A stretch of 64,000 bases of DNA from Microbulbifer elongatus (GTDB taxonomy: Bacteria > Pseudomonadota > Gammaproteobacteria > Pseudomonadales > Cellvibrionaceae). The position numbers were made by a program, and so were the translations under genes. Positions 1 to 64,000 of the stretch are shown here, in pieces. Under the pieces are notes generated by a model that made no database searches, had not been told where the DNA came from, and saw only the letters and a list, made by a program, of their open reading frames with translations. The DNA lies in NCBI RefSeq assembly GCF_021165935.1, contig NZ_CP088953.1, positions 186,001-250,000 of the forward strand, read 5' to 3'. Every line of letters begins with the position of its first letter. Position 1 is the stretch's first letter.

Positions 1-477
1 CAGCCCATCGATAGTGCCGTCCTGGAATTCCCGCGCTTTCAGCAGGCTGACATTCGCCTGCAAGAACAGACCGCTGTCGAGACTCCAGCGACGCTTCAGG
101 CGAATACCGTCGGCCAGCAATTGCAGGGCGTTCAGGTACACCGGCACCGCATCTTGCGGTGGGTTGAGCCCCTGCTCGTCCCGGTAGTAGAGATCTGCGG
201 TGGCCTGGTTGTATTTCAGCTGGTAATCGTAGCGGACGGTGTACGACACGCCCCAGTCTCCCAGCCACACACCGGTATCCAGGCGGTTCCGGGTCCAGGT
301 GTTCTCACCACCCCCCGGGGCCTGCTGCCACTTGCCAGTGAATTCGTTGATGGGCAGCGCTTCACTGACGGTGCGACTGTAAAAATCCAGAGAGACTTCC
401 GGACTGGGTAGTGCGACTGACTGTAGCGGCACATTCACCAGCCCCAGAAACAGAAAGGGCCACCAGCGGTGGCCCAA
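1..477 (-). CDS. Exported protein of unknown function, truncated by window edge
   Basis: The frame is open from the window edge to a TTG at 477 and reads as a short hydrophobic signal-like start (LGHRWWPFLFLGLVNVPLQS) followed by a hydrophilic region with alternating aromatic and polar residues (WTRNRLDTGVWLGDWGVSYT, YDYQLKYNQATADLYYRD). This looks like an exported, beta-rich protein. I do not recognise the family. The 3' end lies outside the window. It follows the large lipoprotein gene by about 25 nt on the same strand, so the two are probably co-transcribed. The start is uncertain: there is no ATG, GGGAG sits about 17 nt before the TTG, and an in-frame GTG lies further in. Codon use resembles the neighbours and reading sense is clear over about 158 codons. 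Confidence 0.55.
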   Translation of the reverse strand, partial: MGHRWWPFLFLGLVNVPLQSVALPSPEVSLDFYSRTVSEALPINEFTGKWQQAPGGGENTWTRNRLDTGVWLGDWGVSYTVRYDYQLKYNQATADLYYRDEQGLNPPQDAVPVYLNALQLLADGIRLKRRWSLDSGLFLQANVSLLKAREFQDGTIDGL

Positions 478-502
478 TCCTGTTCTGTAAAAGTCTCCCT
501 GC

Positions 503-3319
503 TCAGAGCAGAGTTTCAATGGCATTGTCGATCCAGGTGATCAGGTAAACATCATTTTCTTTGCTTAGGGTACCGTAAATGGTGCCGTCTTTGGTGATGT
601 AGCCGCGCAGGGATTCGCTTTCTTCGCTATCTGCAAACTCCACCACAAAATCCGTACCGGTTCCGTCGGTCAGGGTGACTTCGGAGAAGTCCTCACCGGT
701 GTAATCGATATTGATATTCAGCAGATCCGCACCCCACTCAAGCGTGAGACTTGCATCGGCCATTGCATAACCGGTGCGCTTCACCACCAGTTCGATATCC
801 ATTTCCGGCAGGTTGGCAGAAAGCTTGCCCGCGGCATTGGCTCGCAGAGTGGCCTTGACGTAACGGTTTTCGGCATCGACGTCATAGTCCGACTCATCCA
901 GATAAGAAGAGAGTGCACCACTGGCGGCAGTGCCGAATACCGATTGCGTCCAGTAGCCCTCATCCCACCAGTCTTGCGGGCCCGGGTTGTACCAGCCTTC
1001 GCCGGATACATAGGCTTCAACATCGGACAAAAGGTAGTCGTAGTCCGCGGTAAAGAGAACACGAATATCTTCAGGAATGCCTGCTTCTTCCGGCGGAATG
1101 CCACGGACACACTGCGCAGAGTCGTAGTCCCACCAACCGTAGTACGGGTCACTTTCACAATCGGCTGCGCTTGTCGCTGCGGGCTCGAGGATATTCACAC
1201 CCCAGATCGGGTAGAGGTCGCTGCTCGGGCAGTAGGCAACGCCTTCGGTTACACAGGAAACCTCCACATAGTGGTCGGTGTAATATTCATTTTCGTCCGC
1301 AAAGTACGAGTAGGTGACCGTCGCCCGGTTACCTTCCAGACCATGCACCAGGGTCAACGTATTGCTGGCTTCGTCGTAGGAGAAGCTTGTCAAGTCCTCG
1401 CGCGATGTGCCCTCGGCAACAAACGCGAAATCGGTAACGTTATCCACAGTCAGCGATACCGCCGCCTCGACCGAAGTCTGCTCACCCAGATCATTGAAGA
1501 CACCTTTCAATGCCACTTTCTCTGGCAGCAGGGAAAGGTGGTCATTTTCTGGTGACAACGCTTCCAGGGCTGTGGACTTGCGCACGCCCAGCTCGACGGT
1601 ACCGTCAAAGCGGTAGCTCGCATTGGCCAAGGTGGCATTCACGAGCAGAGCGATACTTTCGATATCAGGATCGGCCTCGCTTTCCTCACCGAAGCTCTCA
1701 CCCAGAACCAGTTTCAACTGGGAGTCTTCGCTGTTCGACAGCGCAAAGCTGGAGCCGGCAATGCTCGCCTCACCTTCAACAGCGAGAATATTTTCACCGG
1801 CCGCCAGGGACAGACCTCCCGGCTCCCCGGACAGCTCAGGAATGGTGATTGAGATATTCACCGCTACCTGGTCATCGGTGGTTGCCGCATCGCCATCCAG
1901 GTCGTAGACACCGTTGGTTACACTCCACACGTTTCCGGATTGGCTGAGATCGCCCGACGGGAAGTGTGCCATCGCATCCTCGCGATCGGCATAGTCGGTA
2001 TCGTGTGCATATTTGTCCCACAGGTAGCCGGCGGCTTCGTTCAAATTGTCGGCCGGTGCGTCCAGTGGGGGCTCAGCGCCAAGCTCTACCGCAGACAGCT
2101 GATTGACCAGTACATCACTGACTTCGCGGAAGGCGGTGAGTGCAAACTGGGTATTTTCGTCGAACAGGTCCTCGGTACCCTGCAACTTGGCAATAATGTT
2201 GTCCTGATTGTGCGTCTCAGACTCCTCGTCCAGCTCGGCCTCGATGGCTTCAATCGCTTCAAAGGAAACTTTGCGTGCGGTAGCGACGAGAGCCTTGGCA
2301 GCTGCAAGGTTAGTGGCTGTATCGCCGATGATTTCCGCCGGGTTGCAAGTGCCGTCCTCATCACAGTTTTTCGCGATGGCTTCATCCGCGTCACTCTGTG
2401 CAGCTTCCGCAGCGTCTGCCACCCCGCCCAGGGCCGTATTATTCGCACTGGTTGCGGTAGCCACGGAATCAATCTGCGCGACAACACTTTCCAACACCTC
2501 AGAATCCAATGTGTTGGAAGCGAAACCGGCACTCAGGCTGGCCAGCTGTGCGGCGACATCACCGTCTGCAGCCCCTTCTACGGCGGCATTCAGCAGGGCA
2601 AAGCGCAGCACCTGCTCGTTCGCATCGGTTGCACTGGTCAGATCCACCGGTGCGATGGTGGACGGGTTGGCATCCAGGCCTAGGGCGTCTTTTACAAACG
2701 CGTTGGCGCCGGCAATGGAAGACTGGGTCAACGCAGCGCCGGCCTTGTCCGCCACCAGAGTCGTCAGCGCAGTAATGCTGGATGACACTGCCGTTGCGGT
2801 TTCATCGACGAACACCACAGAGCGCAGTTCATAATCCAGCGCGTATTTTTCGCCAAAGCTGATCTTGCCATCACTGTTGCTGTCTTCGTCGGTGTCCCCC
2901 GCAATACGGCACTCGGCGGCATCACAGGTCACCATGGCGACACTGTCATCCGGGTTTTTCAGTACCAGTTTTACCGCACCGGTGTAGCGCTCAAGATCAA
3001 TCGAGTAACTGCCGTCTGCTGCGGTTGTGGCGGAACCCAGCAGGGTGTCATCTGCACTGTAAGCCTCGACCAGCGCACCGGCAATAATACCTTTTGCTGC
3101 GGTACCACCGACCGGGATAGCACTGCCAGTACCACCACCGCTGGAACCGGAGCTGGAGCTGGATCCGGAACTGGATCCGGAGCTGGAGCTACTGCCGCCG
3201 GAGCTCGAACTACTTGAGCTGGAACTGGAGCTACTGGAGCCGCCATTGTCCGAACCACCACCGCCGCCACAGGCGGTCAATGCAGTGACCGCGATCGCCA
3301 ATGCAAGTTGCTTATACAT
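503..3319 (-). CDS. Large serine-linker lipoprotein of unknown function
   Basis: This 938-residue protein starts with a type II signal peptide; the lipobox LTACG puts the lipidated cysteine at about residue 17. A glycine run and a long serine/glycine linker follow (about residues 18-65), a linker style typical of Cellvibrio, Saccharophagus and Microbulbifer surface proteins. Residues about 70-150 (AKGIIAGALVEAYSADDTLL, ADGSYSIDLERYTG) resemble a carboxypeptidase-regulatory or transthyretin-like beta fold. An acidic stretch, DTDEDSNSDGKISFGE, looks like a calcium-binding or dockerin-like loop. The rest is alanine-rich helix, then acidic beta-rich sequence with several cysteines. I see no catalytic motif. 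It is probably an outer-membrane-anchored surface protein. The start ATG has a GGGGAA ribosome site just upstream. Nothing in the context gives a substrate. Confidence 0.8.
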   Translation of the reverse strand: MYKQLALAIAVTALTACGGGGGSDNGGSSSSSSSSSSSSSGGSSSSSGSSSGSSSSSGSSGGGTGSAIPVGGTAAKGIIAGALVEAYSADDTLLGSATTAADGSYSIDLERYTGAVKLVLKNPDDSVAMVTCDAAECRIAGDTDEDSNSDGKISFGEKYALDYELRSVVFVDETATAVSSSITALTTLVADKAGAALTQSSIAGANAFVKDALGLDANPSTIAPVDLTSATDANEQVLRFALLNAAVEGAADGDVAAQLASLSAGFASNTLDSEVLESVVAQIDSVATATSANNTALGGVADAAEAAQSDADEAIAKNCDEDGTCNPAEIIGDTATNLAAAKALVATARKVSFEAIEAIEAELDEESETHNQDNIIAKLQGTEDLFDENTQFALTAFREVSDVLVNQLSAVELGAEPPLDAPADNLNEAAGYLWDKYAHDTDYADREDAMAHFPSGDLSQSGNVWSVTNGVYDLDGDAATTDDQVAVNISITIPELSGEPGGLSLAAGENILAVEGEASIAGSSFALSNSEDSQLKLVLGESFGEESEADPDIESIALLVNATLANASYRFDGTVELGVRKSTALEALSPENDHLSLLPEKVALKGVFNDLGEQTSVEAAVSLTVDNVTDFAFVAEGTSREDLTSFSYDEASNTLTLVHGLEGNRATVTYSYFADENEYYTDHYVEVSCVTEGVAYCPSSDLYPIWGVNILEPAATSAADCESDPYYGWWDYDSAQCVRGIPPEEAGIPEDIRVLFTADYDYLLSDVEAYVSGEGWYNPGPQDWWDEGYWTQSVFGTAASGALSSYLDESDYDVDAENRYVKATLRANAAGKLSANLPEMDIELVVKRTGYAMADASLTLEWGADLLNINIDYTGEDFSEVTLTDGTGTDFVVEFADSEESESLRGYITKDGTIYGTLSKENDVYLITWIDNAIETLL

Positions 3320-3734
3320 TTTTTCCCCTTACTCCCGGAGGAGCGCTTCCGTGTCGAAAAACCGTGTAAGTATCTGGGACACGCCCGTTTCGGGTTCAAG
3401 GCGTATCCGTCGATGTCCAGAGCTGCCCCCAAGCAGCCCAAAAAGCGTGACGTATTTCTCAATTCGCCACAGGGTGAGAATGATGCCGGGGGAAGTTTGG
3501 CGCCTCAATAGCCCCTTTTGATCAATTTTCTGGCCACTAGCGCCCACCCTTTGACCAACATGGTGGCAATACCGCCATATGTGACACGCAATGAGTAGAA
3601 AGGGCTAAGCGGAACTCGCTTCGCAGTAGGCGAAATACCCCCCCTGTGTCATCATCCGCGCGCCCAAAAAAACGGCGTACCGATGCAGCGAGAATCTGTT
3701 TCAGGGAAGCCAGACAATGAAAGGAGTACACAGA
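3320..3734. other. Intergenic region between divergent genes, no gene seen
   Basis: This 415-bp gap separates the divergent lipoprotein and RidA genes and must hold both promoters. Short open frames on both strands have no ribosome site and no recognisable sequence. I see no strong hairpin and no convincing sigma-70 pair. Confidence 0.5.
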
Positions 3735-4112
3735 ATGAGCAGAAAGCTGATTTCCAGCGGATCGGAGTTTGAACGCAAGATTGGTTACTCGCGCGCGGTG
3801 GTGGACGGCGACTACGTGTTTGTTTCCGGTACTACCGGTTTCAATTACGCCACCAATAGCATCAGCGACGATGTCGCCGAACAGGCGGACCAATGCTTCG
3901 TGAATATTGCACAGGCACTGGAGGAGGCCGGCAGCAGTATCGCGCGTATTGTGCGGGTAACCTATATCCTGCCAAACCGGGATGACTTCCAGCCTTGCTG
4001 GCCGGTACTGCAGAAATGGCTGGGAGAGGTGCGTCCTGCAGCCACGGTATTTGAGGCGCGCCTGCTGGACGACGCGATGAAAATTGAAGTGCAGGTGACT
4101 GCACGGATTTGA
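3735..4112 (+). CDS. RidA/YjgF-family protein
   Basis: This 125-residue product matches the RidA (YjgF/YER057c/UK114) family in length and pattern: YSRAVVDGDYVFVSGTTGF near the N-terminus, a central DQCFVNIAQALEEAGSS helix and the C-terminal RPAATVFEARLLDDAMKIEVQV. Canonical RidA proteins are trimeric cytosolic deaminases that hydrolyse reactive enamine/imine intermediates; the key arginine is in the RPAAT segment. Many sub-families are not true RidA, so the substrate is uncertain. I chose the ATG at 3735 because AAGGAG lies 8 nt upstream; an ATG at 3717 lacks a site. A strong hairpin follows the stop. It appears to be a single-gene unit. Confidence 0.88.
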   Translation: MSRKLISSGSEFERKIGYSRAVVDGDYVFVSGTTGFNYATNSISDDVAEQADQCFVNIAQALEEAGSSIARIVRVTYILPNRDDFQPCWPVLQKWLGEVRPAATVFEARLLDDAMKIEVQVTARI

Positions 4113-4122
4113 CCGGTGTTAT

Positions 4123-4165
4123 ACGCCACGGAAGAATCCCTGAATCTTCCGTGGCTGGCGTTTAT
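4123..4165 (+). terminator. Rho-independent terminator after the RidA gene
   Basis: ACGCCACGGAAGA (4123-4135) pairs with TCTTCCGTGG and then GGCGT, followed by TTTATTGTT on the plus strand. The distal side overlaps the stop codon of the convergent transglycosylase gene, so the hairpin may also insulate that gene. Confidence 0.7.
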
Positions 4166-6402
4166 TGTTGCAACTCTGATGCGCGCTCGTTTTTCGCCAC
4201 CGACAGGTAACCAAAATAGCGGTCGCGAATCTGCCGCACATAGTTCACCGGTTCACGCCCCCGCACATAACCAAAGCGGGCCTTTCGGTAATGCTCTGGC
4301 TGCGATAGCAGCAGCATGGCGTCTTCCACATTACCGAACCAGCGATTCGGATCTTTGCCCAGTCTTTCTGCGAGTACTCGCGCATCCCGCACATGTCCGT
4401 GGCCCGCATTGTATGCGGCGAGGGTGAAATAGATCTTCTGATCAAACGGCAGGTCCCGGGGAAAACGCTCCTCCAGCCAGCCGAGATAAGAGATACCGGC
4501 GCGAATGCCGTTTTCCGGCTGATAGAGATCCGTAATACCCAGTTGTTGACCGGTACGCGGCATCACCTGCATCAGCCCGCGGGCTCCGGCAAAGGACCGC
4601 GCCTTCGGGTTGAAACGGCTCTCCTGATACATCTGCGAAACCACCATACGCCAGTCGCGATCCGCGGGCACCGCATGCTTGCGCACCAGCGGATCGTAGG
4701 GAGACAGTTCGGAGGTATCGCGCAGTCGCTCCCGATGCTTTCCGCGGATGCGCTTTTCTTCGCGGAAATATTTGTTGTAGGTGACATTGAAAAACAGGCC
4801 GCGGTAGTACTGGTTCAGGAAACCGTTCAACTGCTCCAGCAATTGCGGTTGATCGCCACGCACGGCCCAGGCGATATCCTGCTCGCCGGAGAGGTTACCC
4901 ACCACCATGAAATCATCGCGGTAAGTCTGCTCAATCTGCACCAGGTGAGAATCTGCCACGGTGTAGTCGTAGCGCCCTTCCGCCACGGCATTGATCAGTT
5001 GCTCGGTAGTGGCACCTTGCACCGTGAGAATCTCCACTGCACTTTGCTCTGGAAGTGTCCCCTGCAACAGCTGCAAGCTGGAGTAATAACTGCTCAGTGG
5101 ATTCACCGCAACCGATTGTCCCTGTAAGCGGTCTGCCACAGGGACGGCCATGTCCAGCTCATCAGTATTATCTACTGCCGCTATCAGCTGCTCGGTGACC
5201 TGCATATACGGACGGGTAAATACCAGTCCCTGCTGCTTGCGCGCCTCGGTAACGGTCAGTGACGCGGCGATGACATCCCCCATCCCTGCAGCCAGAGCCT
5301 CAGCCAGATCTACCTCGGGGCCAGGCACCACCATACTGAGACGCAGGTCATTGTCTTTAGCAAATCGCTTCAGCAGATCGTAATCAAATCCCATCAGCTC
5401 TCCGCGCCACATAAAGTAGGAAGCGGGGTGATTGCGGGTCAGCACACGCAGGGTTCGGGTCTGTTTTATCTGTTGCCAGTCGCGCAGGGCACTGGCGCGA
5501 CGCTGCGCCGCCACCAGGTGTTCTTCGGTAAAATATTCATTCAGTGCCTGCTCCAGTTGCTGGCTAACGCGACGTACAGCCCAGGCAATGGCACGGCGGC
5601 TGTCCCGCAGATTTTCCGCCTGCAGTGACGGGTAGTCCGCAAGCACCACCTCCGCCAGGTTACTGTCGATTACCGTTGCCTCGAACTGGCCCTCGGCTAC
5701 GCCACTCAGCAGCTCGTCCTGGGTAACCGGTCCATCCAGGAGGTGTGGTGTCAGCACGCGCTCCTCGCTGGACTGCTGCGCCAGGGTATCCACAAAGGCA
5801 CTGCCATTGCGCAATGCGACTTCCACCTGGCCATTCTGCAGGGGGCGATCGCGGCGGGTTATCAACTGTTCCTGAACGTATTCCAGAGGCCGGGTGAACG
5901 CGACCTGTTTTGCGCGCTGCGGTGTGCGGGAAAAACTGACGGCAATCAGATCACCGCGCCCATCGATCAGCGCGGGAATCAATTGCGCAAAGTCTTCCAC
6001 ATAAATCCACTGCGGCTCCAGGCCGCGCTGGTGGGCAAATTTTTCCGCAAGTGCACGCCACTCGCCCGTGGGTAGGCCATCCCGGGGCAGCGCTTCCTCT
6101 TCCAGCCCCAGGGGGGCCAGCAGCCGCAGGGTGCCGCGTGCGGCGATCGCGTCGAGGTCACCGCGTTCGACGTAATTCTCAAATGCCGGGGGCAGTGGCT
6201 CTTCTTCGACGACATCCACCGGAGCGGGCGTGTTCTCCTCAGTGGAACCTCTAGCCTTCGAGCTCTGTGACTGACCAGGCAGGTCACGATCCCCGCCGCA
6301 GCCCGTGAACACCAGCAGGACCAGCAGGCTGCAGATCCAGCGTATCACCCTCGCCCTCGCCCTCAAAATGTGTCGACGTCCCCTATCCGGCTTGATGGCC
6401 AT
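4162..6402 (-). CDS. MltF-like lytic transglycosylase lipoprotein with two solute-binding domains
   Basis: This 746-residue protein has an N-terminal lipoprotein signal (LLVLLVFTGCG). Two tandem bacterial solute-binding family 3 (SBP_bac_3) domains follow; each opens with a strand such as AARGTLRLLAPLGLEEEALP or QTRTLRVLTRNHPASYFM and repeats the pattern of ligand-site loops. The C-terminal domain is an SLT lysozyme-like transglycosylase with catalytic Glu594 in YQESRFNPKA, then GLMQVMP and LAAYNAGHGH. E. coli MltF has only one binding domain, so the duplication is notable. The role is cleavage of peptidoglycan glycan strands at the outer membrane, perhaps regulated by a ligand in the binding domains. 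I placed the start at the ATG preceded by GAGGTG at 8 nt; an upstream ATG at 6438 has no site. A paralog lies at 16688-18889. Confidence 0.88.
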   Translation of the reverse strand: MAIKPDRGRRHILRARARVIRWICSLLVLLVFTGCGGDRDLPGQSQSSKARGSTEENTPAPVDVVEEEPLPPAFENYVERGDLDAIAARGTLRLLAPLGLEEEALPRDGLPTGEWRALAEKFAHQRGLEPQWIYVEDFAQLIPALIDGRGDLIAVSFSRTPQRAKQVAFTRPLEYVQEQLITRRDRPLQNGQVEVALRNGSAFVDTLAQQSSEERVLTPHLLDGPVTQDELLSGVAEGQFEATVIDSNLAEVVLADYPSLQAENLRDSRRAIAWAVRRVSQQLEQALNEYFTEEHLVAAQRRASALRDWQQIKQTRTLRVLTRNHPASYFMWRGELMGFDYDLLKRFAKDNDLRLSMVVPGPEVDLAEALAAGMGDVIAASLTVTEARKQQGLVFTRPYMQVTEQLIAAVDNTDELDMAVPVADRLQGQSVAVNPLSSYYSSLQLLQGTLPEQSAVEILTVQGATTEQLINAVAEGRYDYTVADSHLVQIEQTYRDDFMVVGNLSGEQDIAWAVRGDQPQLLEQLNGFLNQYYRGLFFNVTYNKYFREEKRIRGKHRERLRDTSELSPYDPLVRKHAVPADRDWRMVVSQMYQESRFNPKARSFAGARGLMQVMPRTGQQLGITDLYQPENGIRAGISYLGWLEERFPRDLPFDQKIYFTLAAYNAGHGHVRDARVLAERLGKDPNRWFGNVEDAMLLLSQPEHYRKARFGYVRGREPVNYVRQIRDRYFGYLSVAKNERASELQQ

Positions 6403-6456
6403 TTCCTGTACACCTCTACGTTGTGGTCCGCAATGCATCTGCGTAAGCAGAATAAA

Positions 6457-6477
6457 TGTCTCACAAACTGTGACACA
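6457..6477. promoter_or_regulatory. Candidate operator palindrome between divergent genes
   Basis: TGTCTCAC-AAACT-GTGACACA is an 8-bp inverted repeat with one mismatch and a 5-bp spacer. It lies in the 215-bp gap between the divergent transglycosylase and serine hydrolase genes, so it could control either. The binding protein is unknown. Confidence 0.4.
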
Positions 6478-6617
6478 TTTCGATTCAGGTCAATTTATGA
6501 CCACCCCGAACGCCACTGGTCCTATCTGCAGCCATCAGGTGGCGCTATTGCCGGAACCGGGTTTGCGAGAACCTGAATGGGACCATTCAACCTGCAAACC
6601 CCATATGCGATAAAACC

Positions 6618-8846
6618 ATGAAAATAATGCGACATCTCACTATCGCCGCACTGCTCAGCGCCTGCGCGGCACCGGGCCTGAGTGCGGCAACGCTCCTGGA
6701 CGAAGACTTTCAGGATGGCAATATCGCCGGCTGGAGTACGACCGGCACCGTGTACAGCAATGCCTACTACGGGAACTATTCTATCGGTCTGCGCGGCGGC
6801 ACTGCCAGTGCGACCTATACCCTGTCCACCTCCGGTTATGTCAACGTCAACATATCACTGGATATCTCGGCGCACTCCCTGGAATATGGCGAGAGCTGCA
6901 TCGCGGAAGTGTCCAACAATGGCGGCAGCTCCTGGGTAAATGCGACCACCCTGTCCAATGGGCAGGACAACAGTGCCCTGTACTCCGTAAGCAGCGTCGC
7001 CATCGACGCGGACAACAAGGCGCAGTTGATGATCCGCTATCGCAATGGCGGCAACGACTATTACGACTATTGCTACGGCGATAACGTTCTCGTCACTGGC
7101 GAGGTGGATAGCGGCGGAGGCAGCAGCAGTGGCGGAAGTAACGACGATTATTACGATGAGCTGAGCGGGTCCGGCAACGTATCCCGCAGCCTGCTGAACT
7201 ACAACACGCTGATGAACGGCAGCGATCCAGGCAGCCGCGTCAACCTGTCCGCGTACGCGCTGCCGCAAAACGCGGCACACCCCCAGAATGCCTTTGCCGG
7301 GACCCTGACGTTGACGGGCGAAGCCACCGGCGGCAGCTTCTCCGAGGTCAAGGACACTTATAACTACACCGGTAGCGGCGACAATACCCGCAAGCATCTG
7401 CCGGAGTTTTCGTTTCAGTTTATTCAGACTGGCAGTCATATTTTTCCGCTGCAACGGGGCTCCATCCCCAGTGCGCATCCCAACTGGGAATATGTCCTGA
7501 CGCCCGGCCGCGTCTGGCAGGAGAACAGCGATAACGGTTACAGCCGCGCCGCCATTCCCTTTGCCCTGCAGCAGCGCAATGCCAACTGTATGCACAACGG
7601 CGTCATGACGTTCCTGTTCAAAGAGGATGGCTCGACGTCCAAGGTGGCGTATCAGATCAGCAGTGAAACCTGCCTTTACTTCAAGGCTGACTGGTGGGGA
7701 CTGCTCAGTGCCAGCTACACTCCGGAAACCATTGCCAACCAGAGCCAGCTGATTCAGGACTACCAGGCAGAGATCGCCGACCGCATGCCGACCAAGCCGC
7801 TGTCGGCGTTGAGCACGGACTATCCGGGTACCGATCCTTCCGCATTTGAAGCGCCGAACAGTACCGATGCCAGCCATGTGTCCACCGCCGGCTTTATTTA
7901 TGGGGGCGTGCACTACCGCGGTGACTGCGTCACCCGCTACGGCAACTACCCCTACTGCGACTCCATGGTGGTACCGTCTTACTCTTCCGCCAAATCGTTT
8001 TTTGCAGGCGTGGCCATGATGCGCCTGGAAAAGCTTTACCCCGGGGTACGCAACACCGCGGTGGCAAGTCACGTTCCCGCCTGTAACAGCAACGGCAACT
8101 GGTCCGACGTGACGCTGGACAACCTGCTGGATATGGCAACAGGAAATTATGGCAACGTGACTTACATGGAGGACGAAGGCGCATCCCACACCGACAACCT
8201 GTTCCTGACCGACAGCCACAGCAGCAAGATCAGTTACAGTTGTTCACAGTACACCCGTAAGGCAACGCCAGGCAGCCAGTGGGTGTACCACACCTCGGAT
8301 ACGTATATCGCTGGCACGCATATGAATGACTACCTGCAGGACCAACAGGGCAGCAGCGCAGACATTTTTGATGACGCCATCGTTGCCGATCTGTGGGAAC
8401 CGATTGGGGTGAGCCCCACCGGCCAGTACACCCGCCGCACTTACGATTCGGTTGCACAACCTTTTGCCGGCTGGGGCCTGATGTGGCTGCCGGACGATGT
8501 GGCAAAAATCGCAAGCTTTGTCGGCATTGACGACGGCGAGATCAACGGCCAGCCGATGCTCGACAGCAACCAGCTCGGTGCCGCTCTACAGCGCAACAGC
8601 AGCGATACAGGCACGGTACCGCTCGCCGACTATCGCTATAACAACGGTTTCTGGGCGCACAACGTATCCGGCAACCTGAGCGGCTGCAGTGGCGATCAGT
8701 GGATTCCGTTCCTGTCCGGCTACGGTGGCATTACCGTGGTACTGCTGCCCAACGACAGCGTGTACTACTACTTCAGCGACAACGACACTTACTACTGGCT
8801 GGAAGCCGTACAAGAGGCGCACCAGATCCAGAGCGCCTGTCAGTAA
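6618..8846 (+). CDS. Secreted serine hydrolase of penicillin-binding/beta-lactamase type, copy 1
   Basis: The 742-residue product has a signal peptide ending near LSA-AT (residue 23). A beta-sandwich-like domain follows (about 24-160; EDFQDGNIAGWSTTGTVYSN), then a Gly/Ser linker (VDSGGGSSSGGS) and a long catalytic region. In that region I see Ser456-Ser-Ala-Lys459 (SYSSAKSFFAG), which fits an SxxK nucleophile motif. YHTSDTYIAG (Tyr557) sits where Y-x-N/S is expected, and GYGGI near the C-terminus is where KTG-type motifs sit. The family assignment rests on this motif order and spacing and is inference. Cys-containing segments such as NANCMHNGVM suggest disulfides and export. It is a paralog of the next gene, which adds one domain. 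A terminator follows immediately. No clear ribosome site precedes either candidate start (6618 or 6627). The substrate is unknown. Confidence 0.72.
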   Translation: MKIMRHLTIAALLSACAAPGLSAATLLDEDFQDGNIAGWSTTGTVYSNAYYGNYSIGLRGGTASATYTLSTSGYVNVNISLDISAHSLEYGESCIAEVSNNGGSSWVNATTLSNGQDNSALYSVSSVAIDADNKAQLMIRYRNGGNDYYDYCYGDNVLVTGEVDSGGGSSSGGSNDDYYDELSGSGNVSRSLLNYNTLMNGSDPGSRVNLSAYALPQNAAHPQNAFAGTLTLTGEATGGSFSEVKDTYNYTGSGDNTRKHLPEFSFQFIQTGSHIFPLQRGSIPSAHPNWEYVLTPGRVWQENSDNGYSRAAIPFALQQRNANCMHNGVMTFLFKEDGSTSKVAYQISSETCLYFKADWWGLLSASYTPETIANQSQLIQDYQAEIADRMPTKPLSALSTDYPGTDPSAFEAPNSTDASHVSTAGFIYGGVHYRGDCVTRYGNYPYCDSMVVPSYSSAKSFFAGVAMMRLEKLYPGVRNTAVASHVPACNSNGNWSDVTLDNLLDMATGNYGNVTYMEDEGASHTDNLFLTDSHSSKISYSCSQYTRKATPGSQWVYHTSDTYIAGTHMNDYLQDQQGSSADIFDDAIVADLWEPIGVSPTGQYTRRTYDSVAQPFAGWGLMWLPDDVAKIASFVGIDDGEINGQPMLDSNQLGAALQRNSSDTGTVPLADYRYNNGFWAHNVSGNLSGCSGDQWIPFLSGYGGITVVLLPNDSVYYYFSDNDTYYWLEAVQEAHQIQSACQ

Positions 8847-8874
8847 CTGTTTGACTCCTGCGCAATCGCGCTTC

Positions 8875-8904
8875 GGCGGACCCGGTAACGGGTCCGCCTT
8901 TTTT
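8875..8904 (+). terminator. Rho-independent terminator
   Basis: A perfect 10-bp GC-rich stem (GGCGGACCCG with CGGGTCCGCC) and a GTAA loop are followed by six T residues, 28 bp after the stop of the first serine hydrolase gene. The tandem paralogs are therefore probably separate transcription units. Confidence 0.93.
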
Positions 8905-9070
8905 GTGCCCGAAAATAACGCCGCGACATTTCGCCACTGGCACTACGCGCACGAGTTAGCTGGCCCTACCTATTTTCCCAGTGAAAGCCCATGTTATATC
9001 CACGCCACTGCACGTGCCGAATGCGCGCGCAGCGGCAGTCCCAGCTCATAAAAATAACCAAGGTGCAAAT

Positions 9071-11584
9071 ATGAAATCGAATGACCAACGGTCGCGGGTC
9101 GGACTCGCGTCGGCCATTCTGCTACTGAGTGCGGTGGGCTCTGCCGGCGCTCAAGCGGAAACCATTTATTCAGACAGTTTCAGCAGCGGTAATATCAGTG
9201 ACTGGAGTACAAGCGGTAACGTGGATGCGCACAATGGCACTATTCGCTTGCGCGGTGGCTCCACAGCGACCCACACTTTGTCGACCGCAGGCTATTCATC
9301 GGTTTCTGTATCCCTGACCATGTCCGCAGGTTCTCTGGAAAACAACGAGTTCTGCTACGGGGAAGTTTCTACCGATGGCGGCAGCAGTTGGGCCACCGCG
9401 GTCACCGTCGCCAATGGTGATGACAATGGTACCCAGTTCAATAGCAGCAGCTCACCGGCCGGGATCGATAACAATACCGATGTGCAACTCCGCTTCCGCG
9501 GAACCGGGTCTACCAGCGGCGACTATTGCTACGGCCACCAGGCGCTGGTCACCGGTACCGGCGGCGCCCCCACCGATCCGGATATCAGTGCACCGGCCAG
9601 TGTCAGTTTCTCCAATGTTGCGCCGGGCAACACGGGCACACAGGTCGTCACGGTATCCAATCAGGGACTGGCGCCGCTGACAATCAGCAGCACCAGTGCT
9701 CCCGCCGCACCATTCAGTATCACCAGCAATAATTGCAGCACCGTTGCCGCAGGCAACAGTTGTGCCATCACCGTTGAGTTTGCGCCTTCCGCAGAGGGCA
9801 GTTTTGGCAGCGCCATTACACTCACCTCCAACGACCCGGATGAATCCAGCCTCACCATCAACCTGAGCGGTTCTTCCAGTGCGGGCGGTGGCAGTGTGGA
9901 AGATTTTGACCCGCTCACTGGCAGCGGCAATGTTTCCCGCTCCGGGCTTACCATGACCACTCTGATCAACGGCAGTGATCCCGGCAGCCTGGTGAATTTT
10001 TCCCACTATGCACTGCCGGCGGACGCCGCCATGCCCACCAATCAGTTTGAAGGTTCGCTGGAGCTGTTCGGCGAAGCCAGCGGCGGTGCCTTTGACGAGC
10101 ACAAGGATACCTTCCGTTACACCGGGTCCCAGGATGCAACACGTAAACACCTGCCGGAGTTCGATTTTGAATTTGTGCAGACGGGCAGTCATATCGTACC
10201 CAAGCAGCGGGGCTCGATCCCCAGCAATCACCCGGAGTGGGAATATGTACTGACACCGGGACGGGTGTGGAATGAAAGCAGTGATGCGGGCTACAGCCGC
10301 GTTGCCCTGCCCTTTGCCCTGCAACAGAAAAACGCCAACTGCATGCACAATGGGGTGATGAGCTTCCTGTTCAAGGACGACGGCTCCGTTTCCGATGTGG
10401 CCTACCAGATCGCCAGTGAAACCTGCCTCTATTATCAGTTCGACATGTGGGGACAGCTCTCTGCCAGCTATACCCCCCAGTCGGTCAGCAACAGTGCCGC
10501 ATTGGTCAGCGACTACCAGGCAGAGGTTGCAGCTCGCATGCCAACCAAACCACTCAGTGACCTCCCGCAGGATTACCCGGGCACGGATTACACCGCCTTT
10601 GCAACCCCTAATGGCAAGGACCCGCTGGCCATTTCTCTGGCCGGCTTCGTCATTGATGGCACCCACTATGTGGGAGGCTGCAACACGCGCCAGGGCGCCT
10701 ACCCTTATTGTGAATCTCTGGTGGTACCCTCCTACTCCAGTGCAAAGTCCGTATTTGCCGGCGGTGCACTCATGCGTCTGGAGCAGAAATATCCGGGTAC
10801 CTTTAATCAGTCCATTGGCAGCTATATCAGTGAATGCAACACCAACGGTAACTGGAACGATGTCACCTTCGGCAATGCGCTGGATATGGGCACCGGGAAC
10901 TACAAGCTCGCCGGTTACATGAGCGACGAAGGCGCCAGCCATACCAACGACCTGTTCCTGCCGGAAGACCACGCCAGCAAAATCAATTACAGCTGCACCG
11001 AGTACCCGCGCAAGGCGACGCCCGGCACCAAGTGGGTATATCACACCTCGGACACCTACATTCTGGGTACCGCGATGAACGCGTATCTGCAGGGCATTGA
11101 GGGTAGCAGCAGTGATATCTTCACCGATATTCTGCTGGATGAGGTGCTCGCACCACTGGCTGTCAGCCCCACCGCAGAATTTACTCGCCGCACCTATGAC
11201 AGCGTGCAACAGCCATTCACCGGCTGGGGGCTGATGTGGCTGCGGGACGATGTGGCAAAAATCGGCGCATTCCTCGCCGGCGGCAGCCAGTCCGTACTGC
11301 ACCAGGGACAGCTGGATGCCGCATTGCAACGGGACGCTTCCGACCGAGGGTTGGAACCGCTCACCGACTACAAATACAACAACGGCTTCTGGGCCCACGA
11401 GGTGAGCAGCAATATGAGTGGCTGCAGCAATCCGTTGTGGCTGCCGTTTATGTCCGGCTACGGTGGCATCTCGGTACTGATTCTGCCCAACAACTCTGTC
11501 TACTACTTCTTCGGTGATGACGATGAATACCTGTGGATGGATGCGGCACAGGAAGCCCATGCAATTCGCAGCCTCTGCCAGTAA
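9071..11584 (+). CDS. Secreted serine hydrolase of penicillin-binding/beta-lactamase type with an extra Ig-like domain, copy 2
   Basis: The 837-residue product has a signal peptide (about residues 1-29, ending GSAGAQA). An N-terminal beta-sandwich domain resembles that of copy 1. An inserted domain at about residues 168-275 (FSNVAPGNTGTQVVTVSNQG, CAITVEFAPSAEGSFGSAIT) is typical of the ASPM/SPD-2/hydin or choice-of-anchor D Ig-like fold. The catalytic region is closely related to copy 1, with Ser556-Ser-Ala-Lys559, Tyr657 in YHTSDTYILG and a C-terminal SGYGGISVLI. The ATG at 9071 was chosen because AAGGTG is just upstream and the signal peptide then starts properly; an ATG at 8981 would add a non-signal tail. 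The extra domain probably gives an added binding or spacing function. The substrate is unknown. Confidence 0.75.
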   Translation: MKSNDQRSRVGLASAILLLSAVGSAGAQAETIYSDSFSSGNISDWSTSGNVDAHNGTIRLRGGSTATHTLSTAGYSSVSVSLTMSAGSLENNEFCYGEVSTDGGSSWATAVTVANGDDNGTQFNSSSSPAGIDNNTDVQLRFRGTGSTSGDYCYGHQALVTGTGGAPTDPDISAPASVSFSNVAPGNTGTQVVTVSNQGLAPLTISSTSAPAAPFSITSNNCSTVAAGNSCAITVEFAPSAEGSFGSAITLTSNDPDESSLTINLSGSSSAGGGSVEDFDPLTGSGNVSRSGLTMTTLINGSDPGSLVNFSHYALPADAAMPTNQFEGSLELFGEASGGAFDEHKDTFRYTGSQDATRKHLPEFDFEFVQTGSHIVPKQRGSIPSNHPEWEYVLTPGRVWNESSDAGYSRVALPFALQQKNANCMHNGVMSFLFKDDGSVSDVAYQIASETCLYYQFDMWGQLSASYTPQSVSNSAALVSDYQAEVAARMPTKPLSDLPQDYPGTDYTAFATPNGKDPLAISLAGFVIDGTHYVGGCNTRQGAYPYCESLVVPSYSSAKSVFAGGALMRLEQKYPGTFNQSIGSYISECNTNGNWNDVTFGNALDMGTGNYKLAGYMSDEGASHTNDLFLPEDHASKINYSCTEYPRKATPGTKWVYHTSDTYILGTAMNAYLQGIEGSSSDIFTDILLDEVLAPLAVSPTAEFTRRTYDSVQQPFTGWGLMWLRDDVAKIGAFLAGGSQSVLHQGQLDAALQRDASDRGLEPLTDYKYNNGFWAHEVSSNMSGCSNPLWLPFMSGYGGISVLILPNNSVYYFFGDDDEYLWMDAAQEAHAIRSLCQ

Positions 11585-11606
11585 TCCACTACTGCGATAG
11601 AAACAG

Positions 11607-11643
11607 AAAAGGGGCGCAGATACTGCATCTGCGCCCCTTTTTT
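11607..11643 (+). terminator. Strong, probably bidirectional terminator
   Basis: A stem of about 15 bp (AAAAGGGGCGCAGAT with its complement) and a 5-nt loop end in a T run. It lies between the convergent serine hydrolase and TerC genes. The A run on the left arm gives a T run for minus-strand transcripts as well. Confidence 0.93.
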
Positions 11644-11666
11644 AATTGCTGTTTGCTGGCGGAAGC

Positions 11667-12416
11667 TTATTCGTTTTCCCGAATCGGTTTGTGCAATTTG
11701 ACCGCCTTCGCTTTTTTGCTGCGCATGCGGATATTGAGCATTTCCACTGCCACCGAGAACGCCATGGCAAAGTAGATATACCCTTTGGGCACATGTACCT
11801 CAAACCCTTCAATAATCAGTGTGACCCCCACCAGAATAAGGAAAGAAAGTGCCAGCATTTTGATGGTGGGGTGGCGGTCGACAAAATCGCCGATGGGCTT
11901 GGCCGCCAGCAACATTACCCCCACCGCGAGAATGATCGCAATCGCCATAATGGAAATATGGTCCACCAGCCCTACCGCGGTAATCACCGAGTCCAACGAG
12001 AACACAATATCCAGAATCGCAATCTGTGCCAGCACCATGCCGTAAGTCGCGGTTTTGGTGACGGTAGCCTCACCATCGACGCCTTCCAGGCTGTTGTGGA
12101 TTTCATGAGTAGCCTTGAACAGAAGAAACAGACCACCGCCGATCAAGATCACATCGCGCCCGGATATTTCTTCTCCGAGTACAGTAAACCAGGGTTCTGT
12201 CAGCCCCATGATCCAGGCGATGGAGAACAGCAGCGCCAGGCGGGTGATCATCGCCAGGGCCAGACCGATAAAGCGCGCGGACTCCCGCTGCTTTTCCGGC
12301 AAGCGGCCGACGAGGATGGAAATAAAGATGATGTTGTCGATACCCAGAACAATTTCCAGGGCCGCCAGGGTGGCAAGGGCAATCCAGGCCTCCGGGCTCG
12401 CAATCCATTCGAACAT
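11667..12416 (-). CDS. TerC-family integral membrane protein
   Basis: The roughly 249-residue, strongly hydrophobic protein has about seven membrane segments. It carries the two acidic signature helices of the TerC family: LEIVLGIDNIIFISIL near the N-terminus and LDIVFSLDSVITAVGL in the middle. Members of this family (Alx, YgdQ and YoaE types) export metal ions, notably manganese, or insert into envelope stress pathways; the exact ion here is not shown. I chose the ATG at 12416 because GGGGA lies about 6 nt upstream; an upstream ATG at 12473 would add a poorly conserved tail. No CBS or CorC-type tail is present, so it belongs to the short class. The gene is alone on its strand here. Confidence 0.9.
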   Translation of the reverse strand: MFEWIASPEAWIALATLAALEIVLGIDNIIFISILVGRLPEKQRESARFIGLALAMITRLALLFSIAWIMGLTEPWFTVLGEEISGRDVILIGGGLFLLFKATHEIHNSLEGVDGEATVTKTATYGMVLAQIAILDIVFSLDSVITAVGLVDHISIMAIAIILAVGVMLLAAKPIGDFVDRHPTIKMLALSFLILVGVTLIIEGFEVHVPKGYIYFAMAFSVAVEMLNIRMRSKKAKAVKLHKPIRENE

Positions 12417-12540
12417 GAGGTTTCCCCAAAGCAATAAAGGCGTGCTGAAAAATAACCAGCTGCGCAACCGCACTGGCCTTAATTCCGGGGAGAGTGTATG
12501 CGGTTTGCGGCAATCAGGCCAAGCCCCAGCCAGTCGTTCT

Positions 12541-12565
12541 AAAAAAAGGGCCGCAAAAGCGGCCC
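12541..12565 (-). terminator. Rho-independent terminator on the minus strand
   Basis: Read on the minus strand, GGGCCGC-TTTT-GCGGCCC is followed by seven T residues. It ends transcription from the aldehyde dehydrogenase gene, but only after the inverted-repeat element at 12594-12752 has been transcribed. Confidence 0.9.
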
Positions 12566-12593
12566 AACGGAGTCAATGGTAGCAATTCCACAT

Positions 12594-12752
12594 AGGAATC
12601 GCTGAAAAACGTAGCGAGCGGGTGCCTGGTGGTGGCCGCCGGAGCGGAGGCAGCGGAGTGTATAAGTCATACATGAGCATGCCGACCGGGCTGCCGCAGC
12701 AGCACCGCCGGACGCCGCCAGGCGCACGCGCAGTAGTTTTTCAGTGATTCCT
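12594..12752. repeat. 159-bp imperfect inverted-repeat element
   Basis: The left end AGGAATCGCTGAAAAAC (12594-12610) matches the complement of the right end (12736-12752) at 16 of 17 positions. Pairing resumes inside: GCCTGGTGGTGGCCGCCGG resembles the complement of the matching right-hand stretch. The whole unit can fold into one long hairpin around GTATAAGTCATAC. The right end touches the stop codon of the aldehyde dehydrogenase. There is no coding capacity. It looks like a MITE-type or structured 3'-UTR element. Confidence 0.6.
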
Positions 12753-14269
12753 CAGCTGATATCGATCCAGGTGGATTTCAGTTCGCAGTATTTGTCCAGC
12801 GCATGCAGAGACTTGTCGCGGCCGTTACCGGATTGTTTGAAGCCGCCGAACGGCACGGTGATATCGCCACCAAAATAGTTATTCACCCACACAGATCCGG
12901 CACGGATATCCCGGGCCATGCGGTGGGCGCGGCTGATGTCTTTGGTCCAGACGCCGGCGGCGAGGCCGTAGATGGAATCGTTGGCAATTTTCAGCGCGTC
13001 CTCTTCGCTCTCGAATTCGATGATGGAAAGTACCGGGCCGAAAATTTCCTCGCGGGCGATGGTCATATCGCCACTGACACCGCGGAAGATAGTGGGCTCG
13101 TAGTAGTGCCCCCCTTCCACCGCCTGCGCGGGCTTGCCGCCGCACACCAGGCTGGCGCCCTGCTCCAGGCCCTTGGCCACGTAAAACTCCACTGTGTCGA
13201 ACTGGCTCTGGTCGATCAGCGCACCCATCACCGACTCGGGATCCTGCGGATGGCCCGGCTTGAAGCGTTCGGAGGCCTTCTTCACTTTTTCGATAAAGGT
13301 ATCGGCAATGCCTTTTTCCACCAGCAGGCGGGTACCCGCGGTACAGGTTTCGCCCTGGTTGTAGAACACGGCCAGTGCGGCGGCTTGCGCGGCCTTGTCC
13401 AGATCCGCATCGGCAAACACGATGTTGGGGCTCTTGCCGCCCAGCTCGAGGAAGGTGCGCTTGAGGTTGGACTGACCGGAGTACTCGGTCAGCGTCTTGC
13501 CCACTTCGGTGGAGCCGGTAAACGTCAGACCATCGATATCCATGTGCAGCCCGAGTGCCTTGCCGAGGGTACTGCCGGGCCCGGGCAATACATTCAGCAC
13601 CCCATCCGGCAGGCCGGCCTCTTTCGCCAGCCCCGCCAGCCTGATCGCGGTGAGCGGCGTGTTCGAGGCGGGCTTCAGAATCACGCTGTTGCCGGTGGCC
13701 AGAGCCGGGCCCAGCTTCCACGCGGTGGTGGAGAGCGGGAAGTTCCACGGCACAATCGCCGCGACCACCCCCAGGGGCATACGGGTGATCAGACCGATTT
13801 CGCTGGGTCCGGTGGGCGCAATCTCGTCGTAAATCTTGTCGATGGCCTCGGCATTCCAGCGGATGGTGGTGACCGCGCCCGGCACATCCACATTCATGGT
13901 GTCGCTGATGGGCTTGCCCGCATCGAGACTTTCCAGCAGGGCGATTTCGTCCCTGTTGGCCTCGATCAACTCGGCAAAGCGCACCAGGATCTTCTTGCGA
14001 TCCATCGGGGGCATATGAGACCAGGTGCCGGACTCGAAGGTATCGCGGGCCACCTTGACCGCCACCTCGGCATCTTCCGGGCCACAATTGGCCACCTGTG
14101 CCAGCTCCCGCCCATCTGCAGGGCTGATACTGGGGCGGGTCTGGCCACTGCGGGCATCCACATATTCGCCATTGATGAAGGCGCGCCCCTCGATGGTGAG
14201 GCTATCGGCCATGGCGAGCCACTCCTGCAGGGTTTGCGGAGTGGATTGCGGGTTCTGCTGGTCGGTCAT
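12752..14269 (-). CDS. puuC: PuuC-type aldehyde dehydrogenase
   Basis: This 505-residue NAD(P)-dependent aldehyde dehydrogenase has the family landmarks: VPWNFPLSTTAWK (cofactor site), the general-base glutamate in FLELGGKSPNIVF, the catalytic cysteine in NQGETCTAGTRL and the C-terminal PFGGFKQSGNGRDKSLHALD. The ending LDKYCELKSTWI is typical of gamma-glutamyl-gamma-aminobutyraldehyde dehydrogenase (PuuC/AldH) and related betaine-aldehyde enzymes, which oxidise polyamine-derived aldehydes in the cytosol. No other puu genes are nearby, so the substrate is uncertain. I chose the ATG at 14269, preceded by GAGGTG at 5 nt; an ATG at 14305 would add 12 unconserved residues. Two palindromes upstream suggest a local regulator. 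An inverted-repeat element abuts the stop. Confidence 0.85.
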   Translation of the reverse strand: MTDQQNPQSTPQTLQEWLAMADSLTIEGRAFINGEYVDARSGQTRPSISPADGRELAQVANCGPEDAEVAVKVARDTFESGTWSHMPPMDRKKILVRFAELIEANRDEIALLESLDAGKPISDTMNVDVPGAVTTIRWNAEAIDKIYDEIAPTGPSEIGLITRMPLGVVAAIVPWNFPLSTTAWKLGPALATGNSVILKPASNTPLTAIRLAGLAKEAGLPDGVLNVLPGPGSTLGKALGLHMDIDGLTFTGSTEVGKTLTEYSGQSNLKRTFLELGGKSPNIVFADADLDKAAQAAALAVFYNQGETCTAGTRLLVEKGIADTFIEKVKKASERFKPGHPQDPESVMGALIDQSQFDTVEFYVAKGLEQGASLVCGGKPAQAVEGGHYYEPTIFRGVSGDMTIAREEIFGPVLSIIEFESEEDALKIANDSIYGLAAGVWTKDISRAHRMARDIRAGSVWVNNYFGGDITVPFGGFKQSGNGRDKSLHALDKYCELKSTWIDIS

Positions 14270-14309
14270 GAACACCTCGGTCTTCAATAAAAAGTTGGCA
14301 GCCAATAAA

Positions 14310-14327
14310 ACTGAACGATCATTCAGT
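14310..14327. promoter_or_regulatory. TetR-like operator candidate upstream of the aldehyde dehydrogenase
   Basis: ACTGAACGATCATTCAGT is an 18-bp near-perfect palindrome about 40 bp before the aldehyde dehydrogenase start. The TGAACG...TTCA form is common for TetR-family operators. No tetR gene is in the window. Confidence 0.5.
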
Positions 14328-14339
14328 TTATACCCAAAA

Positions 14340-14349
14340 TGTGATCACA
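14340..14349. promoter_or_regulatory. Palindrome resembling a Crp-type site
   Basis: TGTGATCACA is a perfect 10-bp palindrome upstream of the aldehyde dehydrogenase. It keeps the TGTGA/TCACA halves of a Crp site but without the usual 6-bp spacer, so true Crp binding is doubtful. crp itself is 1.4 kb away. Confidence 0.3.
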
Positions 14350-14374
14350 AATCAAAAGGTGCGGGGCGGCCCGC

Positions 14375-14899
14375 TCAAATAGCCTCGAAGGTCCCGGTTT
14401 CCAGGTTCTTGCGCGCCCCGGGGATGGGGAACACCCGGTTGTGGAAGGCGATATAGAAGCCGGGCTGCATCAGGCGCGCGGTAAGCAGAGCCTCGGTCAC
14501 ATTCTGCCGGGCATCGGAATCGATAAAGCCCATGGGGCGCATGGCGCCGGTAAACACGACCGGAACCGACGGTTTGCCCAGCGCTTCAAAGCAGTATTCC
14601 GCGGTGATCGACATGGTATCGGTCCCGTGGAGTATCACGATGGGGTCGCCCTGCTGCGCGGTGCGCGCGATCGCGCTACAGATCTGGTCGCGGTCACTGT
14701 TATCCATCTCCAGGGAATCCTTGTTGAGAATGCTCTCCAGCTCCAGGTGGGTATAGGGCAGGCGCAGACTGCTGATCAGGCCGTCGCGAATGATGGATGC
14801 GCGGTTTTTGAGGGTCCCCTCAGACTCGCAATAGCTCTTTTCAATGGTGCCACCGGTGGTGAGAATACGGATGGTGGTCTTCTGGTTGAGATCTGTCAT
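14375..14899 (-). CDS. Half-size asparaginase-domain protein
   Basis: The 174-residue protein carries the N-terminal half of the type I/II asparaginase fold: ILTTGGTIEKS (first threonine nucleophile region) and VILHGTDTMSITAEY (second threonine and Asp), then VVFTGAMRPMGFIDSDARQNV. Full-length bacterial asparaginases have about 330 residues, and the C-terminal domain is absent here. The frame ends at a normal stop with no sign of a downstream remnant, so this is the short asparaginase-like class rather than a recent truncation. The function of such proteins is not established; amidohydrolase activity would need completion of the active site by an oligomer partner. The gene lies on the minus strand upstream of the aldehyde dehydrogenase but is probably separately controlled. 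Confidence 0.82.
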   Translation of the reverse strand: MTDLNQKTTIRILTTGGTIEKSYCESEGTLKNRASIIRDGLISSLRLPYTHLELESILNKDSLEMDNSDRDQICSAIARTAQQGDPIVILHGTDTMSITAEYCFEALGKPSVPVVFTGAMRPMGFIDSDARQNVTEALLTARLMQPGFYIAFHNRVFPIPGARKNLETGTFEAI

Positions 14900-15024
14900 C
14901 GTTTTTCCCGCAGAATGAGTACAAATGTGCGCATCTTAGTGGGCACGGGAGAACGAGACAATTGTAGTGTTGGGGGATGTCGCCCGCAGCCGCACGCTGC
15001 GGGCTCCCGCGGGAAAGGCGGGAC

Positions 15025-15444
15025 TCAGACCTCTTCGATCCGATAGGAGTGCACAATCTCCACACCAGCCTTGCCCAGCATGATGGACGCCGAGCAGTAC
15101 TTCTCCGCCGACAGTTCCACCGCACGGGCGACCTGGGGCTCCTTGATATTGCGCCCGCGCACCACGAACTCCATCTCGATCTTTTCAAACGGCGCCGGCA
15201 CCGCGTCCGGGCGGTGGCCCTTTAGTTCCACATGGCAGCTGACCACGTCCTGACGGGTTTTCTGCAGAATACCCACCACGTCGTAGGAGGCGCAGCCCCC
15301 CACACCCAGCAGAATCATCTCCATGGGGCGAATGCCGTTGTTCTTCTGGCCGCCTTCCATCACAACCGAATTGCCACTACCCGACTCACCGATAAAGGTG
15401 ACACCATTCACCCAGGTCACCTGACCCTGCATTACGCCCGCCAT
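15025..15444 (-). CDS. OsmC-family protein
   Basis: The 139-residue product fits the OsmC/YhfA family: GVTFIGESGSGNSVVMEGG, then GIRPMEMILLGVGGCASYDVV with the conserved redox cysteine after GGC, and a second cysteine in EKYCSASIMLG. OsmC and Ohr proteins are cytosolic dimeric thiol peroxidases acting on organic hydroperoxides; this YhfA-like type has no proven substrate. I chose the ATG at 15444 because GAAGGAGAG lies just upstream; an open frame extends further but without a ribosome site. It is divergent from crp, a pairing I recall from Pseudomonas (vfr and an OsmC gene). Confidence 0.9.
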   Translation of the reverse strand: MAGVMQGQVTWVNGVTFIGESGSGNSVVMEGGQKNNGIRPMEMILLGVGGCASYDVVGILQKTRQDVVSCHVELKGHRPDAVPAPFEKIEMEFVVRGRNIKEPQVARAVELSAEKYCSASIMLGKAGVEIVHSYRIEEV

Positions 15445-15769
15445 GGAACTCTCTCCTTCAGATTGGATGGGGGCCGGGAGCTTATCACAAGAGTCGTCGG
15501 ATTCCGCAGCGTGTCGAGGCCCCCGTGACCCGGAAGACACTATCCCCTGGCGACAGGCTCTGCAAAGTAAGCCTTCACTAACGGTGGTTGTCACCGCTGC
15601 CGACAACCGCTATAAACAACACCCTGCCCTCAAGCCGGGCAAAAAGTGGCCCAGATCACATTGCGGAGCATTACCCTGAGATGCCCCCTGTTGGCATCGG
15701 GGTTTTAGCGGGATAATCATCCACTTACCCGGGATCAGGCACAAAAATTTCAAGAAAAGGAGTAGATCC
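15445..15769. other. Shared promoter region of osmC-like gene and crp
   Basis: This 325-bp gap holds the divergent promoters. A weak candidate for crp is TTGGCA (15691-15696) with GATAAT (15712-15717), a short 15-bp spacer. I see no Crp half-site pair good enough to claim autoregulation. Confidence 0.35.
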
Positions 15770-16405
15770 GTGACGGTCGCTACCGAAGACACTCTGACTA
15801 CTGGCAACATCGAAGACTTTCTCGCCCACTGCCATCGCCGCCGCTACCCGGCCAAGAGCACCATCATCTACGCTGGCGACCGCTGTGAATCCCTTTACTT
15901 CATCATGCGCGGCTCCGTGACCGTACTGATCGAAGACGATGAGGGTCGCGAGATGATCGTGGCCTACCTGAACGATGGCGATTTCTTCGGTGAAATGGGT
16001 CTGTTCGATCAGGACACCCGCAGTGCCTGGGTGCGCACCAAGACCGAGTGTGAAGTTGCGGAAATCTCCTACACCAAATTCCAGGAGCTGACCCGTCAGC
16101 ACCCGGAATTCCTGTTCAATCTGGCCACCCAGATGGCCGGCCGCCTGCGCAATACCACCCGTAAGGTGGGCGACCTGGCGTTCCTCGACGTGACCGGCCG
16201 CGTGGCCCGCACCCTGCTGGACCTGTGTAACGAGCCGGATGCGATGACACACCCGGAAGGCATGCAGATCAAGATTACCCGCCAGGAAATCGGCCGCATT
16301 GTGGGCTGCTCCCGCGAGATGGTGGGCCGGGTTCTGAAGACCCTGGAAGAGCAGGGACTGGTGTCCGTGAAAGGCAAGACCATGGTGGTGTACGGCACAC
16401 GCTGA
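15770..16405 (+). CDS. crp: cAMP-activated transcription regulator Crp/Vfr
   Basis: The 211-residue protein is close in length and sequence to E. coli CRP and Pseudomonas Vfr. The cAMP-binding beta-roll has [20 protein letters not shown] and the phosphate-binding cassette [11 protein letters not shown] followed by [10 protein letters not shown]. The dimer helix is [20 protein letters not shown]. The C-terminal helix-turn-helix is [20 protein letters not shown], whose recognition residues R, E and R match CRP. It should act as a global cAMP-dependent activator. The start is GTG at 15770 with AAAAGGAG at about 9 nt. In Pseudomonas it sits beside trpGDC and osmC; here osmC is retained but trpC is about 12 kb away. 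Confidence 0.96.
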
Positions 16406-16417
16406 ACCGCCTGGCAC

Positions 16418-16444
16418 GCGGTTCCCGGGTAGCCCGGGAACCGC
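16418..16444 (+). terminator. Hairpin after crp
   Basis: A perfect 12-bp stem, GCGGTTCCCGGG with its complement, has a 3-nt loop and lies 12 bp after the crp stop. It is followed by C residues rather than T residues, so it may be a weak or factor-assisted terminator. Confidence 0.55.
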
Positions 16445-16687
16445 CCCCCTCCCGATACTACAGGCAACCCCCGCTCCCTTTCGCCTCAGTTAAACGACCG
16501 TCCGTTCACCTCTACCTGCGCCAGTTCGATAACACTGATCTACCAAACCGTAAAACGACGCGTATAAAAGTCCACTTACGCGGCTTCTTAAGAACCCCGT
16601 TTCCGCAATCCCCGGAATGCACGTGGACACCGGCGGGTGACATTACCATTTGATGAACCACAGGGGTCTCGCCCCGGGGAGTTGAAG

Positions 16688-18889
16688 ATGGGAGTTGGTC
16701 ACCGCGCTATTCGGTTCACATACAGTTTTCTGCTGATCGCGACTGCCCTGCTATTGCTGCTCACGGCCTGTGACAGGCAGGTATCAGAGCGCACACAACC
16801 CCTTCGGGAGACCACCACAACGACCTCGGCGGCCCAAGCGGTACCCCCGTATATCGAAACCGGTGACCTGGCGGCAATCCGCGAGCGCGGGGTGATCCGC
16901 TTCGTCAATCTCGGTGGCTCCGAGCTCGACGTGTTGCCGCGGGACAGTATCGTTACATTGAAGCACATTACCCTCGCCAACCAACTGGCGGAGAAACTGA
17001 AGCTTGATGCTGTGTGGATTGTCGCGCGTACCCCGCGGGAGGCCATGGAGATGGTCCAGGCGGGGAAAGCGGATATCGCCGCCTACTCCCTCACGGAGAC
17101 CGAAGCCCGCCGCGAGATAGTGGCCTTTACCGTTCCGCTGCTGCAAACTCGGCAAAAGCTGGTCACCAACCAGAAAGGCCCGGATATCAGTGATCCAAAG
17201 AAATTACGCAATGTCGAGCTGATTGCGCAAACGGGCTCAGTCTATGTACAGACCGCCGAGCGCCTGATCGCCGAGCATCCCCAGGCCAACCTTTCCATGA
17301 AGCAGGCGATTGCCTACGAAGACCGCGATACTCTGGTCGACCTGCTCAAGCAGAAGAAAAATCGCGCGGTCATCCTCGATGACTATATCGCCGATAACAT
17401 GCTCAGCTATCGCGACGACATCCGCGTGGGCGCCGCCGTTTCCGAAAAAGAGAATATCGCCTGGGCGGTACGCAAGGATTCCACACAGCTACTTGCCCGG
17501 GTCAATAATTACCTCACCCGCAATCTGGTCAATGCACCGGGCGACCGGATCGGTAACTGGAAAGCGATTCAGAAATCCGGCGTCATCCGATTCCTTACTT
17601 ATAACCGCCCGTCCGTCTACTACTTGTGGAAAGGGGTGCTGATGGGCTTTGACTACGACCTGGCCAAAGCCTTTGCGGAAAAACACGGCCTGCAGCTCCA
17701 GGTGATTGTTGTGCCCTACGACGAAACCCTGATCGACTGGCTGAAAGCGGGGAAAGGGGACTTTGCCGGAGCCCTGAAAAATATCACCCGGGAACGTATC
17801 GACCAGGGGGTTACTTTCACGCACTCCTATCGCGAAACTCCAGAGCAGGTTGTCAGCAACCGGAATAAACCGGAGATCAAACAGATTCAGGACCTCGCCG
17901 GGCGCACGCTGACGGTCAGAGCCAACTCACCGTTTATCGCCACGGCACGCACCCTCAAACGCAGCGGCATTGATGTCGCGGTGGAGGTCGCACCGGCAGA
18001 CATTTCCATCGCTGAGCTGGTCGACCGCATCGCAGAAGGCGAGCTGGATGCCACCATTGTGGATAACGATGACGTGATGATGGCAGCCTCCCTGCGCCCG
18101 GAGTTACAGCCAGGTACCCTGGTCAGCGACCCGCGCCCTCAGGGTTGGATGGTGATGGCACAGAACCGTCAGCTGCTGAAAAAACTCAATATTTTTCTCG
18201 CAAAATACCGTAAGAGTGACGCATACCCGGAAAAAGTTGCCGCGTATCTTGAGCCCAACAAACGCTTTACCCAGCACGTTGCCGCGCGCGTCATTCCGGG
18301 CAAGGATCTTTCCCCCTTTGATACGCTGGTAAAAAAATCAGTCTTGGAATACAGCTTTGACTGGCGCCTGGTCGTGGCGCAGATGTGGCAGGAAAGCAAC
18401 TTCAACCCGAAAGCGGTTTCCCCCGTGGGGGCCCAGGGGCTGTTGCAGGTGATGCCCGCGACTGCGGAAGATATGGGCTTTCCTCCTCCCGTGTTTGAGC
18501 CGGACCGCAATATTCGCGCGGGAGTAAAATACCTCGACTGGGTACGGGACCGATTTGAACCCACCCTGCCGGCTGTGGAAAAACTCTGGTTTATTCTCGC
18601 CTCCTACAATGCGGGCTACGGCCACCTGCTGGACGCGCGCCGACTGGCTCGGGAGCTCGGTCTCGACCCGGATGTCTGGTTCGGCAACGTGGAAACGGCC
18701 ATGCTCAAGCTGTCCGAGCCCCAGTACTTTACCAATGCCCGCTACGGTTACGTCCGCGGTGCTGAGCCGGTTCAGTATGTGCGCAAAATCAGCCAGCTCT
18801 ATCGCGCCTATACCGACGTCGCCAGCGGCGATATCGAGCCCAATCAAGTATTTCATCTCCGCGCGCCGCCACATCAGGTGCCCGAGTAG
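16688..18889 (+). CDS. MltF-like lytic transglycosylase lipoprotein with two solute-binding domains, second paralog
   Basis: This 733-residue lipoprotein (lipobox LLLTACD) has the same architecture as the gene at 4162-6402: two SBP_bac_3 domains (IRERGVIRFVNLGGSELDVL and IQKSGVIRFLTYNRPSVYYL mark their first strands), then an SLT domain with catalytic Glu569 in WQESNFNPKAVS, GLLQVMPATAEDMG and LASYNAGYGH. It should cleave peptidoglycan at the inner face of the outer membrane. The two paralogs are clearly diverged, so this is not a recent duplication. I chose the ATG at 16688 because GGGGAG lies 6 nt upstream and the signal peptide then starts normally; a GTG at 16637 is the alternative. It follows crp in the same direction but after a hairpin and 280 bp. 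Confidence 0.88.
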   Translation: MGVGHRAIRFTYSFLLIATALLLLLTACDRQVSERTQPLRETTTTTSAAQAVPPYIETGDLAAIRERGVIRFVNLGGSELDVLPRDSIVTLKHITLANQLAEKLKLDAVWIVARTPREAMEMVQAGKADIAAYSLTETEARREIVAFTVPLLQTRQKLVTNQKGPDISDPKKLRNVELIAQTGSVYVQTAERLIAEHPQANLSMKQAIAYEDRDTLVDLLKQKKNRAVILDDYIADNMLSYRDDIRVGAAVSEKENIAWAVRKDSTQLLARVNNYLTRNLVNAPGDRIGNWKAIQKSGVIRFLTYNRPSVYYLWKGVLMGFDYDLAKAFAEKHGLQLQVIVVPYDETLIDWLKAGKGDFAGALKNITRERIDQGVTFTHSYRETPEQVVSNRNKPEIKQIQDLAGRTLTVRANSPFIATARTLKRSGIDVAVEVAPADISIAELVDRIAEGELDATIVDNDDVMMAASLRPELQPGTLVSDPRPQGWMVMAQNRQLLKKLNIFLAKYRKSDAYPEKVAAYLEPNKRFTQHVAARVIPGKDLSPFDTLVKKSVLEYSFDWRLVVAQMWQESNFNPKAVSPVGAQGLLQVMPATAEDMGFPPPVFEPDRNIRAGVKYLDWVRDRFEPTLPAVEKLWFILASYNAGYGHLLDARRLARELGLDPDVWFGNVETAMLKLSEPQYFTNARYGYVRGAEPVQYVRKISQLYRAYTDVASGDIEPNQVFHLRAPPHQVPE

Positions 18890-19107
18890 CCGAAGCAATA
18901 AACGGACGGCCGACCAGCATTTTATACTGGCGCAGGCACCAGAATGACGCACAAAAAGAACAAATATCGGACCAAAGAACCAAAATATAGCAACAGTGCA
19001 AAATTAAACACTGCTGAGCGCGCGCATTTAGCAAATTATTCTCCCTCCCACTGGTACGTTGGTTGCAGCCAACTCAACACATCAACAAATAGTCTTAGGG
19101 AGATCCA

Positions 19108-21576
19108 ATGAGGGACAACAACAACTACCTCTCACTCAAAAAATCCCACCTGGCCTTAGCCATCTCGTGTGCGGCAATGCCGCTGCCGCAATTCGCCACG
19201 GCACAGAATACGGAAAGCGAAAGCAAACCCGCTTTCGAAGAAGTTGTCGTGACCGGCTCACGGCGCGAAGAAAATGTGATGGATATTCCCATCAATATTT
19301 CCGCAGTGGGTGGGGAAAAAATTGAAGATTTACGGCTCGACAGCATTTCCAAAATTGCTTACTACACGCCTGGTCTGACCGTTGTCGACCGCGGACCTCG
19401 GGACGAAGTCCCGGACATGATGGTGCGCGGACTCAATACCGGTGGCCTTGGCCCGGGTTTCAGCAGCAGTACCGTGGCCATGTATCTGGGCGACATTCCC
19501 CTGCAGGTAGACCTGAAGCCTGTGGATCTCGAGCGAGTAGAAGTGTTAATTGGCCCCCAGGGTACCCTTTACGGCCAGGGAACCATGGGCGGTGCCATTC
19601 GCTATATACCCGCGAAAGCAGATCCATCCGCGTACAGTGCCAGCTTCCGCGGAAGCGCCAGCAGCACAAATGAAAGCTCGGGCCTCGGCCAGGAGTACGG
19701 AGCCACCCTGAACTTCGCCCTGACCGATACCCTCGCCATAAGGGTAAACGCCGACAGCGTCCAAAACCCGGGGTTTATCGATTACAGCTATGTCGTGCGC
19801 GAGTCCGGGGTCTCCAATCCGGACCCGGACTTCAACGACCCTGACGACGTCGCCGCCAACCTGCGCAAAGTCAAAGATGCAAATGGAGAAGACACCAAGT
19901 CCGGGCGAATCAATCTACGCTGGCTCGCGAACGATTGGCTGGAAGCCAACCTGTGGCACTATTACCAGGACACCAAGGCTGAGGGTCGTCAACTGTCAAA
20001 CCAGCTCGCTTTCGGTACCGGACCCTATGAGTCTGGCATGCGTTACGAAGAGCCGAACCACTACACCAACAAACTCACCAGTATCGAGCTGATTGGCGAC
20101 CTTGGATTCGCCCAGGCCACCATGGTTTATGGTCAATCCGAATATGAAGAGCTGGGACAGCGCGACCAGACCGACCTGCTCCTCGACCTGGACTACGGTT
20201 ATGATTCCTTCCCCTCATTCTCCGCCTATACCCGTGAAGAAGTAAAAGACAAAGCAGACACCTTTGAACTGCGTATGTCTTCACAGCATGAAGGCCCGTT
20301 CAAATGGGTAGCGGGTTACTTCCAGAATGCGTATGTTTCCGATGCGATCAGTGAAGAATTTACTCCCTTCTTTGACCAGTTCGCTGTGGATAACTGGGAT
20401 GCCGTACAGCTGCGCCCTGACAGTCTGGAATATATTCAGCTTACGGATATCGACGAGAAAGAATCTGCATTTTACGGTGAACTGACCTATAACCTGAGCG
20501 ACACACTCGCGGTCACCGGCGGTTATCGCCGTTACAGTTTTGAAACCGATATTACCGGTGGCTTCGGACTTCCTCTGTACGATACCGTATTCCTCGGAGC
20601 GCCTCAGGACGCCATCAACGTAGACCTGGGGACCAATCAGGGGGAGGACGAGGGAGACCTGTTCAAGTTCAACCTGGCCTGGGACGCGACCGATTCCGGC
20701 ATGGTGTATTTCACTTACTCCCAAGGCTACCGCAACGGCGGCGTCAACTCCGTACCGGAATGTACCCCGGAGCAGATTGCCAGCGATAATCAGCAACTGT
20801 GTGCACTGCCGGAAGAAGTACTGATTGACCCGGACAAAATCGACAACTACGAAATCGGCTACAAAGGTCTGGTCGGCGAGCGCCTAAATATCAGCACCGC
20901 GCTGTACTACATCGACTGGAGCGACCTGCAGGTTGCCACCACCACCCAAAATGGATCTCTCCCCATTACCGGCAACGGCAGTGCCGCCGTCAGCCAGGGA
21001 TTTGAGCTCCAGGGAAGCTGGCTGATCAGTGACAGTCTGGACCTGGCCTTCTCCTACGCGTACACCGACGCCGAGCTTACCGAGAATACCCCCGGCCTCG
21101 TCGGCCCCTACGATGTCTACGCGGGCGCTCGCCTGCCGGGACACGCCGAACACCAGGGCTCACTCAACCTGAACTACTCAACCACGGTAATGGGCAACTA
21201 TGACCTGGCTCTGAACTACGGGCTCGTGTTCGCCAGCGATGTGTACAACATGGTTGGTGGCCCCGAAGACCCGCTGTATATGGTCGAGGAAGATGGCAGC
21301 ATTACTGCGGGTGACCGCGGCGGCGAAGCGATTCCGGGTTATGCGGTACACCACCTGTCTGCCACCCTGTCACTGGACAACTGGACCGTGCAGGCGTTCG
21401 CGGACAACCTGTGGGACAAGTACTACATCACCGGAACCCGCACCAGCCGCCGCAACCTGCAGGACGAAAACAACGGTCCGGGTATCGAGTGGGGTAACGG
21501 CTTTACCCAGCGTTCCTACGGCCAGTACGTGGGCACACCACGCACCATTGGTGCCCGCTTCACCTACAGCTTCTGA
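19108..21576 (+). CDS. TonB-dependent outer-membrane receptor
   Basis: The 822-residue protein has a signal peptide ending about ATAQN, then a TonB-box-like stretch, EEVVVTGSRREENVMDIPIN. The plug domain follows (ISKIAYYTPGLTV, MMVRGLNTGG, VEVLIGPQGTLYGQGTMGGA), then a 22-strand-type beta barrel (FTYSQGYRNGGVN, IDNYEIGYKGLVGERLNIST) ending in aromatic RFTYSF, the usual C-terminal sorting strand. It should import an unknown substrate across the outer membrane using TonB energy; the plug resembles the type found in sphingomonad and marine degraders, and no siderophore genes are nearby. AGGGAGATCC precedes the ATG. A terminator and then a TPR-sulfotransferase gene follow, a pairing seen in other marine bacteria. 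Confidence 0.93.
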   Translation: MRDNNNYLSLKKSHLALAISCAAMPLPQFATAQNTESESKPAFEEVVVTGSRREENVMDIPINISAVGGEKIEDLRLDSISKIAYYTPGLTVVDRGPRDEVPDMMVRGLNTGGLGPGFSSSTVAMYLGDIPLQVDLKPVDLERVEVLIGPQGTLYGQGTMGGAIRYIPAKADPSAYSASFRGSASSTNESSGLGQEYGATLNFALTDTLAIRVNADSVQNPGFIDYSYVVRESGVSNPDPDFNDPDDVAANLRKVKDANGEDTKSGRINLRWLANDWLEANLWHYYQDTKAEGRQLSNQLAFGTGPYESGMRYEEPNHYTNKLTSIELIGDLGFAQATMVYGQSEYEELGQRDQTDLLLDLDYGYDSFPSFSAYTREEVKDKADTFELRMSSQHEGPFKWVAGYFQNAYVSDAISEEFTPFFDQFAVDNWDAVQLRPDSLEYIQLTDIDEKESAFYGELTYNLSDTLAVTGGYRRYSFETDITGGFGLPLYDTVFLGAPQDAINVDLGTNQGEDEGDLFKFNLAWDATDSGMVYFTYSQGYRNGGVNSVPECTPEQIASDNQQLCALPEEVLIDPDKIDNYEIGYKGLVGERLNISTALYYIDWSDLQVATTTQNGSLPITGNGSAAVSQGFELQGSWLISDSLDLAFSYAYTDAELTENTPGLVGPYDVYAGARLPGHAEHQGSLNLNYSTTVMGNYDLALNYGLVFASDVYNMVGGPEDPLYMVEEDGSITAGDRGGEAIPGYAVHHLSATLSLDNWTVQAFADNLWDKYYITGTRTSRRNLQDENNGPGIEWGNGFTQRSYGQYVGTPRTIGARFTYSF

Positions 21577-21595
21577 CACCTGTAGGCTTTCTATC

Positions 21596-21632
21596 AAGCC
21601 GGTCTGGGATACACTGTCCCGGCCGGCTTTTT
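21596..21632 (+). terminator. Terminator after the TonB receptor gene
   Basis: AAGCCGG pairs with CCGGCTT around an inner TGGGA/TCCC stem and ends in a five-T run. It is only 17 bp before the sulfotransferase ATG, so it may act as a partial terminator rather than a full stop. Confidence 0.7.
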
Positions 21633-21648
21633 CAGTTTTTGGTTCACC

Positions 21649-23223
21649 ATGCAGAATCCATCCATCGCGCATTTACAGCAGTCTGCAGAGCAGGCCCTCA
21701 ACAGGGGCGACATGCGCGCCCTGCACCACTACAGTCGGCAGATATTGCAGCTGGACCCGGAGCACCGCGATGCCTGGTTTCTAATCAGCATTGCCGCCGG
21801 GGCTGCCGGCCAGATGCGCAAGGCCGTGGAAATGGTTGAGCGCGCATTACATTCCGATCCACAGAACGCGGAATATCTCACGCAGAAGGCACGCTACTGT
21901 GCTCAGTTGAATGACTACAAAAGCGCAATTCAGGCCGCGGACGCAGCACTGGCGGCAAGCCCAAATCGTCCACTGCTACTCGATACACTCGGCGTGGTCT
22001 ACGCGCGCTTCGACGAGCACCACAAGGCGATTGCTCCTCTGCGCGGCGCGGTGGCACAGGCGCCCCACAACCCCCAGTTTCAGTTCAATCTTGCCTCCAC
22101 TGAACAATTCCTTGGCAATATCGAAGCCGCACGCACGGCCTACCAAAAAGCCATCGAGCTGCAACCGGGCTTCGCCCGCGCCCACTGGGCCCTTTCGGAA
22201 CTGGGTAAAAACAGTACGGGCACAGGGGATACTGACAAGCTGAACACGTTGTTACAGCAACCGCAGTTGAGCGCGGAAGATCAACTGTATTTCAGTCACG
22301 CACTGGCAAGGAATCTTGAACAGCGCGGTGATTACTCTCAGGCCTTTCAATGTCTAAATAACGCCAAACAACGTTACCGAAAAAAGATCGGCTACACTTT
22401 TTCACAGGATGCCACGCTGTTTGGTGCGGTGAAATCGGCGTTCGCATCGCCGGCGACGAATCGCGCAACCGGGCTTGGCAGGCAGTTTCTGTTTATCGTG
22501 GGTATGCCACGCTCGGGCACCACTCTGGTAGAACGCATTCTGGCCAGTCACTCAAGGGTCGAATCACTGGGGGAGCTTCACGAGTTTCCACTGGTCGTCA
22601 AGCAACATTCAAACACAGACCACCCACGCACCCTGGATGAACAGGTCATTTCCGGAGCACTGGAACAACCTCCGAATAGCATCGGCCAGGCTTACGAGGC
22701 GCGATGTCTCGCTCGGGGCAAAAGTGCTGACTACCTGATTGACAAACTGCCGATGAATTTTCTCTATCTCGGGTTTATTCTGCGCAGCCTGCCAGAAGCA
22801 AAGATAGTCGTACTCGACCGGCATCCACTGGATGTGTGCCTGAGCAACTTCCGTCAATTATTTTCTTTCAACTTTCGCTACTACCACTATCACTACAGCC
22901 TTGAAGACACTGCACGCTATATCTGTGCCTACAAGGATTTAATGAGCCACTGGAAAACAGTCTACGGGAACAGAATCCATACGGTGAACTACGAACAGCT
23001 CACCGAAACCCCCCGGCAGGAAGCAGGCGAGCTACTACAGCATATTGGATTACCCTGGGAGGAAAGCTGCCTGGCGTTCCACCAGTCCAATGCGCCAGTA
23101 TCCACCGCGAGCAGTGTACAGATACGCCAGCCGATTTATCGGGACTCGGTGAAAAGATGGAAGCGGTTTGAAAAAGAACTTACCCCCGCCATCGATATCT
23201 TCAACCAGACTGGCGTCCTGTAG
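21649..23223 (+). CDS. TPR-repeat sulfotransferase-family protein
   Basis: The 524-residue protein has about five tetratricopeptide repeats in residues 1-190 (YSRQILQLDPEHRDAWFLIS, AYQKAIELQPGFARAHWALS). A sulfotransferase domain follows with the PAPS 5'-phosphosulfate loop FIVGMPRSGTTLVERILASH (about residue 285) and the 3'-phosphate-binding segment VVLDRHPLDVCLSNFRQL. The family is known to accompany TonB receptors in sphingomonads and marine gammaproteobacteria, but its natural acceptor is not known. There is no signal peptide, so it is cytosolic. It follows the receptor after a short hairpin and is probably partly co-expressed with it. Confidence 0.88.
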   Translation: MQNPSIAHLQQSAEQALNRGDMRALHHYSRQILQLDPEHRDAWFLISIAAGAAGQMRKAVEMVERALHSDPQNAEYLTQKARYCAQLNDYKSAIQAADAALAASPNRPLLLDTLGVVYARFDEHHKAIAPLRGAVAQAPHNPQFQFNLASTEQFLGNIEAARTAYQKAIELQPGFARAHWALSELGKNSTGTGDTDKLNTLLQQPQLSAEDQLYFSHALARNLEQRGDYSQAFQCLNNAKQRYRKKIGYTFSQDATLFGAVKSAFASPATNRATGLGRQFLFIVGMPRSGTTLVERILASHSRVESLGELHEFPLVVKQHSNTDHPRTLDEQVISGALEQPPNSIGQAYEARCLARGKSADYLIDKLPMNFLYLGFILRSLPEAKIVVLDRHPLDVCLSNFRQLFSFNFRYYHYHYSLEDTARYICAYKDLMSHWKTVYGNRIHTVNYEQLTETPRQEAGELLQHIGLPWEESCLAFHQSNAPVSTASSVQIRQPIYRDSVKRWKRFEKELTPAIDIFNQTGVL

Positions 23224-23320
23224 AGAGCTCCTGAGTAATTCCTTACGATTCTTGAATGGCCGGTGGTTGCAACGCCGCACGGTTCCAGCGGATGCAGAGC
23301 GTACATAATCTGTATCTGGC

Positions 23321-24193
23321 TCAGGTTTCGATAAAGTCACCGCCATTTGGGTGGATCACCTGCCCCGTCAAATACGACGCATCCCTACTGGCGAGGAATA
23401 CGAAACAGGTCGCCACCTCGCAGGGTTGTCCCGCACGCCCCATCGGCGTATCTCCGCCAAACTCTTCCACCTCTTCGGCGGAAAACGTCGCCGCAATCAG
23501 CGGGGTCCATATGGGGCCGGGCGCTACCCCGTTCACACGAATACCCCGTGCAACCAGGGATTTCGCCAGAGAGCGGGTATACGCGGTAATCGCGCCCTTG
23601 GTGCTGGAATAATCGATCAGGTGAGGGCTGCCCCGGTATGCGGTTACCGAAGTGGTGTTGAGAATGACTCCGTCGTCCGGGAGATGCTCCAATGCCGCCT
23701 GAGAAAAATAAAAGAAAGGAAACAGGTTGGTGGCGTAGGTATCCTGCAGCTGCTCTGCTGAGATTTCTTCCAGGCCTTCGGTCGGGTGTTGCTGTGCTGC
23801 GTTATTGACCAGAATATCGAGTCGCCCAAAGTTCTCTACGGTACGGCGCACACTGTCCCGGCAGAAGGCTTCATCGCGCACATCGCCTGACAACAGAAGG
23901 CATCTGCGCCCTTCCTTCTCCACCAAGCTTCGGGTTTCCGCAGCATCGGCGTCTTCATTCAAATAAACAATCGCCAGGTCTGCCCCTTCCCGGGCAAAGT
24001 GCACCGCGGTGGCGCGACCAATACCACTGTCACCACCGGTGATCAACGCCACCTTTCCACTGAGTTTGTCGCTGCCACGATAGTCCTCCCGAATAAAGAC
24101 CGGCTGTGGTTCCATGGCGCTCTCGCGCCCCGGCTGTTGCGACTGGCTCTGAGCTGGCCGCTTCCGCTGGTGTCGATCAAAATCTTGCGACAT
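23321..24193 (-). CDS. Short-chain dehydrogenase of the YghA/general-stress-39 type
   Basis: The 290-residue protein is a classical SDR with an N-terminal extension (GRESAMEPQPVFIREDYRGS) typical of YghA and Bacillus GSP39/YdaD. It has the cofactor loop TGGDSGIGRA, NNAAQQ, the catalytic serine in TTSVTAYRG and the tyrosine-lysine pair in YSSTKGAI. Family members are NAD(P)-dependent oxidoreductases of poorly defined substrate, often induced by general stress. I chose the ATG at 24193 with GGGGAAGAAG upstream; an ATG at 24232 would add 13 residues. It converges with the sulfotransferase gene, with no strong hairpin between. Confidence 0.9.
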   Translation of the reverse strand: MSQDFDRHQRKRPAQSQSQQPGRESAMEPQPVFIREDYRGSDKLSGKVALITGGDSGIGRATAVHFAREGADLAIVYLNEDADAAETRSLVEKEGRRCLLLSGDVRDEAFCRDSVRRTVENFGRLDILVNNAAQQHPTEGLEEISAEQLQDTYATNLFPFFYFSQAALEHLPDDGVILNTTSVTAYRGSPHLIDYSSTKGAITAYTRSLAKSLVARGIRVNGVAPGPIWTPLIAATFSAEEVEEFGGDTPMGRAGQPCEVATCFVFLASRDASYLTGQVIHPNGGDFIET

Positions 24194-24396
24194 TCTTCTT
24201 CCCCGAGGTGATGACTGAGATACGGTGAGCAACAGCGGCAGCGGCTGCCTATGAGGAGACGCCGGTTCTTACCAGGTCACCCGAGGCCGCTTCGCGGTTT
24301 CCGGTTACTCTCCGGCTTCGTCGTAACTGTAGCGAATTCAGTACAATTCTCTCCGGGTGCGGGGTACTCAAGGTCGATGGCTCCGCCCCATGCCAC

Positions 24397-25275
24397 TTAT
24401 TTCCCCAAGTGTGTGCCGAGATAGTCCAGCAACATTCGCACTTTGGGTGACAGATGCCGATTGTGGGGATAAATGCCCCAGATACCGTCGTCCTCTTCCC
24501 GGTAGGGCTCCAGCAGTGACACCAGTCGCCCGCTCTGCAGTGCTTCGTCAACGTAGTAGTCCGGCAACTGTACGATACCCATGCCCTTGAGGGCCGCATC
24601 CACCAGGGCACGCCCGCTGTTACAGCGGATAGAGCCACTGATGCGGATATTTTTCGCCCGTCCCTGCTCCCGGAAACGCCAGTAATCCAGCGTACCCAAC
24701 AGACAATTGTGCCGCGCCAGCTCCGTCAGACTTCGGGGCTCGCCATAGGTAGATAGATAGTCCGGCGAGGCACAGACATAAAGGGTGCGTGATGCCAGTC
24801 TGCGCGCCATCATGCTGGAATCATCGAGCTTGCCCAGGCGAACGGCAAGATCGAACCCCTCCGCCACCAGATCAAGTTTCTGGTTGGTGAGCGCCATCTC
24901 CACCTGCAGTTCCGGATAGCGCAAGGCGAAGTCATGTACCAGTGGCGCCAGCGTGGTCTCGCCGTAGGTAACCGGTGCAGTAAGACGCAGTCGCCCCCGG
25001 GGCGCCTGCTGTAGATCGGTGACCGCACGCTCCGCGTCTGCCAGCCCTTCCAAAAGCTGGCGACAGTGCTGGTAATAGACTTGCCCCACCTCGGTCAGGG
25101 ATACCCTGCGGGTGGTGCGGTAGAACAGCCTGGTGGAAAGCCGCGATTCCAGTGCTTTTACCTGGCGGCTGACCTGGGCAGTGGAGATGCCCAGCTTGCG
25201 CGCCGCATCGGTAAAGCTGCCGGTCTCCGCAACCGCCACGAATTCATTCACGCCTTCCCAGTTACCCACATTCAT
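24397..25275 (-). CDS. LysR-family transcriptional regulator
   Basis: The 292-residue protein has the LysR winged helix-turn-helix at residues about 3-62 (FVAVAETGSFTDAARKLGIS, AQVSRQVKALESRLSTRLFY) and a co-inducer domain of the usual length with GFDLAVRLGKLDDSSMMARR and a C-terminal SPKVRMLLDYLGTHLGK. This is the CrgA/AaeR-like clade. It lies divergent from the glutathione-dependent formaldehyde dehydrogenase gene, an arrangement in which LysR proteins commonly regulate the neighbouring dehydrogenase; the ligand is unknown. The ATG at 25275 gives the conserved length, with GGGAG about 9 nt upstream; an ATG at 25326 would add a 17-residue tail. Confidence 0.92.
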   Translation of the reverse strand: MNVGNWEGVNEFVAVAETGSFTDAARKLGISTAQVSRQVKALESRLSTRLFYRTTRRVSLTEVGQVYYQHCRQLLEGLADAERAVTDLQQAPRGRLRLTAPVTYGETTLAPLVHDFALRYPELQVEMALTNQKLDLVAEGFDLAVRLGKLDDSSMMARRLASRTLYVCASPDYLSTYGEPRSLTELARHNCLLGTLDYWRFREQGRAKNIRISGSIRCNSGRALVDAALKGMGIVQLPDYYVDEALQSGRLVSLLEPYREEDDGIWGIYPHNRHLSPKVRMLLDYLGTHLGK

Positions 25276-25434
25276 CGCGTTTTCTCCCGCCACACATCCA
25301 GATACTCGCGCGGCCTGGTGCTTCACACCTCACACTGCGTCGCCGCATTGTTACAAAATGGTAAAAATGAATTTCAGAGCAGACAGATTATAAGCAATAC
25401 GGAAAAAGTTAGACTGGACTCCATCTGGCGGTAG

Positions 25435-26592
<1,158 letters not shown>

Positions 26593-26654
26593 GTGTAAAG
26601 ATAGAGCTGAAACCTAACCCCCGTCCTACACACATAAAAAAACCGCGCATTGCC

Positions 26655-28080
26655 CGTAATGCTGTTCACTTAAGCGGAGCAGCACGACGATTCACCGGAT
26701 AGCGGGTTTTGCTGATCTTTACCGTCCTCGGCCTAGAAGGCCGAGGACGGTCCTCTAAAAACAGGTTCCCAATCCCCGCCCTAAGCTCCGATAAGCGCGC
26801 TCCAGTCCTTGATAATGGCTGAGCCGCGGCCATGACAATCAGCTGCGCAGCAATATACTGGCATGCGAACTTAAAGCGTATCCTGGCTGGGTTTCCCCCG
26901 TGAGCGACCGCTGCCTGGCTTGCCTCTCGACGTATCACGTTGTACGCCAACAGTAGCCCCCACACTTCCTGATAAACCAGTTCCACGGTCTTGCTACGTA
27001 GGGTGACGGCGTTGTGCTGCATGGAACTTTTGATGTCACGGAAGCCGATTTCGATTTCCCAGCGCTCTTGGTAGAGCTTCGCAACGGCTTTAGTGCCATA
27101 AGTATCTGCCGGTAGCCAGGTAAATACCGTTTTGTTTTTGCCATTATGCTTGTAGCTCACTGCTCGAACTTCCCAGTACTCGGGAAGGGCCGGATTGCGC
27201 TTCCGAGCCTGGGGGGAGACCTTCATTCGCAGTAGTCGATCATTTTTGTTGTAGACCTCCACTGTCTCACTGACCAGGCCTTTGCGCTCGGGGATCAGCC
27301 AGTGGCGTTGCGTGTTCTGATCCGCCCACCGCAGCAAAAGGTCTGCACTCCAAAAACCCTTATCAAACAGGGTTACGGAGGCTTCCGGCACCTGATTCAT
27401 AAACTCATCGGCCAGGCGTATTTCGCTGCGTCGGTAAGGGCTTAGCTCTGCATTCAGAAGTACATGTGAACGTACGTTCATTAGAGCAACCAGGCGCATA
27501 AGAGGGTACGGAGTTTGCCGGTTTGTGCTCGTGTTACCGGAGCCAAAATGATCTCGCAGCTCAGGAGTATCTTGAGTGCGCAACAGCGCGCCATCGACAG
27601 CGAGAACTTGCAATCCTCGCCATTCATCTTCGGGGTAACGCTCATGTCCCCAGTGCACCCCGGTACGTTGAAATAGCCACTGAACGGGGTTAGCACCAAG
27701 ACGCTGTCGCGCCTTTGATACCCCGCTTGGGGCCAACAGGCTATCGTTCGCGAGCCCCTGAGCACAGATATTGAGCCTGCGGGCAACTTCTGAGACCGGT
27801 TCATTCCTGAACAGGGCCATGCCCAGCACGAGCCAGAGTACCTGATCGGCGGGAAGTCGACGGCGGCGAATAGTGGCTTGCGAGGATAACTGCAGAGCGG
27901 AATCCACCCATTCAACGGGAATGTTCTGGGTGAAGGTACTCAGGTCACAGAAGGACTGGAGGGCATCAATATCGAAGAGAGACTGCTGAAGAGACACAAA
28001 AAAATCCGGTTTCCTGATCTGGAAACCGGATTTTCCGGGGCCCCACCTTAGGCTGCAATGCTTAAGTGAACAGCATTACG
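26655..28080 (-). mobile_element. Insertion sequence of the IS4 family
   Basis: The 1426-bp element is bounded by perfect 21-bp inverted repeats starting CGTAATGCTGTTCACTTAAG (26655-26675 and, inverted, 28060-28080). It encodes one transposase on the minus strand. GCATTGCCC abuts the left end and GCACTGCCC the right end if the outermost base pair of the repeats is counted as target; this is a 9-bp imperfect target duplication. The flanks AAAAAAACCGCGC and GCCCGGTCTTTTT look like the two halves of one terminator hairpin, so the element seems to have inserted into the terminator after adhC. A hairpin near the right end (28005-28035) could block read-in transcription. Confidence 0.9.
26666..27997 (-). 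CDS. IS4-family transposase
   Basis: This 443-residue DDE transposase has the diagnostic IS4 C1 signature LYQERWEIEIGFRDIKSSMQ, which fits Y-x2-R-x3-E-x6-K and supplies the catalytic glutamate. The catalytic aspartates are expected in QVLAVDGALL-type and LFDKGFWSADLL segments, both visible. An N-terminal IS4 domain (DALQSFCDLSTFTQNIPVEW) and an all-beta insertion before the C1 region are also present. The start is GTG. The frame is intact from end to end with intact terminal repeats, so the element may still be active. Confidence 0.95.
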   Translation of the reverse strand: MSLQQSLFDIDALQSFCDLSTFTQNIPVEWVDSALQLSSQATIRRRRLPADQVLWLVLGMALFRNEPVSEVARRLNICAQGLANDSLLAPSGVSKARQRLGANPVQWLFQRTGVHWGHERYPEDEWRGLQVLAVDGALLRTQDTPELRDHFGSGNTSTNRQTPYPLMRLVALMNVRSHVLLNAELSPYRRSEIRLADEFMNQVPEASVTLFDKGFWSADLLLRWADQNTQRHWLIPERKGLVSETVEVYNKNDRLLRMKVSPQARKRNPALPEYWEVRAVSYKHNGKNKTVFTWLPADTYGTKAVAKLYQERWEIEIGFRDIKSSMQHNAVTLRSKTVELVYQEVWGLLLAYNVIRREASQAAVAHGGNPARIRFKFACQYIAAQLIVMAAAQPLSRTGARLSELRAGIGNLFLEDRPRPSRPRTVKISKTRYPVNRRAAPLK

Positions 28081-28151
28081 CACTGCCCGGTCTTTTTATG
28101 TGTACCGCTTAGTTCAGGGGGATGCACTTCGTCGACCCTCCGCAGTACTGG

Positions 28152-28172
28152 ATCCCGGATCAAGTCCGGGAT
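28152..28172. repeat. Short palindrome ATCCCGGA-loop-TCCGGGAT
   Basis: ATCCCGGA and TCCGGGAT form a perfect 8-bp stem around TCAAG, followed by GACG, 22 bp after the trpC stop. From memory, this ATCCCGGATCAAGTCCGGGAT motif occurs as a dispersed palindrome in many proteobacteria. It may act as the trpC 3'-end structure, but no T run follows on the minus strand. Confidence 0.55.
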
Positions 28173-28193
28173 GACGGGGGAGCCAGCGACGGA

Positions 28194-28988
28194 TCAGTTA
28201 AACAGCTCCATCAGGCGGCGGCCCGGTTCTTGCTCGCGCATAAAAGCTTCACCCACCAGGAAGGTATCCACATTGTGACCGCGCATGGCCGCTACGTCGT
28301 CGGTAGTGTGGATACCGCTTTCGGTGACCACGATACGGTCATCGGGAATCCGGTCCAGCAGTCCAAAGGTGGTTTCCAGCTGCACCTCAAAGGTATGCAG
28401 ATTGCGGTTGTTGATGCCGATCAGGCGGTTAGGTAGTTTCAGCGCGCGCTCCAGTTCCTCGCGATCGTGCACTTCCACCAGCACGTCCAGCCCCAGTTCC
28501 AGCGCCAGGTCATTCAGGCTGGTGAGCTGCGTGTCGTCCAGACAGGCGGCGATCAGTAGGATGCAGTCGGCACCGATGGCACGGGCCTCGTACACCTGAT
28601 ACGGATCCACGATAAAATCCTTGCGGATGACCGGCAGGCGCACCGCATTGCGAGCCTGCTGCAGATACTCGTCTGCCCCCTGGAAAAAATCCACATCGGT
28701 GAGCACGGACAGACAGGCGGCACCGCCCTTTTCGTAGCTGGTGGCTATTTCTGCGGGAATAAAGTCTTCGCGGATCACCCCCTTGCTCGGGGAGGCTTTT
28801 TTGATTTCCGCGATGACCGCCGCTTCACCGGCGTTGCGCTTGGCCTCAATCGCTTTCACAAACCCGCGACAGGGCGGCTGCTTGAGGGCGCGCTGCTGCA
28901 TCTCATCCTGACTGACCTGTTTCTTGCGCTCGGCCACTTCTTCCCATTTGCGCTCGACGATGGCTTTCAGAATTGTTGGGGTATTCAT
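28194..28988 (-). CDS. trpC: Indole-3-glycerol phosphate synthase
   Basis: The 264-residue TIM-barrel enzyme has the family signatures: [13 protein letters not shown] with the catalytic lysine, [51 protein letters not shown] and [12 protein letters not shown]. It closes the indole ring from carboxyphenylaminodeoxyribulose phosphate in tryptophan synthesis. It is monofunctional, not fused to TrpF. The gene starts 4 nt after trpD and so is translated from the same message. It is the last gene of the cluster here; trpB, trpA and trpF are not in the window. An insertion sequence lies just downstream. Confidence 0.98.
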
Positions 28989-28992
28989 TACT

Positions 28993-30027
28993 TCACTCTT
29001 TGAATGCGCTGGTAAAGGCGGCCAGCTCGTTAATCTTTTCTCCGGCGAGGCCGCTGTAGATGGCGTCCTGCGCCATGCTCACCCCTTCCGCCCGGCTTGC
29101 GGCCACACCACTCACGTAGATGGCCATGCCGGCATTCATGGCAATGATATCAGCTGCCTTGTCCCCCGCGGCGGTTTCACGCTTGCCGAGGGCGTCGCGG
29201 ATCAGCGCCAGAGATTCTTCGGAGCCTTCCACACACAGCCCGTCCAGGTTCTGCCGCTCGATACCGAAATCCTCCGGGGCGATGGTGACTTTTTTCAGCT
29301 CACCGTTCTTCAGTTCCCAACCGCGGGTTTCCGCCGCGAGGCTCACTTCGTCCAGACCATCGTCACTGTGCAGCACCAGCACATGCTCGGAACCGAGAGT
29401 CTGCAATACTTCCGCCAGCATGCGGCTGTAGTGCGGATCGTACACTCCGATCACCTGGCGCTTTACGCCGGCGGGGTTGGTCAACGGCCCCAGCAGATTG
29501 AATATCGTGCGCAGACCCAGCGCTTTACGCGGGCCAATGGCGTGGCGCATGGCGCTGTGATAGCTGGGCGCAAACATAAAGCCCACCCCCACGCCGTCGA
29601 TACAGCGGGCGACCTGTTCCGGGGTCAGGGGAAGGTAGATACCGGCTTTTTCCAGCAGGTCTGCAGAGCCGGAGGAGGAAGAAACCGAACGGTTGCCGTG
29701 TTTGGCCACCTTGGCCCCGGCGGCAGCGGCGACAAAGCTGGAAGCGCTGGAGACGTTGAACAGGTTGGCCCCGTCTCCACCGGTACCGACGATATCCACC
29801 GCGTTGGTCTCATCGATCTCGACCTTGGTGCACAATTCGCGCATCACCTCCACCGCGCCGGTGATTTCCTCCACGGATTCACCACCCATGCGCAGGGCCA
29901 CCAGAAAGGCACCAATCTGCGCGTCTTCCGCTTCTCCGCGCATAATCTGGCCCATGGCCTCGCGCATTTCTCCGCGGGTGAGATGCTCACCTTCGACCAG
30001 CTTTCCGATGGCCTGTTGGATATTCAT
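28993..30027 (-). CDS. trpD: Anthranilate phosphoribosyltransferase
   Basis: The 344-residue protein has the signature phosphoribosyl-pyrophosphate loop [17 protein letters not shown] and the anthranilate/metal-binding [18 protein letters not shown], followed by [20 protein letters not shown] and NLLGPLTNP. It transfers the phosphoribosyl group to anthranilate in tryptophan synthesis. Length is normal for a monofunctional TrpD. It is separated from trpG by a 213-bp gap that contains a structured inverted-repeat element (30097-30200), unusual inside this otherwise tight operon. GGGAAGGGG precedes the ATG. Confidence 0.98.
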
Positions 30028-30096
30028 TATTTTCCCCTTCCCTAAGAATTAAGCTTCCCGGGGTTCGCAAAAACGCCGATGTCTAACGCTAAGGCG

Positions 30097-30200
30097 CTGA
30101 TACCGGTATCCGTTTGCGAGACCTTCCGCGAGAGGGACCTCGCGGAAGAGCCCCCATGGATGGGTTCACGGCGTGTCTCGCAAACGGATACCGGTAGCAG
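30097..30200 (+). repeat. Structured inverted-repeat element A (between trpD and trpG)
   Basis: The 26-nt outer arms (30097-30122 and 30175-30200, core TACCGGTATCCGTTTGCGAG) pair with one mismatch. Inside are a perfect 10-bp hairpin, CTTCCGCGAG/CTCGCGGAAG with loop AGGGAC, and CCCATGGATGGG (30153-30164). The order of parts matches elements B, C and D, although the stem sequences differ. On the plus strand the loops carry GGA or GGGA. Confidence 0.8.
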
Positions 30201-30240
30201 CACCGCCACCAGCCCATCTATGGAGCACCAACCCAATACC

Positions 30241-30819
30241 TCAAGACTCCAAAAAATTCCGCAACATATCGTGCCCATGCTGGGTCAGAATCGACTCCGG
30301 ATGGAACTGCACCCCTTCGATCGGCAGCTCGCGATGACGAACGCCCATGATCTCGTCGATCTCACCGTCTTCAGTCTCGGTCCAGGCAGTGACTTCCAGA
30401 CAATCCGGCAGACTGCCCTTGTCCACCACCAGCGAGTGATAGCGGGTGGCCTCGAACGGATTGGAGAGACCGTTAAATACACCGAGATTGCTGTGAATAA
30501 TCGGCGAGGTCTTGCCGTGCATCACTTCCCCGGCGCGCACCACGCGACCGCCAAACACCTGGCCAATACTCTGGTGGCCCAGGCAGATGCCGAGAATGGG
30601 CAGCTTGCCCGCATAGGTGCGGATGGTCTCCATGGAGATGCCCGCTTCGTTCGGTGTGCAGGGGCCCGGTGAGATTACGATTTTCTCCGGGTTCAGCTTT
30701 TCAATATCCGCAACGGTAATTTCATCATTGCGCTTGACCACAACCTCCGCCCCCAACTCCGCCAGGTACTGCACGATGTTGAAGGTGAAGGAGTCGTAGT
30801 TGTCGATCATCAGGATCAT
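30241..30819 (-). CDS. trpG: Anthranilate synthase component II (glutamine amidotransferase)
   Basis: The 192-residue class I amidotransferase has [16 protein letters not shown], the oxyanion strand [13 protein letters not shown], the catalytic cysteine in [13 protein letters not shown] and the His-Glu pair in [13 protein letters not shown]. It hydrolyses glutamine and delivers ammonia to TrpE; the same subunit may also serve p-aminobenzoate synthesis. Its ATG overlaps the stop of the ion-channel gene by 4 nt (ATGA type), so translation is coupled to that gene rather than to trpE. Element A lies between its stop and trpD. Confidence 0.98.
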
Positions 30820-31673
30820 GGTTCGCTTCCTTTCTCATCTCCCAGGTCACCCAGGCGCTTCTGCAGCCGGGCGAGTGACTCCTGGGTTGCGCGGAGCTCG
30901 CGCAGAATTTCGGTTTGGCTGGGGGGCATGGCCAGTTCGTCCAGGCGACGCAGCTTGGCTTCTTCCAGATTATTCAGCACCACCCCGATAAACAGGTTGA
31001 TCATCACAAACGCACCCATCACCACAAAGCTCAGGAAATAAATCCAGCTGTACGGCATGGATTCCATCGCGGTGTACATGATGTCGGTCCAGTCCTCAAA
31101 GGTGACAATGCGGAACAGGCTCAACAGGGCGATGGGCAGATTGCGCCAGTGGGTGGGGTCGATTTCGTGAAACAGGAAGTAACCGGCCACCCCGTAAATA
31201 TAAAAAATGATTCCCATCAGCAGGCTGATATGGAACATGCTCGGCAGACTGCGCAGCAGGGTGTCTACCAGCAGGCGCAGCTCCGGGAACGCGGACACAA
31301 GGCGCAATACCCGCAGCACCCGCACCAGGCGCGCCAGTGTGGCCATGGGCCCCGCTGCCGGGATCAGGCTCAGCACGATGATGGAGAAATCAAACACGTT
31401 CCAGCCATTGGCAAAATAGCGCCAGGGGCGATTGCCGTGGGCGGCCATCTTGATGGCCGCCTCCAGCATAAACGCACCCAGGATCAGCTGGTTAATGCCG
31501 TGCAGGGTGCTGCTGAAACGCTCCAATACCCAGGTGGAGGTTTCCAGCCCCACCACCACGGCGTTCACCGAGATCAGGGCGATAATCACCTGATTGAAAA
31601 TCGGTGTATCGACCAGCCGGCGACACTGTTCAGCAAAACTACGCTTCTGCCCTACTGAAATTTCACTATTCAT
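30816..31673 (-). CDS. Voltage-gated sodium-channel-like ion transporter (BacNav type)
   Basis: The roughly 285-residue protein has six membrane segments in one repeat, as in bacterial sodium channels. The S4 voltage sensor shows regularly spaced arginines ([14 protein letters not shown]). The pore helix and filter are [15 protein letters not shown] with Glu193, comparable to the TLESW filter of NaChBac. S6 is [22 protein letters not shown]-terminal coiled coil ([20 protein letters not shown]) fits the tetramer bundle of this family. It should sit in the inner membrane as a homotetramer. The ATG at 31673 is assumed; a TTG at 31691 is possible. It lies 36 nt after trpE and overlaps trpG, so it is locked into the trp transcript. 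Confidence 0.9.
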
Positions 31674-31709
31674 CGGTTCAACTGCTTCCAATGGATCAAG
31701 AAAAATAAG

Positions 31710-33191
31710 TTATTGCCCGGTGGCGATGGCCACGGCGCGGAACAGTGCCCGCGCCTTGTTCATGGTCTCGTCCCATTCGGATTGCGGATCGGAATCCGCG
31801 ACCAGGCCGGCGCCGGCCTGCACATACACTTTTTCGTCCTTGATCACCGCGGTGCGAATCGCGATGGCGGTATCCATGTTGCCGTTCCACGCCAGGTAGC
31901 CCACGGCACCGCCGTAGACACCGCGTTTTTCCGGTTCCAGTTCGTCAATAATTTCCATGGCGCGAATCTTGGGCGCGCCGGACAGGGTGCCTGCCGGATG
32001 GGCCGCACGCAGGGCATCAATGGCGTGCAGCTCCGGTTTAATCTTGCCGGTCACATTGGAGACGATGTGCATCACGTGGGAGTACCGCTCCACCACCATT
32101 TTTTCCGTGACCTGCACGGTGCCGGTCTGAGCGACGCGGCCCACATCGTTGCGGCCGAGGTCGATCAGCATCAGGTGCTCGGCGATCTCTTTCGGGTCCG
32201 CCAGCAGGTCTTGCTCCAGCGCCAGATCCTGCGCTTCGGTGGCGCCGCGGCGGCGGGTACCGGCGATCGGGCGCACGGTCATATCGCCGTCTTCCAGGTG
32301 CACCAGGATCTCCGGGCTGGAACCCACCACCTGGTGGTCCCCCAGATCGAGGAAGTACATATATGGAGACGGATTCAGGCTGCGCAAGGCGCGGTACAGA
32401 TTGAGCGGTGGTACGGTAAACGGCGCGGACAGGCGCTGGGACGGCACTACCTGCATCACGTCGCCGGCGAGGATGTAATCCTTGACCTTGTGTACGCCCT
32501 GTTTGAAGGCATCTTCGCCGAAATGGGAGGTAAAGGTGTCCTCGGCGGTGTGATCGCCGTCGATACCGAGGGGTTCGACGCTGTCGAGCGGCTGCGACAG
32601 CTGACCCACCAGCTCGTCTAGGCGGCGCTGGGCGGTTTCAAAGGCATCCCCCTGCTCCGGATCGGCGTGCACGATAAACAGCACGGCACCGGCGAGGTTG
32701 TCGAACACCACCAGCTCGTCGCTGACCATCAGCAGGATATCCGGGTTACCGAGGGTATCCGGCGGGCAGCTGTCGGCGAGTTTGGGCTCGATATAGCGCA
32801 CGACGTCGTAGCCGAAGTACCCCACCAGTCCGCCGTTGAAGCGCGGCAGGCCGTCTATCTCCGGCACTTTATAGCGTCCGCGGAACTCCTCGACGAAGGC
32901 CAGAGGGTCTTCAACGGTGTGCTGCTCGACGATTTTTCCGTCGCGCTCGACCACAACATCGTACCCGGTCACTTTCAGTACGGTGCGGGCGGGCAGGCCG
33001 ATAATGGAGTAGCGCCCCCACTTTTCCCCGCCCTGCACGGACTCCAGCAGGTAGCTGTAGCGACCGCCATCGCGGGCGGCGAGCTTCATGTAGGTGGTGA
33101 GTGGGGTCTCTATGTCTGCCAGTACGCGGCGGACCAGAGGTATGCGGTTAAATCCTTTAGACGCAAGTTGGGCGTATTCGCTGGGGGTCAT
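31710..33191 (-). CDS. trpE: Anthranilate synthase component I
   Basis: The 493-residue protein has the N-terminal feedback site region ([20 protein letters not shown], a LLES-type tryptophan-binding motif) and the chorismate-binding C-terminal domain: [70 protein letters not shown] and [10 protein letters not shown]. It converts chorismate to anthranilate with ammonia from TrpG. I searched the upstream region for a leader peptide with consecutive Trp codons and did not see one. In Pseudomonas, gph and rpe lie just upstream; here gph is absent and two structured repeats occupy the gap. The downstream gene encodes an ion channel instead of trpG. Confidence 0.98.
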
Positions 33192-33500
33192 GGCGACTCC
33201 GGTGTATGCAATGCGTTGAGTTTTGTATTCGGGTCTGGATTGCGCATGAGTTGTGAAATCCTACCCGTGAGAGAGGCGCCCGTCGGACCAGTTCCTGGTC
33301 TTCAGGCTTTAAGGATCAGTGGCGCCATCGCCAGCTGTTGATGTGGGGGGCAGTGCAGTTCAATGTCAGAATCTCGCAGCGTCGAGTTGCTTCCCTGTAT
33401 TCCGGCGAGCAAGTGTACAAATCTCTGGTAGAGGCGGCAAGCTTGGGATTTTGTGGTTCTTTCGGTGGTTCGTCAGGCTCTTTTCACTTTCAGTGGCGCC

Positions 33501-33605
33501 GAGGCACCGGGTAGGGCTTTTCGGAATCGCTGTGAATACATCCCTGTACGCTCCGGCGGCGACGTCCTGTCGCCGACGGTTCCGAAAAGCCCTACCCGGC
33601 ACCTC
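33501..33605 (-). repeat. Structured inverted-repeat element B
   Basis: The 26-nt arms (33501-33526, 33580-33605; CACCGGGTAGGGCTTTTCGG) pair except at two adjacent positions. The 53-nt core carries two hairpins: TACA-TCCC-TGTA and CGGCGAC-GTCCT-GTCGCCG. On the minus strand the first hairpin reads GTACAGGGATGTA and the second has AGGAC in its loop. Part order and spacing equal those of element D, while stems differ by compensating changes. Confidence 0.85.
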
Positions 33606-33690
33606 AGCTTAGATTCCGGCTTTCATATTCTGCAATAAGTCGGCTGTACGCCCCTCTTCGCTGCTACAAGGCAACGAAATACAAATCGAA

Positions 33691-33881
33691 GCTGGAGTGC
33701 CGGGTAAGGGTTTTTGAAAGCGTCGCAAACAGGATGTTTGCGCCGCAGCGTTTAGGGGTTAGACAAGCGTTTGCGAAGCATTGCTTCGCGCGCAGTCTAA
33801 CGACACCAATCTATGATTGGTGGCCGGCCCCGCTCGCGGGGGTTCACAGCGGTTTCAAAAACCCTTACCCGGTGCTCCAGC
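33691..33881 (+). repeat. Structured inverted-repeat element C, expanded
   Basis: The 29-nt arms (33691-33719 and 33853-33881; GGGTAAGGGTTTTTGAAA) pair except at the same two positions as in B and D. Within lie GCAAAC-AGGAT-GTTTGC (33725-33741), GTTAGAC/GTCTAAC (33758-33764, 33795-33801) enclosing GCGAAGC-ATT-GCTTCGC, then CACCAAT/ATTGGTG (33804-33822) and CCCCGC/GCGGGG (33828-33841). It is the B/D layout in the opposite orientation, with about 80 extra bp of nested hairpins. Confidence 0.85.
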
Positions 33882-33914
33882 GCCACAGCGGGTATTCAGG
33901 GCACCTGACCCAAC

Positions 33915-34583
33915 TCAGGCCTGCGCCAACTCTGAACGCATCACCTTGATCACTTCCGCATAGTCATCCGCGTTGAAGATGGCGGAGCCGGCGACGAAGC
34001 TATCGGCGCCGGCCTGGGCGATTTCGCGGATGTTGTCTTTGGTGACACCGCCGTCGATCTCGAGGCGGATATCGAGGCCGGAGTCGTCGATGAGTTTGCG
34101 GGCTTCCTTCAGTTTGCCGAGGGTGGCGGGAATAAATTTCTGGCCGCCGAAGCCGGGGTTGACGGACATGAGGAGGATCATGTCGAGTTTATCGAGTACG
34201 TATTTGGCGGCGTCGAGGCTGGAGGCGGGGTTGAATACGAGGCCGGCCTTACAGCCCAGGGACTGGATCAGTTGCAGGGAGCGGTCGACGTGTTTACTGG
34301 CTTCCGGGTGGAAGGTGATGTAGGTGGCGCCGGCGTCGGCGAACATGCGGATCATGTCGTCGACGGGTTCGACCATGAGGTGGACGTCGATGGGGGCGGT
34401 GACGCCGTGGTTGCGGAGCGCCTTGCAGACCATGGGGCCGATGGTGAGGTTGGGGACGTAGTGGTTGTCCATTACGTCGAAGTGCACCCAGTCGGCGCCG
34501 GCGGCGAGGACGCTGTCAACTTCTTCACCCAGGCGGGCAAAGTTGGCGGAGAGGATGGAGGGTGCGATTTTGTAGTCTGGCAT
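33915..34583 (-). CDS. rpe: Ribulose-phosphate 3-epimerase
   Basis: This 222-residue TIM-barrel protein has the family signatures [64 protein letters not shown] and [12 protein letters not shown], which together supply the metal-binding His and Asp residues and the phosphate site. It interconverts ribulose 5-phosphate and xylulose 5-phosphate in the pentose-phosphate pathway. The usual downstream partner gph (phosphoglycolate phosphatase) is missing. Structured repeats flank the gene on both sides (B and C downstream, D upstream). Confidence 0.97.
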
Positions 34584-34647
34584 TTTCTCGTCTCGGTGCT
34601 TTGGTTATAGCTCCGGGGTCTTTAGTGTTTTTACGACCGCCGGTAGC

Positions 34648-34758
34648 GGCCGGGCACCGGGTGGAGCTTTTCAGGACCGCGGTGAACCCATCCCTGGGCG
34701 CTTCGGCGCAAACATCCTGTTTGCGACGATCCTGAAAAGCTCCACCCGGCACCCGGCC
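34648..34758 (-). repeat. Structured inverted-repeat element D
   Basis: The 29-nt arms (34648-34676, 34730-34758; CACCGGGTGGAGCTTTTCAG) pair apart from the CA positions also mismatched in B and C. The 53-nt core has CCCA-TCCC-TGGG (34687-34698) and CGCAAAC-ATCCT-GTTTGCG (34707-34725). On the minus strand the loops read AGGGAT and AGGAT. It lies in the 215-bp gap between murU and rpe. Confidence 0.85.
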
Positions 34759-34798
34759 TTCGGTTTGTACTTTTTTACTTCGTAAGCAAACGGGTCCG

Positions 34799-35494
34799 TT
34801 AATTCGCCTTTAGCCTTTCTTCCAGCTTATTCAGCCTTTCCGGGGTGCCGACATCGCACCAGTCGCCGCCATACACTTCCGCCTGCATCTTGTCTTCGTT
34901 ATACGCGAACACTTCCCCCAGACCGTAACACTCCCGGGCTTTCGGATAACCGGTGAGAATTTCCGGGCGCAGGTAGCTGATACCGGCGAAGGTGAATCTG
35001 GGTTTGGTGGTGCCGGAAAGCAGGCCTTCATCAATCCCAAAGTCGCCTTCGGGATTGTGGGGCGGGTTGGGCACCATGAGCAGACGGCCGGGGCAGTTTT
35101 CCGGCAGCGGGTTGTTGACCCACCGGGCGAAATCGAAATCGCACCAGACGTCGCCGTTGACCACCAGGAAAGGCGCGTCGCCCAGTAGCGGCAGGGCTTT
35201 GCTGATGCCGCCAGCGGTTTCCAGGGGTTGGCTCTCTTCTGAGTACTGAATGGTCGCGCCGAAGCGCTCGCCATTGCCGAGGTGTGCGCGGATCTGCTCG
35301 CCGAGGTGGGCGAGGTTGATGACGAGGTTGCTGATGCCGGCGTTGACCAGGCGCTCGATGGCGTATTCGATCAACGGTTTGCCCAGTACCGGAATCAGCG
35401 GTTTTGGGGTGTGATCGGTGAGCGGGCGCATGCGTTTGCCGAATCCGGCGGCAAGGAGCATGGCGGTGGGCGCCTTGGTGGGTTGGGCTGTCAT
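34799..35494 (-). CDS. murU: N-acetylmuramate 1-phosphate uridylyltransferase
   Basis: This 231-residue nucleotidyltransferase opens with AMLLAAGFGKRMRPLTDHTPKPL, the signature of the sugar-phosphate nucleotidyltransferase fold, followed by GKPLIEYAIERLVNAGI, VVNGDVWCDFDF (metal Asp) and GDWCDVGTPERL. Identification as MurU rests on its length and its pairing with amgK, as in Pseudomonas putida. There the two make UDP-MurNAc from recycled MurNAc, bypassing the fosfomycin-sensitive de novo step. It starts 35 nt after amgK on the same strand. Both are divergent from lptD, also as in Pseudomonas. Confidence 0.93.
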   Translation of the reverse strand: MTAQPTKAPTAMLLAAGFGKRMRPLTDHTPKPLIPVLGKPLIEYAIERLVNAGISNLVINLAHLGEQIRAHLGNGERFGATIQYSEESQPLETAGGISKALPLLGDAPFLVVNGDVWCDFDFARWVNNPLPENCPGRLLMVPNPPHNPEGDFGIDEGLLSGTTKPRFTFAGISYLRPEILTGYPKARECYGLGEVFAYNEDKMQAEVYGGDWCDVGTPERLNKLEERLKAN

Positions 35495-35529
35495 CTTGTG
35501 GCTTTTGTCTGGCTTTCGTCAGGGTTTGA

Positions 35530-36636
35530 TCAAGGGTGTTCGGTTTCTGCGTGCTGGCGCTCGCCGGCGGTGCGGTAGTCGCGGTACCAGTCCTGCTGCT
35601 CGATCAAGGGCAGGATCTCTGTGCGGAACCAGCGGGCGAAGGGCTGCATCTCTTCGTATTTATCGCACACTTCCAGGGTGTAGCGTATGACGAGGGGCAG
35701 ATCCGGCAGGTAGCCGTGCTTGCCATCGCGCAGATACAGGCGCGGGAAGAGGCCGAGGACTTTAAAGTGGCGCTGCAGGCCAATCCAGTCGAACCAGCGC
35801 AGGAAGGTCTTGCCGTCGACTTCGGGAATCACGCCGGCATCCATCGCGGTGGAGGCGTAGGCGAGCGCCCAGTTCTCCACCTGCTCCTGGGGCCAGCGGA
35901 TGTAGCAGTCGCGCAACAGTGACGCGAGGTCGTAGGTGACCGGGCCCCAGACGGCATCCTGGAAGTCGACCACACCGGGGCGCTCGCCGTCGCGGATCAT
36001 CAGGTTGCGGCTGTGATAGTCCCGGTGCACCAGTACCTGGGGCTGACTGCTAGCGCTGTCGAGCAGGTGCGCAAAGGCCCGCTCCAGCAGCTGATTTTCT
36101 TCGTCGCTCAGCGACCGCTGCAGCAGTTTGCCCACCAGCCACTCGGGCAGCAGGCGCATTTCCATATGCAGCAGCTCGCGGTTATAAGGAGGGAAAAGCC
36201 CCTCCTGGCGGCCGATCTGCTGCAGGCACAGCAGCTCGCTCATGACTTCGGCGTAGAGGCCGGAGACGCTGTCGTCATCGAGCTCTCGCAACAATTGGGT
36301 GTCGCCGAGGTCTTCCAGCAGCATATAGCCGTGTTCGATATCCGCGGAGATCACCAACGGCGTGTGGATACCGTTGCGACGCAGATAATCGGCCAGGGCG
36401 ACGAAGCGGCTGACGTTGGTTCTACCGGGCGGGGAATCCACCGCAATCAGGCTGGGGTTGGTATCGGTGCGGAAGTACCGGCGGAAGCCGGCGTCCCCGG
36501 ACAGGGGCTGGAGCGTGAGAGCCGTTTCCAGAGGCGGCAGCTGCAGTGGCTCATGGCCGGCCTGCAGGGCGCGGGCTGCCCACTGGCGCAACTGTTCTTT
36601 GCGCTCGTCCGGGGCCTGGGTTACACACTCGTTCAT
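35530..36636 (-). CDS. amgK: N-acetylmuramate/N-acetylglucosamine anomeric kinase
   Basis: The 368-residue protein is an aminoglycoside-phosphotransferase-fold kinase: LSGDAGFRRYFRTD (nucleotide loop), YMLLEDLGDTQL (hinge), VLVHRDYHSRNLMIRD (catalytic HxD and Asn) and GVVDFQDAVWGPVTYDLASL (metal DFQD). It phosphorylates the anomeric hydroxyl of MurNAc and GlcNAc during cell-wall recycling, and MurU then uses the product. Family length is about 340, so this is normal. AGGTGG precedes the ATG. The divergent gap to lptD (36637-36987, about 350 bp) should hold both promoters; I see no clear operator in it. Confidence 0.93.
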   Translation of the reverse strand: MNECVTQAPDERKEQLRQWAARALQAGHEPLQLPPLETALTLQPLSGDAGFRRYFRTDTNPSLIAVDSPPGRTNVSRFVALADYLRRNGIHTPLVISADIEHGYMLLEDLGDTQLLRELDDDSVSGLYAEVMSELLCLQQIGRQEGLFPPYNRELLHMEMRLLPEWLVGKLLQRSLSDEENQLLERAFAHLLDSASSQPQVLVHRDYHSRNLMIRDGERPGVVDFQDAVWGPVTYDLASLLRDCYIRWPQEQVENWALAYASTAMDAGVIPEVDGKTFLRWFDWIGLQRHFKVLGLFPRLYLRDGKHGYLPDLPLVIRYTLEVCDKYEEMQPFARWFRTEILPLIEQQDWYRDYRTAGERQHAETEHP

Positions 36637-36987
36637 CCACCACCTGTCATTTTCAATACATTCGTTGCCGCCTACGGCGACCGGTTCCCGCGCAATACGC
36701 CGCGGCGCTTTTTCCCATCGGCGGTATATTGCCTAAAAGCTGGGCATTGTAGCGGCAGCCGCGGTGCGGATCACCCGCTAATCTGGCCCGGCCAACGCAC
36801 GGGCGGTTTCCATGGTTACGGCCATTCAAGTAGAATCGACCGCTGATTTTTGCGCACCGGCTCCGTCTTTACCGGATACGCGCTTTTTGGCGCCACTCGC
36901 GCGGTCTCGCCCAGGGCCAAATACAGGGCCACGCTCTATGGCCGGATCACAAGTCAGACTCTAAAGATAGCTGGAACCAATCACTCG

Positions 36988-39591
36988 ATGCTGGAAGCTT
37001 CCCGCTGGCGCCGTCTTGCGCTGGCCATAGGACAATTGTCACGCCCCCGCTCCCTCGCTTTCGGCCTGCTCGCCGCTCACTCCCTGTGGCCACTCACGGC
37101 AATCGCAGAAACGGCGTCGGCACCAGAGCTCGAAGAGAACCCCTACCTGTACCTGGACTGGTTTCCCAAGAGCCAGCTGGACCCTCGCCTGCGCAGTCAG
37201 GTATCCCCTATCTGTGGCGGCATGTTTGTGGAGCCACTGCGGGCGTACCCCGATTCGGACAAGCTGCCGGAAGAATCACCCCTGCGCGCCACCGCCGACA
37301 GCTCCGACTGGCTGGAAAATGGCACCGCCCAATTGCGTGGCAATGTACATATTACCCAGGGGTATCGCCAGCTGTTTGCCGACCAGGTCGACGTCAACCG
37401 CGAGGAAAACACCGCCTACCTGAGCGGCGCCATCGAAATGCGTGAACCGGGCATGCTGGTGCGCGGCAAGGCCGCCGAGGTCCACACGGACAGCAAGGCG
37501 GCCTCCATCGAAGACGCCACTTACGTGGTTCACGAAGATACGGCCCACGGCTCCGCCCGCTTCGCCTCCCGCGAGGCCAGCGGGGAACTGATTCTGACCG
37601 AAGGCAATTACACACGCTGTGAACCGGACGACGTTTTCTGGCGCATGATCGGCGGCGAGATCGCCATCGACAATGTGGAGCGCCAGGGCACCGCACGCAA
37701 TGTGCGCCTGGAGATTGCCGATGTGCCGGTCTTCTACTTCCCTTATCTGCGATTTCCGGTGGGGGATGAGCGCCTTTCCGGGTTCCTGTTCCCGAGCATC
37801 AGCAACAGCGATGAGAACGGCTGGGACATCGCCGTGCCCTACTACTGGAATATCGCACCGCAGCTGGATGCCACCATCGCTCCGCGCTACGTGCAATACC
37901 GGGGTACCGGCCTGGAACTGGAGGGCCGGCACCTGAGCCCGGCATTCAGCACCGAACTGCGTCTGGCCGGGCTGCCGGACGACGAGGGCGGCAATGATGA
38001 AGATGCCCGTCGCCTGATCAACGAGGGTTTTCCGGAAGACCTGGTACTGCCGGCAAAAGGGGAAGACCGCTGGTATGTGAACCTGAACCAGCAGGGTGGC
38101 ACCGGCGGCCTGTGGCGCACCAAGATCGACTACACCCGGGTCAGCGATCCAGACTACTTCCGCGATCTCGACAATGCCGAGATCAAGGTGCCACAAAACG
38201 TCAGCGCTCGCGCCATGACCAGCTTGGGCCAGTCCGCGCAGGCCAGCCTCACCACCGAGCACTGGTTTGCCAGTCTCCGCGCGCAGGAATACCAGCAGCT
38301 GGTGAAGGATCGCTTCGATACCTACAGCCAGTTGCCGCGGCTTAATGTAAACGGCAACTACAAGTGGGATGACTGGCAGTTACTGCTGGAACACGAAATC
38401 ACCACCTTCGATCACCAGGATACCCAGACCATTCAGTACATCGCGGATGTGGATGACCCGGACAGTGTCACCACCAGCACCCGCGACTTCGTCAACGCCA
38501 CCCGCGCCTACGCCAACTACAGCTTTGGCTGGGACAAACAGTGGCTGTGGGGTTTCTTCAACCCACAGATCAACGGCATCTACCTGGGCTACGAGCTGGC
38601 GGAAACCTTTCTCGCCGATCCGGACATGAACACCCCGGAGGCTTCCGCCGCGCAGATCTCCATCGACAGCGGCCTGTTTTTCGAACGCTACGGCAACCTG
38701 TTCCAGCAGGAGTATGTGCAGACCCTGGAACCACGCCTGTTCCTGATGGCCAGCACCGACGCGGATCAGAGCGACTTCCTCAATGTGAGTAGCAGCTCCA
38801 GTGACGGCGGCAATGACCTGCTGTACGACACCTCGCTGTTTACCTTCAGTTACGACCAACTGTTCCGCGACAGCCGTTTCAACGGCCACGACCGTATCGA
38901 TGATGCCGACCGCGCCTCCTTCGGCCTTACCACACGTTTTATCGACCCGCGTAGCGGCCGCGACCTGTTCGCCGCCAGCGCCGGGCAGATCTTTTACTCC
39001 GAAGCCAGCCGTATCGAGCTGCGGGAGTTTATCGAAGATGTGCCGCGTTCGGAGTTTGCCGCGCGACTGGAGAGCCGCCCCACGGATGCCCTGCGTATCA
39101 GCAGCGAGGTGATCTATCACGACACGGACCACACCATAAACCGCGGCAATGTCACCCTGCGCTATCTGGATGACGATTTCCGCCTGCTCAATGCCAGCTA
39201 CCGCTACCTGCGCAAGGAAGAGGTCTACGACAGCACCGACACCTACCTGATCCAGGGGCCGGTCAAGCAGATCGACCTGTCTGCCGCCTGGCCGGTGAAT
39301 GACCGGCTTTCCCTCCTGGCCCGGGCCAACTACGATTTGACCTTTGAAAGGGAACTGGAGTACCTGGCGGGGATCGAATATGACACCTGCTGCTACCGCA
39401 CCCGCCTGCTGTGGCGCCGCGAACTGGACAATGACCTGGCCGACGTCGTCCCCCCTGAGGAGCTGGAATTCGACGAAGGCGTCTATATTGAACTGCAGTT
39501 GAAGGGCCTGGCTGGTATTGGCGGCTCGGTCACACGCATACTTACCCAGGGCATTGCCAACTTTGAACAACGAGAAGTACTGAAACAGTGA
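36988..39591 (+). CDS. lptD: LPS-assembly outer-membrane protein LptD
   Basis: The roughly 867-residue protein has a signal peptide ending near TAIAET. The N-terminal OstA-like beta-jellyroll follows (LRGNVHITQGYRQLFADQVD, AYLSGAIEMREPGMLVRGKA), then a large beta barrel with YFPYLRFPVGDERLSGFLFP and a C-terminal barrel strand. The disulfide cysteines are in place: one in SPICGGMF near the mature start, one in YTRCEPDD and the adjacent pair in YDTCCYRTRL, as in E. coli LptD. With LptE it places lipopolysaccharide in the outer leaflet. The ATG at 36988 gives a sensible signal peptide, although an ATG at 36850 is open. Its stop overlaps surA. Divergent amgK lies upstream. Confidence 0.96.
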   Translation: MLEASRWRRLALAIGQLSRPRSLAFGLLAAHSLWPLTAIAETASAPELEENPYLYLDWFPKSQLDPRLRSQVSPICGGMFVEPLRAYPDSDKLPEESPLRATADSSDWLENGTAQLRGNVHITQGYRQLFADQVDVNREENTAYLSGAIEMREPGMLVRGKAAEVHTDSKAASIEDATYVVHEDTAHGSARFASREASGELILTEGNYTRCEPDDVFWRMIGGEIAIDNVERQGTARNVRLEIADVPVFYFPYLRFPVGDERLSGFLFPSISNSDENGWDIAVPYYWNIAPQLDATIAPRYVQYRGTGLELEGRHLSPAFSTELRLAGLPDDEGGNDEDARRLINEGFPEDLVLPAKGEDRWYVNLNQQGGTGGLWRTKIDYTRVSDPDYFRDLDNAEIKVPQNVSARAMTSLGQSAQASLTTEHWFASLRAQEYQQLVKDRFDTYSQLPRLNVNGNYKWDDWQLLLEHEITTFDHQDTQTIQYIADVDDPDSVTTSTRDFVNATRAYANYSFGWDKQWLWGFFNPQINGIYLGYELAETFLADPDMNTPEASAAQISIDSGLFFERYGNLFQQEYVQTLEPRLFLMASTDADQSDFLNVSSSSSDGGNDLLYDTSLFTFSYDQLFRDSRFNGHDRIDDADRASFGLTTRFIDPRSGRDLFAASAGQIFYSEASRIELREFIEDVPRSEFAARLESRPTDALRISSEVIYHDTDHTINRGNVTLRYLDDDFRLLNASYRYLRKEEVYDSTDTYLIQGPVKQIDLSAAWPVNDRLSLLARANYDLTFERELEYLAGIEYDTCCYRTRLLWRRELDNDLADVVPPEELEFDEGVYIELQLKGLAGIGGSVTRILTQGIANFEQREVLKQ

Positions 39592-40973
39592 TGACAATAA
39601 TGCAGATGTTCACCTCCTTCCGTCGCGCACTGGGCCGCAGCCTGCTGCCTCTGGCCGCCGCCAGCGCCATCGCGATCCCCGCCTGGGCCCAGGTACAACA
39701 GCTGGACCGCGTAGTGGCAGTGGTGGACGACGACGTGGTGATGGCCAGTGAGTTGCACCAGCGTATGCAGACCATTGCCCAGCAGATTGCCGCACAGAAC
39801 GTACAGGCTCCGCCCACCGACGTCCTGCGCCGCCAGGTGCTGGAGCAGCTGATTGTCGAGCGCCTGCAGCTGCAGATGGGCGCCCGCGCCGGTGTCACCA
39901 TCTCCGAGGAGGAGCTGGATCAGGCCATCGCCCGGGTACAGCAGAACATGAACATGTCCCCGGCCCAGTTCCAGCAGAAGCTGGAAGCCGACGGCATCTC
40001 CAACAATGCCTTCCGCCAGCAGATCCGCCAGGAGCTGATTATCCGCCGGGTGGAACAGGGCAGCGTCAGCCGCCGCATCCAGATTACCGACCAGGACATC
40101 AACAACTTCCTGCGCTCCAAAGAGGGCGAATTCTGGAAGTCGCCCCAGTACCTGCTGGGCCATATCCTGATTCCGGTGAGCTCCAGCGCCCCGGCGGAAG
40201 AAGTGACCGAAGCCCGCGCCAAGGCGGATTCGGTATACGCAAAAGCCAACGGTGGCGAAGACTTCCGTGCCCTGGCCATCTCCAACTCCGCTGGCCAGAA
40301 CGCCCTGCAGGGCGGTGATCTGGGCTGGCGCAAAACCGTGGAACTGCCCACCCTGTTTGCCGATGCCCTCGAGGGGGTCGGCGTCGGTGACACTACCAAG
40401 CCGTTCCGCAGTGATGCCGGGTTCCATCTGCTGAAAATCCATGAACAGCGCGGTGCCACCGAGCAGGTGGTCGAGCAGACCAAGGTCCGCCATATCCTGG
40501 TAAAAACCTCGGCCATCCGCGACGACGATGCCGCCTACAACCTGCTGACCGATCTGCGCAACAAGATCCAGGCGGGCGAACTGAAGTTTGAAGACGCGGC
40601 CAAAGACAACTCCGAAGACATCGGCACCATGCTGCAGGGCGGGGACCTGGGCTGGTCCAACCCCGGTCAGTTCGTACCGGAGTTCACCCAGGCCATGAAC
40701 AACACCCCGGTGGGCGAGATCAGCATGCCGTTCCGCAGCCAGTTTGGCTGGCACATTCTGCAGGTGGAAGGCCGCCGCCAGCAGGATATGACAGATCAGT
40801 ACATCCGCAATCAGGCCGCCAACCTGCTGCGCAACCGCCGCTACGAAGAAGAGCTGCAGAACTGGCGCCAGGAAATCCGCGATCAGGCCTACGTGGAAAT
40901 CAAACTCCCGGATGCCAAGCCACCCGCGGATGAGTCCACGGCCGGCGACACCAGCGAGGGCGACAGCCAGTAA
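39591..40973 (+). CDS. surA: Periplasmic peptidyl-prolyl isomerase and chaperone SurA
   Basis: The 460-residue protein has a signal peptide ending AIPAWAQ, then the SurA N-terminal chaperone region (DRVVAVVDDDVVMASELHQR, LVVERLQLQMGARAG-like helices). Two parvulin domains follow, each with the HILI/HILV-type start (LLGHILIPVSSSAP, VRHILVKTSAIRD), GEDFRALAISNS or GELKFEDAAKDNSED, GGDLGW and a terminal GFHLLKI or GWHILQV. It helps fold outer-membrane proteins, including LptD encoded just upstream. The start is either the GTG at 39588 or the ATG at 39591; both overlap the lptD stop, so translation is coupled. Confidence 0.97.
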   Translation: MTIMQMFTSFRRALGRSLLPLAAASAIAIPAWAQVQQLDRVVAVVDDDVVMASELHQRMQTIAQQIAAQNVQAPPTDVLRRQVLEQLIVERLQLQMGARAGVTISEEELDQAIARVQQNMNMSPAQFQQKLEADGISNNAFRQQIRQELIIRRVEQGSVSRRIQITDQDINNFLRSKEGEFWKSPQYLLGHILIPVSSSAPAEEVTEARAKADSVYAKANGGEDFRALAISNSAGQNALQGGDLGWRKTVELPTLFADALEGVGVGDTTKPFRSDAGFHLLKIHEQRGATEQVVEQTKVRHILVKTSAIRDDDAAYNLLTDLRNKIQAGELKFEDAAKDNSEDIGTMLQGGDLGWSNPGQFVPEFTQAMNNTPVGEISMPFRSQFGWHILQVEGRRQQDMTDQYIRNQAANLLRNRRYEEELQNWRQEIRDQAYVEIKLPDAKPPADESTAGDTSEGDSQ

Positions 40974-40977
40974 CGGA

Positions 40978-41979
40978 ATGACCCCACGCATTGCTTTCAC
41001 GCCCGGCGAGCCCGCCGGGATTGGCCCGGAGCTGGCAGTAAAACTCGCCTGCTCCGAGCGCCCCACCCCAATTTCCCACGCCCAGATTGTCGCCATCGCC
41101 GACCCGGACCTGCTGCAGCAGGAAGCCGCGCGCCAGGGCAAGAGCCTGCAACTGATCGCATTCGATGCGGACAACCCGGCAGAACCAACGCCCGCCAACA
41201 GCCTGCATATCCACGCGGTTTCGCTGGCGGCCACCGCACAGCCGGGCCGGCTGGACCCCGCCAATGGCGCCTATGTGCTGGAAACCCTACGCATCGCCGC
41301 CGAGGGCTGCAAAGACCGCACCTTCGACGCCGTGGTGACCGGCCCGGTGCACAAAGGTGTGATCAACGAGGCCGGCGTCTCTTTCAGCGGCCATACCGAG
41401 TACTTCGCGCAGAATGCCGGGGTGGGAAAGGTGGTGATGATGCTCGCCGCCGATGACCTGCGGGTAGCGCTGGCGACGACACATCTGCCATTGAAAGATG
41501 TGAGCGCCGCAATCAGCGGCGACGGCCTGCAGCAGGTACTCACCATTTTGCATCGCAACCTGCGCGAGCAGTTCCGCATCGAACATCCACGCATCGGGGT
41601 CTGCGGGCTGAACCCTCACGCCGGCGAAGGCGGGCACCTGGGGCGCGAGGAAATCGATACCATCGAGCCGGCCCTGGATACCCTGCGCGCCCTTGGACTG
41701 AACCTGATCGGCCCTTTACCCGCGGACACCCTGTTCACCCCACCGCAACTGGCCCGCTGTGACGCCGTACTCGCCATGTACCACGATCAGGGGCTGCCGG
41801 TGTTAAAATTCAAGGGATTCGGGCGCGCGATCAATATCACCCTCGGGTTGCCGTATATCCGCACCTCGGTGGATCACGGCACCGCGCTCAACATTGCAGG
41901 CACAGGCGTTGCCGATACCGGCAGCCTTCTCGCCGCCATGCACCAGGCCATTGAACTGGTCCAGCTGCGCCATATTTAA
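40978..41979 (+). CDS. pdxA: 4-hydroxythreonine-4-phosphate dehydrogenase
   Basis: The 333-residue protein shows PdxA signatures: RIAFTPGEPAGIGPEL, FDAVVTGPVHKGVINEAG, FSGHTEYFAQ (metal His), GLNPHAGEGGHLGREE and AMYHDQGLPVLKFKGFG. It oxidises 4-phosphohydroxy-L-threonine in pyridoxal 5'-phosphate synthesis. I chose the ATG at 40978, 4 nt after the surA stop; AACGGA precedes it. The gene lies in the conserved surA-pdxA-rsmA order. Confidence 0.97.
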   Translation: MTPRIAFTPGEPAGIGPELAVKLACSERPTPISHAQIVAIADPDLLQQEAARQGKSLQLIAFDADNPAEPTPANSLHIHAVSLAATAQPGRLDPANGAYVLETLRIAAEGCKDRTFDAVVTGPVHKGVINEAGVSFSGHTEYFAQNAGVGKVVMMLAADDLRVALATTHLPLKDVSAAISGDGLQQVLTILHRNLREQFRIEHPRIGVCGLNPHAGEGGHLGREEIDTIEPALDTLRALGLNLIGPLPADTLFTPPQLARCDAVLAMYHDQGLPVLKFKGFGRAINITLGLPYIRTSVDHGTALNIAGTGVADTGSLLAAMHQAIELVQLRHI

Positions 41980-42039
41980 CTACTGCGCCAAATTGAACTG
42001 AACGTTGCGCGCGCAAACCCAATTCGAACGAATAAATTC

Positions 42040-42858
42040 ATGGACAATTTTTTCCAACACAAGGCGCGCAAGCGTTTCGGCCAGAATTTCCTGGTCGACG
42101 AGAACATCATCGAGCGCATCGTGCGCGCCATCGGCCCCAAGGACACGGACAAACTCGTAGAGATTGGCCCGGGCCAGGGCGCCATCACCGCGCTGCTGCT
42201 GGACAAGTGCCCCTCGCTCACCGCGGTGGAACTGGACCGGGATCTGATCCCGATGCTGGAGTTCAAATTCCGCAGCTACCCGGACTTCACCATTGTCGAA
42301 AAAGATGCACTGAAATTCGATTTCGGCAGCATGGTCGAAGAGGGCGAACAACTGCGCATCGTCGGCAACCTGCCCTACAACATTTCCACCCCGCTGCTGT
42401 TCCACCTGCTCAGTTTCCGCGGCAAAGTGCAGGACATGCACTTTATGCTGCAGAAGGAAGTGGTAGACCGCCTGAGCGCGGTGCCCGGGGTAAAAGCCTT
42501 CGGCCGCCTGAGCGTGATGACCCAATACTACTGCCGCGTGCAGGGCCTATTCCCGGTGCCGCCACAGTCTTTCCGCCCGGCACCGAAAGTGGATTCCGCC
42601 ATCGTGCGTCTGGTGCCCCACCAGACACTGCCGCACCCGGCGGAAGACGAGGCTCTACTGGAACGCATCGTCAGTGTCGCTTTCCAACAGCGTCGCAAGA
42701 CGCTGCGCAATGCACTGAAGCCGCTGTTCCCGGACCTGGATCCCGAGCAATTGCCGGTAGACACCAGCCGCCGGCCGGAAACCCTCAGCGTAAAAGAGTA
42801 TGTAGAGCTGGCAAACTACTGCAGCAAGCTCAAGCCAGCGCAAAACCAAGCAAAATAA
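42040..42858 (+). CDS. rsmA: 16S rRNA dimethyladenosine transferase
   Basis: The 272-residue protein is KsgA/RsmA: KRFGQNFLVDENIIERIV, the S-adenosylmethionine site LVEIGPGQGAITALLL, AVELDRDLIPML, VEKDALKFDFG and the catalytic NLPYNISTPLLFHLL. It dimethylates two adjacent adenines in helix 45 of 16S rRNA during ribosome maturation. Length is normal. It follows pdxA by 60 nt and is 12 nt upstream of apaH. In the usual order apaG lies between these two genes and is absent here. Confidence 0.98.
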   Translation: MDNFFQHKARKRFGQNFLVDENIIERIVRAIGPKDTDKLVEIGPGQGAITALLLDKCPSLTAVELDRDLIPMLEFKFRSYPDFTIVEKDALKFDFGSMVEEGEQLRIVGNLPYNISTPLLFHLLSFRGKVQDMHFMLQKEVVDRLSAVPGVKAFGRLSVMTQYYCRVQGLFPVPPQSFRPAPKVDSAIVRLVPHQTLPHPAEDEALLERIVSVAFQQRRKTLRNALKPLFPDLDPEQLPVDTSRRPETLSVKEYVELANYCSKLKPAQNQAK

Positions 42859-42870
42859 ACGAGGATCGTT

Positions 42871-43695
42871 TTGGCTACCTACGCAATCGGCGATATTCAG
42901 GGCTGCCTGGAACCACTGCAGAGACTGCTGAAGAAGGTCCACTTCAATGCGGACAAGGACAAACTCTGGCTGGCCGGCGATATGGTGCACCGGGGGCCCG
43001 ACAGCCTGGGCACCCTGCGCTTCCTTTACGAGCACCGCAGCCAGATTACCGCGGTGCTGGGCAACCACGACCTGCACTTACTGGCGATCGCCCACGGGGC
43101 CAAGCGGCTGACCGATAAAGAGCACGACCTGGCGGAAGTATTACGGGCCAAAGACGCCGATCAGCTGCTGGAGTGGCTGCAAAAACAGCCACTGATGGTG
43201 CACAAAAAGGTGAAAGGCAAGTATTTCTCCATGGTGCACGCGGGCATTCCCCCCATCTGGAGTATGAGCAAAGCGCTGGAACTGGCAGGCGAGGTGCATC
43301 AGGCACTGCAGGACCCGGCCATGGCGGAAGCCTACTTTTTCGGTATGTACGGGAACGAGCCGCATACATGGAGCGACCACTTGATCGGCGTCGAGCGACT
43401 GCGAGCCATCACCAATTACTTCACCCGCATGCGCTTCTGCAAGGAAGACGGCACCCTCGACCTCGTCACCAAGCAGGGTCCACTGGCCGCCCACCACGAT
43501 TACAAGCCCTGGTTCAGCTACAAGAATCGCAAAACCAAGGACGACCGGATTATTTTCGGGCACTGGGCAGCGCTGGAAGGGGAAGCGAACACCAAGAATG
43601 TGTATGCGCTGGATACGGGGTGCGTGTGGGGCGGTTACCTCACTGCACTAAAGCTGGAAGATGAATCGTTTTATTGCGCGGATTGCACGCCGTGA
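42871..43695 (+). CDS. apaH: Symmetrical bis(5'-nucleosyl)-tetraphosphatase
   Basis: The 274-residue protein is a calcineurin-like phosphoesterase with TYAIGDIQGCLEPLQ (metal Asp), WLAGDMVHRGPDSL, VLGNHDLHLLAIA and MVHAGIPPIWS. It cleaves Ap4A into two ADP and thereby limits alarmone and Np4-cap levels. The start is a TTG at 42871 with GAGG 6 nt upstream, so translation initiation may be deliberately weak. It is directly behind rsmA because apaG is missing. No clear terminator separates it from the convergent anti-sigma gene. Confidence 0.97.
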   Translation: MATYAIGDIQGCLEPLQRLLKKVHFNADKDKLWLAGDMVHRGPDSLGTLRFLYEHRSQITAVLGNHDLHLLAIAHGAKRLTDKEHDLAEVLRAKDADQLLEWLQKQPLMVHKKVKGKYFSMVHAGIPPIWSMSKALELAGEVHQALQDPAMAEAYFFGMYGNEPHTWSDHLIGVERLRAITNYFTRMRFCKEDGTLDLVTKQGPLAAHHDYKPWFSYKNRKTKDDRIIFGHWAALEGEANTKNVYALDTGCVWGGYLTALKLEDESFYCADCTP

Positions 43696-43727
43696 TTCCA
43701 CTATTCTGGGGGGGGGAGGACCAGCCA

Positions 43728-44684
43728 CTACATTTTGCTGAACCCGGGAGCGACTTCGAGCCCATTGGTATTTAACGAACCAGACGTGCCCTGCTCCCGA
43801 ATCGACTCGGAAGCCCCCGGCCCGAATACACGACCTGACGCGGGTGGCTCCGCACGCAATCCCAGTGCGACGCGAAACAGGCCGGCCGCATCTATATTGC
43901 CGGACAGTACAAACAGCGTTTCGCTGTGAACCCAGTGCACCCGGTTACCCGCTGCCAGGTTTTTGCCGATCACCTCCTCTGGCACACGCCCGTCCAGAGT
44001 CATCTGCGCAGAAGTCTGCATCGGATAGGTATTCAAAATCAGGGTCGTGCCATCTTCAGCGCGGAAATTCAGTCGAGCATTTCCCACAGCCCCCTGCAGT
44101 TTTTCGGGCAACAGATGATTGCCCGAGGGTGCAGTACCGCCAGCACGATCAGCGCTCTTCCCCGCCGGCATTTCATCAGCGATCTGCTGCGACGACAATT
44201 CCAGATCCGGACGAATCATTTCTATCGCCACTGTATCCACCGGGACCAGTGCGGCCCCTGTTTGTCTCTCGGTCACCGACTCCAGCCGGGATGGGTGCAC
44301 AGTATCCGCTACTGCAGTGGGTGGCGCTTCGGGCCTGGTCTGCTCAAGGCTCAGCACACAAACTCCCAGCACCAGCAATACACCGGCGGCCGCGCCACTT
44401 ATCCACGGCAATACGCGGCCGCTGTTGCGCGCATCGCCACTGCGGGCAAAAGGTTTCGCACCGTTTCTGACTCTGTCGCTATCGCCACCCGTTGAGTTCA
44501 GCTGTTGCAGTGCCGCATTTTCGATGCACCATATATCGAAGACCTGTTGTGCAGCCTCAGGATAGTGGCGCAGATGCCGTGCCACCTGGCGCGCGCGTCG
44601 CGGTGGCAGCGCACCGTCGGCAAAAGCCGAAAGATCTTCTGCCGAGACAGGGTTCTCCGGATTTTCACCAGAATGCAGTGCCAT
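43728..44684 (-). CDS. Probable membrane anti-sigma factor
   Basis: The 318-residue protein starts with an anti-sigma-like cytoplasmic domain (VSAEDLSAFADGALPPRRAR, QVARHLRHYPEAAQQVFDIW) lacking an obvious HxxxCxxC zinc site. One membrane segment follows (VLPWISGAAAGVLLVLGVCV, about residues 95-115), then a periplasmic tail of about 200 residues. The tail contains a pattern like the MucB/RseB-associated or copper-responsive sensors (LNFRAEDGTTLILNTYPMQT, GNRVHWVHSETLFVLSGNID). Co-localisation with the ECF sigma gene supports the role. I do not know the signal. The ATG at 44684 has GGAGGG at 5 nt; an open extension to 44714 lacks a site. Confidence 0.8.
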   Translation of the reverse strand: MALHSGENPENPVSAEDLSAFADGALPPRRARQVARHLRHYPEAAQQVFDIWCIENAALQQLNSTGGDSDRVRNGAKPFARSGDARNSGRVLPWISGAAAGVLLVLGVCVLSLEQTRPEAPPTAVADTVHPSRLESVTERQTGAALVPVDTVAIEMIRPDLELSSQQIADEMPAGKSADRAGGTAPSGNHLLPEKLQGAVGNARLNFRAEDGTTLILNTYPMQTSAQMTLDGRVPEEVIGKNLAAGNRVHWVHSETLFVLSGNIDAAGLFRVALGLRAEPPASGRVFGPGASESIREQGTSGSLNTNGLEVAPGFSKM

Positions 44685-44723
44685 GGATGCCCTCCGCACA
44701 TTCGAAAAAAACAAGCCGTGATG

Positions 44724-45272
44724 CTATTTCACTCGCTGCAACAAGACGCCGCTTTGCGTGATCCGCTCTCCGGAAATCTCCGCGCTACTCTTCGACCCTT
44801 CCTCACCACAGAACTTGCGAACAGTCTCCCGCGCCCGGGAAACACGACTACGCAAGGTGCCCGCATTTACCCCGAGAATCTCTGCGGCCTCTTTGTAGCT
44901 CGGGCCTTCCAGGACCATCAGTAGTAACGCGGAGCGCTGTTCTTCCGGTAGCCGATAAATAGCAGCCATTGCATCTCGACAGTGCAGCGCAGCCTCGTGC
45001 CCGGATGGCTCGGCCAAATTCTCCCCCGCATTTTCCATCAGCGATTCTTTGCGATAGCGTGCCGATCCACGCTGATTCAGGTATATGTGATAGAGAATAC
45101 GAAACAGCCACGGTTTTATCGTACTGGCAGGGCGCCACAAATGTCGCTTGCGCAGGGCGCGCTCCAGACAATCCTGCACAAGGTCTTCTGCCTGTGCTTT
45201 TTCTCCACACAACGCGAACGCATACCGCATCAACCCTGGAATATGTTCACACACCTTCTGCTCAAACTTCAT
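44724..45272 (-). CDS. ECF-type RNA polymerase sigma factor
   Basis: The 182-residue protein has a sigma region 2 (YAFALCGEKAQAEDLVQDCL, ERALRKRHLW) and a region 4 helix-turn-helix (LPEEQRSALLLMVLEGPSYK, EAAEILGVNAGTLRSRVSRA), the usual length and layout of ECF sigma factors. It is followed 40 nt downstream by the putative membrane anti-sigma gene, so it is probably held inactive until a signal is sensed. Target promoters are not known; the divergent DUF4168 gene is a candidate. The ATG at 45272 is preceded by GGAGG at 11 nt; a GTG at 45290 is possible. Confidence 0.93.
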   Translation of the reverse strand: MKFEQKVCEHIPGLMRYAFALCGEKAQAEDLVQDCLERALRKRHLWRPASTIKPWLFRILYHIYLNQRGSARYRKESLMENAGENLAEPSGHEAALHCRDAMAAIYRLPEEQRSALLLMVLEGPSYKEAAEILGVNAGTLRSRVSRARETVRKFCGEEGSKSSAEISGERITQSGVLLQRVK

Positions 45273-45564
45273 GAACCGCCTGTCCTCCACCGGTTACAAC
45301 TCGCGCCAGATACCCGGGGCAAAGTAAATCCGTCGAAATCCTTCACGTACTACTAGGAACAGGAAAGCACCGCTGTTAGTTCCTCGCAGCGTCTGCGGAG
45401 TTTGCCAGGTGAGAAGTCGTTCACGCTTCTACAAGATCGGGCAACAGAGAGGCGGCCCCAGGTGTTTTTACTCACGAACGGTCACCACAGGGATGCCCGT
45501 AGGGGTGCCCGCCCAAGCTGACCGGTATTGATCGCAAGTATTTATTGAGGAGAACCGTCAAATT

Positions 45565-46005
45565 ATGAAAACGCCACATTGGACAAACGGCCCACGCACC
45601 GCGACACTCTTGAATACCTTCACCTGTGCAGCGTTGACCCTGGGGCTGAGCTGCGGCACCGCCTGGGCGGAGCAGGGTACGCAGCAACAGGCAGATGAAA
45701 GACCGTCTTATTCTGCCAGTCCGCAAATGCCCGAACGGGCAATGAGCGCAGATAGCCTGCCGGAGGAGAAACTGGAGGCATTTGCCAAGGCGCAGGAACA
45801 TGTGGATGAGACGCGCATGGAAATGACCACCAAACTACGCAACACTCAGGATCCGCAGGAGGCCATGGCATTACGAGAGAAGGCAAACAAGGAAATGTTG
45901 GCCCAGGTCGAAGCGGCCGGGCTGACCCGTGAGGAATACAACACCATCGCCCGTGCCGTTGCGATGAACCCCGATATTGCAGAAAAAATTGACGGGTACC
46001 GTTAA
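45565..46005 (+). CDS. DUF4168-type exported protein
   Basis: The 146-residue protein has a signal peptide ending GTAWAEQ and a helical mature part (KLEAFAKAQEHVDETRMEMT, NKEMLAQVEAAGLTREEYNT) that fits DUF4168. This domain is found in small periplasmic proteins of unknown function in many gammaproteobacteria and cyanobacteria. GAGGAG lies 12 nt before the ATG. It is divergent from the ECF sigma gene across 292 bp, so it could be part of the same envelope-stress response. A GC-rich hairpin follows the stop. Confidence 0.8.
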   Translation: MKTPHWTNGPRTATLLNTFTCAALTLGLSCGTAWAEQGTQQQADERPSYSASPQMPERAMSADSLPEEKLEAFAKAQEHVDETRMEMTTKLRNTQDPQEAMALREKANKEMLAQVEAAGLTREEYNTIARAVAMNPDIAEKIDGYR

Positions 46006-46500
46006 TCACCCCGGACAGCAATGCCGGCGCAAAGCGCCGGCATTTCCGCACATAATAATTCCGTGCTGGATTACAGTATCCCCAGATAAACTACCCTAAT
46101 CGCCGCTGCCAGCTTGTTGCAGAGCAGCCGGAAATGGGGGCAACACACGACCACTTTTCTCACGGGCGAAGCCCAACACCACCGCAAGCAACAGATGTCT
46201 GCTACCTGCCTGCATGTGCATAAATTCACCAGGCTCTATCTGAAATACCCGTCCGATCCATGGCAGCACACCGGCCTCCCCCTCGTAATCCCTGGTCAAT
46301 TTTTTCTCCCCCCCCACCGGGTGGGATGCTGTTTACCGACAGCTGACCTCTAATCGAGATTGCGATTTTATACATGCTTTCAGCCGCCGTCGGTTTGAGG
46401 GGGCGCGTGTATCGCGAGTACATCAGCGCTGATGATACAGCGGTGCAACATGGCACCCGCTGGCAGAAATTCAATAAGAGAAACAATAAGGTCCTAGAGC
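46006..46500. other. 495-bp intergenic region before pullulanase
   Basis: A strong hairpin, ATGCCGGCGC/GCGCCGGCAT (46021-46043), follows the DUF4168 stop but lacks a T run. Short frames in the rest have no ribosome site and no recognisable sequence. The pullulanase promoter should be in the last 150 bp; I see no convincing maltose-type operator. Confidence 0.45.
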
Positions 46501-49500
46501 ATGCAAGCTACCTCTCCGGTACAGGAGCGCCGCAGTTGCGCTCGTCCAAATGTTACACACCACCACCCTCTCCCCGGCCTGCGCAGACATATGCTCTCGC
46601 TGCTGGCACTGGCGATCGCCGGTGCCGCGCAAGCCAGCCCCAATTCAGAAGTCACCTCAGTCAATCTCCCAGGCACGCTGCAAAGCGCGATCGGTTGCGG
46701 TGCTGACTGGGATCCCGCCTGTGAAGCATCTGAGCTCAGCTATGACGAAACGAATGACCTCTGGCTGGGCACCTTCACCCTGCCAGCGGGAAATTACGAG
46801 TACAAGGTCGCACTCAATGGCGGATGGGATGAAAACTACGGAGCTAATGGCGACGCGGGGGGCGGCAATATCCCACTGGAGATCGCCGCCGAGCGGGAAG
46901 TGCAGTTTATCTACGATCACGAAACCCACTGGATTGCGGATAATGTGCGCCACAGTATCGTGACCGCCGCCGGTGACTTCCAGAGCGCCCTGGGATGCCC
47001 GGGCGACTGGCAACCGGAGTGTCTGCACAGCCTGATGCAGGACGTCGATGGCGACGGTGTATACACCCTGCTTACCGACCAGATTCCCGCAGGGGACTAC
47101 CAGATGAAAGCCGCCCTGCACCAGGGCTGGGAGGAAAGTTACGGACAGGACGGCGGCAACATCGCGTTCACCGTAGAAGACGGCAAGGAAATCTACTTCG
47201 CCTTCGACAGCAACACCAAAAAAGTGGTGGTGAGCACCGACGGCGTACCGCGGGGTGACCTGACAACTGACAAAGCCCACTGGGTCGATACCAATACCAT
47301 CCTGTGGCCGGTCACCGTGCCGGAAGGCGGTAGTGCAAAGCTGGTCAGCAGTGCCGACGCCGCGCTTACGCTCGGCCCCGATGGTGTAGCCGGTGATAGC
47401 GAAGTTGCGCTGGCTCTGAACACCGACGGTGTCACAGATACAACCGCGGCAAAATTTCCGCACCTGAGCAACAGCACCGCGTTTACCGTGCCGGCTACGG
47501 CGGATATCGCCGAGCTGATCAAAGGCCAGCTTGCCATTGCCATTTTTGACGCGGACGGTGCCATCGTCGATGCCACCGGTATTCAGACTCCGGGTCTTCT
47601 CGATGCGGCCTTCGCGTACGATGGCACCCTCGGGGCCAGTGTTGGAGAAAATGCCATCGAGTTCGCCCTGTGGGCACCCACGGCAAAATCGGTGAAGGTA
47701 CACCTGTTCGATACCGCCGAGCAGTTCGAATCCAGCAGCCATATCGAGATGAGCGAAACCGACGGTGTATGGACTGCGTCCACCAGCATCGACTGGGACC
47801 GCAAATTCTATATGTATGAAGTGGAGGTCTACTCCTACGCGACCCGGGAAATCGAAACCAACTGGGTAACCGATCCCTACTCGCTGAGCCTTTCCACCAA
47901 TTCCCGCAAATCGCAGATCGTCAACCTGAACGACGATGACCTGAAGCCGGAAGGCTGGGATTCACTGATGAAGCCCATCCTGGCCGCACCGGAAGATATT
48001 TCCATTTACGAGCTGCATGTGCGCGACTTCAGCATCAAAGATGACATGGTCAGCGAAGCCGCACGTGGTACTTTTGCCGCCTTTGCCGAAGATGGTCGCG
48101 GCAGCCTGCACCTGGCGGAACTGGCCGCTGCCGGACTGACCCACGTACACCTGCTACCCGCGTTCGACTTCGCCACCGTGAACGAAGAGCGTTCCGAACT
48201 GAAAACCACCGAAGACCTCAGTGTCTACGCACCGGACAGCACCGAGCAGCAGGCAGCGGTGAACGCGATCCGCGACGAAGATGGATTCAACTGGGGTTAT
48301 GACCCGCTGCATTTCACCGTTCCAGAGGGCAGTTATTCCACCAACCCGAATGGTGTGCAGCGGATTATTGAATTCCGTGAGATGGTGCAATCCCTGAGCG
48401 AAATGGGTCTGCGAGTGGTCATGGACGTGGTGTACAACCACACCAGCTCCTTTGCCCAATACGACAATTCCATTCTCGACAAGATCGTTCCCGGTTATTA
48501 CCACCGCCGCAATGGTGAGGGTTTTGTGGAAATGAGCAGCTGCTGCGCCAACACCGCCAGCGAGCACACCATGATGGAAAAGCTGATGCGCGATTCCATG
48601 AAAACCTGGGCCACCGCCTACAAGGTGGACAGCTTCCGCTTTGACCTGATGGGCCACCATACCAAGGAGAATATCCAGAATATCGCCAGCGACCTGCAGG
48701 CACTCACCACGGAAACCGACGGTGTGGATGGATCTTCCATTTACCTCTACGGAGAAGGCTGGAATTTCGGGGAAGTGGTTGACGATGCGCGCTTCGTGCA
48801 GGCACGTCAGGGCAATATGGCCGGCACCGGCGTGGGCACCTTTAATGATCGCATTCGCGACTCCGTGCGTGGCGGCAACCCGTTCGGCGGCTTTGAAGAA
48901 CAGGGTTTTGGTACCGGACTGTTTACCGACAGCAACGGCAAGTTCGGCGGTGACGACGAACGCGCAACCCTGCTCACCCTGGCGGACAAGGTGCGCATCA
49001 GCCTCGCCGGCAATCTCGCGGACTATGTTCTGGAAACCTCCGACGGTAGTGAAATGACCGGCGCCGAGCTGATTTATAACGGCCAGCCCACCGGTTACAC
49101 CGCCGACCCGCAGGAGTCCATCAACTACGTGGCCGCCCACGATAACGAAACCCTGTTCGACGGTATCCAGATCAAGGCCAACAGCACCACCAGTGTGGCT
49201 GAGCGGGTGCGCCTTCAGAACTTCAGCACCTCACTGGTGATGTTTGCCCAGGGTGTACCGTTCATCCATGCCGGCCAGGAAATTCTGCGCTCCAAATCCA
49301 TGGACCGCGACAGCTATAACTCCGGTGACTGGTTCAATGCCATCGACTTTTCTCTCACCACCGACAACTGGGGTGCGGGTCTGCCGATCGCGGACAAGAA
49401 TGAGGACAACTGGGAGCTGATGGCACCGCTGCTGGCCAATCCAGATATCGCCCCACAACAGGCGGACCGGGAATTTGCCCTGGCGGTATTCAAGGAGTGG

Positions 49501-49992
49501 CTGCAGATCCGTCGCAGCAGCGGCCTGTTCCGCCTGCCCACCAAGGAGGCAGTGCAATCGGTGGTGTCCTTCGCCAACACCGGGCCCGAGCAGATCCCCG
49601 GCCTGATCGCCATGCACCTGAACGACCCGGCGGGCGACTTCGACGAGGAGACCTCGCAGATTCTGGTGCTGTTTAACGGCGGCGCCGAGGCTCAGACGTT
49701 CACCCTGGAATCGGCGGCGGAACTGCCATTTGCCCTGCACCCGGTGCAGCAGGACTCTGCCGACGCCGCACTGGTGGAAGCGACGGTAGAAGCCGGTGTA
49801 TTCACCGTGCCGGCGCGTACCACCGCGGTATTCACCCTCAGCCGCGCTGACGACACCTCGATTCCCGAAGAGGAGGAAGAGGAAGAAGTGGAGCAGCCGG
49901 AAAATCCGGGCAACAGCTCCAGCGGTGGCGCGACCGGTTTTGCGCTGCTCGCACTGATCGCCGCAGCCCTGTTGCGTCGTCGCCGTATCTGA
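46501..49992 (+). CDS. Secreted pullulanase-type GH13 glucosidase with GlyGly-CTERM tail
   Basis: The 1163-residue protein has a long basic N-terminus and a signal core ([15 protein letters not shown]). Two X25-like starch-binding modules follow ([20 protein letters not shown] and [20 protein letters not shown]), a further beta domain, a CBM48-like module ([18 protein letters not shown]) and the GH13 catalytic domain. Catalytic landmarks are MDVVYNH (about 641), Asp715 in FRFDLMGHH, Glu752 in [10 protein letters not shown] and Asp881 in AAHDNET, matching alpha-1,6-cleaving pullulanases. The C-terminus has an acidic EEEEEE run, then [20 protein letters not shown] and RRRRI: a GlyGly-CTERM signal cleaved by a rhombosortase, giving surface attachment or release. 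It debranches starch or pullulan outside the cell. An ATG at 46591 is an alternative start. Confidence 0.93.
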
Positions 49993-50012
49993 TCCAAATC
50001 ACGTTCACCCAA

Positions 50013-50046
50013 TAAAAAAAACCCGGCATTTTTGCCGGGTTTTTTA
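50013..50046. terminator. Bidirectional terminator between pullulanase and galE
   Basis: AAAAACCCGGCA and TGCCGGGTTTTT form a 12-bp stem with a T loop; poly-A precedes and poly-T follows it. It serves the two convergent genes. Confidence 0.94.
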
Positions 50047-50063
50047 TTTCTGTTCACTCGCGA

Positions 50064-51089
50064 TTACTTTCCATAGCCGTTCGGGTTCTGCGACTGCCAG
50101 CGCCAGGTGTCCGTCACCATCCGCTTCAGGTCAAATTCCGCCTTCCACCCCAGCTCTTTTTCCGCATAGGCCGGATCCGCATAGCACTCGGCGATATCGC
50201 CGGGGCGACGGGGCACAATCTGGTAGGGAATGTCTTTACCCGCAGCTTCCGCAAAAGCGCGCACGATTTCCAGTACCGAACTGCCGCGGCCAGTGCCCAG
50301 GTTGTAGGTGTAACAACCGGATTCGGTATCTGCCCGGCCTAATTTATTCAGCGCCGCCAGATGGCCACGAGCGAGGTCGACCACGTGGATATAGTCGCGC
50401 ACACCGGTACCGTCCGAGGTGGCGTAGTCGTCGCCAAACACCTGCAGATGGGGCAGTCGGCCCACGGCCACCTGGGCCACGTAGGGCAGCAGGTTATTGG
50501 GGATACCCGCGGGGTCTTCGCCGATGGTGCCGCTCTCGTGGGCGCCAATGGGGTTGAAATAGCGCAACAGGCTGATTTTCCACTGTTTACCCGGTGCTTT
50601 GCACAGATCCCGCAGGATATCCTCTACCATCAGTTTGCTGGCGCCGTAGGGGTTGGTGGCGCCGGTGGGGAAGTCTTCCTGAATAGGAACCGTTGCCGGG
50701 TCACCGTAAACGGTGGCGGAGGAACTGAAAATCAGCTGCCGGACGCCCGCCTCTTCCATCACCTCACACAGGGTGAGAGTGCCTGCAACATTGTTCTGGT
50801 AATACCGCAAAGGCAGGGAAACGGATTCACCCACCGCCTTGAGACCGGCAAAATGCACCACCGCCTGCACCGGATACGCGCGAAAGACCTCCCCCAGCGC
50901 ACGGGCATCGGTGATATCCACATGGTGAAACGGCACAGAATGCCCGGTAATAGCCTCTACACGGCGCAGGGCCTCTTCACTGCTGTTACACAGGTTGTCG
51001 ACCACCACGGGCTCAAAACCCGCCTCAATCAACTCCACACAGGTGTGGCTACCAATGTAGCCCGCGCCCCCGGTTACCAAAATCTTCAT
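50064..51089 (-). CDS. galE: UDP-glucose 4-epimerase
   Basis: The 341-residue extended short-chain dehydrogenase has the cofactor loop [32 protein letters not shown], the catalytic Ser-Tyr-Lys set ([24 protein letters not shown]) and [14 protein letters not shown]. It interconverts UDP-glucose and UDP-galactose in sugar-nucleotide and surface polysaccharide metabolism. GAGGAGACCT lies just before the ATG at 51089; an in-frame extension to 51149 has no site. It stands alone, convergent with the pullulanase gene. Confidence 0.97.
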
Positions 51090-51482
51090 AGGTCTCCTCA
51101 AACTGCTTTCCCTAGCCTGAATAATTACGCGCAGCCGGCCTGAGCCCACGGCCTCAAAATACCACCCGGCGCTACCGGTGCATTTTACGCCGAATACCCA
51201 CCTCGCAAAACTGACGCCCTATTCTACCTATCTTGTGCCGATCCACCATTCAAGCTCACAGCGCTGACTATCCTGAAAGTGCGGGACCTGATAGCAGGCC
51301 CCCTGTTGCGACAGCTGCATCGTCGCGCAATCAATAGGTAATAAAGATAGCGTTCTCGCGCGTCAGCGCTCTTAAGCATTCGTTGCGAGATGTATTCGCG
51401 GTCATCACACGCTGCAGCGCGGTAGGTACTCCACGGCAGGAGACCGTTTACTGACGCGGTACGCTACAGGGAGTCGTAAACC
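51090..51482. other. 393-bp divergent promoter region of galE and the PrkA-family kinase gene
   Basis: No gene is visible. The region should hold promoters of galE (minus) and the kinase operon (plus). The kinase family is often stationary-phase or sigma-S controlled, but I cannot point to one convincing promoter here. Confidence 0.4.
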
Positions 51483-53405
51483 ATGTCGATATTCAATCAC
51501 TACCTGGAACGCTATGAGTCGATTCAGGAGGAAGAACTCACCATCCAGGAGTACCTGGAGCTGTGTAAAAACGACCGCAGCGCCTACGCGTCACCCGCCG
51601 AGCGCATGCTGATGGCTATCGGCGAAGCCGAGCTGGTGGACACCTCCCGCGACCCGCGTCTCTCGCGCATCTTTTCCAACAAAGTGATCAAGCGCTACAA
51701 GGCGTTCAGTGAATTCTACGGAATGGAGGAAGCCATCGAGCAGATCGTTTCCTTCTTCCGCCACGCGGCCCAGGGCCTGGAAGAGAAAAAACAGATTCTG
51801 TATCTGCTGGGCCCGGTGGGCGGCGGCAAGTCCTCTCTGGCAGAACGCCTGAAAGCACTGATGGAACAGATCCCCATCTACGCCATCAAGGGCTCTCCGG
51901 TATTCGAGTCACCGCTGGCACTCTTCTCTCCCAGTGAGGACGGACAGATCCTGGAAGAGGACTACGGCATCCCGCGCCGCTACGTGAATACCATCATGTC
52001 TCCCTGGGCGGTGAAACGCCTGCATGAATACCAGGGTGATATCAGCAAGTTCAAAGTGGTGAAACTGCGCCCGTCGATTCTCGACCAGACCGCGATTGCA
52101 AAAACCGAGCCCGGCGACGAAAACAACCAGGATATTTCCGCCCTGGTGGGCAAGGTGGATATCCGCAAGCTGGAAGACTTCCCGCAGAACGACCCGGATG
52201 CCTACAGCTTCTCCGGCAGCCTGTGCCGTGCCAACCAGGGCATGATGGAATTCGTGGAAATGTTCAAGGCGCCGATCAAGGTGCTGCACCCTCTGCTGAC
52301 CGCCACCCAGGAGGGCAACTACAACAGTACCGAGGGTCTTGGCGCCATCCCGTTCAACGGCGTGATCCTGGCGCACTCCAATGAATCCGAATGGCAGTCT
52401 TTCCGGAACAACCGCAACAACGAAGCGTTCCTGGACCGCATCTATATCGTCAAGGTGCCCTACTGCCTGCGAGTGCAGGAAGAGATCAAGATTTACGACA
52501 AGCTGCTGGAACACAGCTCCCTGTCGAAAGCCCCCTGTGCGCTGGACACCCTGCGCATGCTGGCACAGTTCTCGGTACTGTCGCGGATCAAGAACCCGGA
52601 AAACTCCAGTGTTTTCTCGAAGATGCGGGTATACGACGGAGAGAATCTGAAAGATACAGACCCGAAAGCGAAAACCATTCAGGAATACCGCGACAATGCG
52701 GGCGTGGATGAGGGCATGAATGGCCTGTCCACCCGCTTCGCCTTCAAGATTCTGTCCAAGGTATTCAACTTTGACGCCACCGAGGTGGCGGCCAACCCGG
52801 TGCACCTGCTGTATGTACTGGAGCAGCAGATCGAGCAGGAGCAGTTCCCACCGGAAATTCAGGAGAATTATCTGGGCTTCATCAAGGAATATCTGGCGCC
52901 GCGGTATGTGGACTTTATCGGCAAGGAAATCCAGACCGCTTACCTGGAATCCTATGCGGAATACGGCCAGAACCTGTTCGACCGCTATGTGACGTATGCG
53001 GACTTCTGGATTCAGGATCAGGAATACCGCGATCCGGAAACCGGCGAGATTCTCGACCGCGCAGCCCTCAACGAAGAGCTGGAGAAAACCGAGAAGCCGG
53101 CGGGTATCTCCAACCCCAAAGACTTCCGCAACGAGATCGTCAATTTTGTACTGCGCGCCCGCGCGGGCAATCAGGGCAAGAACCCGGACTGGCGCTCTTA
53201 CGAGAAGCTGAAAGCGGTGATCGAGAAGAAAATGTTCTCCAACACCGAGGATCTGCTGCCGGTTATTTCCTTCAATACCAAGGCCTCTGCAGACGACCAG
53301 AAAAAACACGCGGACTTTGTCGCGCGCATGGTTGAGCGCGGCTATACCGAGAAACAGGTTCGCCTGCTTTCCGAGTGGTATCTGCGGGTACGCAAGTCTC
53401 AGTAA
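51483..53405 (+). CDS. yeaG: PrkA-family serine protein kinase (YeaG type)
   Basis: The 640-residue protein has an AAA+-like PrkA domain with the Walker A segment LLGPVGGGKSSLAERL, EDYGIPRRYVNTIMSPW and the family stretch VEMFKAPIKVLHPLLTATQE, then the PrkA C-terminal helical domain. It is the first gene of the conserved yeaG-yeaH-ycgB operon, which in E. coli is induced in stationary phase and nitrogen stress; the substrate of the kinase is poorly defined. AGGGAG precedes the ATG. Length is normal for the family. Confidence 0.96.
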   Translation: MSIFNHYLERYESIQEEELTIQEYLELCKNDRSAYASPAERMLMAIGEAELVDTSRDPRLSRIFSNKVIKRYKAFSEFYGMEEAIEQIVSFFRHAAQGLEEKKQILYLLGPVGGGKSSLAERLKALMEQIPIYAIKGSPVFESPLALFSPSEDGQILEEDYGIPRRYVNTIMSPWAVKRLHEYQGDISKFKVVKLRPSILDQTAIAKTEPGDENNQDISALVGKVDIRKLEDFPQNDPDAYSFSGSLCRANQGMMEFVEMFKAPIKVLHPLLTATQEGNYNSTEGLGAIPFNGVILAHSNESEWQSFRNNRNNEAFLDRIYIVKVPYCLRVQEEIKIYDKLLEHSSLSKAPCALDTLRMLAQFSVLSRIKNPENSSVFSKMRVYDGENLKDTDPKAKTIQEYRDNAGVDEGMNGLSTRFAFKILSKVFNFDATEVAANPVHLLYVLEQQIEQEQFPPEIQENYLGFIKEYLAPRYVDFIGKEIQTAYLESYAEYGQNLFDRYVTYADFWIQDQEYRDPETGEILDRAALNEELEKTEKPAGISNPKDFRNEIVNFVLRARAGNQGKNPDWRSYEKLKAVIEKKMFSNTEDLLPVISFNTKASADDQKKHADFVARMVERGYTEKQVRLLSEWYLRVRKSQ

Positions 53406-53510
53406 CTGCTGACGGGTTTGTGCCTTGAAGCCCTGCGGTGGCGCACCAGCCGCTGCAGGTATTCGAGGCGCGCCGTGAACCCTCCCCTGAAAGCAATATA
53501 AGGCAGTACT

Positions 53511-54791
53511 ATGAGTTACATCATCGACCGTCGCCTGAATGGCAAAAAGAAAAGCACCGTCAATCGTCAACGTTTTTTGCGGCGCTACAAATCGCATATC
53601 AAAAAAGCCGTCGGCGAAGCCATGAACAGCCGCTCCATTACCGATATGGGTGCCGGGGAAAAGATCAGCATTCCCACCCGCGACCTCAATGAGCCCATAT
53701 TCTCCAATGGCCGCGGCGGCCACATGGAACAGGTACTGCCGGGCAACAAGGAATTCGTCACCGGTGACCGCATTCCGAAACCCGGACAGGGCCAGGGACA
53801 GGGTAGTGGCGGCAGTGGTGCCAGCGATAGCGGCGAGGGCATGGATGAATTTGCCTTCCAGATCTCCCAGGACGAATTTCTCGAGTTTATGTTCGAGGGC
53901 CTGGAACTGCCGAATATGGTGAAACGCAAGCTCGCCGGAAACGACTCATTTCAGGTGGTGCGCGCCGGTATCAGTAACGAGGGCACCCCCGGGCGCCTGA
54001 ACGTGGTGCGCTCCATGCGATCGGCCAACGCACGACGCATTGCGCTGAGTGGTGGTAAGCGGCGCAACCTGAAACTGCTGGAGCAGGAGCTCGAGGCTGA
54101 GGAAAACAAAGACACGGCGCTGCGCGATCAACGCAAGGTGGATGAACTCAGGCTGCAGATCCAGGATCTGAAAAGCCGTATCAGCCGCATTCCCTTCCTC
54201 GACGATTTCGACCTAAAATACAATCTGCTGGTGAAACAGCCACGCCCCAGTTCCAAAGCGGTCATGTTCTGCCTGATGGATGTGTCCGGTTCCATGAACC
54301 AAGCTACCAAGGATATGGCCAAGCGGTTTTTCCTGCTGCTGTACCTGTTCCTGCAACGCAGTTACGAATACACCGAAGTGGTATTTATCCGCCACCACAC
54401 CAGCGCCAAGGAAGTGGACGAACAGGAGTTTTTCTATTCCCGGGAAACCGGCGGCACCATTGTATCCAGCGCCCTGAAAATGATGCGCGACATCATGCGC
54501 GATCGCTATCCCGCCAGTGAGTGGAATATCTACGGCGCCCAGGCGTCCGATGGCGACAACTGGAACGACGATTCCAGTACCTGCCACAAAATCCTGATCG
54601 ACGACATCATGCCCCACGTACAGTACTACTCCTATGTGGAAATCACCCCCCGTGATCACCAGGCGTTGTGGGATGAATATCAGAGTGTGGCTCAGGTGTT
54701 TCCGGAGCACTTCGCCATGGAACAGATTATCGATGTCGGGGACATCTACCCGGTATTCCGCCAGTTATTTACCCAGAAGGTTGCCGCCTGA
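53511..54791 (+). CDS. yeaH: YeaH/YhbH-family DUF444 protein
   Basis: The 426-residue protein has the DUF444 signature start ([20 protein letters not shown]), a Gly/Ser/Gln-rich low-complexity stretch ([20 protein letters not shown]), and a von Willebrand A-like fold with the MIDAS residues [12 protein letters not shown]. The family partners PrkA kinases and SpoVR proteins. It starts 105 nt after the kinase gene and its last base overlaps the ATG of the SpoVR gene, so these two are translationally coupled. No enzymatic activity is established. Confidence 0.95.
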
Positions 54792-56353
54792 TGCTTGATA
54801 CAGCACAAACGAACAAGCAGCCCATCTCCACCACCTCCGAGTGGACTTTCGAACTCATTCAGGAGTACGACCGGGAAATCGCGCTGCTGGCCAAGGAATT
54901 TGGCCTGGACACCTATCCCAACCAGATTGAAGTCATCAGCTCCGAACAGATGATGGATGCCTACTCATCCGTCGGTATGCCGGTGGGTTACAACCACTGG
55001 TCCTTCGGCAAGCAGTTCATCAGTGTGGAAAACAATTACCAGCGCGGGCGCATGGGCCTGGCCTACGAGATTGTGATCAACTCCAATCCGTGCATCGCCT
55101 ACCTGATGGAAGAAAACACCATGACCATGCAGGCGCTGGTGATTGCCCACGCCAGTTACGGTCACAATTCTTTCTTCAAAGGGAATTACCTGTTCCGCAC
55201 CTGGACCGATGCCAGCAGTATTATCGATTACCTGCTGTTTGCGAAAAACTATATCGCCCGCTGCGAAGAGCGCTACGGGGTGGACGAAGTGGAATCCCTG
55301 CTGGACAGCTGTCATGCACTGATGAATTACGGAGTGGATCGCTACAAGCGCCCCTACCCGATTTCCGCCCACGAGGAAGAGCGCCGTCAGAAAGAGCGCG
55401 AGGAGTATCGCCAGCGCCAGCTGAACGATCTGTGGCGCACCATTCCCAAGCTGGGTGCCGGCGAAGAGGAAGCGCCGGTGCAGCGGTTCCCCGATGAACC
55501 TCAGGAGAACATTCTCTACTTTATCGAGAAAAACGCACCGCTACTGGAGAACTGGCAGCGGGAGCTGGTGCGCATCGTCAGAAAAATGGCGCAATATTTT
55601 TATCCACAGCGCCAGACCCAGGTAATGAACGAGGGCTGGGCCACCTTCTGGCACTATACCCTACTCAACGAACTGCACGCCCGCGGTAAGGTCACCGATG
55701 GCTTTATGATGGAGTTTCTTGCCAGCCATACCAGCGTGATCTATCAACCTCCGTACGACAGCCCCTACTATAACGGCATCAACCCCTACGCCCTCGGCTT
55801 CAGTATTTTCACCGACCTACGCCGTATCTGTGAGAATCCCACCGACGAAGACCGGGCCTGGTTCCCGGATATTGCCGGCAGCAACTGGAAAGAAACCCTG
55901 CAGTTCGCCATGCGCGACTTCAAGGATGAAAGTTTTATCCTGCAATTCCTGTCACCCAAGGTGATGCGGGATATGAAGCTGTTCTGTATTTCCGATGACG
56001 ATCGGGAGAAGGAAATCGAGGTGGGTGCCATTCACAACGAGGATGGCTATCGGGAACTGCGGGCAAAACTGGCAGGGCAGTACAATCTGGGCAACCGGGA
56101 ACCCAATATTCAGGTATTTTCCGTGGATACCCGAGGCGATCGCTCCATCACGCTGCACCATACCCAGCACCAGCGCCGCCCACTGGGTAAAGATACGGGT
56201 GAAGTGCTGAAGCATCTACATCGTCTTTGGGGGTTTGATGTGCACCTGCACAGCCTCAACGGTGACGAGGTCACCGCGAGTTATCACTGCCCGGAGATCG
56301 GAAGAGACCGCTCTGAAGAGGAAGAGTCTATGCTGGTACCCAAGCCGATCTAG
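54791..56353 (+). CDS. ycgB: SpoVR-family protein (YcgB type)
   Basis: The 520-residue protein has family landmarks: SSVGMPVGYNHWSFGKQF, YEIVINSNPCIAYLMEENT, the acidic/histidine VIAHASYGHNSFFKGNYLF and the NEGWATFWHYTLLNELHARG segment that resembles a metallopeptidase-like active site. In Bacillus, SpoVR is linked to spore cortex; in proteobacteria its role is not settled, though it accompanies PrkA and YeaH in stress operons. It is the last gene of the operon. The ATG overlaps the previous stop by one base. Confidence 0.95.
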   Translation: MLDTAQTNKQPISTTSEWTFELIQEYDREIALLAKEFGLDTYPNQIEVISSEQMMDAYSSVGMPVGYNHWSFGKQFISVENNYQRGRMGLAYEIVINSNPCIAYLMEENTMTMQALVIAHASYGHNSFFKGNYLFRTWTDASSIIDYLLFAKNYIARCEERYGVDEVESLLDSCHALMNYGVDRYKRPYPISAHEEERRQKEREEYRQRQLNDLWRTIPKLGAGEEEAPVQRFPDEPQENILYFIEKNAPLLENWQRELVRIVRKMAQYFYPQRQTQVMNEGWATFWHYTLLNELHARGKVTDGFMMEFLASHTSVIYQPPYDSPYYNGINPYALGFSIFTDLRRICENPTDEDRAWFPDIAGSNWKETLQFAMRDFKDESFILQFLSPKVMRDMKLFCISDDDREKEIEVGAIHNEDGYRELRAKLAGQYNLGNREPNIQVFSVDTRGDRSITLHHTQHQRRPLGKDTGEVLKHLHRLWGFDVHLHSLNGDEVTASYHCPEIGRDRSEEEESMLVPKPI

Positions 56354-56406
56354 GATCGGCTTGTGGAAGTACCCAGGAATTACTGGCGCCCGTCGCTCGC
56401 CGGTAA

Positions 56407-56970
56407 TCAGGCGTCCAGCAACAGGTTGACGCGCCCTACCAGCTCCGTGCGATCGCAATTGGCCGCAACCACCGCGTCCGCACCAGCATCCAGCCAGCGC
56501 TGCTGATTGGAGTCCCCTTCCGGCGCGATCAGCAGAACGCTCAGAGAAGAAAACTCACTGCGCGAACGCAGCATATCCAGAATCTGGAAACCATTTACCC
56601 CATCGAGATTGGCGTCCAGCACCAGCATGGCCGGTTTACCGCAAGCGAGCATGGCGCCCGCACTGAAGGAGTCGCTTGCCAGGTCCACTTCACAACCGGC
56701 CTGTTGCAGCTGCTGGCGACCGCCGATCATTTCCGGCGAGTCAGACACCAGCAACACCTTGCGGGTGGCAGTGCCCAGTTCCGCAGGTACCGGCATGGCG
56801 TTGTCGCGCAGAAAGCCGACAAAGTCTTCCACACAGATGCGGTGGTCACCCCGCCCCGGAAGCTTGTAGGCCTTCAGCTGACCGCGCTCAATCCAGCGGA
56901 TAACCGTACGGAAATTTACCCCGCAGTACCGGGCAGCTTCCCCGGTGGTGAGAACATGCACTTCGCTCAT
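56407..56970 (-). CDS. Excisionase-type winged helix fused to a degenerate receiver domain
   Basis: The 187-residue protein has a MerR/excisionase-like winged helix (about residues 6-50; LTTGEAARYCGVNFRTVIRW, GDHRICVEDFVGFLRD). A short linker and a receiver-like domain (about 70-187) follow. The usual phosphoacceptor position is kept as Asp119 in LVLDANLDGVNGFQIL, but the acidic pair is reduced to SDSPE and the conserved C-terminal lysine is missing (ADAVVAANCD). It may be a pseudo-receiver. It is not an orthodox response regulator, because the DNA-binding part precedes the receiver. The function is unknown. It converges with the SpoVR gene and lies beside a candidate small RNA gene. The ATG at 56970 was preferred over a GTG at 56988. 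Confidence 0.72.
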   Translation of the reverse strand: MSEVHVLTTGEAARYCGVNFRTVIRWIERGQLKAYKLPGRGDHRICVEDFVGFLRDNAMPVPAELGTATRKVLLVSDSPEMIGGRQQLQQAGCEVDLASDSFSAGAMLACGKPAMLVLDANLDGVNGFQILDMLRSRSEFSSLSVLLIAPEGDSNQQRWLDAGADAVVAANCDRTELVGRVNLLLDA

Positions 56971-57110
56971 CTTATTACTATCCCCCACGAATCGCGCATT
57001 TAGTTATTAATTATGCTGAATTAAACCAAATAAACAGGCGTTAATTCTATGCCTATATATATTTAACGAACCAACTGACATATCCCTCAATAAAAGTTTG
57101 ATAGCCACGG

Positions 57111-57138
57111 TTGACAGTTATGACAGGTTACATAAAAT
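57111..57138 (+). promoter_or_regulatory. Sigma-70 promoter candidate of the small RNA
   Basis: TTGACA (57111-57116) and TAAAAT (57133-57138) are separated by 16 bp in an AT-rich stretch, the best sigma-70 match I see in the window. It is followed about 160 bp later by a textbook terminator. Confidence 0.7.
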
Positions 57139-57144
57139 GGTCAC

Positions 57145-57331
57145 ATGTTGTCGTAGGTCATTTAATCCTCGATAACAGGCGCTATCTACCTCGATCCTGT
57201 AGCCTTTTGTAACGAAGTAAGAGCTACTCGGTTTATTCGGGAACATACGGCGTATACGAGCTTGTTGGGATTCTCTCTTCACGAATACCCTAAGACCCTA
57301 GGCCCCCTTGTATTTTCGGGGCCTTTTTTTT
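57145..57331 (+). ncRNA. Candidate structured small RNA between the winged-helix gene and cca
   Basis: A strong promoter and a perfect GGCCCC/GGGGCC terminator with eight T residues (57301-57331) bound about 187 nt with no plausible coding frame. It can fold: AGCT-A-CTCG pairs with CGAGCT, and GGGATTC with GAAT-A-CCC. Each of these carries a GGGA, one of them in an unpaired loop. The sequence is not one I can name (not 6S, tmRNA, RNase P or Spot 42). The start at 57145 is inferred from the -10 position. Confidence 0.65.
57300..57331 (+). terminator. Rho-independent terminator of the small RNA
   Basis: AGGCCCC pairs with GGGGCCT, 11-nt loop, eight T residues. It ends about 170 bp before cca, so it is not a cca terminator. 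Confidence 0.92.
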
Positions 57332-57500
57332 ATCTTCCCAGCCCACGAATTTCCTAATATTTACCTGAGCTGGCGCCTGAATTGGCGCGTTTTATCTCAG
57401 GTTTAGCGGCATTTATGGCACTTTCCGCCTTTTCCTCCCAATCCCGGCCATTTGCCTCGGTCACCGAAGCAGTTTTGCCCCTTTCTCCGAGATTCCGCCG

Positions 57501-58730
57501 ATGAAGGTGTACCTGGTTGGCGGCGCCGTCCGTGACAAACTCCTGCAACGACCGGTGCACGAACGGGACTGGGTGGTGGTGGGCGCGAGCGAATCCGATA
57601 TGCGCGCGCGTGGCTTTCGCCCGGTGGGCAAGGACTTCCCGGTATTCCTGCACCCGGACACGGACGAGGAATACGCCCTGGCCCGCACCGAGCGCAAGAG
57701 CGGTCGTGGCTACGGCGGCTTTACCGTCCACGCGAGCCCGGATGTCACCCTGGAACAGGATCTGCAACGCCGGGACCTCACCGTCAATGCCATGGCGGAG
57801 ACCGCAGACGGGACCATTATCGACCCCTACGGTGGGCAAGCAGACCTGAGTGCCCGCACATTACGCCATGTTTCCACCGCGTTCGCCGAAGATCCCCTAC
57901 GTATTCTGCGAGTTGCCCGCTTTGCCGCTCGCTATGCCCCCCTCGGATTTACCATTGCCGATGAAACCATGACGCTGATGCGGGCCATGGTGGATGCAGG
58001 GGAGGTGGAACACCTGGTAGCGGAGCGGGTGTGGAAGGAAGTGAGCCGGGCGCTGACGGAGCCACGGCCGGATATCTTTATCAGTACCCTACGCGACTGC
58101 GGCGCTCTGGAAATACTGCTGCCGGAGGTGGATTGCCTGTTCGGAGTACCGCAGCCGGTATTGCACCACCCGGAAATCGATACCGGGGATCATGTACTGC
58201 GCGCGCTGCGCCAGGCGCCCGCGGACTTACCCGTGCGCTTCGCGGTGCTGGTGCACGATCTGGGTAAAGGGGTCACCCCCGAGCACGTGCTGCCCAGCCA
58301 CCGCGGCCATGAAGCCGCAGGCCTGCCGCTGGTGAAAGGGGTATGCAAGCGACTGCGCGTTCCCAATCCGATTACCGCACTTGCTCTCGGGGTATGTGAA
58401 TACCACCTGCACTGCCACAAGGCGTTTGAACTGCGGCCACAGACCCTGCTCAAATTACTCCGCGCCCTGGACGCCCTGCGCAAACCGGAGCGATTCGAGC
58501 AGTTTCTGGAAAGCTGCGAGGCCGACGCCCGTGGCAGACTGGGGCTTGAAGACCGCGATTACCCTCAGGTCGACTACCTACGCGCAGCGCGCCAGGCGGC
58601 CGCCGATGTAGACCCCCAGGCCCTGATCGCCGAGGGGTTCGCGGGAGCCGAACTGGGCAAGGCTCTGGACCGCGCACGCCTGCAGGCGCTGGCCCACCTG
58701 AAAGGCAGCTACGGCGCCCCTCAGGCTTAA
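57501..58730 (+). CDS. cca: CCA-adding tRNA nucleotidyltransferase with HD domain
   Basis: The 409-residue class II enzyme has [20 protein letters not shown] (nucleotide-binding), then [37 protein letters not shown] and [20 protein letters not shown]. The C-terminal HD phosphohydrolase domain is intact ([29 protein letters not shown]), as in multifunctional E. coli Cca. It adds or repairs the CCA end of tRNAs and can remove 2',3'-cyclic phosphates. Length is normal. It starts the cca-pteridine-reductase-phosphoribosyltransferase run, preceded by the small RNA gene. Confidence 0.97.
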
Positions 58731-58766
58731 CCGCCCATTCACCGTTTACCTGCCCACGGAGTACCC

Positions 58767-59492
58767 ATGGCCACAGCCCTCATCACCGGCGCCGCCGCCC
58801 GACTCGGTCGCGCCACTGCCGAAGCGTTGCACCGGGACCATCAGGTCGTTATCCATTACCGGCACTCTGCGCGAGCGGCCCTGGAACTGGTGGACACCCT
58901 GAACCAGCGCCGCCCCGGCTCTGCCGCCGCGGTTCAGAGCAACCTCGCCAGTGCCGACGACTGTCAGCAAATGGCCGATGCGGCGCAGGCCTGCTTCGGG
59001 GAGGTATCGGTACTGGTCAATAACGCCTCCGCGTTCTACCCCACCCCCATCGGCGGCGCCAGCGAACAGCAGTGGGAAGAGTTGATGGGCAGTAACCTCA
59101 AGGCCCCGTTCTTTCTCAGCCAGGCGCTGGCCCCCGCGCTCGCGGAACAGGGTGGTTGCATCGTCAACCTGGCAGATATTCACGCGGATAAACCCATGCC
59201 CGGCCACACCATCTACAGTGCGGCCAAGGCCGGGCTGGTCATGATGACCAAAAGCCTGGCACTGGAACTGGCACCCCGGGTTCGCGTCAATGCCGTCGCC
59301 CCCGGTGCGATTCTGTGGCCGGAACAGGAGAGTGAAGGCTATAACAAGGAACAGATACTGGCGCGCATCCCCATGCAGCGCAGCGGTGACCCCACAGACA
59401 TCGCCCGCACCGTGCGCTTTCTGGTTGCCGATGCCCCTTACATCACCGGCCAGGTGATCGCCGTGGATGGCGGTCGCAGCCTGAATATATGA
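58767..59492 (+). CDS. Pteridine reductase-type short-chain dehydrogenase
   Basis: The 241-residue protein is an SDR with the arginine-containing cofactor loop ALITGAAARLGRATAEAL typical of pteridine reductases, NNASAFYPTPIGG, and the catalytic Asp-Tyr-Lys (NLADIHADKPMPGHTIYSAA, KAGLVMMTKSLALEL). Family members (FolM/PTR1) reduce dihydropterins, supporting tetrahydrofolate or tetrahydromonapterin synthesis. A similar gene next to cca is known in Pseudomonas. It starts 36 nt after cca and ends 33 nt before the next start; likely co-transcribed. Confidence 0.9.
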   Translation: MATALITGAAARLGRATAEALHRDHQVVIHYRHSARAALELVDTLNQRRPGSAAAVQSNLASADDCQQMADAAQACFGEVSVLVNNASAFYPTPIGGASEQQWEELMGSNLKAPFFLSQALAPALAEQGGCIVNLADIHADKPMPGHTIYSAAKAGLVMMTKSLALELAPRVRVNAVAPGAILWPEQESEGYNKEQILARIPMQRSGDPTDIARTVRFLVADAPYITGQVIAVDGGRSLNI

Positions 59493-59525
59493 TTGATTAT
59501 CACCACTAGAGCCCGAGGTATTTCA

Positions 59526-60101
59526 GTGAGCGAAAAACTGTTTATTTCTGCCCAGTCCCTGCTGGACGACGCCTATACGCTGGCTCTGAAAGTGGTGGAA
59601 AGCGGCTTTCGACCGGACTATATCGTCGGCGTCTGGCGCGGCGGCGCCCCCATCGGCATTGCAGTGCAGGAGATGTTCGACTTCCTCGGCTTCCATGCCG
59701 ACCACATCGCCATCCGCACCTCTTCCTACTACGGTGTCAATCAGCGGCAGAAAGATGTGAAAGTGCACGGTCTCACCTATCTCATCAAGCAGGTGGAGTC
59801 CCATGAGAAAATGCTCATTGTCGACGACGTTTACGATACGGGACTGAGCATCCAGCAGGCGATCAAGGATATGCAGAAAGCGTGTAAAAAGAACACGCCG
59901 GAAATTCGTATTGCCTGCCCCTACTTCAAGCCCAGCCGCAACCAGACGGATATGGAGCCACACTACTACCTGCACGAAACCGACCAGTGGCTGGTATTTC
60001 CGCACGAACTGACGGGATTGAGTGAAGAGGAAATTCTTGAAAACAAGCCGGAGCTACGCAAGCACGAGGCACTGCTGCGTAAACTCAAGAACGGCAACTG
60101 A
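59526..60101 (+). CDS. Phosphoribosyltransferase-family protein
   Basis: The 191-residue protein has the PRTase pyrophosphate motif MLIVDDVYDTGLSIQQAIKD and VGVWRGGAPIGIAVQEMFDF, plus IAIRTSSYYGVNQRQKDVKV, which fits the hypoxanthine/xanthine phosphoribosyltransferase fold. The acceptor base cannot be told from sequence. The start is GTG at 59526 with GAGG 7 nt upstream; an ATG at 59493 would overlap nothing useful and lacks a site. It follows the pteridine reductase closely. Confidence 0.9.
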   Translation: MSEKLFISAQSLLDDAYTLALKVVESGFRPDYIVGVWRGGAPIGIAVQEMFDFLGFHADHIAIRTSSYYGVNQRQKDVKVHGLTYLIKQVESHEKMLIVDDVYDTGLSIQQAIKDMQKACKKNTPEIRIACPYFKPSRNQTDMEPHYYLHETDQWLVFPHELTGLSEEEILENKPELRKHEALLRKLKNGN

Positions 60102-60264
60102 CCATGCCTGCCTCTTCTCACTGCAGGGCAGGCTCCTATATCAAGCTGTATCAGAGACTATCGCAAGAGCGGAAATATCAACGCCCTTTACGCTTAAGAT
60201 AATCCCCTGACGCTCCGGTACGCGCTAGAGTGCCCCGACTGTAACGCATCAACCGGAGCCAATC

Positions 60265-61377
60265 ATGCGCCATTCCCTCGACAGCCTACTGCGCCCTTTC
60301 GAGCACAAGTCCCTCAAGCTGCGCAACCGCGTTGCCATGGCCCCCATGACCCGCACCGCCTCCCCCGGCTACGTGCCCAATGAACAGGTCGCCGGCTACT
60401 ATCGCCGCCGCGCCGAGGGTGAAGTGGGGCTGATCATTACCGAAGGTACGTTCGTCGGTCACCCCGCGGCCAACGGCTACGAGAATGTCCCGGCCATCTA
60501 CGGCGATAAAGCCATGGCGGGCTGGAAAAATGTCGTCGATCAGGTGCATGCAGCGGGCGGCCAGATTATTCCGCAACTGTGGCATGTGGGCTCCGTGCGC
60601 AAGGAAGGCACCGGCCCGGACAAATCTTTCCCCACCCATTCACCTTCCGGCCTGTTCAAACCGGGCAAGCCCAACGGACAGGCGATGAGCAAACAGGATA
60701 TTCAAGACACCGTCAAAGCCTTCGCCGATTCCGCACGCGCGGCCAAACAGGCGGGTTTTGACGGAGTGGAAATTCACGGCGCCCACGGCTATCTGGTGGA
60801 CCAGTTTTTCTGGGAAGGCACCAACCAGCGCGACGACGAGTACGGCGGTTCACTGGAAAACCGCACCCGTTTCGCGGTGGAAATCATCGAAGCTGTGCGC
60901 GATGCGGTGGGTGAGGACTTCGCCATCGTACTGCGCTACTCCCAGTGGAAACAGCAGGATTACGAAGCGCGCCTGGCGCAGACACCGGAGGAGCTGGAGC
61001 GTTTCCTGAAGCCGCTGGTCAACGCCGGTGTGGATATCTTCCACGCTTCGACAAGACGTTTCTGGGTGCCGGAATTTGAAGGTTCCGACATGAACCTGGC
61101 GGGCTGGACCCGCAGACTTACCGGCAAACCGGTAATCTCCGTAGGTAGCGTCGGCCTCGACGACGACTTCATTGGCGGCAACAACCAGGGCATGGGCGGC
61201 ACCGCCAACCCCACCGGCCTGGACGAACTGGTACGTCGCATGGACAACGACGAGTTCGACATGATCGCCGTGGGCCGCGCACTGCTGCAGGATCCGAACT
61301 GGTTACAGAAAGTGAAGCAAGGTCGCGAGGAAGAGATCGTGCCGTTTACCAAGGAGGCACTGGCCAGCCTGAGCTGA
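60265..61377 (+). CDS. Old Yellow Enzyme-family NADH:flavin oxidoreductase
   Basis: The 370-residue FMN TIM-barrel protein has LFRPFEHKSLKLRNRVAMAP-like N-terminus, MTRTASPGYVPNEQVAGYY, GLIITEGTFVGHPAANGY, QIIPQLWHVGSV with the histidine position, DGVEIHGAHGYLVDQFF and ENRTRFAVEII. It should reduce activated alkenes with NAD(P)H, and the physiological substrate is unknown. The nearby ribosome site is CCGGAG at 7 nt. It is convergent with the CocE-type gene; a GC-rich hairpin (61388-61412) lies between them. Confidence 0.94.
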   Translation: MRHSLDSLLRPFEHKSLKLRNRVAMAPMTRTASPGYVPNEQVAGYYRRRAEGEVGLIITEGTFVGHPAANGYENVPAIYGDKAMAGWKNVVDQVHAAGGQIIPQLWHVGSVRKEGTGPDKSFPTHSPSGLFKPGKPNGQAMSKQDIQDTVKAFADSARAAKQAGFDGVEIHGAHGYLVDQFFWEGTNQRDDEYGGSLENRTRFAVEIIEAVRDAVGEDFAIVLRYSQWKQQDYEARLAQTPEELERFLKPLVNAGVDIFHASTRRFWVPEFEGSDMNLAGWTRRLTGKPVISVGSVGLDDDFIGGNNQGMGGTANPTGLDELVRRMDNDEFDMIAVGRALLQDPNWLQKVKQGREEEIVPFTKEALASLS

Positions 61378-61446
61378 ACCGACACGGCCGGGGAAATTTC
61401 TTCCCTGGTCGTACCCCTTCATTCAGGTATCGCACCGGCTTCTCCC

Positions 61447-63471
61447 CTACAAAAAATCCCGCGGAATCTTCCGCTGCCAGTTTTCCGTATACACCCGGCA
61501 ATCGCCCTCCCAGGCATCCAGCTCCGCATGGATATAAAAATAGGATTTATCCGCGGTCAGTACGGTGCGGGTGGTGGTGCGCACGGACCAGTCGCCGCGG
61601 CGGAATATACGCTCGGTGCGGGTCTCCCCGCGCAGGCTGTCAAAATCGTCTCCCTGAAAGCTGTACCAGTTCCAGATACGGTTGGCCACGTCGGTATCGG
61701 TTTCCTCGAGGTGCTTCAGACCCTCGTCCTTAATCACCTCGAGCACCGACCGGTCCAGTGCGAGATCCACATGCACCAGCCAGTTGTGTTCCGGCGGTTC
61801 AAGAATTGTGACCGGTGTGGGGGGCGCGCCTTCCGCCTCTTCGAACCGCACCGCGCTATCCCGGGGATGAGGCTCCCGCTGGGGTAATAGCAGGCGACTT
61901 TTCGCGGGGTACACGGTCAGGCGCACGGGCTCGGGTGGCGGCCATGCCAGGGCCCAATATGAGGTGGAAAGGCTGAGCCGCAGTCGATGACCGACGGGAA
62001 AATTCTGGCCGATATTGTTCATCGGTACCCGCACCCGGTATACCCTGCCGGGCTGCAGTTTTTCCGGGGCGCCGTGACCGCGGTGGTGGGTAAGATTGAA
62101 TAACCCGTAAGTCACCCGCGTCGCCTTACCGTCCGGGGCAACATCGGACAGGCGCGCGGCAACCATCGCCACCGGCCTGTTGCAGGCGAGCTCCAGCTCC
62201 ACCACCGGTGCGCCGAGAATTTCTACACTCTGTTCCAATGGGGCACTCTGGAATACCAGCGCCCCGCCGTCTTCCTGACGCTGATCGTGGGGCAGATCTG
62301 GCGCATAGGTATAAGAGCACCACTTGCCGGCCATCAAGCCAACGGATAACGGCGACTGCACCTGTACCGCCGCATCCGCCGGGCAGGGTTCATCCCCGGG
62401 GAACAGAATGCGGTGGCTGTCGAGATCGTAGGGCACCTGACGGATACGCGGTGCCGGCCACACCGTTTCCGCAACCCAGCGCCCCGGGCGAGTTTTGTAA
62501 AAGGTCGTGGGCGGTACGCTGTCCTGCATCCAGGCACGCAACATGGGCTCCTCGAGAATGCCGGTGTCACGCCCCTTGAGCCAGTGGTCCCACCAGCGCA
62601 ATGCCTCCTGAAGAAAGCCGATGGCCGGGCCCGGAACACCCTGGTGAGGGTATTTGTGTCCCCAGGGTCCGATCAACCCCAGGCGAGGTACCTGCAAATG
62701 TTCCAGCAGGCGAAATATCGCATTGGTGTAGCCGTCGGCCCAACCCCCCACCAGCATGACCGGACAGCGAATGGCCGCGTAATGCTCGCTGACGGAACCG
62801 TGCTTCCAGTATTCGTCGCGGTACTGGTGCTGTAGCCAGGTATCCAGCCACAGACCGCTGCCTTTCAGCCGCTGCATCCACATTTCCCGCCAGCGGTCGC
62901 CCACCAGATCCGGGTCCGGGGGACTGCTGTTGGCGGTAAACATGGTAGTGGCTTCGGACAGGTTATCGGTGAGCAGGCAGCCACCCATGTAGTGCATATT
63001 GTCCAGGTACAGGTCGTCGGTGGAGCAGGCGGAGATCACCGCCCGCAGCGCCGGTGGTGCCAGGGAGGCTACCTGCAAGCCGTTAAAACCGCCCCAGGAG
63101 ATCCCCATCATCCCCACGTTGCCGTCGCACCAGGGCTGCTCTGCCAACCAGGCAATCACCGCGGCCCCGTCATCCAGCTCCTGCTGGCGGTACTGATCCA
63201 CCATCACCCCTTCCGAATCGCCGCTGCCGCGCAGGTCTACCCGCACGCAAGCATAGCCATGGCCGGCAAGATAGGGATGCATTACCGAATCACGCAGCCG
63301 GGTCAGGTCCCGTTTGCGATAGGGAATATATTCAAATATTGCGGGTACCGGCTCGTATTCTGCGCTCTCCGGCAACCAGATTCTGGCCGCCAGCCTGCAC
63401 CCGTCCGCCATGGGAATTTCCACATGCTCGTGGGTCATGACCTTGTATGGAAAACTGTGGACGACCTTCAT
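61447..63471 (-). CDS. CocE/NonD-family hydrolase
   Basis: The 674-residue protein has an alpha/beta-hydrolase domain with nucleophile Ser125 in VGMMGISWGGFNGLQ and the oxyanion/Tyr region FEYIPYRKRDLT. A cap domain follows, then a C-terminal jelly-roll PepX_C domain. CocE, alpha-amino ester hydrolase and X-prolyl dipeptidyl peptidase share this architecture; the substrate is unknown. No signal peptide is seen, so it is cytosolic. It starts 13 nt after the stop of the truncated ATP-grasp gene, so the two form an operon. The ATG at 63471 was chosen over one at 63498, but the ribosome site is weak. Confidence 0.9.
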   Translation of the reverse strand: MKVVHSFPYKVMTHEHVEIPMADGCRLAARIWLPESAEYEPVPAIFEYIPYRKRDLTRLRDSVMHPYLAGHGYACVRVDLRGSGDSEGVMVDQYRQQELDDGAAVIAWLAEQPWCDGNVGMMGISWGGFNGLQVASLAPPALRAVISACSTDDLYLDNMHYMGGCLLTDNLSEATTMFTANSSPPDPDLVGDRWREMWMQRLKGSGLWLDTWLQHQYRDEYWKHGSVSEHYAAIRCPVMLVGGWADGYTNAIFRLLEHLQVPRLGLIGPWGHKYPHQGVPGPAIGFLQEALRWWDHWLKGRDTGILEEPMLRAWMQDSVPPTTFYKTRPGRWVAETVWPAPRIRQVPYDLDSHRILFPGDEPCPADAAVQVQSPLSVGLMAGKWCSYTYAPDLPHDQRQEDGGALVFQSAPLEQSVEILGAPVVELELACNRPVAMVAARLSDVAPDGKATRVTYGLFNLTHHRGHGAPEKLQPGRVYRVRVPMNNIGQNFPVGHRLRLSLSTSYWALAWPPPEPVRLTVYPAKSRLLLPQREPHPRDSAVRFEEAEGAPPTPVTILEPPEHNWLVHVDLALDRSVLEVIKDEGLKHLEETDTDVANRIWNWYSFQGDDFDSLRGETRTERIFRRGDWSVRTTTRTVLTADKSYFYIHAELDAWEGDCRVYTENWQRKIPRDFL

Positions 63472-63484
63472 TCCACAAGGCCCA

Positions 63485-64000
63485 TCAGTAGCGCACACAG
63501 TTGAACTGGAAGGGTTCCGGCCGCCCGCCGTCGGCGAAGTGGAACTCGAGGCTGCCGGCCAGTTGGTGATAATGGTCTAGCAGTTGCTGCTGATCCTGTG
63601 CGCCGAGCCAGATATTGGCGATTTCGAAACTGTAGCTGTCGGGCATGGACTGCTCCGACAGGCGATGCCCCTCCTCCGCAGCAATGATCACATTGCTGCC
63701 GGGAAAATCCCGCTCGACGTGCTCGATCTGCACCTCCGGCGGTGCCTGTTGCAGGACGGTGTCCCGATAACGGCGCAGCATAAATTTGGCAGCCGTGCGG
63801 TAGTCTCCCCGATAGCGACGGAAATCGGGCAGGCGACCACAGGCGAGTTCAATGGGCACCAGGTGATTGGAAACGCCATGCACCTTGACGAACTGATCGC
63901 AGTGCGACTGTGAAATTCGGGTATTGATTTCCAGTATCCAGAAGCGGTCTTCACGCTCATCCCAGAAGAACTCGATACCAAAGGCCGAATTATCGAATCC
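63485..64000 (-). CDS. ATP-grasp-domain protein, truncated by window edge
   Basis: The 172-codon fragment covers the C-terminal part of an ATP-grasp ligase. The metal-binding strand FWILEINTRISQSHCDQF and the following VKVHGVSNHLVPIELACGRL match carboxylase or biotin-carboxylase-like ATP-grasp enzymes. The tail (VQIEHVERDFPGSNVIIAAE, LEFHFADGG) is outside this core. The N-terminus and nucleotide loop lie beyond the window. Immediately downstream on the same strand is the CocE-type hydrolase, so ligation and hydrolysis of the same bond type could be linked. Confidence 0.82.
   Translation of the reverse strand, partial: GFDNSAFGIEFFWDEREDRFWILEINTRISQSHCDQFVKVHGVSNHLVPIELACGRLPDFRRYRGDYRTAAKFMLRRYRDTVLQQAPPEVQIEHVERDFPGSNVIIAAEEGHRLSEQSMPDSYSFEIANIWLGAQDQQQLLDHYHQLAGSLEFHFADGGRPEPFQFNCVRY

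Follow-up and report, generated by a model that had tools for sequence, protein, structure and literature searches.

The gaps between the trp, rpe and murU genes of Microbulbifer elongatus raise the question of whether four similar, strongly structured elements, which lie within 4.7 kb, serve this operon or belong to something larger. A sequence-only reading of the window (the whole stretch of 64,000 nucleotides that was analysed) had described them as a family of four, with compensating changes in their stems, and had left open whether they are dispersed structured repeats or RNA elements with a regulatory job in the operon.

Four structured elements between trp, rpe and murU

All four elements were recovered where they had been described (Table 1), and the stem exchanges quoted between copies are exact in the sequence. 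Each fold lies 7.5-12 SD below dinucleotide shuffles. The window holds no further copy, since the eight rows returned by our covariance model correspond to the same four places on both strands, and no Rfam family reached its cut-off within it; Rfam matches near the elements, apart from those of RF01731, fell well short of their cut-offs and resemble hairpins that arise by chance. The strand carrying the GGA loops (GGA strand) is the minus strand in B and D and the plus strand in A and C, which places the latter two antisense to the operon. B and C form an inverted pair with 82 nt between them. C is approximately 80 nt longer because of an extra hairpin inside HP1, which leaves only HP2 intact. 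A reading of the insertion in C as an attC site was rejected, as its core boxes do not follow the order of the attC motif.

Table 1. Positions of the elements and their parts within the window.
Feature	Position	Strand	Context	Evidence
Element A (type II)	30094..30203	+	trpG-trpD gap, GGA strand antisense to operon	R1 85.0 bits, fold; orthologous copy in G002 at 1698249
A: HP2 loop AGGGAC	30133..30138	+		sequence, fold
A: HP1, CCC-ATGGAT-GGG	30153..30164	+
Element B (type I)	33498..33608	-	trpE-rpe gap, GGA strand sense	R1 121 bits
B: HP1, UAC-AGGGAU-GUA	33537..33548	-	includes CsrA SELEX core ACARGGAUGU
B: HP2 loop CAGGACG	33563..33569	-		sequence
Element C (type I), ~80 nt insert in HP1	33691..33881	+	GGA strand antisense	R1 95.7 bits
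C: HP2 loop CAGGATG	33730..33736	+		sequence
Element D (type I)	34648..34758	-	murU-rpe gap, GGA strand sense	R1 131.5 bits
D: P1 outer stem, 3' arm	34648..34676	-		fold
D: P1 outer stem, 5' arm	34730..34758	-		fold
D: HP1, CCC-AGGGAU-GGG	34687..34698	-
D: HP2 loop CAGGATG	34713..34719	-		sequence

The elements belong to a genome-wide family

A covariance model built from 31 copies and searched against the genome and its relatives identified at least 144 copies in the 4.2-Mb genome (148 rows minus three opposite-strand duplicates and one weak row), a lower bound because 150 of 2181 candidates were scored. The elements are thus dispersed structured repeats, as had been suggested, and the number four holds for the window only. 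Relative to neighbouring genes, which were called with our own simple codon-usage script rather than a standard gene finder, 53 copies are sense, 48 antisense, 33 convergent, 5 divergent and 5 overlapping. This genome-wide occurrence in both orientations speaks against the regulatory job proposed for the trp/rpe/murU operon. Orientation bias was absent from codirectional gaps with a single element (40 sense, 34 antisense; p 0.56), in which copies often lie close behind stop codons. Divergent gaps are avoided, making up 5/117 occupied gaps compared to 49/164 empty gaps of at least 100 nt (p 1e-8). Where neighbouring copies are less than 700 nt apart, they are invariably inverted (28/28 pairs), 19 of these pairs being of the -+ type with gaps of 57-89 nt.

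Simple scans gave no signal for an own sigma70 promoter or intrinsic terminator: promoter scores within 120 nt did not exceed those of shuffles, and within 20 nt a T-run on the GGA strand was found in 0/50 sense, 1/46 antisense and 1/30 convergent copies.

Covariation and selection on one strand

The common plan consists of a long, variable outer stem (P1) that encloses hairpin HP2 and then hairpin HP1. Across the 31 aligned copies, 97.4% of the cells are paired, while shuffles reach 84.4% and slid controls no more than 45.9%, and double changes occur in 31/41 pairs compared to 12.6 in shuffles; compensating stem changes are thus far above chance. Some differences between copies reflect the en-bloc swapping of an HP2+HP1 cassette rather than point changes. 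Types I and II were split by regular expressions among the 135 copies of at least 60 bits, leaving out 9 weaker copies.

Retention at orthologous sites was assessed with the congener G002, for which 63/67 mappable copies are shared at the same site in a sample that is biased, as G000 pieces were picked for holding elements (32/99 G002 copies, unmapped on one or both sides, were left out, and 11 opposite-strand rows were dropped). Among 1488 outer-stem cells from 62 orthologous pairs, 376 double changes kept the pairing and 21 broke it, while 36 single changes kept and 52 broke it. Orientation agrees in 35/36 orthologous one-element gaps, the only gaps in which such agreement is meaningful, since the pairing rule forces it in two-element gaps.

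The non-Watson-Crick pairs of the outer stem reveal which strand is under selection. Read on the GGA strand, they comprise 72 GU and 9 AC pairs in the 135 copies, with fixed non-Watson-Crick columns left out (binomial p 2e-13). The ratio is 38:8 in the 62 orthologous pairs (p 9e-6) and 21:2 at well-matched orthologous sites with conserved-wobble columns left out, and the counts at orthologous sites are 90:9 and 50:3 when those columns are included. The GGA strand is the selected strand, and this holds irrespective of how the neighbouring genes are oriented: GU:AC is 25:4 for antisense and 29:2 for sense copies, and 10:1 and 13:4, respectively, at orthologous sites. That antisense copies keep the pairing of the GGA strand equally well is the main puzzle of this family, and our preferred explanation, set out below, does not account for it; this orientation independence argues against a simple sponge embedded in mRNAs. 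The sequence-only reading had taken the stem changes as a mark of selection on structure and not on sequence. The strand asymmetry and the changes at orthologous sites bear out the first half of this statement; the second half fails for the GGA of both loops, which is conserved in sequence.

Conserved GGA loops suggest binding of CsrA/RsmA

The loops mostly read ANGGAN or AGGAN, the pattern of CsrA/RsmA sites, and the GGA of both is seldom altered. HP2 conforms strictly to A(N)GGAN in 128/135 copies, surrounded by 17 different six-base stem sequences, and 132/135 cores hold at least two GGA on the GGA strand; the corresponding figure for HP1 (93/135) is an undercount, as the script took another register for the UAC/GUA stem. 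In other genera, GGA is present in both loops of 58/63 aligned rows, with three of the five misses being opposite-strand rows. By script reading, one species lacks GGA in one or both loops in 11/62 orthologous pairs, and HP1 of element D has lost it in G018. For comparison, the excerpted text of PMC7652899 gives RUACARGGAUGU as the CsrA SELEX consensus, ANGGAN hexaloops for RsmE and CAGGA(U/A/C)G as the CsrB repeat. The same excerpt describes most SELEX hairpins as having at most 4 pairs, unlike the long and stable HP2 stems, which counts against binding by CsrA.

The host genome has one csrA match, canonical by sequence, whose product is nearly identical to the 1vpz and 7yr6 chains over residues 1-55. 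Paired GGA hairpin loops, as in a CsrA/RsmA-binding RNA, and a csrA gene are both present, and we infer that the elements probably bind CsrA/RsmA; the genome may carry more than 100 ready-made putative CsrA-binding sites. Congeners rich in csrA genes tend towards few elements, contrary to what simple titration would predict, though phylogeny confounds this comparison. Carriage of elements by csrA paralogues was rejected, as the model had no match at E<=1 in 20 stretches around csrA copies (19 from G003, G006, G010 and G014, and one from G008).

Relation to known RNAs and repeats

The closest known family is TwoAYGGAY (Rfam RF01731, clan CL00106), in which two hairpins with AYGGAY-like loops likewise sit inside an outer stem, and whose model aligns end to end with several copies. 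Two GGA-loop hairpins on one outer stem are present here, but none of the candidates scored in the own genome reaches the gathering cut-off of 43 (at least 4 matches at E<=1 with 54/118 candidates scored, best 39.8). The cut-off was passed once each in G027 (47.6) and G029 (43.5), which represent two other families of the order, and by 0/17 tested records of other genera. TwoAYGGAY is predicted to bind CsrA in the part of PMC4333381 available to us. Compared to TwoAYGGAY as described in partially accessible sources, the present elements are dispersed, occur in inverted pairs and have a third hairpin in 21/135 copies; we regard them as an amplified, mobile variant of it.

The sponges CsrB, RsmX, RsmY and RsmZ likewise carry GGA hairpin loops of identical sequence in repeated form. 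However, these are encoded by dedicated sRNA genes, CsrB having approximately 18 sites (PMC7652899, excerpt), whereas here many copies carry two sites each and the simple scans revealed no promoter and terminator of their own. RsmU, according to an excerpt of PMC7694677, is a 3'-UTR-derived RNA that binds RsmA and is described as limited to Xanthomonas. With the RAYT-mobilised REP/BIME/REPIN sequences the elements share extragenic palindromes, inverted pairs, alternating arrays and high copy number, but they measure approximately 110 nt rather than 20-40 bp (PMC3733652, excerpt), conserve RNA-type loops on stems that vary by copy, and show no correlation with Y1 transposases. They resemble ERIC/RU MITE-like units as short, non-autonomous dispersed repeats, and differ from them in that both GGA hairpins are conserved and pairing is specific to one strand. 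A literature search that included core sequences as text, with subscription journals mostly outside its scope, returned no description of these repeats, and we do not claim their absence from print.

A proposed mobile RNA of the TwoAYGGAY kind and its alternatives

We consider it somewhat probable that the elements are a mobile, widespread gammaproteobacterial RNA of the TwoAYGGAY kind that would be clamped by CsrA/RsmA. The GGA strand folds so that the long P1 presents two hairpins with GGA in an ANGGAN hexaloop or AGGAN pentaloop, and one CsrA/RsmA dimer would clamp both loops of one RNA copy. As most copies sit in 3' untranslated regions or between cistrons, transcripts that cross a GGA-strand copy would carry a putative CsrA site, and head-to-head inverted pairs would offer one to transcripts from either side. 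Jointly, more than 100 sites could buffer free CsrA; locally, copies could influence how mRNAs decay or how the gene that follows is coupled. It counts against this explanation that cassette swapping can keep loops conserved even where the individual site is not under selection.

Alternatively, the elements could be BIME/REP-like or MITE-like selfish DNA without host function, the GGA strand being the transposed single strand, whose hairpins and GGA loops mark it for a transposition protein. The model matched 27/38 sampled genomes (own included) and many other gammaproteobacterial genera, with 0 to at least 100 matches per genome within one genus. In G072, three 97-98% identical units of approximately 210 nt with terminal inverted repeats lie at unrelated sites (L464-L466), a MITE-like combination that shows recent mobility in a relative; no clear target-site duplication was visible by eye in the three units. 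Together with repeated units of approximately 370 nt in G104, an alternating array in Xanthomonas L310, the inversion of all close pairs and the indifference to gene orientation, these observations fit selfish DNA, and single-stranded DNA would tolerate G-T pairs as well. In viral contigs, one 29-nt core pattern had no exact match. However, copy number does not follow the Y1 transposase family PF01797, and RAYT was rejected as the mobiliser: G002, G005, G012 and G021 have 97, 95, 49 and 41 model matches, yet no PF01797 at E<=1e-5. Moreover, in-situ P1 pairing is protected long after insertion, which is unexpected of inert DNA, and we know of nothing in DNA transposition that predicts ANGGAN/AGGAN loops. 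We therefore regard purely selfish DNA as a serious but unlikely alternative.

RNA structures at 3' ends that act without a protein, shielding mRNA ends or insulating genes, would agree with the very stable stems, the rarity in divergent gaps and the short distance to stop codons where a codirectional gap has a single copy. They would leave the GGA conservation of the loops unexplained, hardly any copy has a T-run for termination, and in antisense copies it is the GGA strand that is protected, not the strand that is transcribed; this explanation is improbable. Covariation could also arise without selection, by arm-to-arm template switching at a quasi-palindrome, as transversion-type double changes, which cannot pass through G-U, constitute 31/96 Watson-Crick-to-Watson-Crick double changes at well-matched orthologous sites and 166/382 over all 62 pairs. 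But template switching is strand-blind and can yield neither GU:AC ratios of 72:9 or 38:8 nor conserved loops; given the strand asymmetry, we see very little chance that this process acts alone, although it may help to homogenise the arms. Finally, a regulatory RNA dedicated to the trp, rpe and murU genes, suggested by the local density of copies and by D adjoining rpe at the same site in 6 genomes (own included; those with rpe at least 95% identical), can practically be dismissed given at least 140 other places in the genome, the absence of the B/C pair from the corresponding gap of G001, G002, G008 and G018, and a single copy there in G015.

Possible implications for the Csr system

For the mobile TwoAYGGAY-kind RNA, a further step can be put forward tentatively: a mobile element may spread a putative CsrA/RsmA-binding RNA and thereby form a distributed Csr reservoir, or use CsrA for its own life cycle, with more than 100 copies maintained on one strand whatever the gene direction and in many gammaproteobacterial lineages. 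Conservation that is strand-specific and yet independent of gene orientation is unusual in itself. If CsrA binds, this would give a concrete, testable role to TwoAYGGAY, for which the literature examined, in the parts accessible, reports no tested function, and the number of copies of a mobile element, which ranges from 0 to at least 100 between congeners, would determine the binding capacity of a global regulator.

Four structured repeats in the trp/rpe/murU operon

The genome of M. elongatus (G000) is a single 4.2-Mb contig, of which the window represents bases 186001-250000. The sequence-only reading had proposed four structured elements with covarying stems (A-D); all four proved to be real, and a search with R1, a covariance model built from 31 copies, found no further one in the window. 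The operon (trpD, trpG, a channel gene, trpE, rpe, and murU; names assigned by eye or taken from that reading rather than from a family search) lies entirely on the - strand.

Elements and neighboring features, in window coordinates
Feature	Position	Strand (GGA strand for elements)	Description
443-aa ORF	26666-27997	-	between trpC and the gene at 25465; DDE transposase-like (by eye)
Element A	30094-30203	+	
Element B	33498-33608	-	
Element C	33691-33881	+	
Inserted hairpin	33750-33850		within HP1 (by eye)
Element D	34648-34758	-	murU-rpe gap

Element D occupies the murU-rpe gap in all six genomes with rpe at least 95% identical (own included), and an exact-arm search found no D in this gap in 23 other genomes. 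The six versions show compensating differences in the outer stem (P1) and in both enclosed hairpins (HP1 and HP2); two carry a third hairpin, and in one (G018) the HP1 loop reads AGUGAU, so that GGA is lost.

Anatomy and spread of the family

On the GGA strand, P1 comprises 26-29 bp. Among copies scoring at least 60 bits, 71/135 belong to type I (marker GUUUUCAGGA... in the inner outer stem) and 64/135 to type II (marker UUUGCGAGAC...). In type I, pairs 8 and 9 are conserved U-G/G-U wobbles (in 49 and 53 of 71 copies), and in type II, pair 7 is a conserved A-G mismatch (44/64). HP2 uses 17 different six-base stem sequences with loops such as AGGAU, AGGGAC, AGGGAU, AGGAC, and AUGGAU, while HP1 reads, by eye, CCC-ANGGAU-GGG or UAC-ANGGAY-GUA in most copies. 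A third hairpin (GGGC-GCCUA-GCCC and variants) stands between HP1 and P1 in 21/135 copies. At least two GGA occur in the core on the GGA strand in 132/135 copies; on the opposite strand, 100/135 have none.

The extra hairpin in HP1 of element C (GTTAGRC...GYCTAA around GCGAAGCATYGCTTCGC) has a similar counterpart, seen by eye, in HP1 of the G000 element at 3677497; its presence in two separate copies would perhaps make it a nested repeat of its own.

With D as blastn query, 52 matches were obtained, and R1 returned 148 rows in G000 (150 of 2181 candidates scored), of which 144 copies were kept, a lower bound for the genome. Only 3 of these 144 lie at 2.5-3.0 Mb of the contig, compared with 18-33 in every 0.5-Mb bin of its first 2 Mb. 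At E ≤ 1e-3, R1 matched 27 of 38 genomes (own included): 24/25 within the genus and 3/13 in other families of the order. An even sample of the class gave matches in 27/185 genomes (own included) at E ≤ 1e-6 under stricter filters. An exact 29-nt core pattern occurred in at least 120 stretches, 80 of which were listed (Stenotrophomonas, Xanthomonas, Marinobacter, Oceanisphaera, Rheinheimera, Halopseudomonas, Alcanivorax, Haliea, and others), and had no match in the viral collection. R1 gave 63 matches on 36 of these records, some in alternating inverted arrays; examples drawn from 21 records show one fold around very different stems, a few being degenerate or cut.

Selection on the GGA strand

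When a transition changes only one side of a base pair, the result reads as G-U on one strand but as A-C on its complement. With fixed non-Watson-Crick columns left out, GU outnumbered AC on the GGA strand of the outer stem in type I (24 vs 7) and type II (48 vs 2), with 72 mismatches of other kinds. Sense copies (29:2), antisense copies (25:4), and copies between convergent genes (16:3) show a similar bias. Selection thus acts on one strand, the GGA strand; a DNA-level process that copies one arm onto the other does not distinguish the strands and cannot yield this bias.

Orthologous sites in a second species were analyzed through 67 of 99 G002 copies, placed by both flanks on fetched G000 pieces. 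An element is present in 63/67 of these gaps, in the same orientation in 35/36 where G000 has one element. Across 62 pairs, the 1736 outer-stem cells comprise 1128 unchanged paired, 397 double paired, 83 single paired, 79 single broken, 34 double broken, and 15 unchanged unpaired. Dropping four columns of conserved non-standard pairs leaves 1488 cells (1000, 376, 36, 52, 21, and 3, respectively), in which pairs differing on one side are GU 38, AC 8, and other 45. This recount lowers the in-situ GU excess and keeps its direction; the 135-copy count, already made without fixed columns, is unaffected. GU:AC is 13:4 in sense, 10:1 in antisense, and 12:3 in convergent settings, and 21:2 at 34 loci with 5' arms at least 75% identical (antisense 5:1, sense 8:0), numbers per class being small.

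Identity between the two species is 0.50-0.75 in flanks and 0.81-0.88 in the core. GGA is found in both species in 57/62 pairs for HP1 and 54/62 for HP2, with at least one exception in 11 pairs, some perhaps due to the script's hairpin placement. At sites with near-equal P1, the HP2+HP1 cassette often differs en bloc, a pattern indicative of gene conversion among copies; given such conversion, conserved loops need not reflect local conservation.

Genomic setting and mobility

The 144 copies comprise 53 sense and 48 antisense in codirectional gaps, 33 convergent, 5 divergent, and 5 overlapping a called gene. Gaps that contain an element (88 codirectional, 24 convergent, 5 divergent) differ from empty gaps of at least 100 nt in the same stretches (111, 4, and 49; Fisher p 1e-8). 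In single-copy codirectional gaps, the distance from stop codon to element start is at most 50 nt in 23/40 sense and 27/34 antisense cases (medians 43 and 36). Neighboring copies less than 700 nt apart are inverted in 28/28 cases. Whatever the element's orientation, the sequence that follows it on the GGA strand is rich in A and C, so some flanking DNA may move together with the element.

One compared genome (G072) contains three units of ~210 nt that share 97-98% identity, carry terminal inverted repeats, and lie in unrelated flanks; another (G104) has many near-identical elements inside larger repeated units. In the trpE-rpe gap, where G000 has the B/C pair, G001 and G002 (stretches L191 and L190) carry by eye a short palindrome, GTGGCGCTCCGGCGCCAC, of sequences resembling the outer ends of that pair; it is possibly a deletion scar left by loss of the pair. 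The same gap of G015 (L192) holds one copy in opposite orientation whose variable stem nearly equals that of C, and this may represent an in-place inversion.

Relation to TwoAYGGAY and proposed link to CsrA

Several copies align with RF01731 (Rfam TwoAYGGAY) over its whole length, and within the order two further families have matches above its cut-off. None of the G000 copies scored against it reaches that cut-off, and we therefore file these as TwoAYGGAY-like rather than as members. A link between RF01731 and CsrA was proposed earlier (PMC4333381). At the sequence level, the loops correspond specifically to the CsrA/RsmA site: each RNA has two, of five or six bases and with GGA, and G000 has one canonical csrA.

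Six congeners (G003, G004, G006, G009, G010, and G014) have 4 to 18 csrA matches each; five of them have at most 11 elements, the exception being G006 with 47. Congeners with at least 29 elements mostly have one csrA match. Three others (G007, G011, and G019) are poor in elements and have no additional csrA (phylogeny not controlled).

The best explanation is a mobile TwoAYGGAY-like RNA with CsrA/RsmA-type loops. Antisense copies retain GGA-strand pairing and the mRNA of their genes is the other strand; no promoter was found. A simple sponge model is weakest on this orientation result. One possibility is that GGA strands are transcribed by unseen routes; the other is that selection acts on a single DNA strand or on an intermediate in the spread of the element, as under the main rival, selfish DNA transposing its GGA strand as a single strand. 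The choice between a mobile RNA and selfish DNA thus turns on which molecule, transcribed RNA or DNA strand/intermediate, is selected.
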